The notes under the pieces: model-generated | Told to the model about the DNA's origin: nothing | Database searches by the model: none | What the model saw: only the letters and a program-made list of their open reading frames with translations | From: an uncultured Oscillibacter sp. | GTDB lineage: Bacteria > Bacillota > Clostridia > Oscillospirales > Oscillospiraceae | DNA length: 41,893 nt | Assembly: GCA_947244595.1 (NCBI GenBank) | Contig: CAMXKT010000006.1 | Location: 1-41,893 of the forward strand | Reading direction: 5' to 3' | Part shown: piece after piece, positions 1-41,893 of the stretch | How the letters are laid out: every line of letters begins with the position of its first letter | Position numbering within the stretch: position 1 is the stretch's first letter | Position numbers and translations under genes: made by a program

Positions 1-161
1 ACCGCGGCCCGGTGCATCCCCCGGCCCGTGGCCCCGCCGTGGGCGCAGAGCCAGGCCCGGACCAGCAGTTCGAACACCGCGTCCCCCATGTGGGCCAGGC
101 CGATGGAGCTGATCTCCAAAAGCCGTTCCCGGCCCAGCTGGGGCTGAAAGTAGTTTTCCAT
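1..161 (-). CDS. mrnC: Mini-ribonuclease III, N-terminal part (cut by window edge)
   Basis: Reading leftward from ATG at 161, the first 53 codons give a protein starting MENYFQPQLGRERLLEISSI and continuing with GLAHMGDAVFELLVRAWL. The 'GLAhmGDAvfEllVR' block is the hallmark of Mini-RNase III, a dimeric RNase III catalytic domain without a double-stranded RNA binding domain. It matures 23S rRNA ends in Gram-positive bacteria. The acidic D and E in GDAVFE match the metal-binding residues of the family. An AAGGAG ribosome site lies about 7 bases before the start. The gene follows rsmA by 10 bases and is probably co-transcribed with it, so this is an rRNA-processing pair. The C-terminal half lies outside the window. 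Confidence 0.88.
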   Translation of the reverse strand, partial: MENYFQPQLGRERLLEISSIGLAHMGDAVFELLVRAWLCAHGGATGRGMHRAA

Positions 162-171
162 CTCGTACTCC

Positions 172-1023
172 TTATTTGGCAAGCTCCGTTGACAAGCGGG
201 CGAAGTCCTCCAGCGTGAGTTTTTCTCCTCGAACGGAGGGCGAAAGGCCGCAATCCTCAATGGCCCCCTGGACCGCCTCCCGGCCTTTCTCCGGCAGCGC
301 GGCGGCCAGGCTGTTGGCCAGGGTCTTCCGCCGGAGCAGGAAGGCCCCCCGGACCACTCGGAAGAAAAAGGCCTCGTCCTCCACCTCCACGGCGGGCTTC
401 TCCCGCCGGACGCAGCGCAGGACGGCGGAATCCACCTTGGGGGCCGGGACAAACTTCTCCGCCGGGACGTCGAAGAGGACTTCCGTCTCGCAAAAATATT
501 GCAGCCACAGGGTAAAAGCCCCGCCGCCGCCGGACCCCTGGGGCGCGGCCAGCCTCTGCGCCACCTCTTTCTGGAGGAGGACGGTGATGCTCTCAAAGCA
601 GGCCGCCTCCACCAGCTTCGTCAGCACCGGGGTGGTGATGTTGTAGGGCAGGTTCGCGCAGACCAGGGGCCGGAGCCCAGCGAATTTCTCCGCCGCCAGG
701 GCGGCCAGGTCCAGCTTCAGCGCGTCCCCGGGGACGATTTCCACGTTTTCATAGGGGGCCATGGTCTCCGCCAGCACGGGGAGGAGTTTTTTGTCCAGCT
801 CAATAGACACGACTTTCCCCGCCCGCCCCGCCAGCTCCGCCGTCAGGCAGCCCACGCCGGGGCCGATCTCTAAAACGCCGCAGGCCCCGTCCGCCTGGGA
901 CGCGGCGGCAATGTCCGCCGGGACGGCGGGGTCGGTGAGGAAATTCTGTCCCATGGACTTGGAGAAATGGAAGCCGTGCCGGACCAACAGGGCCCGGAGG
1001 GTCTCCCGGTCGCAGAGGTTCAT
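172..1023 (-). CDS. rsmA: 16S rRNA (adenine1518/1519-N6)-dimethyltransferase RsmA/KsgA
   Basis: 283 residues, normal length for RsmA. It dimethylates two adjacent adenines in the 3'-terminal helix 45 of 16S rRNA late in 30S assembly, using S-adenosylmethionine. Visible motifs are SMGQNFL at residues 23-29 (the KsgA/Dim1 N-terminal signature), the SAM-binding loop LEIGPGVG at 51-58, an acidic SIELD strand end near 73-77, and the catalytic NLPY at 124-127. The small C-terminal helical domain is present. The start is ATG at 1023; loss of function in this family gives kasugamycin resistance. It sits between a lipoprotein gene (42 bases upstream) and mrnC (10 bases downstream), most likely one transcription unit. 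Confidence 0.96.
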   Translation of the reverse strand: MNLCDRETLRALLVRHGFHFSKSMGQNFLTDPAVPADIAAASQADGACGVLEIGPGVGCLTAELAGRAGKVVSIELDKKLLPVLAETMAPYENVEIVPGDALKLDLAALAAEKFAGLRPLVCANLPYNITTPVLTKLVEAACFESITVLLQKEVAQRLAAPQGSGGGGAFTLWLQYFCETEVLFDVPAEKFVPAPKVDSAVLRCVRREKPAVEVEDEAFFFRVVRGAFLLRRKTLANSLAAALPEKGREAVQGAIEDCGLSPSVRGEKLTLEDFARLSTELAK

Positions 1024-1065
1024 GGCTCGTCCGCCTTTCAGTTTGTTTTTCGCGGTGAATCCGGG

Positions 1066-1866
1066 TCAGCCGTTTTCGGTGGAAATGCGGATGAAGGACT
1101 GAATCAGCCAGCGGCCATCCTCCTCCCGGAGAGTCAGCTCGTTGATGACCTCGCCGCCGTCCCCCCAAACAGGCTCAGAGCGGAGGTGGACCGTATCGCC
1201 GTCCCGTGCGCCCTCCGCCGCTTGGAAGGAGCCGGGCCCGTAGTCGCTGGTGAAGTTGTAATACGAATCGTAATCAGATAGATAAAGAACACTTTCCGTA
1301 TTTTTCAAGTCGGCGGTGGTGATTCCGGCGTAGGTCTCCAGGGTCCTGTCCACCGCCGCTTTTGAGATACGGTGAACGGGCACCGGCAGGCCGCCGGGGC
1401 GATTCTCCCACGCCTCCAGCGATTCCTCCGAAAAGGGAAAGCCCGGCAGGGCCGCCAGGGCCTGGAATTCCTCCCCGTCGCCGTCCTCCAGATCGGTACT
1501 CTCCACAAAGTAATACCGGAGGAATTCCTCAAAGTCCAGCTCCGTCACGTCCTCGTAAAAGCTGGTGAAAAAGCAGCCCAGCTCCAGGGCCTTTTCGCTG
1601 CCCGAGGCGTAGCTGTTGAAGGCCTCGTTGGCCCGAGCCAGCTCCTTCGCCGTCAGGGGCGTTCCCTCCAGGGGCGGCAGTCCGGGGGCCGGGTCCTCCG
1701 GCGGGTCCTCCTCCGGCTGAGCGGGCGGGACGGTCTCCGCCGGGTCTTCCTCCGGCTGGACGGTCTCAGGGGGGTCCGTCTCCTCCGTGGGGGCCTGTTC
1801 CGCCCCGCAGGCCGCCAGGCCCAGGATGCAGGCCAGCAAAAGCAGTATCAGAAAACGGTTTTTCAT
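1066..1866 (-). CDS. Putative lipoprotein of unknown function
   Basis: 266 residues. The N-terminus has a lysine/arginine start, a leucine-rich hydrophobic stretch and a lipobox LAAC with the lipidated Cys at residue 20, so it should be a membrane-anchored lipoprotein on the outer face. Residues about 24-65 form a Pro/Glu/Thr linker with repeated PEEDP and ETV/PAQ units, followed by a folded domain with no motif I can name. The C-terminal part (an NELTLREEDGRWLI strand pattern) looks like an NTF2-like or DUF-type extracellular fold, but this is only an impression. AAGGAGG precedes the ATG. It lies upstream of rsmA, with its own promoter at 1909-1937. Confidence 0.85.
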   Translation of the reverse strand: MKNRFLILLLLACILGLAACGAEQAPTEETDPPETVQPEEDPAETVPPAQPEEDPPEDPAPGLPPLEGTPLTAKELARANEAFNSYASGSEKALELGCFFTSFYEDVTELDFEEFLRYYFVESTDLEDGDGEEFQALAALPGFPFSEESLEAWENRPGGLPVPVHRISKAAVDRTLETYAGITTADLKNTESVLYLSDYDSYYNFTSDYGPGSFQAAEGARDGDTVHLRSEPVWGDGGEVINELTLREEDGRWLIQSFIRISTENG

Positions 1867-1908
1867 AGGGTCCTCCTTGTCCGTTCCGGCGCCGCAATTT
1901 CAAAGGAG

Positions 1909-1937
1909 AGTATAACACAACGCCCCCGGCGATTCAA
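1909..1937 (-). promoter_or_regulatory. Sigma-A promoter of the lipoprotein-rsmA-mrnC unit
   Basis: On the minus strand, TTGAAT (1937-1932) and TATACT (1914-1909) are separated by exactly 17 bases. It lies 43 bases before the lipoprotein start codon. Confidence 0.7.
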
Positions 1938-1962
1938 TTCTTTTTCGGGAACAAAACCGGCC

Positions 1963-1990
1963 TTGCGTTTTCCGCCCCGTCTGCTATACT
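1963..1990 (+). promoter_or_regulatory. Sigma-A promoter of the CAT-like gene
   Basis: TTGCGT (1963-1968) and TATACT (1985-1990) with 16 bases between them, followed by GAAAGGAGG at about 2001 and the ATG at 2019. This promoter is divergent from the lipoprotein promoter; the two -35 elements are about 25 bases apart. Confidence 0.65.
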
Positions 1991-2018
1991 GTTCCTATCG
2001 GAAAGGAGGCATCCCCCC

Positions 2019-2639
2019 ATGACTCAGATCATCGACAAGGCCGCCTGGCCCCGGCGGGAGCTGTTTGACTTCTTCTCCCCCATGTCCCAGCCCTTTTTCT
2101 CCGTCACCTTCAAGCAGGACGTGACGGAGCTCTATCGGTTTGCCAAGAAGAACCGGCTCTCCTTTTACCACTCCCTGGTCTACCTCTGCACCCGGGCCGT
2201 CAACAGCGTGGAGGCCTTCCGCTATGCCCTCCATGGAGAGGACCTGGTGCTCTTCGACCGGCGGAATCCCAGCTTCACGGACTTAAAGCCCGGGGCGGAG
2301 GCCTTCCACATCGTCACCCTGCCCATGGAAGAAGACATTCGGTCCTTCTGCGCCGCCGCCAGGGCCAAAAGCGCCGCCCAGGCCACCTTCCTCAGCGGGC
2401 CGGACAGTCTGGATTTGATCTACTTCACCTGCCTGCCCTGGGTGGAACTGACGGCCCTGACCAACGAGCGGGACTTTGACCCCGACGACGCCGTGCCCCG
2501 GATCGCCTGGGGGAAGTATGCCCAGGAGGGAGACCGGAAGGTTCTCCACATCTCCCTGGATCTGAACCACCGCTTTGTGGACGGACTCCACGTGGGCCGG
2601 TTTCACCAGGCGCTGAGCGCCCTGTTGGAAGCGCTGTAA
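2019..2639 (+). CDS. Chloramphenicol acetyltransferase-fold (CatA-like) O-acetyltransferase
   Basis: 206 residues, slightly shorter than classical type A CAT (about 215). The family transfers acetyl from acetyl-CoA to a hydroxyl of the substrate through a trimer whose active sites lie between subunits. The C-terminal motif reads NHRFVDGLHVGRF, matching the CAT HHxxxDG signature: the catalytic His is residue 184 and the structural Asp is 188. The residue before the catalytic His and several N-terminal substrate-pocket residues differ from true chloramphenicol enzymes. The sequence therefore places it in the fold but does not establish drug resistance. Strong AAGGAGG site; monocistronic between its own promoter and a hairpin terminator. 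Confidence 0.85.
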   Translation: MTQIIDKAAWPRRELFDFFSPMSQPFFSVTFKQDVTELYRFAKKNRLSFYHSLVYLCTRAVNSVEAFRYALHGEDLVLFDRRNPSFTDLKPGAEAFHIVTLPMEEDIRSFCAAARAKSAAQATFLSGPDSLDLIYFTCLPWVELTALTNERDFDPDDAVPRIAWGKYAQEGDRKVLHISLDLNHRFVDGLHVGRFHQALSALLEAL

Positions 2640-2645
2640 TCATAG

Positions 2646-2678
2646 AGAGGACCGGGAGAAACTCCCGGTCCTCTTTTC
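2646..2678 (+). terminator. Rho-independent terminator after the CAT-like gene
   Basis: GAGGACCGGGAG (2647-2658), loop AAA, CTCCCGGTCCTC (2662-2673), then TTTT. It lies between two convergent genes and works best on the plus strand. Confidence 0.85.
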
Positions 2679-2680
2679 GC

Positions 2681-4534
2681 TTAGGGCTTCTCGCCCCAGT
2701 ACTGAACGTTCCACTGCCACACGTCGGACCAGAGGCTGAAAATCTTAAGCGCCCCATTCTCTCCCCGGTCGAACCACAGCGTCCCGCCCGCAGCGGAGGC
2801 CAGGTCCCCGCCGCCGTCCAAAACCGGCTCCGGGTCCGCCCGGAGGTCCGCCGCCAGGGTCCCCCGGCCGTTGCCTCCCACGGTCTCGTCATAATGCTCC
2901 AAAAACTCCTCCGGCGTGCCGGCGATCCACTCTCCGCCGGGGGCCGTCACCTTGGCCGGGTAGGCGAGGAGGTTCGCGATCTCCTCCCGTTCCCCGTTTT
3001 CAACAAGGTCCGCCAGGTTCAAAACAAAGGCCCGGCCCTCGTCTACAGAGAGGGACGTATACAGGTCCTCTTCTCCTCTGTCCTGGGTGATCTCCCCAGC
3101 CCCCAGGAAGCGGACGGCGGCCTGGTCCGTCTGGATGGTGAAGACCCGGAGACATCCGTCCTCCACCAGACCGAACCACACGGCCCCGTCGGCAACCGAC
3201 GCCAGGCCGCTGCCGTCGCTGAAGATATCGAATTCCACCGGTTCGGGCTCCCAGGTCATGGCAGTGGAGAGGCTCAGGCGGTTTTGGCCGATGACCTCGT
3301 CGTAGTAGGGCAGGAACTCCTCCGCCGAGTTTACCTGGAAGGTTCCGGCCGCTACCTCTACCTGGGCGGGGTAGACCAAGAGGTCCGCCACCTCCTCCTT
3401 TCGCCCGTCCTCGATGCGCTCCGCCAGCAAGAGGACAAAGTCCCGGGCCACGTCGGACTGGATGCCCGTGCGGACGTACAGCGGGTCCTCGGACTCCGAG
3501 GGCAGGGTCTCCGGGGGCTGGTTTTGGAGCTCTTCCATGTAACGGTCGTTGGCCGTCAGGATGGCCGCCTGGTCCGGCTCCCGCGCCGGGGTCAGGGCGG
3601 AGTAGCGGAAGCTGTCCGCCAGCTCCTCCAGCTCCTCCCGGCCGATGGCTCCGCTGGAGAAGGTGTCGTCCCCCTGCCGCCCCGTCAGCACGTTCACCAG
3701 GATGAAGCTGTCTCCCAGATCCGCCAGGATCAGGGACCGGTTCCGGGCCCCCAGGCCCAGGGTGACGGGGGTGCCGTCGGCGGTCTGATAGCCCCACTCC
3801 TCAAAGTCGCTCAGGTCCCCGATGTTCAGCGCCACGTCGTCAAAGGTCCCCTTGACGGAGCGGCTGAACTGGTACTCGATGGGGCCGTAGCCTTTCAGCT
3901 CCCCGGCTCCCAGCTCCGCGTCGCCGTCAAAGCGGAAGGTCCCGTTTTCGTAAATGTAGCCGGAGTAAGGGGTGACGTTCTCCCCGCAGAAGTCCCCCGC
4001 CGCGATGGTCCAGGTCTCCGGCAGGACCACTTCCATCCACTGGTGGAGCTTGAGGTCATACTTGGCGATGATCTCCTCCAGCTTGTCGGCCATCTCCTGG
4101 GTGTAGACCAGGTAGAAGCCGTAGCGGTCCTCGAAACCCGTGGGCTCGTTGCCAATGGCGGAGATGATGGACCCGTCCGGGTCGTAGGACTCCTGAAAGG
4201 CCTCCCATTCCGCCAGAGCCTTGCTCTCCGGGGTGTCCCCCCAGCCGGAAAGGCTGACGAAGTCCTTGAACTCCTTCTCTCCGGGGATCACGACCCCCTT
4301 TTCGTCCGTCACGTACACGCCGCCCTTCTCCGGCAGCAGCACGTCCCGCAGGCCGAAGAAGTTGGCCGCCACCGCCAGGGCGGACAGGGCCGCCAGCAGT
4401 CCCACCGCCGCCGCCAGGGTAATGAACCATTTCAGGCTCTTTCCATGTCTCGTCATCTCGTAATCCTCCCATCGGATTTCTCCGCTTCCCCGGACCTGGG
4501 AGAAGGTCTCCTGGTAAAATTCCCGGTTACTCAT
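2681..4534 (-). CDS. Membrane-anchored protein with tandem C-terminal repeats, encoded with an ECF sigma factor
   Basis: 617 residues. A short cytoplasmic N-terminus (1-34) with a charged WEDYEMTRHGK stretch precedes one transmembrane segment at about 35-58; the rest should be extracellular. Residues about 351-470 and 491-604 are a clear tandem duplication: each has an (A/R)FVL..L.E.GR.EE(V/I)A.LL.YPA start and an EFL..YDE centre, ending in a W-F...L.(V/I)F strand pair, probably NTF2-like modules. The gene overlaps the sigma factor gene by 8 bases, implying translational coupling. By position and topology it is the likely anti-sigma or sensor partner, although no named anti-sigma domain (ZAS, RsgI) is visible. 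That role is inference. Confidence 0.85.
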   Translation of the reverse strand: MSNREFYQETFSQVRGSGEIRWEDYEMTRHGKSLKWFITLAAAVGLLAALSALAVAANFFGLRDVLLPEKGGVYVTDEKGVVIPGEKEFKDFVSLSGWGDTPESKALAEWEAFQESYDPDGSIISAIGNEPTGFEDRYGFYLVYTQEMADKLEEIIAKYDLKLHQWMEVVLPETWTIAAGDFCGENVTPYSGYIYENGTFRFDGDAELGAGELKGYGPIEYQFSRSVKGTFDDVALNIGDLSDFEEWGYQTADGTPVTLGLGARNRSLILADLGDSFILVNVLTGRQGDDTFSSGAIGREELEELADSFRYSALTPAREPDQAAILTANDRYMEELQNQPPETLPSESEDPLYVRTGIQSDVARDFVLLLAERIEDGRKEEVADLLVYPAQVEVAAGTFQVNSAEEFLPYYDEVIGQNRLSLSTAMTWEPEPVEFDIFSDGSGLASVADGAVWFGLVEDGCLRVFTIQTDQAAVRFLGAGEITQDRGEEDLYTSLSVDEGRAFVLNLADLVENGEREEIANLLAYPAKVTAPGGEWIAGTPEEFLEHYDETVGGNGRGTLAADLRADPEPVLDGGGDLASAAGGTLWFDRGENGALKIFSLWSDVWQWNVQYWGEKP

Positions 4535-5009
4535 CCTGCCAGTCCTCCCCCAATCGTTCTTTCAGCCGCTTCCGCGCCCGGGCCAGCCGGGTGGTCACCG
4601 TGGAGGGCTCCACCTCCAGCAGCTCCCCGATCTCCCGGACGGTCAGCTCCTCGTAGTAGAAGAGGTACAGCACCGTCCGGTACTTCTCCGGCAGGGCCAT
4701 GACCTCCCGGTACAGCGCCTCCTGGGCGGGCCGGTCGAAAACCGGGGTCTCCGGGACCTCCTCCCAGGAAACCCGGCGTTTCCTCCAGGGGCTTTTCAGC
4801 AGGTCCCGGCCATAGTTCACCGTCACCCGCAGCAGCCAGCGCCGCAGGTGCTCCTCGCTCTCGAAGGTCCCTCTGTACCTGAACAGGCGCAGGAAGACCT
4901 CCTGGACCGCGTCCTCCGCGTCCTGGGGGCTCCCCAGGGCGTGGAGGGCGGTCCGGTAGACCATATTCTGATAGCGCCGGGCGGCGTCGTTGAAGCGGGC
5001 CTTGTCCAT
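4527..5009 (-). CDS. ECF-subfamily RNA polymerase sigma factor
   Basis: 160 residues with the two domains of ECF (group 4) sigma factors. Region 2 occupies about residues 8-80, with DAEDAVQEVFLRLFR for core binding and the -10 contact helices. Region 4 is at about 100-155, where LTVREIGELLEVEPSTVTTR is the -35 helix-turn-helix. There is no region 3 and no long C-terminal extension. The start ATG at 5009 follows GAGG. The downstream gene overlaps it and encodes a single-pass membrane protein, the usual arrangement for an ECF sigma with its membrane regulator. The promoter-like sequence upstream (5051-5110) resembles one at 13.3 kb, suggesting autoregulation plus at least one more target. Confidence 0.93.
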   Translation of the reverse strand: MDKARFNDAARRYQNMVYRTALHALGSPQDAEDAVQEVFLRLFRYRGTFESEEHLRRWLLRVTVNYGRDLLKSPWRKRRVSWEEVPETPVFDRPAQEALYREVMALPEKYRTVLYLFYYEELTVREIGELLEVEPSTVTTRLARARKRLKERLGEDWQDE

Positions 5010-5050
5010 ATGTCGTCCTCAATCTGTCAGTTAGGTTGGGAGTACTCTCA

Positions 5051-5110
5051 CTTATGATACGACGGGAGAGGGGGCTTTGTCTCAGGTTTTTGAAAATTTT
5101 GAAAAAATTC
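5051..5110 (-). promoter_or_regulatory. Candidate ECF-type promoter of the sigma factor operon
   Basis: Minus strand, in order: an A/T tract (AATTTTTTCAAAATTTTCAA), TGAGACAAAG, CCCCCTCTC, then CGTCGTATC. The same blocks in the same order occur at 13316-13375. CGTC is a typical ECF -10 core. The GAGAC-to-CGTC distance is 14 bases, shorter than the usual 16-17, so the exact -35 assignment is uncertain. Confidence 0.5.
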
Positions 5111-5134
5111 ACCACGCCCTCCAAAGGGCGTGGT
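5111..5134. other. Perfect 10-bp inverted repeat between divergent genes
   Basis: ACCACGCCCT, loop CCAA, AGGGCGTGGT. It stands about 40 bases before the nitroreductase start and upstream of the sigma operon promoter. There is no T tract on either strand, so it is not an evident terminator. It could be a leader hairpin or an operator. Confidence 0.5.
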
Positions 5135-5175
5135 AACATAAGGCATCTCAAAACACCTGAAACGGAGGCGTTTTC

Positions 5176-5841
5176 ATGACCCTGGAAGAGGCTATGCGGA
5201 CCCGCCACACGGTCCGTCGGTACACGGACCGGAGGATCCCCGAAGGCGTTCTGGCGGAGCTCCGGGAATGTATCCGGAGAAACAACGAAAAACACAATCT
5301 GGCCATGAGCCTGGTGACGGAGGACACGGAGGCCTTCGGCCCGGCTCTCAGGCTGTTCCTGGCCAAGGGGGTCCGGAATTACGTCGTCCTGGCGGGGAAG
5401 GACCGGCCCGGCCTGGGGGAGGCGGTCGGCTACTGCGGAACGGACGTGATGCTCCTGGCCCAGACCCTGGGCCTCAACTCCTGGTGGGTGGGGGGAACCT
5501 ACAGCCGAAAGGGCGTAGGCCGGAACGCAGCGCCGGAGGCGGGCAAGCTCCTGGGCCTCATCGCTCTGGGCTACGGCGCCACTCAGGGCGTCCCCCACAA
5601 GTCCAAGAGGGCGGAGGAGATCGCCTCCTACGCGGGCCCGGCCCCGGATTGGTTCGCCAGAGGCGTGGAAGCCCTGCTTCTGGCCCCCACGGCGCTGAAC
5701 AAGCAGGCGTTTGCCGTCCGGGGAGAGGGGCGCAGGGTTTTTCTCACTTGTAACAACGGCGCGTTCTCCGGCGTGGATTTGGGCATCGGGAAGTACCACT
5801 TCGAGCTGGGGGCAGGCAGGGAGAATTTCGATTGGGCATAA
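5176..5841 (+). CDS. Nitroreductase-family flavoprotein
   Basis: 221 residues. The N-terminus, with a RHTVRRYTDRRIPE stretch near residues 10-23, is the FMN-phosphate-binding signature of the nitroreductase family (dimeric, FMN-dependent, NAD(P)H-oxidising). The central LLAQTLGLNSWWVGG segment (about 95-110) and LIALGYGATQGVPHKSKR are also typical. The C-terminus (NGAFSGVDLGIGKYHFELGAG) matches the 'putative TM nitroreductase' subgroup of anaerobes, in which the substrate is unknown. ATG at 5176 follows GGAGG. It is single, with its own terminator. Confidence 0.88.
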   Translation: MTLEEAMRTRHTVRRYTDRRIPEGVLAELRECIRRNNEKHNLAMSLVTEDTEAFGPALRLFLAKGVRNYVVLAGKDRPGLGEAVGYCGTDVMLLAQTLGLNSWWVGGTYSRKGVGRNAAPEAGKLLGLIALGYGATQGVPHKSKRAEEIASYAGPAPDWFARGVEALLLAPTALNKQAFAVRGEGRRVFLTCNNGAFSGVDLGIGKYHFELGAGRENFDWA

Positions 5842-5846
5842 ACGAA

Positions 5847-5871
5847 GGGACCGCTTTCGCGGTCCCTTTTT
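5847..5871 (+). terminator. Terminator after the nitroreductase gene
   Basis: GGGACCGC, loop TTTC, GCGGTCCC, then TTTTT. It lies between convergent genes. Confidence 0.9.
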
Positions 5872-5880
5872 GTTCTCGTC

Positions 5881-6387
5881 TCAACGGGCCTCCAAGGTGC
5901 CCTGGGCCGTCAGGGTCTTCCCCAGCAGTTTTGCCAGGGGCACGCCCAGGAGACAGCACGCCGCCAGCTCTCCCAGGCCCACGGTCAGGGCGTTCAGGGC
6001 ATAGGCGGGCCAGAAGGCCTCGCCGTCCTGGACCATGAGCCAGGCGATCTCCGCTCCCACAATCACCGCGTTGCACACCACCGGCGGCAGGGCCGCCAGA
6101 TAGACGTTGGGCATCCTCCGGCTCCACAGGGCCGCCAGCAGGGTGGCCAGGGTGCCGAACATCCAGTCCAGCATGATGGGGGACGCCAGATTCGCCAGGA
6201 AGCAGCCCACCGCCAGGCCGGGAATGGCCTCCGGGAACAGGAAGGGCAGCACCGTCAGGGCCTCCGCCGGGCGGAACTGGACGCCCATGTACTGAGGGAT
6301 GGGCAGGATCAGGGTGGCCGCCGCGTAAATGGCGGCGATGAGACCGGCCAGGGCCAGCCTCCGGGTGCTGTAACGGGTTTTGGACAT
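5881..6387 (-). CDS. queT: QueT-family queuosine-precursor transporter (ECF S-component)
   Basis: 168 residues from ATG at 6387, chosen because TGGAGG lies 8 bases upstream and the 27 codons before it overlap the leader and promoter. Several hydrophobic helices are visible. The family pattern starts RRLALAGLIAAIYAAATLIL, followed by VQFRPAEALTVLPFLFPEAIPGL and ANLASP..LDWMFGTLATLLAA, which is typical of QueT (COG4708/DUF988). QueT is the substrate-specific membrane subunit of an energy-coupling factor transporter and imports preQ1-type precursors of tRNA queuosine. The shared EcfA/EcfT energising module is not in this window. Family members are often preceded by preQ1-sensing RNAs, and this gene has a structured leader. 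Confidence 0.9.
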   Translation of the reverse strand: MSKTRYSTRRLALAGLIAAIYAAATLILPIPQYMGVQFRPAEALTVLPFLFPEAIPGLAVGCFLANLASPIMLDWMFGTLATLLAALWSRRMPNVYLAALPPVVCNAVIVGAEIAWLMVQDGEAFWPAYALNALTVGLGELAACCLLGVPLAKLLGKTLTAQGTLEAR

Positions 6388-6487
6388 GATGAAATTCCTC
6401 CATTTTTTTAGTCTGCCCCCAGCCGGGGTGGGCAGGGTGATGGCACCTGCCGCGGGAGAGTATAGCACAGTGAGGGGAGAAAGGCAA
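6388..6487 (-). promoter_or_regulatory. queT promoter and structured 5' leader (possible preQ1-type riboswitch)
   Basis: Minus strand: TTGCCT (6487-6482), 17 bases, TATACT (6464-6459). Almost immediately after the expected start come a hairpin (6451-6431, GGCAGGTG / CACC-C-TGCC) and a small hairpin CCCC-GGCT-GGGG (6428-6417). GGCAGACTAAAAAAATGGAGG then leads into the ribosome site. The loop TGCC can pair with the downstream GGCA, a possible pseudoknot. Leader position and the A-rich tail resemble preQ1 aptamers, but the conserved nucleotides do not match convincingly. Confidence 0.45.
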
Positions 6488-6530
6488 GGAAAACATGGAA
6501 AAATATTCTGTCAAAAAAAGTCAAAAACGC

Positions 6531-6577
6531 TTGACGGAAATCAAAACCTGTCTTATACTACAAGGTAACCGCTTACG
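6531..6577 (+). promoter_or_regulatory. lacI-family gene promoter with LacI-type operator
   Basis: TTGACG (6531-6536), 17 bases, TATACT (6554-6559). The half-symmetric operator GGTAACCGCTTACG (6564-6577) covers the expected transcription start. It fits GGTAANCGNTTACS, the same site found in the promoter at 9521-9549, so the regulator probably represses itself. Confidence 0.78.
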
Positions 6578-6614
6578 CAAGAAGCGATTTTTTGTTACGT
6601 AAAGGAACCGATCC

Positions 6615-7613
6615 ATGAAAGTCACCATCAGCGACGTGGCCCGGCTGGCGGGGGTCTCCACCGCCACCGTCTCCCACACCATCAATTCAACCCGATACGT
6701 CTCCGAGGACACCAAGGAAAAGGTCTATCAGGCCATCCGGCAGCTGGGCTACACCCCCGACGCCTCCGCCCGGAGCTTCCGCACGGGAAAGAAGAAGACC
6801 ATCGGCTTTATCGTTCCCGATATTTCCAACAAGTTCTTCGGCACCATCATTGAGTCGGCGGAAAACACCCTCTCCGCCGAAGGGTATCACCTCATCATCG
6901 CCAACACCAAGGAGAACATGGACCGGGAGGAGACGAACCTCCGCCTCCTCACCGCCGGTCTGGTGGACGGGCTGCTGATCGCCAGCACCATGGACGACTT
7001 CGGCCGCCTGGACAGCCTGATCCCCGCCGGATTCCCGGTGGTGCTGGTGGACCGGACCTTCGGCAGCCAGAAGTACGCCTCCGTCTCCGTGTCCAACTTC
7101 CAGTCCATCTACCGCAGCGTCTGCCGCCTGGCGGGACAGGGAAAGCGCCGCGTCGGCGTCATCGGCGGCCTGCCCCGGCTCTCCACCACCCTGGAGCGGA
7201 TCGCCGCCTACCGGGCCGCCGTGGCGGACTGCGGCCTCCCCCAGGACGAGGACCTCATCGTCTACGGCGACTCCATGGAGGACAGCGCCCCGCCCTGCCT
7301 GGACCGGCTGCTGGACCGGGGCTGCGACGCCATTCTGGTCTGCCAGGGCCTCATGGCCTCCGTCACCATCGCCTACCTCCGGGGGAAGGGCATCCAGCCC
7401 CGGCAGGACCTGGAGCTGGTCAGCTTCGTGGACTACGATACCCGGGCCTATGAGTTTTATTACAACCAGGTGGACCGCATCGTCCAGCCTGTGGAGGAGC
7501 TGGGAAACATCGCCGGGGAACAGATCCTCCTCCGGGTGGAACAGCCCGACGCCCCGGTGGTGGACCGGGTGCTGACCTCCGTCTACTATCCCTGCGGAAA
7601 GGGCGGCGCCTGA
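6615..7613 (+). CDS. LacI-family transcriptional regulator
   Basis: 332 residues, full length for the family. The N-terminal helix-turn-helix and hinge are clear: TISDVARLAGVSTATVSHTI (residues 4-23), then RYVSEDTKEKVYQAIRQLGYTPD, then the linker SFRTGKKKTIGFIVPDISNKFF. The periplasmic-binding-protein-like effector domain spans about 60-330. The ligand cannot be deduced. It is transcribed toward the GGGtGRT/NifU-like operon and converges with it on a shared terminator. Matching operators at 6564-6577 and in the operon promoter at 9529-9542 identify that operon as its probable target. Confidence 0.95.
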   Translation: MKVTISDVARLAGVSTATVSHTINSTRYVSEDTKEKVYQAIRQLGYTPDASARSFRTGKKKTIGFIVPDISNKFFGTIIESAENTLSAEGYHLIIANTKENMDREETNLRLLTAGLVDGLLIASTMDDFGRLDSLIPAGFPVVLVDRTFGSQKYASVSVSNFQSIYRSVCRLAGQGKRRVGVIGGLPRLSTTLERIAAYRAAVADCGLPQDEDLIVYGDSMEDSAPPCLDRLLDRGCDAILVCQGLMASVTIAYLRGKGIQPRQDLELVSFVDYDTRAYEFYYNQVDRIVQPVEELGNIAGEQILLRVEQPDAPVVDRVLTSVYYPCGKGGA

Positions 7614-7642
7614 CGGAAGGAGCCGGACGCTTCCCGAAACAA

Positions 7643-7700
7643 AAAACAGGAACCACATCCCGGCGGCCCTCCGCCAAAGGATGTGATTCCTGTTTTCTTC
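7643..7700. terminator. Large bidirectional terminator between lacI-family gene and GGGtGRT gene
   Basis: An 18-bp stem with one mismatch, AAAACAGGAACCACATCC (7643-7660) against GGATGTGATTCCTGTTTT (7679-7696). An inner GGCGG/CCGCC stem sits at the tip. It is A-rich on the left and T-rich on the right, suitable for both strands. Confidence 0.88.
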
Positions 7701-7730
7701 TTTATGCCGTCGGGGATTCCCGGCGGGAGA

Positions 7731-8729
7731 TTACTTCTTGCTCTCCGCCACGGCGACCGCCACCGCTACGGTAGCGCCCACCATGGGGTTGTTTCCCATG
7801 CCCAGGAAGCCCATCATCTCCACGTGGGCGGGGACGGAGGAGCTGCCCGCGAACTGGGCGTCGGAGTGCATCCGGCCCATAGTGTCGGTCATGCCGTAGG
7901 AGGCCGGACCGGCGGCCATGTTGTCGGGGTGCAGCGTGCGGCCCGTGCCGCCGCCGGAGGCCACGGAGAAGTACTTCTTCCCCTGCTCCCAGCACTCCTT
8001 CTTATAGGTGCCCGCCACGGGGTGCTGGAACCGGGTGGGGTTGGTGGAGTTGCCGGTGATGGACACGTCCACGCCCTCCAGGTGCATGATGGCCACGCCC
8101 TCCCGGACGTCGTCCGCACCGTAGCAGCGGACGCCTGCCCGCTCGCCCTCGGAGTATTTGAACTCCTTGACCACCTTCACCTCGCCGGTGCCATAGTCAA
8201 ACTGGGTCTGGACATAGGTGAAGCCGTTGATCCGGCTGATGATCTGGGCGGCGTCCTTGCCCAGGCCGTTGAGGATGACTCGCAGGGGCTCCTTGCGGGC
8301 CTTGTTGGCGTTCCGGACGATGCCGATAGCGCCCTCGGCGGCGGCGAAGGACTCGTGGCCCGCCAGGAAGGCGAAGCACTTGGTCTCGTCCCGGAGGAGC
8401 ATGGCCCCCAGGTTGCCGTGGCCCAGGCCCACCTTGCGGTCCTCGGCAACAGACCCGGGGATGCAGAAAGCCTGGAGGCCCTCGCCGATGGCCTCGGCAG
8501 CCTCGGCGGCGGTGGCCACGTTCTTCTTCAGCGCGATGGCCGCGCCCACGCAGTAGGCCCAGCAGGCGTTTTCAAAGCAGATGGGCTGGATGCCCTTGAC
8601 GATCTCATAGGGGTCGAAGCCGGCGGCCTGGCAGAGCTCCCGGCACTCCTCCACGCTCTTGATTCCGTACTGAGACAGGACGGAATTGATCTTGTCGATT
8701 CTTCTCTCGTAGCTTTCAAACAGAGCCAT
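7731..8729 (-). CDS. GGGtGRT-family protein
   Basis: 332 residues. The eponymous motif SGGGTGRTLHPDNMAAGP has its GGGTGRT at residues 259-265, near the C-terminus. MGRMHSDAQFAGSSSVPAHVE and an alanine/valine-rich tail follow. Eight cysteines are present, several clustered at 51, 56 and 60 in the ICFENACWAYC stretch, with C89, C118 and C202 further on. The family is known mainly as a conserved partner of NifU-like scaffold proteins in anaerobes and has no established biochemical function. AAGGAGG precedes the ATG, 19 bases after the NifU-like gene, so the two form an operon controlled at 9521-9549. An iron-sulfur enzyme or metal-handling role is a reasonable inference, not shown. Confidence 0.9.
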   Translation of the reverse strand: MALFESYERRIDKINSVLSQYGIKSVEECRELCQAAGFDPYEIVKGIQPICFENACWAYCVGAAIALKKNVATAAEAAEAIGEGLQAFCIPGSVAEDRKVGLGHGNLGAMLLRDETKCFAFLAGHESFAAAEGAIGIVRNANKARKEPLRVILNGLGKDAAQIISRINGFTYVQTQFDYGTGEVKVVKEFKYSEGERAGVRCYGADDVREGVAIMHLEGVDVSITGNSTNPTRFQHPVAGTYKKECWEQGKKYFSVASGGGTGRTLHPDNMAAGPASYGMTDTMGRMHSDAQFAGSSSVPAHVEMMGFLGMGNNPMVGATVAVAVAVAESKK

Positions 8730-8748
8730 TTCTCAATTCCTCCTTTTC

Positions 8749-9441
8749 TTACTCGTGACGGGGGTCGATATACTTGGCGGCCCCGTCGAACTGGCCGTAG
8801 TGGCCCTTGGCCTTTTCCAGGGCCTCGTTGGCGTCCGTTCCCTTTTTGATGGCGTCCATCATTTTGCCCAGGTTCACGAACTCGTAGCCCACGATTTCGT
8901 CGTCCTTGTTCAGGGCGATGCGGGTCACGTAGCCCTCGGCCATCTCCAGATACCGGGGACCCTTGGCCTTGGTGCCGAACATGGTGCCCACCTGGGACCG
9001 CAGGCCCTTGCCCAGGTCCTCCAGGGACGCGCCGACGGGCAGGCCGCCCTCGGAGAACGCGGTCTGGGTCCGGCCGTAGACGATCTGGAGGAACAGCTCC
9101 CGCATGGCGGTGTTGATGGCGTCGCACACCAGGTCGGTGTTCAGGGCCTCCAGAAGGGTCTTGCCGATGAGGATCTCGCTGGCCATGGCGGCGGAGTGGG
9201 TCATGCCGGAGCAGCCCAGGGTCTCCACCAGGGCCTCCTCAATGACGCCGTCCTTGACGTTGAGGGTCAGCTTGCACGCGCCCTGCTGGGGGGCGCACCA
9301 GCCCACGCCGTGGGTAAGGCCGGAGATATCCTTGATCTCCTTGGCCTGGACCCATTTGCCCTCCTCGGGGATGGGGGCGGGACCGTGGTACGCGCCCTTG
9401 GCGACGGGGCACATGTTCTGCACTTCGGTGGAATAGATCAT
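8749..9441 (-). CDS. NifU/IscU-like iron-sulfur cluster scaffold protein
   Basis: 230 residues. The central region follows the NifU_N/IscU fold: WCAPQQGACKLTLNVKDG (C49, C56), then VETLGCSGMTHSAAMASEIL (C77) and LVCDAINTA (C106). These align with the three cluster-ligand Cys positions of IscU (CG..., GCG.A..S.S..SE, and the third Cys). The HPK-type loop for HscA binding is not evident. Unlike standard IscU/SufU it has an N-terminal Cys11 segment and a C-terminal extension of about 100 residues (GPRYLEMAEGYVTRIALNKDD). The scaffold probably serves the GGGtGRT protein encoded immediately downstream rather than general cluster supply; that is inference. The start follows AAAGGA-type spacing and an 80-base leader. 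Confidence 0.88.
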   Translation of the reverse strand: MIYSTEVQNMCPVAKGAYHGPAPIPEEGKWVQAKEIKDISGLTHGVGWCAPQQGACKLTLNVKDGVIEEALVETLGCSGMTHSAAMASEILIGKTLLEALNTDLVCDAINTAMRELFLQIVYGRTQTAFSEGGLPVGASLEDLGKGLRSQVGTMFGTKAKGPRYLEMAEGYVTRIALNKDDEIVGYEFVNLGKMMDAIKKGTDANEALEKAKGHYGQFDGAAKYIDPRHE

Positions 9442-9520
9442 AGTCGTCCAATCCTTTCCTTTTCATATTTTTTCGGGGCCGGGCCGGAGGGGCCCGTCTC
9501 CCGGAGCTTCGCGCGCTCAT

Positions 9521-9549
9521 ATTATATCGGTAAACGATTACCTTGTCAA
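9521..9549 (-). promoter_or_regulatory. Perfect sigma-A promoter with LacI-type operator in its spacer
   Basis: Minus strand: TTGACA (9549-9544), 17 bases, TATAAT (9526-9521), both hexamers identical to consensus. The spacer contains GGTAATCGTTTACC (9542-9529), a near-palindrome matching the operator before the lacI-family gene at 6564-6577. Binding there would block polymerase directly. Confidence 0.88.
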
Positions 9550-9574
9550 GGAATAAACGACCGGCAGAAAAAAA

Positions 9575-9602
9575 GACACGCCCTTCGGCGTGTCTTTTTT
9601 TC
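9575..9602 (-). terminator. Terminator of the tRNA-Val gene
   Basis: GACACGCC, tetraloop, GGCGTGTC with A and T tracts on both sides (9568-9602). It follows the tRNA on the minus strand and separates it from the NifU-like operon promoter. Confidence 0.88.
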
Positions 9603-9679
9603 TGGTGGACGATACAGGACTCGAACCTGTGACCCCCTGCACGTCAAGCAGGTGCTCTAGCCAGCTGAGCTAATCGTCC
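9603..9679 (-). tRNA. tRNA-Val (anticodon GAC)
   Basis: Minus strand. The acceptor GGACGAT pairs over 7 bp with ATCGTCC. A D-arm (GCTCAG..CTGG..GAGC) follows. The anticodon arm is CCTGC-TTGACGT-GCAGG with GAC in the loop centre, and the T-arm is ACAGG-TTCGAAC-CTGT. Discriminator A and an encoded CCA end at 9603. All parts are canonical. Confidence 0.97.
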
Positions 9680-9694
9680 GAAGCGAACATATAT

Positions 9695-9723
9695 AAGATA
9701 CACGAAGCTTTTCCATTTGTCAA
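9695..9723 (-). promoter_or_regulatory. tRNA-Val promoter
   Basis: TTGACA (9723-9718), 17 bases, TATCTT (9700-9695), 16 bases before the mature tRNA end. Confidence 0.72.
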
Positions 9724-9731
9724 GCCTTTTC

Positions 9732-9760
9732 TTGCGCTTTTCTTTTTTTTCTGCTATACT
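9732..9760 (+). promoter_or_regulatory. Promoter of the SDR reductase gene
   Basis: TTGCGC (9732-9737), 17 bases, TATACT (9755-9760). It is divergent from the tRNA promoter. AAGGAG follows before the ATG at 9791. Confidence 0.72.
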
Positions 9761-9790
9761 GCCCCCATCAAAGATAAAGGAGCTGATCCC

Positions 9791-10525
9791 ATGAGAAGAT
9801 CCGCCCTGGTCACCGGAGCCTCCCGGGGCATTGGCAGGGCCGTGGCCATCGCCCTGGCCCGGGAGGGCTGGCCCGTCTGCGTCAACTATTTAGAGCGCCG
9901 GGACGCCGCCGGGAGCCTGGTCTCCCAGCTTCGCGCCCAGGGCCGGGACGCCATGGCTTTCCAGGCCGACGCGGCGGACCGGGGGGCGGTGGAGGCCATG
10001 GTCCGGGCCGCGTCGGAGGAGCTGGGCCCCGTGGAACTGCTGGTGAACAACGCCGGGATTTCCCACCAGGGCCTCTTCCAGGACCTGGACGACCCAAGCT
10101 GGGACCGACTCCTGGCGGTGAATCTCACCGGGCCCCGGAACGCCGCCCTGGCGGTGCTGCCCCACATGCTGAGCGAGAAGCGGGGGTGCATCGTCAACAT
10201 CTCCTCCATGTGGGGCCTCCGGGGGGCCAGCTGCGAGGCGGCCTACGCCGCCACCAAGGCGGGGCTCATCGGTCTGACCCGCTCCCTGGCCCTGGAGCTG
10301 GCCCCGTCGGGCATCCGGGTGAACTGCGTGGCCCCAGGCTGCGTGGAGACGGACATGGTGCGGGCCCTGGGGGAGGAAACCCGCCGCATGCTGGCGGAGG
10401 AAACCCCCCTGGGCCGCCTGGGGAGGCCGGAGGATATCGCCGGGGCCGTGGCCTTCCTGGCCTCGGACAAGGCGGCCTTTATCACCGGGCAGGTGCTGAC
10501 GGCGGATGGGGGGTTTATCGTATAA
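9791..10525 (+). CDS. SDR-family oxidoreductase (FabG-like)
   Basis: 244 residues, the classical short-chain dehydrogenase length. The glycine-rich cofactor motif TGASRGIG is at residues 8-15, NNAG near 87-90, and the catalytic Ser-Tyr-Lys set is SS in VNISSM, then YAATK. The C-terminal PGCVETDM and ITGQVLTADGG segments are typical of FabG. It resembles 3-oxoacyl-ACP reductase, but no fatty-acid synthesis genes are nearby. Stand-alone FabG-like enzymes in Firmicutes can have other roles, such as the EF-P-modifying YmfI of Bacillus, so the substrate is undetermined. It has its own promoter and terminator. Confidence 0.9.
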   Translation: MRRSALVTGASRGIGRAVAIALAREGWPVCVNYLERRDAAGSLVSQLRAQGRDAMAFQADAADRGAVEAMVRAASEELGPVELLVNNAGISHQGLFQDLDDPSWDRLLAVNLTGPRNAALAVLPHMLSEKRGCIVNISSMWGLRGASCEAAYAATKAGLIGLTRSLALELAPSGIRVNCVAPGCVETDMVRALGEETRRMLAEETPLGRLGRPEDIAGAVAFLASDKAAFITGQVLTADGGFIV

Positions 10526-10531
10526 GGGCGG

Positions 10532-10570
10532 CAGCCGCGTGACGCGTAAACGTCACGCGGCTGTTTCTCT
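10532..10570 (+). terminator. Terminator of the SDR gene, overlapping the end of the convergent MATE pseudogene
   Basis: A 13-bp perfect stem, CAGCCGCGTGACG / CGTCACGCGGCTG, with loop CGTAAA and a following TTTCTCT. The right arm contains the natural stop codon (10553-10555) of the MATE reading frame on the other strand. Confidence 0.82.
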
Positions 10571-11854
10571 GTCCGCCCGGGCCTTCAGGGCGGCGGCAGC
10601 GGCGGCGGTTAGGATCTGCGCCAGGGGCATGCTCCACCACACGCCCGTCTGTTCCCAGAGGCGGGGCAGGACCAGCAGCAGCACGTGGAAAAGCGGTTCC
10701 ATGTAGACCAACGTATAAGAGTACCCCGCTCTTTCCGTGGCGTAAAAGACGGCTGTTGTAACCCGAGAGAAGGCCAGGAACAGATATCCGCTCTAGAAGA
10801 CCGGCATAGCCGCCGCGACGATCCCCGCCGCCTCCGCCGACGCGCCGAATACCGGGCCAATCAGCCCCCGGGCGGCGTACAGCCCCGCCATGCAGAGACC
10901 CGCCAGTACCGCTGCCGTGCCATACGCCAGCCTTCTGGTCTGGAGGACCGCCCCTGTATCCTTTTCCCCGTAATACCGGCTGACCAGCGGCTGGCTGCCA
11001 TCCCCGACGCCCTGCACCAACAGGCATACGATGGCGAACACGTAGGCGACGCAGGCGTAGCTGGCAACCGCCGTTTCCCCGCCGTACCGCATGGAAAAAC
11101 GGTTCATAAACATTTGGGAAATCAGAGGGGTAAACGAGATGCCGAAGGGGGCGATCCCAATCTTGAAAATGTCCTTCACACACTTGCCGATCCCCTTGAC
11201 CTCCAGACCCCAAACCGGAATTTTGTGCCGGGCCAGATAGAAAAAGCCGCCCGCCGCGGTGAGGGCCTGGCCAATGATGGTGGCCAGGGCCGCTCCCGCT
11301 ACGCTCCACTCATAGACCCACACAAACAGATAGTCCAGCGCGATGTTGCAGAGGAACCCGGCAATCATGGTCCCCATGGCGAACCGCGCTCCGTCGTTGT
11401 TGCGGATGATGGGGACGACGCCTGTGGCGAAAATCTGAAAGACTGTGCCCAGGGCGATGTATTCCAGGTACTCCACCCCCAGCGCCACCATTTCTCCGGC
11501 GGCGCCCAGCAGCCGCAGAACCGGCTCCATGACGCAGAACAGCAGAACCGTCAGCAGAGCGCTGGCGGCCAGCAGCAGCAAGGTGGTGCAGCGCAGATAC
11601 TTCTTTGCCTCGTCCTGCCTGCCGGAAGAATGGTGGAGCGTGTACATGACGGCCCCGCCCATGCCGACGCCCGTGCCCAACGCCTGCAGCAGGGATACCA
11701 CCGGGTAGGCAATGTTGATGGTGGACAGGCCGGTGTCCCCCACGCTCCGGCCCACGAAGAAGCCGTCCACAATGGTGTAAATCCCGGACAGGGCAAAGGC
11801 CAGCACGGAGGGAATGACATAGGAATAAAAGGTCTTGCAGGCGTTCCGGTTCAT
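10553..11854 (-). pseudogene. MATE-family efflux transporter interrupted by an in-frame amber codon
   Basis: The reading frame from ATG at 11854 gives 353 residues of a typical MATE protein. It opens with SYVIPSVLAFALSGIYTIVDGFFVGRSVGD, and about ten hydrophobic helices follow. The frame ends at TAG (10793-10795) inside a helix. The same frame then continues without any other stop for 79 more codons to TGA at 10553. The continuation (SGYLFLAFSRVTTAVFYATE, then PLAQILTAAAAAL) is the expected MATE C-terminus, including the SRVTTA.FYATE segment. One codon therefore separates this allele from a 433-residue transporter. The gene follows a MarR gene with a 4-base overlap. A truncated protein lacking the last two helices is unlikely to transport. 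Readthrough or a sequencing error remain possible. Confidence 0.85.
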
Positions 11855-12285
11855 CTCTGCCGCTCCTCCATTTCCTTCTCAAAGACGGTGTTGAACAGGG
11901 TGATGTCGTTGATCATCTGCCGCGCCCGGCCGCTCCCCATGAGGGTGAGGACGGCCCGCTCCAACTCTTGGAGGGGATCCAGGACCTCCCGGGAATAGGC
12001 AAGCCCCTGTTCCGTCAGGACCACCCGTTTTTCCCGCCGGTCCTCCTGGCCGGCGGAGAGGACCACATAGCCCTCGTTTTTCAACGAGCGGATCACGCTG
12101 TTCACGGTCTGCTTGGTAAGACCCGTGCAATCGCAGATCCTCTTCTGCGTCATGTCCTCCCGCCCGTCCAGGGCATACAGAACGAACAGCAGATAGCAGC
12201 TGATTCCGCGGGCGTCCGCCCAGCGGGTATACAGGGCGTTGGCCCGGCCCCAGGCTCCCCATAATTTTTTGTCGTCTGTCAGCAT
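11851..12285 (-). CDS. MarR-family transcriptional regulator
   Basis: 144 residues from ATG at 12285, preferred because AAAGGAG lies 8 bases upstream. The winged helix-turn-helix is visible: MTQKRICDCTGLTKQTVNSVIRSL (about 62-85), followed by the wing SAGQEDRREKRVVLTEQG with the DxR turn usual in MarR. It probably controls itself and the overlapping MATE gene in response to a toxic compound. The frame stays open upstream to an ATG at 12420 and would add 45 residues: a hydrophobic stretch (ILWFLLLLLAVEAMEELLFW) and a basic tail. This could be a translated extension, a leader peptide or chance. Confidence 0.88.
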   Translation of the reverse strand: MLTDDKKLWGAWGRANALYTRWADARGISCYLLFVLYALDGREDMTQKRICDCTGLTKQTVNSVIRSLKNEGYVVLSAGQEDRREKRVVLTEQGLAYSREVLDPLQELERAVLTLMGSGRARQMINDITLFNTVFEKEMEERQR

Positions 12286-12464
12286 GGCTTGACTCTCCTT
12301 TTTTGAAACTTCTTTTACCCGGAGAACCGCCCGGACCAGGTGATCTCCCCGCCAGAACAGCAGTTCTTCCATCGCTTCAACGGCGAGCAGCAGCAGCAAA
12401 AACCATAGGATCTCGTTCATCGTTCCACCCGCCGTTTGCGCAAAAGTTAGCTCCTGTACATACT

Positions 12465-12493
12465 ATTATAGTATATGTAAATACTTTTGTCGA
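12465..12493 (-). promoter_or_regulatory. Promoter and palindromic operator of the MarR-MATE pair
   Basis: Minus strand: TCGACA (12493-12488), 17 bases, TATAAT (12470-12465). The -10 lies inside the perfect palindrome ATACTAT-T-ATAGTAT (12460-12474), with TACAT/ATGTA outer arms. This is a likely MarR operator. Confidence 0.75.
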
Positions 12494-12495
12494 GC

Positions 12496-12530
12496 AAAAA
12501 AACCGCGCGATTTAAACTCGCGCGGTTTTT
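12496..12530 (-). terminator. Terminator after the small membrane-protein operon
   Basis: CCGCGCGA (12503-12510), loop TTTAAAC, TCGCGCGG (12518-12525), flanked by seven A and five T, so it is usable on both strands. It ends the operon 13270-12594. Confidence 0.85.
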
Positions 12531-12593
12531 CCAGGTATCAGAGTATGAAATTACACCGGCCGCCGGCATGCCCAAAACGGCCCTCCGCCGCGG

Positions 12594-13103
12594 TCACCAG
12601 GACGGCGTCTGGACGGGGCGCGCCTGTTTCATCAGCTCATAGATCAGCTCCATGGACCCCCGGCAGGTGTCGCCGAAGCGGGAGGCGGGACGGCCCTCCA
12701 CCCTGTAGCTGACCTCCGTGTCCGCCGCCGCCTGCCCGCCCTTGTTGAGGCCAAAGCGGAGCGTGACCTCCTCCCCGCTTTTGAGGAAGACCTTAACGGT
12801 ATAGAGCTTCGTTCCCCCCAGGGCAAAGCCGAACAGCAGGCCGGGGTGGTCCTTGAGCATATTCCCGCTGTGGCGGAAGGCGTTCACCGCGTCCAGCAGG
12901 GCCTGGATGTCCTCCGGCTCCGTCAGCTCCACGGCGCTGAGCGGGTCGCTGAGGCGGATGTGGTCCACGTCCTCCGCCGGGAAGTCCAGCGCGTTGATAG
13001 GCCCGCCGCCCCAGCCGTAAATCCAGGCCAGGAGGGCCAGCGCAAGGACCAGCCCGCCCGCCGGGAGAAGCCATTTTCTTGAGACGCCCCTCATGGCCGT
13101 CAC
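12594..13103 (-). CDS. Single-pass membrane protein of unknown function
   Basis: 169 residues if started at GTG 13103, whose bases overlap the stop codon of the preceding small gene; ATG at 13094 is an alternative. A basic N-terminus and one hydrophobic segment (about 11-29, LLPAGGLVLALALLAWIYGW) precede an outward domain of about 135 residues. That domain has alternating strands (HIRLSDPLSAVELTEPEDI; KLYTVKVFLKSGEEVTLRF), resembling small uncharacterised extracytoplasmic domains of Clostridia; no named family is recognised. It is co-transcribed with a 56-residue protein from an ECF-type promoter, which suggests envelope-stress or signalling context rather than metabolism. Confidence 0.75.
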   Translation of the reverse strand: MTAMRGVSRKWLLPAGGLVLALALLAWIYGWGGGPINALDFPAEDVDHIRLSDPLSAVELTEPEDIQALLDAVNAFRHSGNMLKDHPGLLFGFALGGTKLYTVKVFLKSGEEVTLRFGLNKGGQAAADTEVSYRVEGRPASRFGDTCRGSMELIYELMKQARPVQTPSW

Positions 13104-13270
13104 TGATAGCGGTACTGCATCCCGGTGTACTGCTCGATGCAGCTGAAAAACAGATCCCGGTTCCGGAACTCCAAGAGCTTGCAGTCCTCCTCCTCATGGA
13201 AGGACACGATACGGCGGCGGGTGTCGACCCAGACGCGCCACAGGTTCTGGGCGGTAGTTGTTTGCTCCAT
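13100..13270 (-). CDS. Small protein, 56 residues, unknown function
   Basis: ATG at 13270 is chosen because AAGGAG lies 9 bases before it; a GTG at 13297 would start before that site. The sequence is soluble and mixed-charge (NLWRVWVDTRRRIVSFHEEE, then LEFRNRDLFFSCIEQYTGMQYRYQ), with no signal peptide or membrane segment. The next gene overlaps its stop, so the two are translationally coupled. Its position as first gene behind an ECF-type promoter is the only functional clue. The size and the 'mxxW.VW.D...R.vSFhee' pattern recall small uncharacterised proteins of Oscillospiraceae. Confidence 0.72.
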   Translation of the reverse strand: MEQTTTAQNLWRVWVDTRRRIVSFHEEEDCKLLEFRNRDLFFSCIEQYTGMQYRYQ

Positions 13271-13315
13271 AGGGGGAGGCTCCTTTCTCGTTGGCACTTG
13301 TTGTCTATTATATAA

Positions 13316-13375
13316 GACGATTGAGAGGCCGGTTTTGTTTCACTGATTTGAAAAATTTTTGAAAAAATTTTTCGG
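13316..13375 (-). promoter_or_regulatory. Second ECF-type promoter, driving the 56-residue and membrane-protein genes
   Basis: Minus strand: an A/T tract (AATTTTTTCAAAAATTTTTC), then GTGAAAC (-35, GAAAC at 13341-13337), a 17-base spacer ending GGCCTCTCAAT, and CGTC (13319-13316) followed by TTATATAATAG. The block order is the same as upstream of the ECF sigma gene at 5051-5110, so the same sigma factor probably reads both. Confidence 0.62.
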
Positions 13376-13387
13376 CCTCCTCACAGG

Positions 13388-15445
13388 TCAGTGGAGCAGC
13401 GCGGCGTCCACCTCCTCGCCGGGGTAGACATAGGCCTCCTCGGGGTAGACCGTACCGAAGCTGTCTTCGTAATAGGCACCGCTGTAAGGGTCGTAGTCCC
13501 CCTCGTAGGGCAGGCCCTTCTCCTCGTTCTCCAAGGCGTCCCACTCCGCGTAGGTCAGCGGCCTCCGGTTTTCACTCACGATACCCAGGTCCTCCAGGGC
13601 CTTTAAGGTCTCCGTGCAGTAGACGGAGAGGCGCAGGGAGACGCTCTGGGAGTGGGCACCCGTCTGGGGGCGGTCCAAGTCGGTGACGGAGTAATAGAGG
13701 TCCAGGTTTCCGGTATAGACGGCCTTCTCATAGTTGCCGTCCGGCAGGAACAACGTCCGGCCGCAATGCCCCGCCTGGATGTCCCGGCGAAGGGCGGCCT
13801 CCAGGGCCTTGGCCTGGTCCAGGGTCAGGTCCATCTGTTCCATCTCCTTTGTCTCCGGGTTGTAGAGGCCGTAGGCGTAGCCGCCGGTGAGGCGGGCCTC
13901 GATGTTCTCCCCGGAGACATCCTCGAAGATGTCGGCCTCCTGGATGGCGGGGTTAGCGGCCAGGGCCGCCAGCTTCTGCAGGGCCTGGGACCGCTCCATC
14001 CGCTCCCGGGAGCAGGGGAGGTTATACATGCGGCTGGTGTGGGGGGAGCCGATTTTGCCCTCATAGTATGTGACGTCCAGATAGGCCACGGAAACGTCCT
14101 CTCCCTCCAGGCCCCGCCGGCTTTTGTTCAGGTCCTCTCGCTCCGCCAGGACGGCCTGGTGAACGTCCAGAATGTCCTGAATCAGGGCGGGGTCCGTCAG
14201 TCTGGCGAAGACGCTTCCGCCGTTCCCGCCGTTGACGATCAGCAGGACGCTTCCCACCTCCTCCGGCTGGGGCGTCCAGCTCTCTACGCCAAAGGGGTCC
14301 AGCGCCACGGCGGCGCAGAGGGCGGCGGAGGCCAGCGCCGTGGCCAGAATTCCCTTCCAGCTTCCCCGGAATACCCGGAGGGACTTGCTCAGCAGCATGG
14401 AGGCGATGTAGTACCCAATCACGCCGCATACCGCCATGCAGAGGGCCAGGGGGACCGGGCTGGCGGTGCGGGTGGTCTCATAGCCCGCGAAGAACACGCT
14501 GTAGAGGGCCATGCCCCCGGTGCAGGCGGCGCAGAGGGCCACGCCGTAGCGGAACACGGGCTTCATCCACCCCACGGCCACCACGTCCCCGGCGCTCTCG
14601 CTCCGCCTCCGGCGGTACAAACCCCAGGCAAAGGCCAGCAGGACCACGCCCGCCAGGGCGTACAGGGCAATGAGGTGTCCGTTGACCAGCGTGACGGACT
14701 CCAGAACGGCTTCCTCCCAGCCCTCGGGGTTGATGACCTGCATATATTCCGTGTCCACCTCCAGCTTCCTCGTCAGGTACATGGCGGGGCTCAGAAACTC
14801 GATCACGCCCTGATAGGACCGCTCCACGCCGAAGTAGAACATGGTCATGAGACGGGTGACCAGCCACTCGGCCCCGGCGGCGATGAAGTGGAAGATAAAA
14901 TAGAGGGCCGCGAAGGCGAAGGGATTGCCGGTGACGAACACCACCGCCGTGGCGGAGGCGAAGAAGAAAAAGCTCTGCCCCGCCACGGCCAGGATGGTCA
15001 CCGCCAGGCCCACGGGCTCCAGGCCGCCCACAATGGCGGAGACCAGGATGGCCAGGCCCCCGGTGACGGCGTAGGGGATCAGCATCATAGCCATGCCGGA
15101 GAGGAAGTCCGTGACGAAAATGCCCTTCCGAGTGACGGGCAGGGAGTGGTACATGCCCACGCTCCGGGGGTTGTACAGCCAGCCCCAGGCCGCCAGGGCG
15201 CACAGCGCCGCGTACAGCAGGGAGAGGGTGGGGAGGATCCAGGCCACAATCTGGTAATAGCCCGCTGTAACGCCCAGGGGGTCGCTCATGGGCTCCCCAA
15301 AGAGGGCGTTCTCCCGGATGAGGATGGTGAGGAAGGCCAGGGGGAACAGGGCTCCAATGATGGACGCGCCGCCCCACAACGGCCAGAAGCGGGCCAGATT
15401 CTTTTTGAACAGCGTGGGATTAAAGTACGATGTCTTTGACCGCAT
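13388..15445 (-). CDS. ABC transporter permease (ABC-2 type, large extracytoplasmic insert)
   Basis: 685 residues. The N-terminal region (1-330) has about six hydrophobic helices, beginning WPLWGGASIIGALFPLAFLTIL, with the conserved SVGMYHSLPVTRKGIFVTDFLSG stretch typical of ABC-2-type bacterial exporters. Further helices lie at about 315-400, and the C-terminal 280 residues form a soluble domain (strand-rich, many acidic residues). This matches the DUF6449-type permeases linked to YtrA-regulated operons. The start overlaps the ATPase gene by 26 bases. It works with the ATPase encoded at 15420-16313; the substrate is unknown, but YtrA-type systems usually respond to cell-envelope-active peptides. 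Confidence 0.88.
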   Translation of the reverse strand: MRSKTSYFNPTLFKKNLARFWPLWGGASIIGALFPLAFLTILIRENALFGEPMSDPLGVTAGYYQIVAWILPTLSLLYAALCALAAWGWLYNPRSVGMYHSLPVTRKGIFVTDFLSGMAMMLIPYAVTGGLAILVSAIVGGLEPVGLAVTILAVAGQSFFFFASATAVVFVTGNPFAFAALYFIFHFIAAGAEWLVTRLMTMFYFGVERSYQGVIEFLSPAMYLTRKLEVDTEYMQVINPEGWEEAVLESVTLVNGHLIALYALAGVVLLAFAWGLYRRRRSESAGDVVAVGWMKPVFRYGVALCAACTGGMALYSVFFAGYETTRTASPVPLALCMAVCGVIGYYIASMLLSKSLRVFRGSWKGILATALASAALCAAVALDPFGVESWTPQPEEVGSVLLIVNGGNGGSVFARLTDPALIQDILDVHQAVLAEREDLNKSRRGLEGEDVSVAYLDVTYYEGKIGSPHTSRMYNLPCSRERMERSQALQKLAALAANPAIQEADIFEDVSGENIEARLTGGYAYGLYNPETKEMEQMDLTLDQAKALEAALRRDIQAGHCGRTLFLPDGNYEKAVYTGNLDLYYSVTDLDRPQTGAHSQSVSLRLSVYCTETLKALEDLGIVSENRRPLTYAEWDALENEEKGLPYEGDYDPYSGAYYEDSFGTVYPEEAYVYPGEEVDAALLH

Positions 15446-16313
15446 AGTCGGCGCCTCCTAACTCGTAGATGAAGATTTCCTCCAGGGTCAGCGGTACGGC
15501 GTCCACCAGCATGGGTTCGTAAACCGCCAGGCGGTGGGCGGCCTCCTCGGCCCCCATGCGCATGATGAGGGTGTGGATGCGCCCTACCTTGGAGGCATGG
15601 AGGACCTCCAGGTCCTCCGGCACGTCCCCGCCGTCCTTGAAGACCACCTGCAGCTTGACCATGTTGTCCTGGAGCTGGGCCAGGGACCGTTCCAGCAGCA
15701 CCTTGCCGTGGTCCAGAATGCCCACGTGGTCGCACACGTCCTCCAGCTCCCGGAGGTTGTGGGAGGAGACAAGGACCGTGGTGCCCCGCTGGGCCACGTC
15801 CCCCAGCACCAACGACCAGACCTGCCGCCGCATGACGGGATCCAGGCCGTCCACCGGCTCGTCGAGAACCAGGTAGTCCGGCATGGCGCTGAGGGTCAGC
15901 CAGAAGGCGGCCTGCTTCTGCATGCCCTTGCTCAACCGGCGCAGGGGCCGCTTCTCGTCGATCTCAAAGACCTCTTTTAATTTCTCATAGCGCTCCATGG
16001 AGAAGCCGGGGTAGAAGCCCCGCATAAACCTGCCCATGTCCCGGATGCTGGCCTGGGGGAAGTAGTACCAGTCGTCGGCAATGGCGGCCACCCGGGATTT
16101 CAGGGCCTCGTTCTCCCAGACGGCCTGGCCGTCGAAGGTCAGCTCCCCTTCGTCGGGGCGGTAGATGCCCGTCAGGCACCGGATGAGGGTGGACTTCCCC
16201 GCGCCGTTGGGGCCCACCAGGCCGTAGACGCTCCCCGCGGGGACGCTGAGGCTCACCCCGTCCAGAGCGGCGAAGCCGTCGAAGCGCTTGACGGTGTTGG
16301 CAACTTGAATCAT
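15420..16313 (-). CDS. ABC transporter ATP-binding protein
   Basis: 297 residues. Walker A GPNGAGKST is at 34-42, the Q-loop region near 85, the signature LSKGMQKQ (a variant of LSGGQ) at 127-134, Walker B YLVLDEP at 147-153, the D-loop GLDP next, and a switch His in SSHNLRE. The C-terminal 80 residues form the small extra domain of Drug-type exporters (CcmA/YhaQ group). It overlaps the GntR gene by 4 bases and the permease gene by 26 bases, so all three are made as one coupled unit. Confidence 0.94.
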   Translation of the reverse strand: MIQVANTVKRFDGFAALDGVSLSVPAGSVYGLVGPNGAGKSTLIRCLTGIYRPDEGELTFDGQAVWENEALKSRVAAIADDWYYFPQASIRDMGRFMRGFYPGFSMERYEKLKEVFEIDEKRPLRRLSKGMQKQAAFWLTLSAMPDYLVLDEPVDGLDPVMRRQVWSLVLGDVAQRGTTVLVSSHNLRELEDVCDHVGILDHGKVLLERSLAQLQDNMVKLQVVFKDGGDVPEDLEVLHASKVGRIHTLIMRMGAEEAAHRLAVYEPMLVDAVPLTLEEIFIYELGGADYAVKDIVL

Positions 16314-16705
16314 GTTGTTCCCTCCTTCCCCCCGGCGGGGAACCCGCCGGGGGTCTCTTCTTCAAGAAGAGACCGAAGCTCTTCCTGGCTGACGCCGAGA
16401 TACCGGAGCTCCGCCACCAGCTCCCGGAGTTTTTCCCGGAGCTCCTCCCGGCGGGACGCGTCGGCGTCCGGGTCCCCCGTGGCAAAGCTGCCCTTGCCGG
16501 GGACGGAATAGATGTACCCCTCTCCCTCCAGCTCGTTGTAAGCCCGCTGGATGGTGTTGGGGTTGATGGACAGCTGCGTCGCCAGGGACCGGACCGACGG
16601 GAGCTTCTCGTCCGTCCCGATGGCCCCGGTGACAATCAGCTTGCGGAGCCCGTCCTTGATCTGCTCGTAGATAGGCCGGGAGTCCCGATAGTTGAGGCTG
16701 ATCAC
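16310..16705 (-). CDS. GntR-family regulator, YtrA subfamily
   Basis: 131 residues. The N-terminal winged helix of GntR proteins is plain: RPIYEQIKDGLRKLIVTGAI, KLPSVRSLATQLSINPNTIQ and RAYNELEGEGYIYSVPGKGSF. Only a short C-terminal helical stretch (85-120) follows and no large effector domain, which defines the YtrA type. Such regulators repress their own operon with an ABC transporter. The operator is visible upstream (16761-16794). Confidence 0.93.
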   Translation of the reverse strand: MISLNYRDSRPIYEQIKDGLRKLIVTGAIGTDEKLPSVRSLATQLSINPNTIQRAYNELEGEGYIYSVPGKGSFATGDPDADASRREELREKLRELVAELRYLGVSQEELRSLLEEETPGGFPAGGKEGTT

Positions 16706-16760
16706 CGCGTACCTTCCCTTCCGCGGCGGAGGTTTCCTCCCGCCGCTCTAAAGTTGGTGA

Positions 16761-16810
16761 ACTGTATTAACTGTATTAAGAAAATTAACACAGTATGGGG
16801 CGTTTGTCAA
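16761..16810 (-). promoter_or_regulatory. Promoter and operator of the GntR-ABC operon
   Basis: Minus strand: TTGACA (16810-16805), 17 bases, TAATTT (16787-16782). Over the -10 lies the inverted repeat ACTGTGTTAA-N5-TTAATACAGT (16794-16770, 9 of 10 positions symmetric). A third half-site TTAATACAGT abuts it (16770-16761). This is a good candidate for the YtrA-type regulator's binding site. Confidence 0.72.
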
Positions 16811-16859
16811 GGGGGAATTTTCCGTATGACTGGTTTCACCAAAAATTAAACGCATGCTA

Positions 16860-16904
16860 TTGACAAGGAAACAACAGCGTGCTATTATATTGTCCAGGGA
16901 GGTG
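16860..16904 (+). promoter_or_regulatory. Promoter and ribosome site of the second MarR gene
   Basis: TTGACA (16860-16865), 17 bases, TATTAT (16883-16888). GGGAGGTG follows at 16897-16904, eight bases before the GTG start at 16911. The promoter rules out the in-frame ATG at 16854 as the start. Confidence 0.8.
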
Positions 16905-16910
16905 AAGCAC

Positions 16911-17336
16911 GTGAGGGAACGAGCGGCCTACGTGACGCTGATTAAGCAGATCCATGACGGGCTGGAGAAGCAGGCCAACAACTCCCTGCGCGCCCAGGAC
17001 CTTACCATGTCCCAAGTGGGGGTGCTGATGGAATTGCGCTTTTCGCCGGAAAAGCAAATGGCGCTGAAGGAGCTGGAGCGGCGGCTCCATGTGGCGCAGT
17101 CCACCGCCGCCGGGATTGTGGCCCGGCTGGAGCAGAAGGGGTTTGTGGAGGGGTTCGGCGACGCAAGCGACCGCAGGATCAAAATGCTCCGCATTACCCC
17201 CGCCGGGGAGGCGTGCTGCCGGCTTGCGGACCGGCGCATGGCGGCGTTCGAGGAAGCCTTGCTTACCGGCTTGACCGAGGCCGAGCGCGATACGTTTTTT
17301 TCTCTGTTGAAACGGGTAGCAGGCAATTTGAAATAA
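16911..17336 (+). CDS. MarR-family transcriptional regulator
   Basis: 141 residues from GTG 16911. The winged helix-turn-helix comprises RSPE-type helix QMALKELERRLHVAQSTAAGIVARLEQKGFV (about 63-93), then the wing FGDASDRRIKMLRITPAGE with the conserved D-R turn. Dimer helices lie at both ends. It is 84 bases upstream of a MATE transporter gene on the same strand, so it probably controls export of a toxic compound and its own promoter. This is a second MarR-MATE pair, distinct in sequence from the one at 10.5-12.3 kb. Confidence 0.92.
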   Translation: MRERAAYVTLIKQIHDGLEKQANNSLRAQDLTMSQVGVLMELRFSPEKQMALKELERRLHVAQSTAAGIVARLEQKGFVEGFGDASDRRIKMLRITPAGEACCRLADRRMAAFEEALLTGLTEAERDTFFSLLKRVAGNLK

Positions 17337-17341
17337 ATGTC

Positions 17342-17364
17342 CGCCCGGCAGCGGGCGTTTATTT
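17342..17364 (+). terminator. Short hairpin between MarR and MATE genes
   Basis: CGCCCG, loop GCAG, CGGGCG, then TTTATTTT. It could act as a partial terminator that lowers MATE expression relative to the regulator. Confidence 0.5.
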
Positions 17365-17420
17365 TAAACATATCAACAGCATGGTATTAACAGCAAGCTA
17401 ATAATTTGGGAGGATTTTTT

Positions 17421-18824
17421 ATGAACAACTCGAAAGCGGTAGAACTCTTTGAGAAAGCCCCTGTGTCCCAGGCCGTATTGAAAAACGCCCTGCCCGCTAT
17501 GGCCGCGATGCTGATGGTGCTGATTTACAACCTGGCGGACACGTTTTTTATCGGCCGTACCCATGACGCGCTCCAGGTGGCGGCGGTGTCCCTGGCCATG
17601 CCTGTGTTTTTGATATTTATGGCGGTTGGCACGGTGTTCGGCACGGGCGGCACCTCGGTGATCTCCCGCGCGCTGGGGCAGGGCCGGGCGGAGTACGCCA
17701 GGAAAGTCTGCTCGTTCTGTATGTGGGGATGCGTCGCGGTGGGCGTGGTCCTGTCGGCGTTTTTTCTCCTTTTTATGGATGAACTTCTCTCCCTGGCAGG
17801 CGCCAGCCCCGATACCTGGGACTACGCGAAATCCTATCTGACCATCGTCAGCCTGGGCGGGCCCTTCGTGCTGATCTCCAACTGCTATTCTAATGTAATC
17901 CGCGCCGAGGGGCGGTCAAGCCAGGCCATGATGGGGCAGATCATCGGCAACCTGCTCAATGTGATTCTGGACCCGATCATGATCCTCGGCTTTGGCTGGA
18001 ACATCGCGGGTGCGGCCATCGCGACGGTGATCGGAAATGCAGCGGGCGCGCTCTATTATATTTTCTATTTCGTAGGGGGCAAATCCACCTTGAGCGTCAG
18101 CATCAAGGACTTTACGCTGAAAGACCAGGTGTGCGGCGGCGTTCTGTCCATCGGTGTTCCGGCGGCGCTGGGCTCCCTGCTGATGAGCGTCTCCCAAATC
18201 ATCATCAACAGCCAAATGACCCGGTATGACGACATGGCGGTGGCTGGAATGGGCGTCGCCATGAAAGTCGTGACAATCACCGGCATGGTCTGCATGGGGC
18301 TGGGGCAGGGCGTTCAGCCGCTGCTGGGCTACTGTGTGGGGGCGAGGCTGTGGGAGCGGTTCAAAAAGGCGCTGCGGTTTTCCCTGGTTTTCTCGCTGGC
18401 GCTGGGCGCGGCCCTGACCGTGATTTGCTACCTGTTTGTGGGGCAGATCGTGGGGGCGTTCCTGACGGACGCGAACGCCTATTCCTACGCCGTACAGTTC
18501 TCCCGCATCCTGCTGACCACAAGCACCCTGTTCGGCGTGTTCTATGTGCTCATCAACACGCTGCAGGCCATGGGAGCCGCTACTCCCGCCCTGGTGATCA
18601 ATTTGAGCCGTCAGGGAATCATCTTCATTCCGGCCCTGTTTCTTTTGCAGGCGGCGATCGGCATCACCGGTCTCGTGTGGGCGCAGCCAGCGGCGGACGT
18701 CCTTTCCATCGTTCTGGCATGGTTCCTCTACGGCCGGGTTTCCCGGAGGATGACGCTGGCGAAACCGCCCTGCGAGGCGGGCGGGGAGAGAAAATCCCCG
18801 GCATGCGGGGCAAAATTTTCTTGA
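17421..18824 (+). CDS. MATE-family multidrug efflux transporter
   Basis: 467 residues from ATG 17421, which follows GGGAGG by 8 bases. Twelve hydrophobic helices can be followed. The two halves each begin with the MATE pattern (ALPAMAAMLMVLIYNLADTFFIGR; SIGVPAALGSLLMSVSQIIIN), and the protein contains GTGGTSVISRALGQG and NVIRAEG. This is the MepA-like branch, which exports cationic drugs and dyes using an ion gradient. The final 25 residues are a polar tail. It is preceded by a MarR regulator and is intact, unlike the MATE gene at 10.5 kb. Confidence 0.94.
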   Translation: MNNSKAVELFEKAPVSQAVLKNALPAMAAMLMVLIYNLADTFFIGRTHDALQVAAVSLAMPVFLIFMAVGTVFGTGGTSVISRALGQGRAEYARKVCSFCMWGCVAVGVVLSAFFLLFMDELLSLAGASPDTWDYAKSYLTIVSLGGPFVLISNCYSNVIRAEGRSSQAMMGQIIGNLLNVILDPIMILGFGWNIAGAAIATVIGNAAGALYYIFYFVGGKSTLSVSIKDFTLKDQVCGGVLSIGVPAALGSLLMSVSQIIINSQMTRYDDMAVAGMGVAMKVVTITGMVCMGLGQGVQPLLGYCVGARLWERFKKALRFSLVFSLALGAALTVICYLFVGQIVGAFLTDANAYSYAVQFSRILLTTSTLFGVFYVLINTLQAMGAATPALVINLSRQGIIFIPALFLLQAAIGITGLVWAQPAADVLSIVLAWFLYGRVSRRMTLAKPPCEAGGERKSPACGAKFS

Positions 18825-18851
18825 TTTCCCGGAAAAATCCTGAATTGACCC

Positions 18852-18905
18852 TTTACAAGGGGAAAACCCTATGATATAGTAACTAAGTCCGCCGGTTAGG
18901 CGGAA
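18852..18905 (+). promoter_or_regulatory. rpsO promoter and leader
   Basis: TTTACA (18852-18857), 17 bases, TATAGT (18875-18880). The transcript then begins with the small hairpin TCCGCC-GGTTA-GGCGGA (18887-18903) inside a leader of about 105 bases before rpsO. S15 often represses its own mRNA through leader structure; whether this one does is not decidable by eye. Confidence 0.65.
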
Positions 18906-18993
18906 CACACGCCCCGGAGCTTTGTCCCGAGGAACTTCACCGGCCCGGAGCACAGCCCCGCGGGGAATACGTTTGAAAGGTGGAAACCACTCT

Positions 18994-19260
18994 ATGCTTC
19001 GCAAGGAAGAAAAGACCGCAATCATCAACGCCAACCGGACCCATGAGACCGACACAGGCTCCCCCGAGGTCCAGATCGCCATCCTGACCGAGCGCATCAA
19101 CGTGCTCACCGAGCACATGCGGGCCAACCCCCAGGACAAGCACTCCAACCGGGGCCTCCTGAAAATGGTCGGCAAGCGCCGCAGCCTCCTGGACTATCTC
19201 CAGAAGAAGGACGTGGAGCGTTACCGCGCCCTGATCGCCAAGCTGGGCATCCGTAAGTAA
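18994..19260 (+). CDS. rpsO: 30S ribosomal protein S15
   Basis: 88 residues from ATG 18994, the standard S15 length; GAAAGGTGG lies upstream. The family signature is clear: [36 protein letters not shown] and [24 protein letters not shown]15 binds 16S rRNA helices 20-22 early in 30S assembly. The in-frame upstream codons belong to the leader. It lies before pnp, the widespread rpsO-pnp order, but a strong terminator separates them. Confidence 0.98.
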
Positions 19261-19269
19261 GAGAAGAAA

Positions 19270-19295
19270 GGGCGGCGGTCTCCGCCGCCCTTTTT
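19270..19295 (+). terminator. Terminator between rpsO and pnp
   Basis: GGGCGGCGG, loop TCT, CCGCCGCCC, TTTTT. Confidence 0.9.
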
Positions 19296-19336
19296 CCAGT
19301 CCCCATCCACCCAAGCGGGAGCCGTTGCTTTTTGTG

Positions 19337-19375
19337 TTTGAACGTTTGCCCAGGGCCCCTGGACGAAGGTTCAAA
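19337..19375 (+). promoter_or_regulatory. Stem-loop in the pnp leader
   Basis: TTTGAAC (19337-19343) pairs with GTTCAAA (19369-19375). An inner CCAGG...CCTGG element lies between them. It sits 46 bases before the pnp start. In several bacteria PNPase controls its own mRNA through a leader stem-loop processed by RNase III; this hairpin is positioned for that, but the role is inferred. Confidence 0.5.
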
Positions 19376-19421
19376 TACGAAAAGGACCGCTCCCGGACAA
19401 CAAAAGAAAAGGAGCGTATTT

Positions 19422-21572
19422 ATGTCTACCATCATCACCCAAAGGCAGTTCCCCCACTACCGCAAGTACGAAATGGAGCTGGCGGGCCGGCCCCTGACCC
19501 TGGAGGTGGGGAAGCTGGCGGAGCTTGCCAACGCCGCCGTCATGGTGGGCTACGGCGACACCCGGGTCCTGGTCTGCGCCACCGCCTCCGCCCGGCCCCG
19601 GGACGGCATCGACTTCTTCCCCCTCAGCGTGGACTTTGAGGAGAAGCTCTACTCCGTGGGCCGCATCCCCGGCAGCTTCAACCGCCGGGAGGGCCGCCCC
19701 GGCGAGAAGGGCGTGCTCACCAGCCGGGTCATCGACCGGCCCATCCGCCCCCTGTTCCCCCACGACTTCCGGAACGACGTCTGCATCATGGCCACGGTCA
19801 TGAGCGTGGACCACGACTGCTCCCCCGAGATCTGCGGCCTCATCGGCGCGTCCGCCGCCCTGGCCATTTCCGACATCCCCTGGCACGGCCCCGTGGGCGC
19901 GGTGAAGGTGGGCCTGGTGGACGGCAAGCTCATCTTCAACCCCACCAGCGAGGAGCGGAAGGTCTCCGACCTGGACGTCACCGTGGTCTCCACCGGGGAA
20001 AAGGTGGTCATGATCGAGGCCGGGGCCAACGAGGTGGACAACGACACCATGTTCAAGGCCATCCAGATGGCCCACGAGGAAAACCAGAAGCAGGTGGCCC
20101 TCATCAACCGGATGGTCTCCGAGATCGGCAAGGAGAAGTTCGACTATCCCCACGCCGACTTCGACGAGGAGCTGTTTGAGAAAATCGTCTCCGCCACCAT
20201 GGAGGACGCCAAGGCGGCCATGGACACCGACGACAAAAACGTCCGGGAGACCCGATGGAACGCCCTCATCGAGAAGTGGCACGAGCTGTTCCTGGACGAG
20301 TATCCCGAGATGGACAAGTACCTGGACGAGATCACCTACAAGTTCCAGAAGAAGATCGTGAAGGCCTGGCTGCTGGAGGGACACCGCGTCGACGGGCGGC
20401 AGAAGAATGAAATCCGTCCCCTGGCCTCCGAGGTCGGCATCCTGCCCCGGGCCCACGGCTCCGGCCTCTTCACCCGGGGACAGACCCAGGTGCTGTCTGT
20501 TGTCACCCTGGACACCCTCTCCGCCAACCAGAAGCTGGACACCATCTGGGAGGAGACGGAGAAGCGCTATATGCACCACTACAACTTCCCCGGCTACTCC
20601 GTCGGCGAGGCCAAGCCCGCCCGCTCCCCCGGGCGCCGGGAGATCGGCCACGGCGCGCTGGCCGAGCGGGCCCTGCTGCCCGTGATTCCGGACGTTGAGA
20701 AGTTCCCCTACGCCATCCGCGTCGTCAGCGAGGTGGTGAGCTCCAACGGCTCCACCTCCCAGGGCAGCGTCTGCGGCTCCACTCTGGCGCTGATGGACGC
20801 GGGCGTCCCCATCTCCGCCCCCGTGGCGGGCATCTCCTGCGGCCTCATCCAGGACGACGACGGCGGCTTCACCACCTTCATCGACATCCAGGGCGTGGAG
20901 GACTTCCACGGCGAAATGGACTTCAAGGTAGCGGGCACCAAGAAGGGCATCACGGCCATCCAGATGGACCTGAAAAACGACGGATTGACCATGGAGATCA
21001 TCAAAAACGCCCTGGAGATCACCTACGACGGGCGCTGCCAGATCCTGGACCAGATCATGCTTCCCGCCATCGCGGAGCCCCGGAAGGACGTCAGCAAATA
21101 CGCCCCCAAGATGCTGACCATGCACATCGACCCCAGCAAGATCCGGGAGGTCATCGGCTCCGGCGGCAAGGTCATCCAGAAAATCGTGGCGGACACGGGA
21201 GCGAAAATCGACATCAACGACGACGGGTCCATCTTCATCGCGGGGGTGGACGCGGCCTCCTGCGACGCGGCGAAAAAGTGCATTGACGACATCGTGTTTG
21301 TGCCCGAGATCGGCGCGCTGTACTACGGCCGGGTGGTGCGCCTCATGACCTTCGGCGCGTTTGTGGAGCTGGCCCCGGGCAAGGACGGGCTGGTCCACAT
21401 CTCCAAGCTGGCGGAGCACCGGATCGAGAAGGTGGAGGACGCCTGCAAGATCGGGGACATGATGTGGGTCAAGGTCACGGACATCGACGAAAAGGGCCGG
21501 GTGAACCTCTCCCACAAGGACGCCGTCCGGGAGATCAAGGCCAAGGAGGCCAAGGGCGAGCGGATCAAGTGA
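19422..21572 (+). CDS. pnp: Polyribonucleotide nucleotidyltransferase (PNPase)
   Basis: 716 residues from ATG 19422, supported by AAGGAG 8 bases upstream. It degrades RNA from the 3' end by phosphorolysis as a ring trimer. The order is: first RNase PH domain (1-210, with GKLAELANAAVMVGYGDTRVLV), helical linker, second RNase PH domain (about 300-530, with RAHGSGLFTRGQTQVLSVVTL and the GSTLALMDAGVP block), a KH domain with IREVIGSGGKVIQKI near 577, and an S1 domain from about 627 to 695 (GRVVRLMTFGAFVELAPGKDGLVHISKL). Conserved active-site residues appear intact. It is transcribed downstream of rpsO. Confidence 0.98.
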   Translation: MSTIITQRQFPHYRKYEMELAGRPLTLEVGKLAELANAAVMVGYGDTRVLVCATASARPRDGIDFFPLSVDFEEKLYSVGRIPGSFNRREGRPGEKGVLTSRVIDRPIRPLFPHDFRNDVCIMATVMSVDHDCSPEICGLIGASAALAISDIPWHGPVGAVKVGLVDGKLIFNPTSEERKVSDLDVTVVSTGEKVVMIEAGANEVDNDTMFKAIQMAHEENQKQVALINRMVSEIGKEKFDYPHADFDEELFEKIVSATMEDAKAAMDTDDKNVRETRWNALIEKWHELFLDEYPEMDKYLDEITYKFQKKIVKAWLLEGHRVDGRQKNEIRPLASEVGILPRAHGSGLFTRGQTQVLSVVTLDTLSANQKLDTIWEETEKRYMHHYNFPGYSVGEAKPARSPGRREIGHGALAERALLPVIPDVEKFPYAIRVVSEVVSSNGSTSQGSVCGSTLALMDAGVPISAPVAGISCGLIQDDDGGFTTFIDIQGVEDFHGEMDFKVAGTKKGITAIQMDLKNDGLTMEIIKNALEITYDGRCQILDQIMLPAIAEPRKDVSKYAPKMLTMHIDPSKIREVIGSGGKVIQKIVADTGAKIDINDDGSIFIAGVDAASCDAAKKCIDDIVFVPEIGALYYGRVVRLMTFGAFVELAPGKDGLVHISKLAEHRIEKVEDACKIGDMMWVKVTDIDEKGRVNLSHKDAVREIKAKEAKGERIK

Positions 21573-21594
21573 TACTTTCTTGAAAGAAAGTATC
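21571..21594. repeat. Short perfect inverted repeat overlapping the pnp stop codon
   Basis: GATACTTTCTT and its exact complement AAGAAAGTATC are separated by 2 bases. It is followed by CCAAAGAACTTTA. It has the look of a dispersed intergenic hairpin element, but I see no second copy in this window. Confidence 0.5.
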
Positions 21595-21678
21595 CAAAGA
21601 ACTTTATCGCGCTCTGGTAGTCCGGCGATAGACCAGGCCGAAGCGACGGCAACGCAGAAGTGCGGAATCAAGAACCAG

Positions 21679-21707
21679 GGGCGGACCGGAAGGTCCGCCC
21701 TTTTTTT
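21679..21707 (+). terminator. pnp terminator
   Basis: GGGCGGACC, loop GGAA, GGTCCGCCC, then seven T. Confidence 0.92.
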
Positions 21708-21710
21708 GCC

Positions 21711-21739
21711 TTGCATGGAGGGAAAGTTTATGCTATGCT
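21711..21739 (+). promoter_or_regulatory. Promoter of the BspA/SLH surface protein gene
   Basis: TTGCAT (21711-21716), 17 bases, TATGCT (21734-21739), just after the pnp terminator. Confidence 0.6.
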
Positions 21740-21791
21740 GTATATGTGAAATTGGCGCGCGGCGCGCGTGAGGAATTGGGAGGACAGAAAC

Positions 21792-24629
21792 ATGAGGCGT
21801 TGGGTTTGGAGAGTACTTCTGATGGTAGCCGTCATGGCGGCGCTGACGGTGGGCGCTTCGGCGGCGGACACCATTGTGACGGAGGGCGGAATCAAATACA
21901 ATTTAACCACGGGCACGGTGGTCGGACCGGTCAACAAAGACAGTATCGTCTCCATTACGATCCGGTCATCGGTAAACAGAAACCTGATCACATCCATCGC
22001 CCCAGACGCGTTCAACGGATGCGGGAAGCTGACGACCGTCACGATGGAAAGTGGAATTGAAATCGTCGGCGACAGCGCCTTCAACAGCTGCACGCTGCTT
22101 CAGTCCATCCTGCTGCCCGACACGATCAAAACCATCGGGGACTATGCTTTCGCAAACTGTGGGAGGCTGAACAATGTGGTCCTGCCCACCATATTGGAGG
22201 ACATTCAAACCGGAACCTTTGCCAATTGCAGCTCTTTGAAAGCCATTTATATCGCAACGGTCGATCATATTTATCCCAGCGCCTTTTCCGGCTCCGGAGT
22301 CACGGTCCTGCACCGCGACACCGATACCGGACTCAAGCAGGATGATACTCCCGAGCTGCCCATCCACGCTACCACGCGGATTCCCGGCTTAAAAACAGAC
22401 CCCACCTGCGTGCTGCAGGGGAATCAGGCGTACAGCTACAACTGCACGGCGGGGTGCGGGTCGAAATTCAATTTCTCTCAAAACCGGCCCATCGCCGCCT
22501 TGGGCCACGACCCGGGAGACGAGATTCCCGAAGTTCCTTCAACATGCTCCAAGGACGGCACAACGGCGGGCCACCGGTGCAAACGGGAGGGCTGCAACGG
22601 AATCGCCGACGGACTGGAGCGGATTCCAAAGGACCCGAAAGACCCCACGAAGCATAACGCCACGCTTACGAAGGTCGACGGGAAACCCGCCACCTGTACG
22701 GAGCCCGGTTTGTCGGATGGAAAACAGTGCCCCGACTGCGGAACGATGGTGAAAGAGCAGACGGAAGAACCCATGGCTGCCCACCAGTATGAGGATAAGG
22801 TTGTAGTCATACGGGAAGCCACCTGCACGGAGCCGGGGCTGCAAGGAACCTTCCAGGTCTGCTCCGTCTGCGAGGCGGCCAAGGAGTGCGCGGAGTGCGA
22901 AAAGCTGAAAGACGACCCTGAGCAAAAAGAGGCTTACGAAACCCACATCATGGACCACCACAGCGGCAAGGCAATCGACAAAAAGGACCACACCCCCGGC
23001 GCCCCCGCGTACACCGTCACAAAAGAACCAACCTGCACGGATCCCGGCACAGAGGAGTGGAAGGTCATCTGCTCCGTCTGCAAACAGGCGTGCGGCAAGG
23101 CTGACGACGAACTGGACCACCCGGAGCGGGAGGTCCCCGCCCTGGGGCACGATATCTCCGGCGGCATTGAGACCATTACCAAACAGCCCACCTGCACGGA
23201 GCCGGGAGAAAAAACCGTCAGCGCACAGGCGTGCAAGCGTCCGGGCTGCGGCTATGCGCAGGAGGCGCAGACAGGCGTTAAAGTCGATCCCCTCGGCCAT
23301 GACCTGACGGACCCGGTGGATAAAAAAGACGCGGTGCCCGCCACCTGCAAGGAGGAGGGCGAAGACTGGCTCGGCTATCAGGAGTGCAAACGCGCAGGCT
23401 GCGATTACGAGAAAAAGACCGTCGTTAAAAAAAGAGGCGCCCACACCTGGTCCAACCCCGTTCCCGACGAGTCGAAAAAAGATCAGGACGTCCCCGCCAC
23501 CTGCGGGAAAGAGGGCAAGTCCCACGTAATTGTCAAATGCTCCGTCTGCGGCATCGAAGAAGCACAGGCCATCACCCTCCCCGCCACGGGACAGCATAAC
23601 TATGAGGGAAGTCAATGGACCACCGTCAAGGAACCGACTGCTACGGAAGACGGGTTGGAGGAACGGCCCTGTATGAACCCCGGCTGCGACCACAAAGACA
23701 GCCATATCCTCCCCGCCACCGGGGACTCCTCCAAGCCCGACGACCCCGACAATCCCTCGGAGCCCGAGAAGCCCAAGGACTATCAGGTCACCATTGTCCA
23801 GGGCGCGGGGGGCAACGCCTCCGCCAACCGGACCACGGCCAAAAAGGGCGACCTGGTCACCGTCACCGTCTCCCCCAGCTCCGGCTATGAGGTGGACATG
23901 GTCCGGGTGATCGCCGCCGACGGCAAGGTCCCTGAGCTTACCGACCTGGGCGGCGGGCAGTACCGCTTCACCATGCCCGAGGCCAACGTGGAGATCCGGG
24001 CCACCTTCGAGCGGAAGAACTCCGGCCCCAGCTGGGCCGCCGCCCCCGGAGAGGGCTCCAGCGGCGACCCCCGGCGGACCAAGGACGTGACGCCCACCCA
24101 AAATCCCACCCTGGACGCCCCCCGGACCGACGCGTCCCAGCAGCTCTTCCAGGACGTCCCCCTGAGCCACTGGGCGGCGGGGGAGATCAACTGGGCCAAC
24201 CAGATGGGCTACATGAACGGCGCGGGAGGCCGCTTCAACCCCGACGGGGCCATCACCCACCAGCAGATGTGGATGGTCCTGGCCCGGCTCACCGGGTCCA
24301 ACCCCGCCGGCATGGAGGACGCCCGCCGTTGGGCCGTCCAGGGCGGCTTCGCCGACGGCTCCTCGCCCACCGGAGCGGTAAAGCGCCACCAGCTGGTGAC
24401 GGCCCTGTACCGCTGCGCCCGCCTCTCCGGCAGCATGAACCGGAACACCACCAGCCTGGCGGGCTACACCGACAGCCGCTCCGTGCCCGCCGTGGCCCGG
24501 GACGCCTTCTCCTGGGCCCTGGCCAACGGCATCATCAGCGGCGGCGCCGACAAGACGCTGAAACCCAATGGGACCCTCACCCGGGCCCAGTTCGCGGTGA
24601 TTCTCTACCGCTACAGCCAAAGAATATAA
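21792..24629 (+). CDS. Secreted surface protein: BspA-type leucine-rich repeats, Cys-rich repeats and S-layer homology domains
   Basis: 945 residues from ATG 21792 (GGGAGG upstream). Signal peptide 1-24, with cleavage after GASA. Residues about 50-170 are BspA/LRR_5 repeats (SIAPDAFNGCGKLTTVTM; TIGDYAFANCGRLNNVVLP). Residues 205-640 hold about eight degenerate copies of a Cys-rich unit: a TC(T/S/K)xxG step, then a CxxCG or CKRxGC knuckle, commonly PTCTEPG...CSVC. Residues 664-740 form a beta-rich bacterial repeat (KKGDLVTVTVSPSSGYEV). The C-terminus (786-940) carries three S-layer homology modules that attach to cell-wall polysaccharide. It is probably a surface adhesin or binding protein. 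Codon and base composition in the repeat region look less GC-rich than the flanks. Confidence 0.93.
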   Translation: MRRWVWRVLLMVAVMAALTVGASAADTIVTEGGIKYNLTTGTVVGPVNKDSIVSITIRSSVNRNLITSIAPDAFNGCGKLTTVTMESGIEIVGDSAFNSCTLLQSILLPDTIKTIGDYAFANCGRLNNVVLPTILEDIQTGTFANCSSLKAIYIATVDHIYPSAFSGSGVTVLHRDTDTGLKQDDTPELPIHATTRIPGLKTDPTCVLQGNQAYSYNCTAGCGSKFNFSQNRPIAALGHDPGDEIPEVPSTCSKDGTTAGHRCKREGCNGIADGLERIPKDPKDPTKHNATLTKVDGKPATCTEPGLSDGKQCPDCGTMVKEQTEEPMAAHQYEDKVVVIREATCTEPGLQGTFQVCSVCEAAKECAECEKLKDDPEQKEAYETHIMDHHSGKAIDKKDHTPGAPAYTVTKEPTCTDPGTEEWKVICSVCKQACGKADDELDHPEREVPALGHDISGGIETITKQPTCTEPGEKTVSAQACKRPGCGYAQEAQTGVKVDPLGHDLTDPVDKKDAVPATCKEEGEDWLGYQECKRAGCDYEKKTVVKKRGAHTWSNPVPDESKKDQDVPATCGKEGKSHVIVKCSVCGIEEAQAITLPATGQHNYEGSQWTTVKEPTATEDGLEERPCMNPGCDHKDSHILPATGDSSKPDDPDNPSEPEKPKDYQVTIVQGAGGNASANRTTAKKGDLVTVTVSPSSGYEVDMVRVIAADGKVPELTDLGGGQYRFTMPEANVEIRATFERKNSGPSWAAAPGEGSSGDPRRTKDVTPTQNPTLDAPRTDASQQLFQDVPLSHWAAGEINWANQMGYMNGAGGRFNPDGAITHQQMWMVLARLTGSNPAGMEDARRWAVQGGFADGSSPTGAVKRHQLVTALYRCARLSGSMNRNTTSLAGYTDSRSVPAVARDAFSWALANGIISGGADKTLKPNGTLTRAQFAVILYRYSQRI

Positions 24630-24636
24630 TCGACAG

Positions 24637-24667
24637 GGGGCGGGCGGACAGCCCGCCTCCTGCTTTT
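24637..24667 (+). terminator. Weak hairpin between the surface protein gene and mnmE
   Basis: GGCGGGC, loop GGACA, GCCCGCC, then TCCTGCTTTT. The T tract is poor, so readthrough into mnmE is likely. Confidence 0.45.
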
Positions 24668-24681
24668 GAAAGGAGACGCCT

Positions 24682-26085
24682 ATGGACACCATCGCCGCCA
24701 TCGCCGCCGGGGGAGGGGCCCCCTCCGCCATCGGGGTAATCCGGGTCTCGGGGCCGGACTGCTTTGCCGTCTGCGGACAAATCTTCCGGGCCGCCCGGCC
24801 CTTTGAAGAGCTGGAGGCCCGGCGGATGGTCCTGGGAGAAATTCCCGACCGGGAGGGCCGGGTCCTGGACCGGGGGCTGGCGGTGCGCTTCCCCGGCCCT
24901 CACAGCTACACCGGGGAGGACTCGGCGGAGTTCCACTGCCACGGGTCCCCGATGGTCCTCCGGGAGGTGCTGGCGGCTCTCTTTGCCGCAGGGGCTCGGC
25001 AGGCGGGACCGGGGGAGTTCACGAAGCGGGCCTTTTTGAACGGGCGGCTGGACCTGACCCAGGCGGAGGCCGTCATCGACCTCATCGACGCGGAGACCGC
25101 CGCCGCCGCCCGGAACGCCGCCGCCCAGCTGGACGGGGGGCTCCGCCGGGTGCTGGAGCCCATCCAGGAAGCCCTGCTGGACGTGACCAGCCGGTTTTAC
25201 GCCGTGGTGGACTACCCGGACGAGGACATCCAGGACGCGGGGCCGGAGGAAATCGCCGCCACCCTGCGGCAAGCGGAGGGGCACCTGACGGCTTTGCTTG
25301 CCACCTGCAAACGGGGGAAGGTCCTCAAGCGCGGCGTGCGGACGGCCATCGTGGGCCTGCCCAACGCGGGGAAGTCCTCCCTGCTCAACGCCCTGGCGGG
25401 GTACGAGCGGGCCATCGTCACCGACATCCCCGGCACCACCCGGGACACGGTGGAGGAGTCCGTCCTCTGCGGCGGAGTGCTGCTGCGGCTCATCGACACG
25501 GCGGGCCTCCGGGAGACGGAGGACCAGGTGGAAAAGCTGGGGGTGGAGCGGTCCCGCCGGGCCATGGAGGAGGCGGAGCTGATTCTGCTGGTGAAGGACG
25601 GAGCTGTGGGGATCTGCCCGGAGAAACGGGCCTATCTGGAGGCGGAGGCCATTCTCCTGAACCAGGTGGCGGAGACGGGCAAGCCCTGGCTCTGTATCGA
25701 GTCCAAATGCGACCTCACCGGGCCCCACGCCTTTTCCCTGGGGCTCATTCAAAAGGACGCCAACAATCCCGCCGCCTGCCTCTGCGTGTCCTCCGTCACC
25801 GGCCAGGGCCTGGACAAGCTGGAGGAGGCCGTGGCCGCTCTGTTCCCCGCCGGAGAGGCGGGGGAGGCAGGGAGCCTGCTGACGGACCAGCGGCAGGAGG
25901 AGGCGGTTTCCCGGGCCCGGGCCGCCGTCCGCCGGGCGCTGGAGGCCCTGGAGGGCGGTCTGACCCCCGACGCCGCCCTGACGGACGCCGAAGAGGCCCT
26001 GGACGCCATTGGAGAGCTGACGGGCCGGACGGCCAAGGAGGAAATCGTGGAGCGGATCTTCTCCCGGTTCTGCGTGGGGAAGTGA
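24682..26085 (+). CDS. mnmE: tRNA U34 5-carboxymethylaminomethyl-modifying GTPase MnmE
   Basis: 467 residues, normal length. It works with MnmG to modify the wobble uridine of tRNAs using 5,10-methylene-THF/formyl-THF, FAD and GTP. The N-terminal folate-binding domain spans 1-120 (DTIAAIAAGGGAPSAIGVIR; TGEDSAEFHCHG). A helical domain and the inserted G domain from about 220 follow: G1 GLPNAGKSS 225-233, G2 PGTTRDT 250-256, G3 DTAG 272-275, G4 SKCD. The C-terminus is FCVGK, keeping the catalytic Cys of the FCIGK motif. AAAGGAG precedes the ATG. mnmG and rsmG, often adjacent, are not in the window. Confidence 0.97.
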   Translation: MDTIAAIAAGGGAPSAIGVIRVSGPDCFAVCGQIFRAARPFEELEARRMVLGEIPDREGRVLDRGLAVRFPGPHSYTGEDSAEFHCHGSPMVLREVLAALFAAGARQAGPGEFTKRAFLNGRLDLTQAEAVIDLIDAETAAAARNAAAQLDGGLRRVLEPIQEALLDVTSRFYAVVDYPDEDIQDAGPEEIAATLRQAEGHLTALLATCKRGKVLKRGVRTAIVGLPNAGKSSLLNALAGYERAIVTDIPGTTRDTVEESVLCGGVLLRLIDTAGLRETEDQVEKLGVERSRRAMEEAELILLVKDGAVGICPEKRAYLEAEAILLNQVAETGKPWLCIESKCDLTGPHAFSLGLIQKDANNPAACLCVSSVTGQGLDKLEEAVAALFPAGEAGEAGSLLTDQRQEEAVSRARAAVRRALEALEGGLTPDAALTDAEEALDAIGELTGRTAKEEIVERIFSRFCVGK

Positions 26086-26094
26086 AAATGACGC

Positions 26095-26124
26095 TTGCAT
26101 ATTCTGATCCGGCTGTGGTATAAT
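26095..26124 (+). promoter_or_regulatory. Promoter of the antitoxin-like RNA
   Basis: TTGCAT (26095-26100), 18 bases, consensus TATAAT (26119-26124). It starts 10 bases after the mnmE stop, and no open reading frame follows. Confidence 0.75.
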
Positions 26125-26130
26125 AACCAT

Positions 26131-26210
26131 AGCTGAAAGGTGGTCAGCATCCAAGGCGCTCACAAAAGGCGGACTCCCGGAGAGTGGCAGCTCTCCGGGA
26201 GTCTTTTTTT
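26131..26210 (+). ncRNA. Putative type I antitoxin RNA (about 80 nt)
   Basis: A promoter, about 40 bases of unstructured sequence, and a strong terminator define a small RNA with no ribosome site and no sizeable frame. Its 5' part (26136-26163) reads AAAGGTGGTCA, GCA, TCCAAGG, then CTCAC. This repeats, with a small gap, the antisense of the toxin mRNA start region at 26290-26319 (AAAGGTGGTCA, AGATA, TCCAAGG, then CTCAC). The RNA can therefore pair with the toxin start codon and approach its Shine-Dalgarno sequence. It also ends in the terminator shared with the toxin transcript. This is the layout of RNA II in Fst/par loci. Confidence 0.72.
26172..26210. terminator. Shared terminator at the convergent ends of the toxin mRNA and antitoxin RNA
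   Basis: GACTCCCGGAGAG (26172-26184), loop TGGCAG, CTCTCCGGGAGTC (26191-26203), then seven T on the plus strand. On the minus strand the hairpin is followed by CGCCTTTTG, a weaker signal. Both RNAs would carry complementary copies of this hairpin. Confidence 0.88.
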
Positions 26211-26214
26211 AGGC

Positions 26215-26310
26215 TTACTGTCCCTTGCGGTGCCGGTCAAGCCATTTGCAAATGTAGTAGGCAGCTACACTTGCCGCGACCGAGAGCAAAAAGGTGGTCA
26301 AGATATCCAA
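26215..26310 (-). CDS. Putative type I toxin: 31-residue hydrophobic membrane peptide
   Basis: Starts at TTG 26310 with GGAGGTG eight bases before it. The peptide has a short acidic start (MDILTTF), a membrane-spanning stretch LLSVAASVAAYYI, and a charged tail beginning CKWLD and ending in basic residues with KGQ. Length and layout match Fst/Ldr/TxpA-type toxins, which insert into the membrane. Peptides of this 'TFL.SV.A..V..Y.ICKWLD' type occur as unannotated small frames in gut Clostridia, from general recollection. It has its own promoter (26359-26387) and a convergent antisense-like RNA. Function as a toxin is inferred from this architecture, not shown. Confidence 0.75.
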   Translation of the reverse strand: MDILTTFLLSVAASVAAYYICKWLDRHRKGQ

Positions 26311-26358
26311 GGTCCTCACCTCCTCCCTGTTGCCAGTTTGGAGAGGGGCAGCACAGAC

Positions 26359-26387
26359 AGCATACCAGATTTCGACAGGGGTCGCAA
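26359..26387 (-). promoter_or_regulatory. Promoter of the toxin mRNA
   Basis: Minus strand: TTGCGA (26387-26382), 17 bases, TATGCT (26364-26359). The mRNA would have a leader of about 40 bases and be about 180-190 nt long to the shared terminator. Confidence 0.68.
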
Positions 26388-26431
26388 GGAGGGGTCTTGA
26401 AAAATATGTTTTTCAACCCCCCAAAATGTGG

Positions 26432-26615
26432 TTTACAAAACCGCGTCGTGGTGTTACAATAACCATTGCGAGCCGCCCGGCCCCGCCGGGCGGCCCCTGC
26501 TGTCAAAAGAATTTGACAGCAGGGGCAAGTTTTCAGAACCCGTGGGAAGTTCTGAAAACTGTAGATTTAAATGGTGCAGGAAACCCCTCCTGGGTTTCCC
26601 GCACACACCCTTCCT
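26432..26615 (+). promoter_or_regulatory. Promoter and multi-hairpin leader of the DUF1836-degV-prmA operon
   Basis: TTTACA (26432-26437), 17 bases, TACAAT (26455-26460). Four hairpins follow in a row. A: GCCGCCCGGC/GCCGGGCGGC (26472-26494). B: CCCCTGCTGTCAAA/TTTGACAGCAGGGG, 14 bp perfect (26494-26525). C: AGTTTTCAGAAC/GTTCTGAAAACT (26528-26560). D: GGAAACCC/GGGTTTCC (26579-26599). None has a T tract. A and B share boundary bases and compete at the edge. This fills the gap before the operon; no gene is visible in it. Confidence 0.65.
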
Positions 26616-26635
26616 TCCCGAAAAAAGGAGGACTC

Positions 26636-27187
26636 ATGAACGATTTGACCGATCTTCTCTCCCGTCTCCGGGACCAGCGGCCTGTGGACTGGGACCAGCT
26701 GCCGGACTTCTCCCTGTACATGGATCAGGTTCTCTCCTATATGGACCGGCAGGTCATCCGCTTCGACGGGGACGACGGCCTCACCGCCGCCATGGTGAAC
26801 AACTACACGAAAAGCGGCCTGGCCCCCCGGGCCGAGGGGAAGAAATACGGCCGGGAGCACCTGGCCTATTTTACCGCCATCTGCGTGTTAAAGCGGGTCA
26901 TGTCCACCCGGGACATGGACCTGCTCATCCGTGAAGAGCTTCAGGACCGCCCGGTACGGGAGGGCTACGACGCCTTCCGCCAAAGCCTGGACAAGGCCCT
27001 GAACATCACCGCCGACGAGCTGGCCGCCCGGCTGGGGGACCAGGAGCTGGACGATCCCGCCCTGGCCGACGCCGCCATCCACTTTTCCCTCTTGAGCTAC
27101 GCCGCCGGCGTGGCGGGGAGCCGCTGTGTCGCCCTCCTCCGAGAGCGGAAGGGCCCCAAGGGCAAAAAAGAAAAGGAGCGTGAATGA
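26636..27187 (+). CDS. DUF1836-domain protein
   Basis: 183 residues from ATG 26636, with AAGGAGG just upstream. The sequence is mainly helical (LPDFSLYMDQVLSYMDRQVIRF, then LTAAMVNNYTKSGLAPRAEGKKYGREHLAYF). That pattern is typical of DUF1836, a family with a MerR-like or helix-turn-helix-like N-terminus: 'TaamVNNYtK.gli..p..kkYgreHla' resembles a winged DNA-binding unit. The tail is lysine-rich. The function is unknown. The last codons overlap the degV-family start as ATGA, so the two are translationally coupled. Confidence 0.88.
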   Translation: MNDLTDLLSRLRDQRPVDWDQLPDFSLYMDQVLSYMDRQVIRFDGDDGLTAAMVNNYTKSGLAPRAEGKKYGREHLAYFTAICVLKRVMSTRDMDLLIREELQDRPVREGYDAFRQSLDKALNITADELAARLGDQELDDPALADAAIHFSLLSYAAGVAGSRCVALLRERKGPKGKKEKERE

Positions 27188-28062
27188 AGATGTCCGACTA
27201 TGTCATCATGACCGACAGCTGCTGCGACCTTCCCGCAGAGCTGGCGGAGGAGCTGGGGATAGAGGTCCTGCCCCTTCGGCTGGAGCTGGAGGGACGGGAG
27301 TACCGGAACCTGCTGGACGGCAGTGAAATCGGCTTCCAGGAATTTTACGGCAAGGTCCGGGGCGGGGCCATGCCCGTTACCTCCGCCGTGAACGTAGGGG
27401 AGTTCGACGCCGCCATGCGGCCCATTTTAAAGGCGGGGAAGGACATCCTCTGCCTGTGCTTTTCCTCCGCTCTCTCCACCACCTACCAGTCCGCCGTCAT
27501 CGCTGCCCGGGAGCAGGAGGAGGAGTTCCCGGAGCGGAAGATCCGGGTGGTGGACAGCCTCTGCGCCTCCATGGGACAGGGGCTCTTCGTCTGGCTCTGC
27601 GCCCAGGAGCAGAAGAAGGGGAAGACTCTGGAAGAGGTCCTGGACTTCGCCGAGGGAGCCAAGGCCAACGTCTGTCACTGGTTCACCGTGGACGACCTGA
27701 ACCACCTGAAGCGGGGGGGCCGGGTCAGCGCCGCGGCGGCGCTCTTCGGGACCATGCTGTCCGTCAAGCCCGTGCTCCACGTGGACGGCCAGGGGCGGCT
27801 GATCCCCATGGAGAAATGCCGGGGGCGAAAGGCCTCCCTGCTGGCCCTGGTGGACCACATGGAGAAAACGGCGGTGGACCCGGAGCGCTATCCGGTCTTC
27901 ATCAGCCATGGAGACTGCCCGGAAGACGCCGGGTTCGTGGCGGAGGAAATCCGCCGCCGCTTCGGCGCCAAGGACATCCGCATCAGCTACGTGGGCCCGG
28001 TCATCGGCAGCCACACGGGGGCGGGGGTCATGGCCCTGTTCTTCGTGGGCCGGAGCCGTTGA
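27184..28062 (+). CDS. DegV-family (fatty-acid-binding) protein
   Basis: 292 residues. The DegV fold is recognised from VIMTDSCCDLPAELAEELGI at the N-terminus, PVTSAVNVGEF, the FSSALSTTYQSAVIA block, and HLKRGGRVSAAAALFGTMLSVKPVL in the C-terminal half. DegV proteins bind a fatty acid; in Gram-positive bacteria FakB members present it to the kinase FakA for phospholipid synthesis. No fakA is nearby, so this may be an orphan FakB. ATG 27184 overlaps the upstream stop; ATG 27190 is an alternative. Confidence 0.92.
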   Translation: MKMSDYVIMTDSCCDLPAELAEELGIEVLPLRLELEGREYRNLLDGSEIGFQEFYGKVRGGAMPVTSAVNVGEFDAAMRPILKAGKDILCLCFSSALSTTYQSAVIAAREQEEEFPERKIRVVDSLCASMGQGLFVWLCAQEQKKGKTLEEVLDFAEGAKANVCHWFTVDDLNHLKRGGRVSAAAALFGTMLSVKPVLHVDGQGRLIPMEKCRGRKASLLALVDHMEKTAVDPERYPVFISHGDCPEDAGFVAEEIRRRFGAKDIRISYVGPVIGSHTGAGVMALFFVGRSR

Positions 28063-28082
28063 GATGAGAAAGGCGGTTTGAC

Positions 28083-29036
28083 ATGCGCTGGCTGGAAGTG
28101 CACATCGACACGAACCATGCGGGGCTGGAGACAGTCCAGGCCCTGCTGTCCTCTCTGGACGTGGACGGCGTAATGATCGAGGACGAGGAGGAGTTCCAGG
28201 ACTTCCTGGAGCACAACCACGACTATTGGGACTACGTGGACGAGGACCTGGAGCGCCATATGGCGGGCCGGTCCCGGATCACCTTCTATCTGGAGGCCCG
28301 GGAGGCGGGCTTTGCCAAACTGGGGGAGGTCCGCATCGCCCTGGAGGGGCTGAAGCGGGAGAGAACGGACCTGGGAACCCTGCTCATGACCCTGGAAAAC
28401 GTGGAGGACGCGGACTGGGAGAACAACTGGAAGCAGTACTACAAGCCCATGGAGATCGGGAAGCGGCTGCTGGTCATCCCCCAGTGGGAGGAGGCCGACC
28501 CGGGAGACCGGGTGCCCCTCTATTTAGACCCGGGACTCACCTTCGGCACCGGGGCCCACGCTACCACCCGCCTGTGCCTGACGGCCCTGGAGGGCCTGGT
28601 CCGGGGCGGGGAACGGGTGCTGGACCTGGGCTGCGGCAGCGGCATTTTGTCCGTGGCCGCCCTGCGTCTGGGGGCTGGGTCCGCCCTGGCGGTGGACATC
28701 GACGACAAGTGCCGCACCGCCGCCCGGGAGAACGCCGGGCTCAACGGCATCGGCCCGGACCGGCTGGACATCCTGGTGGGGAACATCCTGACGGACGAAA
28801 CCGTGGCGGAGAAGATCGGCGGAGGCTATGACATCGTGCTGGCCAACATTGTGGCGGATGTCATCATCGCTCTGGCGCCCCGGGTCCGGGGACTGCTGGC
28901 CCCCGGCGGGACCTTCCTCTGCTCCGGCATCATCGAAGGCCGGGCGGAGGAGGTGAAAGCCGCCTTAGCCGCCGCCGGGCTGGAGATTCTGGAGAGCCGG
29001 GAAGATAACGCCTGGTATGCCTTTACCTGTCAATAA
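28083..29036 (+). CDS. prmA: Ribosomal protein L11 methyltransferase
   Basis: 317 residues, the usual PrmA length. The N-terminal substrate-recognition domain (1-90) and the linker with NNWKQYYKPMEIG are present. The catalytic domain has GTGAHATT (155-162), the SAM motif VLDLGCGSG (179-187) and ANIVADVI in place of the usual NILA-type motif. PrmA trimethylates L11 at several positions. It is the third gene of the DUF1836-degV-prmA unit, 20 bases after the degV-family stop. Confidence 0.96.
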   Translation: MRWLEVHIDTNHAGLETVQALLSSLDVDGVMIEDEEEFQDFLEHNHDYWDYVDEDLERHMAGRSRITFYLEAREAGFAKLGEVRIALEGLKRERTDLGTLLMTLENVEDADWENNWKQYYKPMEIGKRLLVIPQWEEADPGDRVPLYLDPGLTFGTGAHATTRLCLTALEGLVRGGERVLDLGCGSGILSVAALRLGAGSALAVDIDDKCRTAARENAGLNGIGPDRLDILVGNILTDETVAEKIGGGYDIVLANIVADVIIALAPRVRGLLAPGGTFLCSGIIEGRAEEVKAALAAAGLEILESREDNAWYAFTCQ

Positions 29037-29040
29037 GCAA

Positions 29041-29070
29041 AGGGCGAACCCTTTCGGGTTCGCCCTTGTT
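29041..29070. terminator. Hairpin between convergent prmA and J-protein genes
   Basis: AGGGCGAACCC, loop TTTC, GGGTTCGCCCT, then TGTT. It is flanked on the left by AAGCAA. The T tracts are weak on both strands. Confidence 0.72.
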
Positions 29071-29075
29071 CGCGC

Positions 29076-30905
29076 CTATTCGCCGGGCACCTGGTCCGTG
29101 ACCATGATGAGGCCCAGCTTATCCAGCTCCAACGTCCGGGGCGTGCCCCGGTACAGGTCGATGACGGAGCGGATCCCGTCCATCCTCTCCCTGGGGACGC
29201 AGAACAGGGCTCCGCCGCCGGAGGCCAGCAGGTACTGAACCCGAACCTCTCCGGTGTCCTTGTCCGCGCCGCAGACCTGGAAGAAGATCCCGTCTCCCAG
29301 CTCCACCACTTCCCGGTCCTGGAGGACGTAAGTCCCTTTTCCCAGGTGCTGGTCCGCAAGGCCGCTCTGCTCCAGAATCCAGCGGCAGAGGGCGGGGCCC
29401 GCCTGGGCGTAGAGGGACAGGGCCTCCTCCGTGTCAAAGCCCTGCTGGGACGGGGCCTCGTAAAAGGCCAGGCCCCGGTGGCAGAGAAACACCGTGTACT
29501 TCACCGGCTCCCGGACGGCGTATTCCTCCTCGCTCCGGGGGTCGATGGGGGGGACCTGATACCAGTCCTGCCGTGAGAGGTCCTCCAGCAGCTTTCCCAA
29601 GGCGGCCAGGTCCTCTTCCGCCCCCAGCAGCGGCAGGTTCAGCAGATAGGCCCCCGGCGCGTCGCCGATCTCGTGGGAGTATGACCCCAGGTCCAGGTCC
29701 AGCCCCCGTTCTTCGGCGAAGTCCTCCAGGGCTCGCTTCACTAAAATGTGAGGGTAGTTGGTCTGGTAGCCCGGCCAGTCCTCCGACCGCTCTCCCCAGG
29801 GGGAGGCGTGGAAGTACAGCTCCGGGTCCGCCGCCGGGGCAAAAATGTCCTCGGACACGGCGTGGACAAAGGGCTGGCCGAAGTCCTCCTCCAGCCACTG
29901 GGGGGCCTTCTCCGTCCAGCGCTCTGCCGCCTGGCGGGCGGCGCGGTCTTCCCGGGCGGTTTGCAGGTTGACGCCGATGCCAATAGAGAGAAACACCGCC
30001 AGGAAGGTGAAGCAGGCCACGATGACGGCCTTTCGCCAGGGGGGGTAGCTCCGCCAGCCGCTCTTCGCTCTGGAGGCCCGCCGGGCGTCCGCCCGCTTCA
30101 CCCCCAGGAGGCGGTAGAGGGGCTTGTAGGCCGGGTACTTGGAGGCGTTGTGGGCCTCGTAGGCGTCGAAGAGGGCCCGGCGGACCTCCGGGGACAGATC
30201 CGGATGCTGTTCCAAAAAGTCCTCCAGCAAAAGGACGAAGTCCATGTCGGCCCGGACGCTGAGAAACATGGAGCTGTCCAGAAAGCGCCTCCACAGGGCC
30301 GGGGACGCGTCGGAGCGCTCCAGCAGCTCCAGGGCCCGGACCGCCGCCAGCACGTCGGGCCAGGCGTCCTCCCCGTCCTTCTCCCACCACTGCCGGGCCT
30401 GGGAGGCGCAGCGGGCCCAGTTCTTGTGGCGCAGGTCCTCCAACCTCCGGCGGCGGGCCTCCTGGGCCTCCTCCTCCCCTTCGGCGAAGAGGCGCTCGAA
30501 GTCCCACTCCGGGGCCTGGGGCTCCGCCTCTTCCTCCGCCTCCCCGGCGGGCTCCTCTTCCAGGAGCTCGTCATAGTCCCACTCCGGGGCCTGGGGGCCG
30601 GACTCCCCGGCGGGGCGCCCGGGGGCCTTCTGTTCCTCCAAGAGTTCGTCGTAGTCCCATTCGGCCTCCTTGGACTCCGGCTCCGGGGCGAAAGGCGGGG
30701 CGGGCGCTTCCGCTCCCTCCGGGGCGGGGCGGGCGTTCTTCCGGCGGGCGCTCCGGCTGGCCTCCTGATAGGCGGCGTGGAGGCGCTGGAAGCCCTCCGG
30801 GTCCTCCTCCGGGTGGGCGGTTTTCAGGCGTTCGGCGTAGGCCCTCCGAATCTCCGGAAGCCCCGCCGGGCCGGGGAGACCCAGCTCGTTCCAAGGCCAG
30901 CTCAC
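29076..30905 (-). CDS. Membrane J-domain protein, partner of the HscC-like Hsp70
   Basis: 609 residues. The N-terminal J domain (3-50) has LPEIRRAYAERLKTAHPEED: the canonical HPD is HPE here (31-33), as in the DjlC-like group. A disordered acidic linker (56-150) holds three near-copies of one motif, EWDYDELLEE at 82 and 108 and EWDFERLFAE at 133. A helical region (150-280) follows. One transmembrane segment lies at about 293-314 and an extracytoplasmic domain of 290 residues comes after it. The start overlaps the Hsp70 stop by 4 bases. In E. coli, HscC works with the membrane J-protein DjlC, so this is probably the equivalent pair. Confidence 0.88.
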   Translation of the reverse strand: MSWPWNELGLPGPAGLPEIRRAYAERLKTAHPEEDPEGFQRLHAAYQEASRSARRKNARPAPEGAEAPAPPFAPEPESKEAEWDYDELLEEQKAPGRPAGESGPQAPEWDYDELLEEEPAGEAEEEAEPQAPEWDFERLFAEGEEEAQEARRRRLEDLRHKNWARCASQARQWWEKDGEDAWPDVLAAVRALELLERSDASPALWRRFLDSSMFLSVRADMDFVLLLEDFLEQHPDLSPEVRRALFDAYEAHNASKYPAYKPLYRLLGVKRADARRASRAKSGWRSYPPWRKAVIVACFTFLAVFLSIGIGVNLQTAREDRAARQAAERWTEKAPQWLEEDFGQPFVHAVSEDIFAPAADPELYFHASPWGERSEDWPGYQTNYPHILVKRALEDFAEERGLDLDLGSYSHEIGDAPGAYLLNLPLLGAEEDLAALGKLLEDLSRQDWYQVPPIDPRSEEEYAVREPVKYTVFLCHRGLAFYEAPSQQGFDTEEALSLYAQAGPALCRWILEQSGLADQHLGKGTYVLQDREVVELGDGIFFQVCGADKDTGEVRVQYLLASGGGALFCVPRERMDGIRSVIDLYRGTPRTLELDKLGLIMVTDQVPGE

Positions 30906-32635
30906 AGATCCTCCTCCTCATCCTCGCCGAAGGGCTCCGGCGGGGACAGGGCCGCGTCCCCCAGATAGGCTTCCGCCTGGTCGAAGAAGCGGTCCAGGCG
31001 GCGGGTGGCCTTGGCGATTTTCAGGGCCTCCTGGGTAGAGAGGACCCGCTGATACCAGTCCAGCAGGGTCCCCACCCGCTCCCGGAGGTCCCCCACGGTG
31101 ACGGCGTACAGCCGCTCTCCCCGGGCCGCCATGGCCCGGCACGCCTCCTGCTCCCGGGGGTGGAGCTTCAGGCGGGACAGCTCCTGGAGGCGGCGCTCCG
31201 CCTCCTCGGGGGTCATGTCCTTGTTCTGGAGGACCAGGCGCTCCGCCTGGCCCGCCTCGTTGACCGCCTCCACCTCCAGGAGGCCGTTGATGTCGTAGGT
31301 GAAGCGGATGCGCACGGACTGCTGTCCCCGGGGGGGCGGGGGCACGGGGAGCTGGAGCTCCCCCAGCAGGGTGTTGTCCTCGCAGTAGCGGTGCTCCCCC
31401 TGGAAGACACGGACGTCCACCTTGTCCTGGCCGTCCCGGACGGTGTAGTAGATCCCCATCTTGCTGGAGGGCAGGACGCTGTTCCGCTCGATGATGGGGC
31501 TCATCAGGTCCCGGCCCGGCTCGCCGGCGTTGTACCGGGCCACCCCCAGGGTGAAGGGACACACGTCGGTGAGGACCAGCTCCCGGAGGTCCCCCGCCCG
31601 GGCCTTCATCCCGGCGCAGATCCCGGCCCCCAGGGCCACGGCGGTGTCGGGGCGGCTATCCCCGGTGGGCTCCTTGTGGAGGGTCCGGGCGATGTACCGC
31701 CGGACGGCGGGCATGTGGCTGGAGCCCCCCACCATCACCAGGTCGTCCAGCTCCTGGAGGGAAATCCCGCCGTCCAGGAAGACCTTCTGAATGGGGGCGG
31801 TCATCCGCCGGAAGAGGGCCCCGCACTTGCGGATCAGCCACTCGTTGGAGAGGGTCAGGGCGGCGGAGACGCTGCCGTCGTCCACGGACATGATGACCAT
31901 TTCCTGATTCGTCAGGGCCATCTTGCAGGTCTCCGCCTGGCGGATCATCAGCTCCCGCTGGCGGGGGGTGAGCGCCTCGAACTCCAGGCCGCAGTCCTCG
32001 CAGAAGCCCCGGACAATGGCCAGATCAAAGTCCGCGCCCCCCAGGCGGTTGTCCCCGCTGACGGCGGTGACGCTGACTACGTTCTCGAACCGCTCCACCA
32101 GCGACACGTCCAGGGTTCCGCCCCCCAGGTCGAAGACCAGGCAGACCTTGTCCTCCTCCCCCCGGCCCAGGTGCCCCGCCACGGCGGCGGCGGAGGGCTC
32201 GTTCACCAGCCGGTCCGCTTTCAGTCCCGCCAGGGCGGCGGCCCGTTTCGTGGCCGCCCGCTGGGCCTCGGCGAAGTAGGCGGGGACGCTGACCACCGCC
32301 TCCTCCACCGGCTCCCCAAGGTAGGCCTCCGCGTCCTCCCGGAGGGAGCGGAGCACCAGAGAGGACAGGTCCTCCGGCGTGAAGGTCCGGCCCCCCAGGC
32401 AGAAGGTCTTGGACGTGCCCATGTGCCGCTTGAACCGGGCGGCGGTCCGCTCCGGGTGGGAGATGAGGCGGTCCCGGGCCGCCCGGCCCACCAGGATGCT
32501 GCCGTCCTCGTCCACGCTGACCACGCTGGGCGTCAGGACCTCTCCGGCGGCGTTGGGGATGAGCTCGCTGCGCCCGTTCCGCCAGACGGCGGCCAGAGAG
32601 TTGGTGGTGCCCAGGTCGATGCCGATGATTGCCAT
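30902..32635 (-). CDS. hscC: Hsp70-family chaperone, HscC-like
   Basis: 577 residues from ATG 32635, the start giving the canonical MAIIGIDLGTTNS. Upstream in-frame codons overlap the promoter. The ATPase domain (1-370) contains DLGTTNS 7-13, PAYFAEAQRAATKRAA, NEPSAAAVA, the FDLGGGTLDVSL phosphate loop and a GGSSHMP loop. The substrate-binding beta domain follows (DVCPFTLGVA, then IIERNSVLP). The helical lid is short, giving a length typical of HscC (about 560) rather than DnaK (610-640). It hydrolyses ATP to bind and release clients. The overlapping membrane J-protein gene suggests work at the membrane or on a dedicated client. Confidence 0.94.
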   Translation of the reverse strand: MAIIGIDLGTTNSLAAVWRNGRSELIPNAAGEVLTPSVVSVDEDGSILVGRAARDRLISHPERTAARFKRHMGTSKTFCLGGRTFTPEDLSSLVLRSLREDAEAYLGEPVEEAVVSVPAYFAEAQRAATKRAAALAGLKADRLVNEPSAAAVAGHLGRGEEDKVCLVFDLGGGTLDVSLVERFENVVSVTAVSGDNRLGGADFDLAIVRGFCEDCGLEFEALTPRQRELMIRQAETCKMALTNQEMVIMSVDDGSVSAALTLSNEWLIRKCGALFRRMTAPIQKVFLDGGISLQELDDLVMVGGSSHMPAVRRYIARTLHKEPTGDSRPDTAVALGAGICAGMKARAGDLRELVLTDVCPFTLGVARYNAGEPGRDLMSPIIERNSVLPSSKMGIYYTVRDGQDKVDVRVFQGEHRYCEDNTLLGELQLPVPPPPRGQQSVRIRFTYDINGLLEVEAVNEAGQAERLVLQNKDMTPEEAERRLQELSRLKLHPREQEACRAMAARGERLYAVTVGDLRERVGTLLDWYQRVLSTQEALKIAKATRRLDRFFDQAEAYLGDAALSPPEPFGEDEEEDL

Positions 32636-32668
32636 GCCGTGTCCCGCCTTCCTTCGTTTGCTGGGGAT

Positions 32669-32697
32669 ATCATAGCACCTGAAAAAGAGGTTTGCAA
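32669..32697 (-). promoter_or_regulatory. Promoter of the Hsp70/J-protein operon
   Basis: Minus strand: TTGCAA (32697-32692), 17 bases, TATGAT (32674-32669). No CIRCE element (TTAGCACTC inverted repeat) is visible, so HrcA control is unlikely. Confidence 0.7.
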
Positions 32698-32708
32698 GGG
32701 CAAACGAA

Positions 32709-32735
32709 ACGGGCCGCCCCCAGGGGGCGGCCCGT
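32709..32735 (-). terminator. Terminator after the SLH-protein gene
   Basis: ACGGGCCGCCCCC and GGGGGCGGCCCGT nearly adjoin (inner loop formed from the C/G runs). On the minus strand the stem is followed by TTCGTTTG. Confidence 0.75.
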
Positions 32736-32747
32736 TCTTCGCTCATG

Positions 32748-33920
32748 TCACTTCCAGCGGCTGTACACGGTGGTGAAGCCCAGAATGTCCACCAGCCCGG
32801 AGAGGGAGCCCCACTCGTCCCACTGGACCTTGCCGTTCAGCTTCAATTCGCAGGCGGTGTAGGCGTCCTCCTCCCGGTCCACACCGGTGAGAATCAGCAC
32901 CCGCTCCACGTCCTCGTAGTGGATGTGAACCACGTCCCCCACGGACAGGGTGCGCAGCTCCCGGTGCTGGGTGAGGGGCGCGTCCTCGCCGAAGACGAAG
33001 TCGCTGACCGCCAGTCCGAAGGACAGGCAGCTCCGGGTGGCCCCAAACCGGGGGACCTTGTAGTCATAGCGGACGGTGCTGCTCCAGACCGTGCCGTCCG
33101 GGCAGCCCTCCTTGGCCAGCTCCAGCAGCTCCAGGATGTTTTCCTCGCTCCGGGATTTGCCGTTGGGGAGGCGGCCCTCCTCGCACCGGGGCGTGGCCCG
33201 GTTCACCCGGGTCATCATCTCCTGCACCGCCTCCTCTCCCTGGAGGCCGAAGGCGGGCATCTCCTGGACCTCCACGCCCGCGTCCGGGTCCTCCGGGACC
33301 TCCCGGGGGCCGTTCAGGAATTCGTCCAGCCGGGACCAGATGACGGCGGCCTGGGCCCGGGTCAGCGTGTCCTCCCCGGAGAAGCGGCCGTCGCTTTGGC
33401 CTTTCAGGATACCGTGACCCCAGCAGGTGAAAACGGCGCTGTGATAGCCCTCGGGGATCTCCTCCCAGTCGGCGATCGACTCGGTGGAGAGCTGAATCGT
33501 CTCGTGGAGGGCGTCCTTTTCCAGGATGACATTATAGACGATCTGGGCCATGTCATAGCGGCTCAGGGGCTCGTTTACATAGCGGTCCCAGCGCTTGCCC
33601 AGGTCCCGCCAGGTTCGTTCCACGGACGTGCCCGCAAGAACGGGGAGGCAGGCCTCCATGGCCCGGTACTTCCCCTCCTTGGCGGCGGCGTACTCCTCCG
33701 ACAGAAAGGACCTGGTGAGCATCGTACAGAACTGGGAGGCGGTGACCTCCCGATCCGGCTGGAAGGAGCCGTCGCCGTACCCGGTCACCACGCCCGCGTC
33801 GATGGCGGTTTGAACGGCCTCCCCGGCCCAGTGGCCCTCCGGCAGGTCGTAAAAGTCCGCCGCCCGGGCCGGGAGCGTCAGGCAGAGCAGGGCCAACAGC
33901 GGCAGGAAAATTTTTTTCAT
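32748..33920 (-). CDS. Secreted SLH-domain protein
   Basis: 390 residues. Signal peptide 1-20 (KKIFLPLLALLCLTLPARA, cleaved before ADFYD). An SLH module covers about 22-70 (FYDLPEGHWAGEAVQTAIDAGVVTGYGDGSF). A second, more divergent pair lies at about 110-205 (YVNEPLSRYDMAQIVYNVI; HGILKGQSDGRFSGEDTLTRAQAAVIW). The C-terminal 180 residues are an unrecognised domain resembling CAP/SCP-like or DUF regions of clostridial surface proteins. SLH modules normally bind pyruvylated wall polysaccharide, so this should sit on the cell surface. AAGGAG precedes the ATG. Confidence 0.9.
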   Translation of the reverse strand: MKKIFLPLLALLCLTLPARAADFYDLPEGHWAGEAVQTAIDAGVVTGYGDGSFQPDREVTASQFCTMLTRSFLSEEYAAAKEGKYRAMEACLPVLAGTSVERTWRDLGKRWDRYVNEPLSRYDMAQIVYNVILEKDALHETIQLSTESIADWEEIPEGYHSAVFTCWGHGILKGQSDGRFSGEDTLTRAQAAVIWSRLDEFLNGPREVPEDPDAGVEVQEMPAFGLQGEEAVQEMMTRVNRATPRCEEGRLPNGKSRSEENILELLELAKEGCPDGTVWSSTVRYDYKVPRFGATRSCLSFGLAVSDFVFGEDAPLTQHRELRTLSVGDVVHIHYEDVERVLILTGVDREEDAYTACELKLNGKVQWDEWGSLSGLVDILGFTTVYSRWK

Positions 33921-33953
33921 AGGTGGAATGCTCCTTTTCGATGAGTTGTCCCC

Positions 33954-33982
33954 ATCTTACCACGCCCCGGGAGGGACCGCAA
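33954..33982 (-). promoter_or_regulatory. Promoter of the SLH-domain gene
   Basis: Minus strand: TTGCGG (33982-33977), 17 bases, TAAGAT (33959-33954). Confidence 0.65.
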
Positions 33983-34010
33983 GGTTCCCCCGGCAGAGTT
34001 TAAAGTATCG

Positions 34011-35057
34011 TCACAGTTTGCACGCGCGCAGCAGGTCCTCCGCGAAGCGCTCCAGCCGCCCCTGGATCCCCGGCAGGCGCAGGGCCGCCCCCGCGTCGTT
34101 GGCGGTCTCCATCAGGATGGCCCCCGGGGGCAGGCGGAAGCCCTTGTTGGCGCACAGGGCGGAGACCACCTGGCCCGCCACGATGTCCCCGCCGGAGTAG
34201 CCGGAGACCACGATGGCGAACACCGCCTTATCCTCGAAAGAGGTGGTCCGGTACAGGGCCGTCAGGCGGTTCACGGCGGCGGTGAGGTTGGCGGAAAGGG
34301 CGTCGTTGTAGTTGGGGCAGAGGAGGACCACCGCGTCCGCCTCCCGCAGGGCGGGGAAGACCTCCTGCACCATGACGCCGCCGTAAAAGCAGCCCCCTTG
34401 CTCCCCGAAGTGAAGGCAGGTGGTGTAGGGACACCCGGCGCAGTCCTCCAGCGTCCCGTTTCTAAGGCCGATCTCCCGGACCTCGCAGCTTCCCTCTATG
34501 CGCTCCCGCACCCGGCCCCAGAGGTCCAGGGTGTTGGAGGTGGCCCGGCTGGAGGCGTGAAGGGCCAGCACCCTGGGCCGCTCCCGCCGGGGGGGCGCGA
34601 AGTCCAGCACCCGTTCCGCCAGGTCCCGCACCGCCAGACGGTAGGCCGTCTCCAGACCGCAGTCCGCGTTCTTGGCCTGAACGGTGAAATTCCGGAGGTC
34701 CCCCGTGGCCTCCGCCAGGGGCCGCCCCGGGAAGGCGCAGCCCGCCAGGTGGGCCGCCAGAATCAGGTCCCGGCCCGCCGCCTTGGTGTACAGGTCCCCG
34801 GCCCCGTCGACGATCACGCCCCCCACGCTGCCCCGGAGGCAGCCGGGGTGGTCCCGCAGCCGGGCCAGCAGGGCCCACAGCTCCGGATTGACCCCGCTGC
34901 CCGGCAGGGAGAAGGCGAAGAGAATCCGCCGGTTTTCCAGGGGCTCGCCCCTCCGGTAAAGCCGGGCCTCCAGCCCCGCCAGGGCGGCGGACAGGGTCTT
35001 CCCCAGCCGCCCGGTCAGCGGACCGGGGCCGGTGACAATGGTCAGTTCCCGTTCCAT
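34011..35057 (-). CDS. Flavodoxin-fold NAD(P)H-dependent oxidoreductase with extra N-terminal domain
   Basis: 348 residues in two parts. The C-terminal part (about 161-345) is an NADPH-dependent FMN reductase/flavodoxin fold: RPRVLALHASSRATSNT (phosphate-binding loop near 166-176), the Cys cluster CAGCPYTTCLHFGEQGGC (C206, C209, C214, C223), and ADAVVLLCPNYNDALSANL. The N-terminal 155 residues (VTGPGPLTGRLGKTLSAAL; GGVIVDGAGDLYTKAAGRDLILAAHLAGCAFPGRPL) are a separate domain I cannot name with certainty. It is the third gene of a tight operon, 15 bases after the dehydrogenase-like gene; AGGAGG precedes the ATG. It probably supplies a reductive step to that pathway. Confidence 0.85.
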   Translation of the reverse strand: MERELTIVTGPGPLTGRLGKTLSAALAGLEARLYRRGEPLENRRILFAFSLPGSGVNPELWALLARLRDHPGCLRGSVGGVIVDGAGDLYTKAAGRDLILAAHLAGCAFPGRPLAEATGDLRNFTVQAKNADCGLETAYRLAVRDLAERVLDFAPPRRERPRVLALHASSRATSNTLDLWGRVRERIEGSCEVREIGLRNGTLEDCAGCPYTTCLHFGEQGGCFYGGVMVQEVFPALREADAVVLLCPNYNDALSANLTAAVNRLTALYRTTSFEDKAVFAIVVSGYSGGDIVAGQVVSALCANKGFRLPPGAILMETANDAGAALRLPGIQGRLERFAEDLLRACKL

Positions 35058-35072
35058 GGCGTCCTCCTGTCG

Positions 35073-36242
35073 TCAGGAAATTTCGTGGAGGGCCCGCTCC
35101 GTCTCCCGGAGGCGGGCGAAGAGGGCGTCGGGCAGCTCCAGGGTCTCCACCTCCAGCCCCCAGGGGGTGAAGCGGTTCCGGCACCCGAACCACACGCCCC
35201 CCAAGGGCACGGACCCGCAGTGCCACTGTCCCCGGAGGGTCAGCAGCAGCTGCATAGCCCCGGAGGACACGGCGGGCGCCACATAGGGCTTGAAGCCCAG
35301 GTCCCGGATGCGGAGGTTGGCCTCCAGGGTCAGGCGGGTCAGCTCCCGGGACAGTTCGTCGTCGTAACGCGCCACGGAGTTGGCGGCGACCAGGCCCCTT
35401 CCATGGGGGCCGAAGGTCCGGCCCTCCGTCAGGAAGGAGGCAAAGCGGGGGTCCCGCTTGGCGAAGTACGCCGCCCGGGCGTTCATCACCCCCAGGCCGA
35501 AGCCCTGGACCTGTTCGGGCAGCAGGCCCAGGTGGTCCAGCTCCCCGCTGGGGCCCAGGTTGGAGGCCAGCCACGCCGCCCGGCACAGGGGATCCACCGG
35601 GTCGCTGAGGACGATGAAGAGCCCCCGGAAACCCGCCTCCCGGGCCCGGCGGGCGAAGGACTCCACCAGGGGGCGGTTGGCCTCCAGCTGGGCCATGCGC
35701 ACGTCCTTCACGGCGCTGCCCACCGCCGGGACGGCCTTGGTGGCGGCGAAGATAAACACGTCGCAGTCAAAGAGCCGGTCCGGCCCCACGGCCTCCACCT
35801 CGGGGAGGGACGCATAGTCCCAGGGCCAGGCGATCTGGCCCATCTCCGCAGTCCACCGGGCCACGGCGTTCTCATTCAGGTCGCAGACGCCGACAGAGGA
35901 GATCACGTCCCCGCCCAGCAGCTTCAGGGCCGTCAGCAGCGTTCCCCCCACGTCTCCCACGGCCAGGAGATGGACCCGCTTTTTCCCCGGCCTGGGGGTC
36001 ACGAAGTCCAGGGCCTCCCCATGCCGGGGATGGCGCGTATTGGCGGCGGTGAGCCGCCCCGCCGGCAGGGCGGTCCTCTGCTCCTCCGTCAGGGACGGAG
36101 GCGGCTCCTCGATCCGCCGGGGGTCCAGGCGGCGGACATCCGGAGTCCCGGAAAGCTGCCGGGGGTCCGTCACCCGCCAGACGGCGGGGCCCAGGCCGGG
36201 GTCCCCCTCCGCCTTGTATAGAATTTGTTCAATTATACTCAT
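35073..36242 (-). CDS. Lactate/malate dehydrogenase-like Rossmann protein
   Basis: 389 residues. After a charged N-terminal extension of about 85 residues, the NAD-binding part reads VHLLAVGDVGGTLLTALKLLG (GxVGxT-type loop near 96-101), with an acidic residue at the end of the next strand (CDLNENA, D121). LFIVLSDPVDPLCRAAW follows, corresponding to the 'NPVD' region of LDH/MDH. The rest diverges, and the catalytic Arg-Asp-His set is not securely recognisable. It is encoded 10 bases after the giant multidomain gene and 15 bases before the flavodoxin-fold gene. A true lactate or malate substrate is doubtful; the operon context suggests a redox step on a nucleotide-linked compound (inference). 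Confidence 0.82.
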   Translation of the reverse strand: MSIIEQILYKAEGDPGLGPAVWRVTDPRQLSGTPDVRRLDPRRIEEPPPSLTEEQRTALPAGRLTAANTRHPRHGEALDFVTPRPGKKRVHLLAVGDVGGTLLTALKLLGGDVISSVGVCDLNENAVARWTAEMGQIAWPWDYASLPEVEAVGPDRLFDCDVFIFAATKAVPAVGSAVKDVRMAQLEANRPLVESFARRAREAGFRGLFIVLSDPVDPLCRAAWLASNLGPSGELDHLGLLPEQVQGFGLGVMNARAAYFAKRDPRFASFLTEGRTFGPHGRGLVAANSVARYDDELSRELTRLTLEANLRIRDLGFKPYVAPAVSSGAMQLLLTLRGQWHCGSVPLGGVWFGCRNRFTPWGLEVETLELPDALFARLRETERALHEIS

Positions 36243-36252
36243 AGTATCTCCA

Positions 36253-39200
36253 TTATTTCAGAAGCTCCCGCATCCGGTCCAGCTGCCGGAGGTCCCCCTC
36301 CAGGCACACGGAGGCGGAGAGGTTGGGGTCGTACCGCAGGGCGGAGCCCTTGTCGGGGCTCAGGGGCAGAATCACCGCCTCGCTGAGCCGGGAGAGGGTC
36401 AGGTTCCGGGCGTAGCGCTCCCGGTAGGCCCGCTCCAGGGCCAGGAGAAGACTGCGGCTGTTTTCGATGCAGGTCCGGGAGAAGCGGAACACCGCCTCCC
36501 GGCCGCACTGGCTGTAGAACCGGGGGAAGGCGTAGGGCAGAATCAGGTTCACCGCCGGGGTCAGCCCCGGCACGGAGGGAACCCCCTTGTCCACGGCGTC
36601 CCCACCGATGAAGGGGTACATGGTGGATTCCACAAACCAGGCCCGGAGGTCCGGGACAAAGTACACGCTCTCCACCTTCCGGCCCCGGGCGGCCATCAGG
36701 TCCCGGCCCCGGCCGGAGAGGAGGCCCACCACGCAGCGGTCGATGTCCAGCTCTTCCCGCCGGAAGAGGGGGTCCAGGACGTTGATCCGGTTGCCGGTGT
36801 GGAGCAGGTCGTCCACCAGCATGACGGGGCGGCGGAAGGAATGGATGGTCCGGATCTGGCTCTCCAGGGGGGCGTAACCCGGGAAGGGGGCGATGGTGAA
36901 GGAGTGCAGGTCCGGGGCGAAGACCTTGTCGGTGTGGATGGTTTTCGTCACCGTGTTGGGCACGGCGTTGCCCCGAAGAATCTTGCCGAAGGGGACGCAC
37001 ATCTTGGGGCCCAGCACCCGGGGAGTCTGGGGCTCGGCGGGGACGCCGTTCTCCTCCGTCAGCTTCCGGACCAAGCGGTGGTAGATGACCTCGGCGTTGA
37101 GGGACAGGACCAGCGTCCCGGGGTACAAGCCGCACACCGCCTCCTGCAGGCGGAGGTGGGCCGCCCCCATGGCCGCCAGAACCTGCCGGTCCGAGGCGAA
37201 GGGCTCCTTCAGGGTGGTGGAGATATTCTGCACCAGCACCGCCGGGGACCGCATGTCCACCAGAAGAAGGGGCTTGGGCGTCTCCAGCTCCGCGGGGACG
37301 AAACCCTGGCGGCGGAGCATGTCCAGGCCCGCTGGGTCCGACGGGCCCCACCAGACGGCATAGCCGCAGTCGTCCTCCGCCGCCCGGGTCAGCGCCTCCG
37401 TCAGCAGGAGCTGGCCCACGTCGTAGTTTCCCCCGGGGGCCTTGACGGTTCGGAGCAGCGTCAGCAGCTGGATGCGCCCCGCCGTCCGGGTGCGGACCCA
37501 GTGGGCCAGCTCCTCGCTGCCGAAGGCGTTGAACAGCTCCCCGGAGTTGACGATCCGGGTGGTCAAAACCCCCAGGATCCGGGGCCGGGGCCCCGAGGCC
37601 CGGAGGAGGAACACGCTGTCCCGGGGGTCCGGGGCGGGCAGGGGGCCAAGGACCTCCTCCAGCTCCGCCCGCAGGGCCGGGGAGGGGGCGTCCACCCGAG
37701 AGAACTCCAGCAGGCTGGCCCGGACCAGCTGCTTATACTGGGGCTCCCGGAGGTAGAGGCTGTTCCGGTAGATCAGGTCCTGCACCGTGGGGTCCACCAG
37801 ATTGGACACGTCCCGGCCCAGGTCGATGTTCTCCCGGATGCGGGTGGAGCTGATGTCCTCCAGGTGGGTGGGCAGCTGGAGCTGAATCACGTGTCCGGTG
37901 ATGCAGGAGAGGTCCGCCTCGATCTCCCGGCCCTCCGCGTCGCTGGAGCGGCGGAAGACGATGTGGTTCAGGGAGTGGACGGAGCCCTCGCTTGGCGGGG
38001 CTTTGTAGGAGGAGGCCCCGGCCACCACGTCGGACCCCACCACGAGATACAGCTCCCGGCCCGCGAAGACCTCCCGCAGGCGGCGGAGATCGTCGGGCGT
38101 GGCCAGGTTCACGGGGATGTCGTGGGGGAAGAGATAGACGCCGAACTCGTCGGCAACGGACATGCTGACGATCTGCCGCCGGATCAGGGAGGGCTGGGCC
38201 TTCTTGGACCAGGAGAACTCGTCCACCGCCAAGTAGACCTCCATCCTCAGGTCCCGGATGGCGGTGACGATGCCCTTGTGGGAGAGGGAGAAGGGGTCGA
38301 AGGTGCCGGGGAAGAAGGCGGCGGCCTTGTCCCGCCACTCGAAGCGGAAGGGCCCGCTCTCGATGCGGTGCCGCACGGCGAAGCGATAGATGTGGGACAG
38401 GGCGGCGGCGGTGTGGAAGAAGGTCAGCTCTCCCCCCGGCTGCTCACCGATGAGGAAGAGGAGCTTTTTGGCCACCAGGGTGAAAAGACCCGTCTTGTCC
38501 TCATAGCTCAGAACCCGGGAGGCGAAGAGCCCCTCGCCCAGGACCCGCAGGGCCTCCTGGCGCACGGGCTCCATGCAGGAGGCCAGCCCCTTGAGAAGCA
38601 GGCCCGCCATGCGCTGGCGTCGGCGCTCCAAGGTCTCCTCCGGCTCGCGGAAGCGTTTGCCGTACACCCGGTAATGCTCCAGCAGAGACCCCACGGTGGA
38701 GAGGGCCCCCGCCGCCACGCTGGCGCTGGAGGAGGAGAGAAAGCGCAAGAGCTCGTCCAGGATCTCGTCCAGCTCCCGGGGGGTGAGCCACAGGAGGAAC
38801 TGCCCCAGGTAGGGGGGGATATACTGGGAGATCTCGGACTGGCCGGTCTCCAGGGCCTCGCACAGCTCCACGGCCACCTCGTTCCGCCGGGGGGGCGTCA
38901 GCATGGGGGCGATGTCCAGCAGCGCCCCGCCGGCCAGCCGGCGGACCACCACGTTCTCGCTGACCTTCATCAGGTTGGAAAAATGGGTGGCGATGTGGAG
39001 GGCGGCGTCCCCCTCTCCCCGCCGGGCCTGATCCAGCAGGTATTCCACGCCCACGGCCTTCAGCACCCAGGGGGTAGCGGTCTTCAAATTGTCCAGGAAC
39101 ACGCCGCTGGCGGCCTCCCCCTGGTCCAGAAGCAACTGATGGCCGGTCACGTCCAGACCCAGCAGCTTCCCCAGCCGGGACTGCAGGTACAAAAGCGGCG

Positions 39201-41043
39201 TGGAGGACCGGCAGTCCGCCGTCTCCACGGCCCGTGCCACGGCCTCCCGCTCAGGGGAGTCCTGCCCCAGGACGGGGAGCAGACGGCGGCTGAGGCGCAT
39301 GGCGGCGGCCTGCTGGGGGGCCTCGCCGCTCTCCAGCCACCAGGCGGCGAAGTCCGCCAGCCGGGTCACGTCCTTGGGGGCGATGCGCTCCATGGGCAGG
39401 TTCAGCGCCGTGTTCATCAGGGCGAAGGCCCCCTCCGCGTCCTCGGCGGCGGGGTGCTGGTAGTGGCGGAAAAGGAGCTCGGAGAAGCGGGGGAAGTCCT
39501 CGTCCGAGCAGCCCCCCAGCAGGGCGTCCGCCGCCGTCTTGGCCTGATAGCGGATCATGCTGATCTGCCGGGACGTCAGGCGGCGGTCCGGGTGAATGAG
39601 CTTTTCCAGATACTCCGCCCAGAGCTCGAAGGGCCGCTCCTCCTGGGGGCTGGGAGCCGTGCCCTTGGGCAGCTCCTTCTTGTAGCCCGAGAGGAACTTG
39701 GACAGAATGCGCCCCATGAGCCCCGCCGCCTGGCGGCGGATGTCCCCGTCGGGCTGGAGGAGGAGCTCATAGAGGAACTCCAAGGTCTGCTCCTTCTGCT
39801 CCACGGTCCAGTAGGTGAAGTACTCCCGGAAGACGGACACATAGGCCCGGATGCGCCCCGGGTCCTTCTCCCCCCGGGCCGCCTCCAGCGTGGCCACGAA
39901 GAGCCGCTCCCGGCTCAGCCGGTGCATCAGGCGGATGTTGTGGTCCACCGCCGTCCGGCGGAGGCCCAGGACCACTTCGTCCTCGTCCATGAGGGAGGGG
40001 TCCTTCCGGGGCAGGGGCGGGCCCCCGGCGGTTTCCAGGGTCACGTCCACGCCGAAGGTTTTGAGATAGCCCTCGAAGTCCCGGAGCTTCAAATAGACGT
40101 AGCGGTAGCGCTTCTGTTTGGCGGCGTCCACGTTGTCCAGCTTGGAGAGGATCACGTCGAAGGCGTCCGCCAGGGAGAAGAGCCTCGCCTCCTCCCCGCC
40201 GCCGGGGAGGCGCTCCTGCTTCACCCGGAAGTCGGCGTACACCAGGACCAGGGACTCGGAGGACAGGTTCTCCAGCTCCAGGTCCCAGACGGAGTGGTTG
40301 GCGGCCACCCGCCCCAGGGCCCCCAGGCCCCGCCAGGTGAACCACTGGTCCGTGTAGTAGTAGTGGAGGTAGGGCACCCGCTCACCGGGCTTGCAGCCGA
40401 ACTTGCCGATGTCGTGTCCCGCGGCGGCGGCGGAGATGAGCCCCAGGTCGATTTTCCCGCCCCCGGCCTTGAAGGCCCGGGAGACCATCATGGACACATG
40501 GTGGACCCCGGCGATGTGCTCGCAGGTGTGGAAGGGGGTGACCTCCCGGCCCAGGCGCAGGAGCTCGTAGACATACTCCTCCCGCCAGCGGCGGAGAAAC
40601 TGGCGGTAGTCCCCCTCGACGGCGCTGGTCTTTAGCTCCTCCTCCGTGCAGAAGGCGAAGTCCAGCCAGAAGTCGAAGGGCAGGGCCTCCCGCTCCGCGT
40701 CGTAGAGGGTCCGGAGAAACTGGAGGAAGCACAGCGCCCCGTCCCGCTGCGCCGGGGTATGGGCCGGATCCGCCTGGGGATAGAGCAGGGAGACCGCCGT
40801 CCGGTAGGCGTACAGGGCCCAGCCCTCCTTTGGCTCCGGGGCGGCGGCGTCCAGCACGGGGCGGAAGGCCTCCAGAGCCCGGCCGCTGGAGATCCGCGCC
40901 TCAATGGGCAGCAGGGGGGCCGTCAGGGCGGCCCAGTCCAGATCGGAGAAAAGGGCTTCCGCCTCTCTCCGGGGCCGGGCCAGCTTTTGCAGAAACGCCT
41001 CCTCTTGAAAGGCGCGGGTCAGGTCCAAGCAGAGCTGTTCCAT
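36253..41043 (-). CDS. Giant multidomain protein: HD, helical repeats, NadD-like nucleotidyltransferase, GNAT-like, phosphoribosyltransferase
   Basis: 1596 residues from ATG 41043 (GGAGG five bases before). HD-type phosphohydrolase region at about 170-300 (H172, H176, HD at 210-211, then GKFG). Helical repeats run from about 370 to 880. A NadD/cytidylyltransferase-like domain spans 905-1075, with FPGTFDPFSLSHKG (910-924; the first His of the HxGH motif is Ser, H922 is kept) and ISSTRIREN (1064-1072). A GNAT-like segment is at about 1143-1255. A type I phosphoribosyltransferase has its PRPP loop RPVMLVDDLLHTGNR at 1405-1419. Several nucleotide-handling activities in one chain, operonic with a dehydrogenase-like and a flavin protein. 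I know of no defined pathway. Confidence 0.88.
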   Translation of the reverse strand: MEQLCLDLTRAFQEEAFLQKLARPRREAEALFSDLDWAALTAPLLPIEARISSGRALEAFRPVLDAAAPEPKEGWALYAYRTAVSLLYPQADPAHTPAQRDGALCFLQFLRTLYDAEREALPFDFWLDFAFCTEEELKTSAVEGDYRQFLRRWREEYVYELLRLGREVTPFHTCEHIAGVHHVSMMVSRAFKAGGGKIDLGLISAAAAGHDIGKFGCKPGERVPYLHYYYTDQWFTWRGLGALGRVAANHSVWDLELENLSSESLVLVYADFRVKQERLPGGGEEARLFSLADAFDVILSKLDNVDAAKQKRYRYVYLKLRDFEGYLKTFGVDVTLETAGGPPLPRKDPSLMDEDEVVLGLRRTAVDHNIRLMHRLSRERLFVATLEAARGEKDPGRIRAYVSVFREYFTYWTVEQKEQTLEFLYELLLQPDGDIRRQAAGLMGRILSKFLSGYKKELPKGTAPSPQEERPFELWAEYLEKLIHPDRRLTSRQISMIRYQAKTAADALLGGCSDEDFPRFSELLFRHYQHPAAEDAEGAFALMNTALNLPMERIAPKDVTRLADFAAWWLESGEAPQQAAAMRLSRRLLPVLGQDSPEREAVARAVETADCRSSTPLLYLQSRLGKLLGLDVTGHQLLLDQGEAASGVFLDNLKTATPWVLKAVGVEYLLDQARRGEGDAALHIATHFSNLMKVSENVVVRRLAGGALLDIAPMLTPPRRNEVAVELCEALETGQSEISQYIPPYLGQFLLWLTPRELDEILDELLRFLSSSSASVAAGALSTVGSLLEHYRVYGKRFREPEETLERRRQRMAGLLLKGLASCMEPVRQEALRVLGEGLFASRVLSYEDKTGLFTLVAKKLLFLIGEQPGGELTFFHTAAALSHIYRFAVRHRIESGPFRFEWRDKAAAFFPGTFDPFSLSHKGIVTAIRDLRMEVYLAVDEFSWSKKAQPSLIRRQIVSMSVADEFGVYLFPHDIPVNLATPDDLRRLREVFAGRELYLVVGSDVVAGASSYKAPPSEGSVHSLNHIVFRRSSDAEGREIEADLSCITGHVIQLQLPTHLEDISSTRIRENIDLGRDVSNLVDPTVQDLIYRNSLYLREPQYKQLVRASLLEFSRVDAPSPALRAELEEVLGPLPAPDPRDSVFLLRASGPRPRILGVLTTRIVNSGELFNAFGSEELAHWVRTRTAGRIQLLTLLRTVKAPGGNYDVGQLLLTEALTRAAEDDCGYAVWWGPSDPAGLDMLRRQGFVPAELETPKPLLLVDMRSPAVLVQNISTTLKEPFASDRQVLAAMGAAHLRLQEAVCGLYPGTLVLSLNAEVIYHRLVRKLTEENGVPAEPQTPRVLGPKMCVPFGKILRGNAVPNTVTKTIHTDKVFAPDLHSFTIAPFPGYAPLESQIRTIHSFRRPVMLVDDLLHTGNRINVLDPLFRREELDIDRCVVGLLSGRGRDLMAARGRKVESVYFVPDLRAWFVESTMYPFIGGDAVDKGVPSVPGLTPAVNLILPYAFPRFYSQCGREAVFRFSRTCIENSRSLLLALERAYRERYARNLTLSRLSEAVILPLSPDKGSALRYDPNLSASVCLEGDLRQLDRMRELLK

Positions 41044-41090
41044 GGGGTCCTCCGTTCCGCCCAGGGGGCCGGTGGTTTCTTGATAGGGAC

Positions 41091-41096
41091 AGTATA
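41091..41096 (-). promoter_or_regulatory. Candidate -10 of the giant-protein operon
   Basis: TATACT on the minus strand, 48 bases before the start codon. The 17-base-upstream hexamer (TTCCCC) is a poor -35, so the promoter may need an activator or be wrong. Confidence 0.4.
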
Positions 41097-41137
41097 CCGC
41101 ACTTGGCCCCCGGGGGGAAGGGGGAAAGCAAAAAAAG

Positions 41138-41168
41138 CCGCCCCGTTCGCGGCTGTGAAGCGGGGCGG
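41138..41168 (-). terminator. Terminator after the 63-residue gene
   Basis: Minus strand: CCGCCCCG (41168-41161), a 15-base loop, CGGGGCGG (41145-41138), then CTTTTTTT. Confidence 0.82.
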
Positions 41169-41183
41169 AAATTGTCGGAGGAA

Positions 41184-41375
41184 CTATTTTTCCAGGGACT
41201 CGGGAGAGTCGTCGGGGCCGTCCTCTCCCTGGGAGATATAGACTTCCTCCGCATGGTACAGGGCCTCTCTGAGACGCTCTTTTGCTGTGCCGACGTTCAG
41301 CTTGTCCATCTCGTCCAGGGCGTCCGCTATCGCACCGGCCGCGATGAAATACATTTTCTGAAAGTTGGGCATCAT
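41184..41375 (-). CDS. Small conserved-looking protein, 63 residues, unknown function
   Basis: Starts ATGATG at 41375/41372 right after AGGAGGTG. The sequence is mainly helical and acidic: MMPNFQKMYFIAAGAIADAL, then DKLNVGTAKERLREALYHAEEVYI, ending in a polar acidic tail. The 'MYfI..GAi.DALd......A...L..AL..AEe.YI' pattern is familiar from many small proteins in Oscillospiraceae genomes and their mobile elements, with no assigned function. It is divergent from an XRE regulator, which suggests that regulator controls it. It has its own strong terminator, so it is not part of the giant-protein operon. Confidence 0.75.
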   Translation of the reverse strand: MMPNFQKMYFIAAGAIADALDEMDKLNVGTAKERLREALYHAEEVYISQGEDGPDDSPESLEK

Positions 41376-41415
41376 GACACCTCCTAATTTTCCAAATGTT
41401 GGTTACCCCGATATA

Positions 41416-41444
41416 AGGATATACTTTAATAAGGTAAATGTCAA
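41416..41444 (-). promoter_or_regulatory. Promoter of the 63-residue gene, in the divergent region
   Basis: Minus strand: TTGACA (41444-41439), 17 bases, TATCCT (41421-41416). The 110-base divergent region also holds repeated GATAT/ATATC words (for example 41410-41424 and 41450-41456) that could be operators for the XRE protein. Confidence 0.55.
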
Positions 41445-41485
41445 GAATGGATATCCCTGTTAAACTATATTCGAGGTGAGGGGCC

Positions 41486-41743
41486 ATGGAAGATCTGAAG
41501 AGTATCATCAGCTATCAGACGCAGGAATATGGCCGGATCGTGGTAAAGCTGGATAAGGTGCTGGATGAGCGAAAAATCAGCCGAAATAAGCTTAGGACAT
41601 TGACAGGCGTTAAATATGATGTGATTACCCGCTATTATCGGGGAGAGCAGATCGAATTGGTGGACTTAAATTTCCTGGCGAAAGTGTGCTACGCTTTGGA
41701 TTGCAGGATTGAGGATTTGTTGGAATATCAGAGGCCCGAATAA
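41486..41743 (+). CDS. XRE/Cro-CI-type helix-turn-helix regulator
   Basis: 85 residues from ATG 41486, with GAGGTGAGG upstream. A single helix-turn-helix of the Cro/C1 group covers about 19-80: VVKLDKVLDERKISRNKLRTLTGVKYDVITRYYRG, then LNFLAKVCYALDCRIEDLLEY. The 'ALdC.ieDLLey' end is characteristic of small HTH_26/XRE proteins found widely in Clostridia. There is no separate ligand domain. Local base composition is clearly less GC-rich than the rest of the window, which hints at acquired DNA. It is divergent from the 63-residue gene. Confidence 0.92.
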   Translation: MEDLKSIISYQTQEYGRIVVKLDKVLDERKISRNKLRTLTGVKYDVITRYYRGEQIELVDLNFLAKVCYALDCRIEDLLEYQRPE

Positions 41744-41775
41744 AAATCCCCGGAGTATCATACTCCGGGGATTTT
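41743..41775 (+). terminator. Terminator of the XRE gene
   Basis: AAAATCCCCGGAGTA (41743-41757), loop TCA, TACTCCGGGGATTTT (41761-41775). A perfect stem with A/T ends, usable in both directions. Confidence 0.88.
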
Positions 41776-41893
41776 CCTGTAGGCTCGTACGTTCCGGCCC
41801 CTGACAGCCGCGGAGGAGGGTCAGCGCCGCCCACAGGCTATTAGGGCTTGTTTGAAAAATAAATATTGCACAAATCAAATAAAAGTGCGAAAA
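41776..41893. other. Unassigned right edge
   Basis: 118 bases with no coding frame I can support and no complete structured RNA. The last 50 bases are AT-rich and may be part of an upstream region for a gene beyond the window. Confidence 0.4.

Follow-up and report, generated by a model that had tools for sequence, protein, structure and literature searches.

The window, i.e., the whole stretch of 41,893 nucleotides of DNA that was analyzed, carries mnmE at positions 24682-26085 of the plus strand (NF003661, above cut-off) and, on the other flank of the module described here, a DUF1836 gene (PF08876). The module consists of a putative toxin ORF and a small RNA gene on opposite strands. On the minus strand, the ORF (26215-26310) encodes a peptide of 31 residues, MDILTTFLLSVAASVAAYYICKWLDRHRKGQ, with TTG as the start codon (26308-26310) and with the Shine-Dalgarno (SD) sequence AGGAGG (26319-26324) at a distance of 8 nt, in agreement with the initial annotation, which had pointed to this frame, its start and its ribosome site. 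Its promoter-like site (26359-26387, minus strand) has a −35 box TTGCGA (26382-26387) and a −10 box TATGCT (26359-26364) separated by 17 nt, and the predicted toxin mRNA, of about 187 nt and with deduced ends, would extend over 26166-26354 of the same strand (fold z −2.7). On the plus strand, an antitoxin promoter-like site (26095-26124), with a −35 box TTGCAT (26095-26100) and a −10 box TATAAT (26119-26124) separated by 18 nt, precedes a predicted antitoxin RNA of about 80 nt (26131-26211), whose start was placed 7 nt past the −10 box and whose end is given by a hairpin and its T run. This RNA gene, which had been proposed together with its TATAAT promoter and its terminator, is confirmed as a set of sequence features, and its fold z of −4.5 is chiefly owing to the hairpin.

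The promoter-like sites are convergent and are present in the window as sequence sites. As read from the sequence, both −10 boxes are extended, with TGG; among the 45 modelled loci, the toxin −10 was extended in 40, the program that picked these sites being one that rewards TG. A generic consensus promoter scan of the window reported neither the toxin nor the antitoxin promoter-like site and gave instead 26432-26460 on the plus strand and 26147-26120 on the minus strand. In relatives, a similar divergent ATTATA-xCA element with TGCAAG was seen by eye after the repeat. Separately, a block like TGGTTTACAAAACC followed by TACAAT was observed at 26420-26470, ahead of the DUF1836 gene, and also in the relatives compared; it overlaps the promoter-scan match TTTACA-17-TACAAT and may be an operator.

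Both genes converge on one hairpin, as had been claimed. This shared bidirectional terminator hairpin (26171-26211, both strands) has arms of 13 bp (26172-26184 and 26191-26203) that are 100% complementary and is terminator-like in both directions, with a stronger T run on the plus side. The terminator scan of the window reported three sites against 1.5 expected by chance, and a bidirectional hairpin was also visible by eye in relatives. In addition, the 5′ part of the antitoxin RNA repeats the antisense of the toxin start, which the initial annotation had noticed and which was resolved into two blocks on the plus strand: block 1 (26131-26146, 16 nt) is 88% identical to 26285-26300, the partner being toxin codons 4-9, and block 2 (26149-26163, 15 nt) is 87% identical to 26305-26319, where the partner is the last SD base, the spacer, the start codon and codon 2. 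By this repeat comparison the antitoxin target region spans 26285-26319 of the minus strand. The repeat spacings are 154 and 156 nt, so that the RNA-RNA duplex, with a predicted energy of −45.4 kcal/mol, would carry a 2-nt offset mid-way.

Conservation of the peptide and fit between antitoxin and toxin

An alignment of 48 peptides, i.e., the 54 distinct ones minus six near-copies, showed Met1, Ala13 and Trp23 to be invariant, it being noted that Met1 is written for every start codon and that the invariance, that of Trp included, is partly built in by the recruitment of members with profiles containing these residues. The script-chosen starts of the 54 distinct peptides were ATG, GTG and TTG in 24, 17 and 13 cases, respectively. 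A transmembrane helix was judged by eye from hydrophobicity, and the Trp is followed by one to eight residues of D, E, K, R or H in the 48 peptides. The motif [PDST]xxxG, which most toxins of the Fst/Ldr superfamily carry in the transmembrane segment, was strict in 24 of the 48 members; the window peptide reads S-x-x-x-S, with S and not G at position 14. Changes at codon positions 1, 2 and 3 numbered 251, 114 and 392, respectively, in 47 close pairs that are not independent of one another, a pattern which indicates that the peptide is selected as a protein. Lack of amino-acid conservation in homologous loci had been set beforehand as the result that would speak against the system; the aligned homologues showed the peptide to be conserved. 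The first codons are also constrained in part as RNA, since they overlap the repeats.

The fit between each antitoxin and its toxin was compared across loci. From 56 places, 53 had usable flanks (L010 lay at a contig edge, L060 had a short downstream region and L062 had no stop in range), and removal of 12 redundant near-copies left 41 loci. In these, the toxin start region scored on average 17.6 against its own downstream region, 8.1 against those of other loci (sd 1.7, highest 17) and 7.9 against shuffled sequences; for the window, its own repeat scored 20 vs. a mean of 7.9 across the other 40 loci. By alignment scores, no other repeat surpassed the own one in 38 of 41 rows and in 37 of 41 columns, the rows that failed being L059, which has no repeat, and L043 and L056, each surpassed by one other locus. 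Duplex energies gave the same picture. Within the source genome, the own duplex (−35.8 to −47.6 kcal/mol) was the lowest in 6/6 rows and 6/6 columns, and in a wider set this held for 36 of 42 rows and for 37 of 42 columns, with means of −37.6 for own and −19.2 for non-own pairs. Finally, when 70 toxin-linked antitoxins were confronted with 100 toxins, a set that took in phylum-wide and plasmid toxins, the own toxin was the best for 61 and among the top three for 66. Although the repeats are not the same from one locus to the next, the best partner of an antitoxin tends to be its own toxin.

An indel interrupts the repeats in 38 of the 41 loci, and their longest exact match measures 11 nt at the median and 17 nt at most. 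Such interrupted repeats seem unlike what recently copied DNA would show, and they would fit a duplex that is kept broken, perhaps to evade RNase III.

The toxin mRNA itself was modelled at 45 of the 56 places, the other 11 having no modelled promoter, hairpin or sufficient flank, and permutation tests of its pairing were done with 36 non-redundant loci of those 45. In the window, the 5′ end of the mRNA (26344-26353, minus strand) is predicted to form nine pairs with the last codons and the stop (26216-26225, minus strand), as the 5′ and 3′ arms, respectively, of an upstream helix. Over the 36 loci this 5′-end-to-stop pairing reached −17.6 for own arms vs. −14.0 for permuted ones, with none of 20,000 permutations as low, and the own pairing was within the best fifth in 22 loci. 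In a cruder alignment-score test of the same helix, own arms scored 8.4 and others 6.6, and the own arm was the best in only 4 of 41 rows. As modelled, the pairing would match the upstream helix of par. As for the ribosome site, the SD of the window is predicted to be 84% paired in the free mRNA, and mean SD pairing was 0.80 against 0.65 for the whole mRNA, which and not shuffled sequence was the term of comparison. The 5′ stem-loop had an energy of −11.7 for own vs. −10.6 for permuted sequences, with at least one permutation lower; occlusion of the SD by this stem-loop is plausible and weakly supported by the models.

A profile of the antitoxin revealed 93 distinct units, 70 linked to a toxin and 23 unlinked, the latter including contig-end cuts, reverse-strand terminator matches, one unit (L062) that belongs to a toxin without a nearby stop, and an Fst locus of genome G649. 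On contig 8 of G034 (L013/L024), two toxin-less units were found in tandem downstream of a complete module. For both, the adjacent toxin was the best of 100 (energies of −42.2 and −35.4, with z of −4.1 and −3.3, respectively); since best-of-100 z values as strong as these arise for 4.3 and 21.5% of shuffled units, the argument rests on adjacency. In the weaker unit a second toxin is close (−34.0 vs. −35.4), and what chiefly supports this unit is the position of its best toxin right beside it. The neighbor was also the best fit (−41.7) for a unit beside the L088 toxin. These toxin-less units could represent an extra dose of antitoxin or decayed modules. Another toxin-less antitoxin was observed next to a module on the gut phage scaffold MT837713.1 (L113, minus strand, ~1295-1421), its best partner being the chromosomal toxin L045 of G120. 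This pair (z −4.2) was rejected as a candidate because 3.2% of shuffles match it and 23 unlinked units were examined.

It could be thought that chromosomal modules and solo antitoxins make up an RNA-based immunity layer of mutually orthogonal antitoxins, which we consider unlikely. If this were true, a gut Clostridium would survive the loss of plasmids and phages with matching par-type toxins, or exclude them, and mobile elements would carry solo antitoxins against resident modules. In any case, the solo antitoxins would allow anti-addiction by type I RNA to be put to the test.

Genomic site, mobility and distribution

To place the module in its genomic context, 30 DUF1836 loci of the genus, drawn from 82 genomes with a match, were read. 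The DUF1836 gene adjoins mnmE in 20 of them; in the other 10, among them those of the close relatives G104 and G005, the available stretch does not include mnmE and the site is uninformative. The module is present at three of the 20 mnmE-DUF1836 sites (the window, G034 and G102), the gaps in the other 17 measuring 96-255 bases. In 80 named records, mostly of Oscillibacter and Oscillospiraceae, which hold the closest DUF1836 genes, the adjacency was found in 60 and the family in two; judging by the names of these records, the source is probably a gut bacterium akin to Oscillibacter. Genome G015, whose DUF1836 is 93% identical, has the post-module sequence directly after the mnmE stop, where the window has about 315 bp extra, and G033 (DUF1836 97%) is also without the module. 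Comparison of these sequences indicates that the module was gained or lost at the mnmE-DUF1836 site and, given the empty site in a close relative, that the unit of about 315 bp is an insertion after mnmE; it suggests that modules of this size enter intergenic sites. The unit absent from G015 (L120) covers approximately 26086-26400, with boundaries uncertain by a few bases owing to TGAAAA at both ends. The initial annotation, which had confined the locus to 26131-26387, was right in the coordinates, the lengths and the start codon, while the inserted unit extends slightly beyond those limits. Since the module is multicopy and is absent in close relatives, the mnmE-DUF1836 interval seems to be a place of insertion and not the sign of a functional link.

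In G102 (L131) and G034 (L133), two different modules stand in tandem between mnmE and DUF1836, and the final ~115 bases of mnmE are repeated between them. The bodies of the modules differ there, whereas the copies of mnmE and the antitoxin promoters seem almost identical; the pattern suggests recombination or site-specific insertion at the 3′ end of mnmE. Two further observations concern incomplete structures. In G076 (L121), a lone CCCGGAGGG hairpin lies in the mnmE-DUF1836 region, where others carry the module; it could be a scar or simply the usual terminator of mnmE. In L004/L036 (~1318-1368) and L012 (1728-1778), a remnant peptide ending in KWLDEHNKG or KWLGEHNKG stands directly before an antitoxin-type promoter, and such remnants would correspond to a module that has decayed or been rearranged and is followed by a complete one.

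The same comparison bears on another reading of the locus, namely a chance hydrophobic ORF beside the ordinary mnmE terminator with a coincidental repeat. Nothing but the lack of annotation speaks in its favor, and the recurrence of the layout with repeats that are diverged but match themselves, together with the empty site, already refutes it from the comparative data, so that its probability is practically nil.

The peptide search revealed six copies in the source genome, an assembly of 1.96 Mb in 170 contigs that is 73% complete, and inspection of the flanks showed the hairpin and the start-region repeat at each of the six places. The five other copies adjoin genes for GAPDH and DnaX, PEPCK and a TetR regulator, ArgG (argininosuccinate synthase), a UvrD helicase and an HTH protein, and a PTS gene, and no prophage genes were found among the eight neighbors scanned within 2-3 kb around these copies. 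With the single peptide as query, 7 of 60 relatives gave a match, all of one genus; the wider spread was visible only with the alignment as query. The latter matched 11 of 86 genomes of the genus. In the order, 16 of the 295 genomes sampled had a match, from 9 of 149 genera, and in the phylum 14 of the 398 sampled, from 10 of 267 genera and also from other classes; the source genome is counted in all three cases. Up to eight peptide matches were found in a single genome (G298). Outside chromosomes, tblastn at E up to 10 gave 397 plasmid records, 329 of them from Enterococcus, where the matches inspected were weak (E 0.1 to 5), and 12 phage records, eight of which were from gut or rodent feces with E ≤ 0.008. 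At each of 14 plasmid and phage places inspected by eye and unscored, the peptide, the hairpin and the start-region repeat were present, the repeat of L106 being cut by the end of the record.

This distribution also helps to judge whether the peptide is a toxin at all. It might instead be a small membrane peptide with a regulatory or structural function that is controlled by the antisense RNA, the latter tuning its level, e.g., under stress, with no cell being killed. Copies do adjoin housekeeping genes, and chromosomal par homologues are described as having obscure functions, some of them with the antitoxin in large excess (PMC7472228). Against this, a multicopy and patchy presence (11/86 genomes of the genus), an empty site in a close relative and copies on small plasmids and in phage records are more in keeping with a selfish or addiction unit than with a host function; we regard a non-toxic role as very unlikely. 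The most likely role would be that of a self-maintaining mobile addiction unit that has repeatedly entered chromosomes.

Affiliation and proposed mechanism

The scans of the window peptide against Pfam and NCBIfam gave nothing above cut-off, and the Rfam gathering scan of the window reported tRNA only. Searched against 177,635 PDB sequences, the family profile had two matches at E up to 10, the first of them LdrD (E 0.054), in which P-V-I-A-G is aligned with S-V-A-A-G of the profile and the W of both coincide. The hhalign comparison with three Fst-type peptides gave, in the same register, a Prob of 82.6 and an E of 9.6e-6 that holds for that single comparison, and it must be considered that matches between short membrane peptides can arise from composition. 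The Fst model NF033608 matched 5 of the 48 members weakly and below its cut-off (best E 0.0037). Across the phylum, it had matches in 2 of 199 genomes, none over the cut-off, one of which overlaps a family match in G470 (18.0 bits vs. a cut-off of 26). PF13955 was found in none of 199 genomes of the phylum and was not among the 21 Pfam families matched by the 48 members. Ldr_toxin of Pfam matched six of the 48 (best E 0.025) as one of several weak Pfam matches, DUF2158 being more frequent (15/48) and DUF2798 stronger (best E 0.0012). The curated NCBIfam model matched most often was NF047374, a type I toxin of C. difficile, with weak matches in 22 of the 48 members (best E 6e-4); it scored 16.2 bits with the window peptide and at best 24.6 bits with ten plasmid and phage relatives, its cut-off being 60. 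The antitoxin nucleotide profile, on the other hand, also matched a locus of G649 (24.1 bits), the peptide of which scores 37.7 bits with NF033608 and exceeds its cut-off of 26; members of the family occur in G649 as well. On the G649 stretch L095, about 500 bases separate this canonical Fst locus (~1980-2180) from one of the family's members.

In attention to these matches, a convergent and unrelated type I family that merely resembles par, with the same RNA logic and an independent origin of the peptide, has to be considered. Its mechanism would overlap with that of the explanation preferred here and the two differ in descent. The members fall below the curated Fst cut-off and most often match the C. 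difficile model, which would suit a separate origin; against it, the upstream helix, the terminator, the repeats and the register of W and S-x-x-x-G coincide with Fst, and the antitoxin profile also picked up the G649 locus with its NF033608-passing peptide. Independent descent is rather unlikely, and the system is probably a divergent clade of the Fst/Ldr superfamily of par-type systems and not a member of NF033608. That the locus is a par/Fst-type type I toxin-antitoxin module is very probable. Computation established the layout of the DNA, the cognate pairing as a prediction and the conservation of the peptide. The recurrence across loci of promoters, terminator, repeats and 5′-end pairing supports the proposal, made in the initial annotation, of a chromosomal type I system of the par_pAD1 design in another lineage.

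By analogy with the par family, from which transcription, the order of pairing, the block of translation and toxicity are extrapolated, the module would most likely work as follows. The minus strand would give an mRNA of ~187 nt for a single-span membrane peptide of 31 aa with a charged C-terminus, and the plus strand an antitoxin RNA of ~80 nt. Both would stop at one hairpin and so have complementary 3′ ends, and pairing would start at the terminator loops and spread to the repeats, where the 5′ part of the antitoxin would pair in two blocks offset by 2 nt. The resulting duplex would reach from the edge of the ribosome site over the start codon to codon nine, with translation being blocked. 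In the free mRNA, the 5′ end would pair with the end of the ORF and the ribosome site would probably be hidden in part by folding, so that this mRNA would be held back. If the antitoxin were lost or outpaced, the peptide would be made and might harm the membrane or cell division.

The mechanism as such is already known. The clade is unnamed at the cut-offs of Pfam, NCBIfam and, for the window, Rfam, and no description of it was found in literature searches of titles and abstract openings; it is possibly covered by Fozo's Clostridium sequences. According to a 2019 review (PMC6563280), Fozo found in C. bolteae and C. asparagiforme sequences resembling Ldr/Fst or Fst, which are possibly the clade described here, and the same review describes validated type I modules in Clostridia as confined to C. 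difficile. The present data would extend the par/Fst design to a clade in gut Clostridia and in gut plasmids and phages, with six copies in one incomplete genome. Given that the copies in one cell differ in their repeats, they offer a natural test of orthogonality among short antisense pairs.

Comparison with known systems

The closest model is par_pAD1 of the E. faecalis plasmid pAD1, with the toxin Fst and the transcripts RNA I and RNA II, which is described as having convergent promoters, a bidirectional terminator and two interrupted direct repeats over the toxin start, as well as an upstream helix, a stem-loop that hides the SD and a U-turn in the loop, the latter not universal within the par family (PMC7472228). 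The module of the window shares with it the convergent promoters, as sequence sites, the common terminator, the two direct repeats over the toxin start, the predicted 5′ upstream helix and a single-span peptide of about 30 aa with a charged tail. It differs in the peptide family, which has CKWLD and S-x-x-x-G/S/N/D instead of P-x-x-x-G, in its six chromosomal copies and in the length of the predicted antitoxin, ~80 nt vs. ~40 nt reported for RNA II (PMC7472228). The chromosomal par_EF0409 and Fst-Sm and the L. rhamnosus plasmid system Lpt, in whose description the elements DR, UH and SL appear (PMC5608710), follow the same RNA logic and are Fst by their authors' assignment, whereas the clade described here lies below the cut-off of the Fst model. 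With regard to specificity, RNA II of pAD1 is reported not to protect against the EF0409 toxin mRNA, for which Weaver blames the differing repeats (PMC7472228). LdrD of enterobacteria has the peptide register found here, i.e., motif, Trp and charged tail, but the regulation of the ldr/rdl loci is described as more like that of hok/sok (PMC7472228). CD2517.1-RCd8 and other modules of C. difficile are, like the one described here, convergent pairs of peptide and antisense genes in Clostridia with mostly cognate specificity, and they differ from it in toxins of 34-53 aa with lysine-rich tails (PMC6563280).
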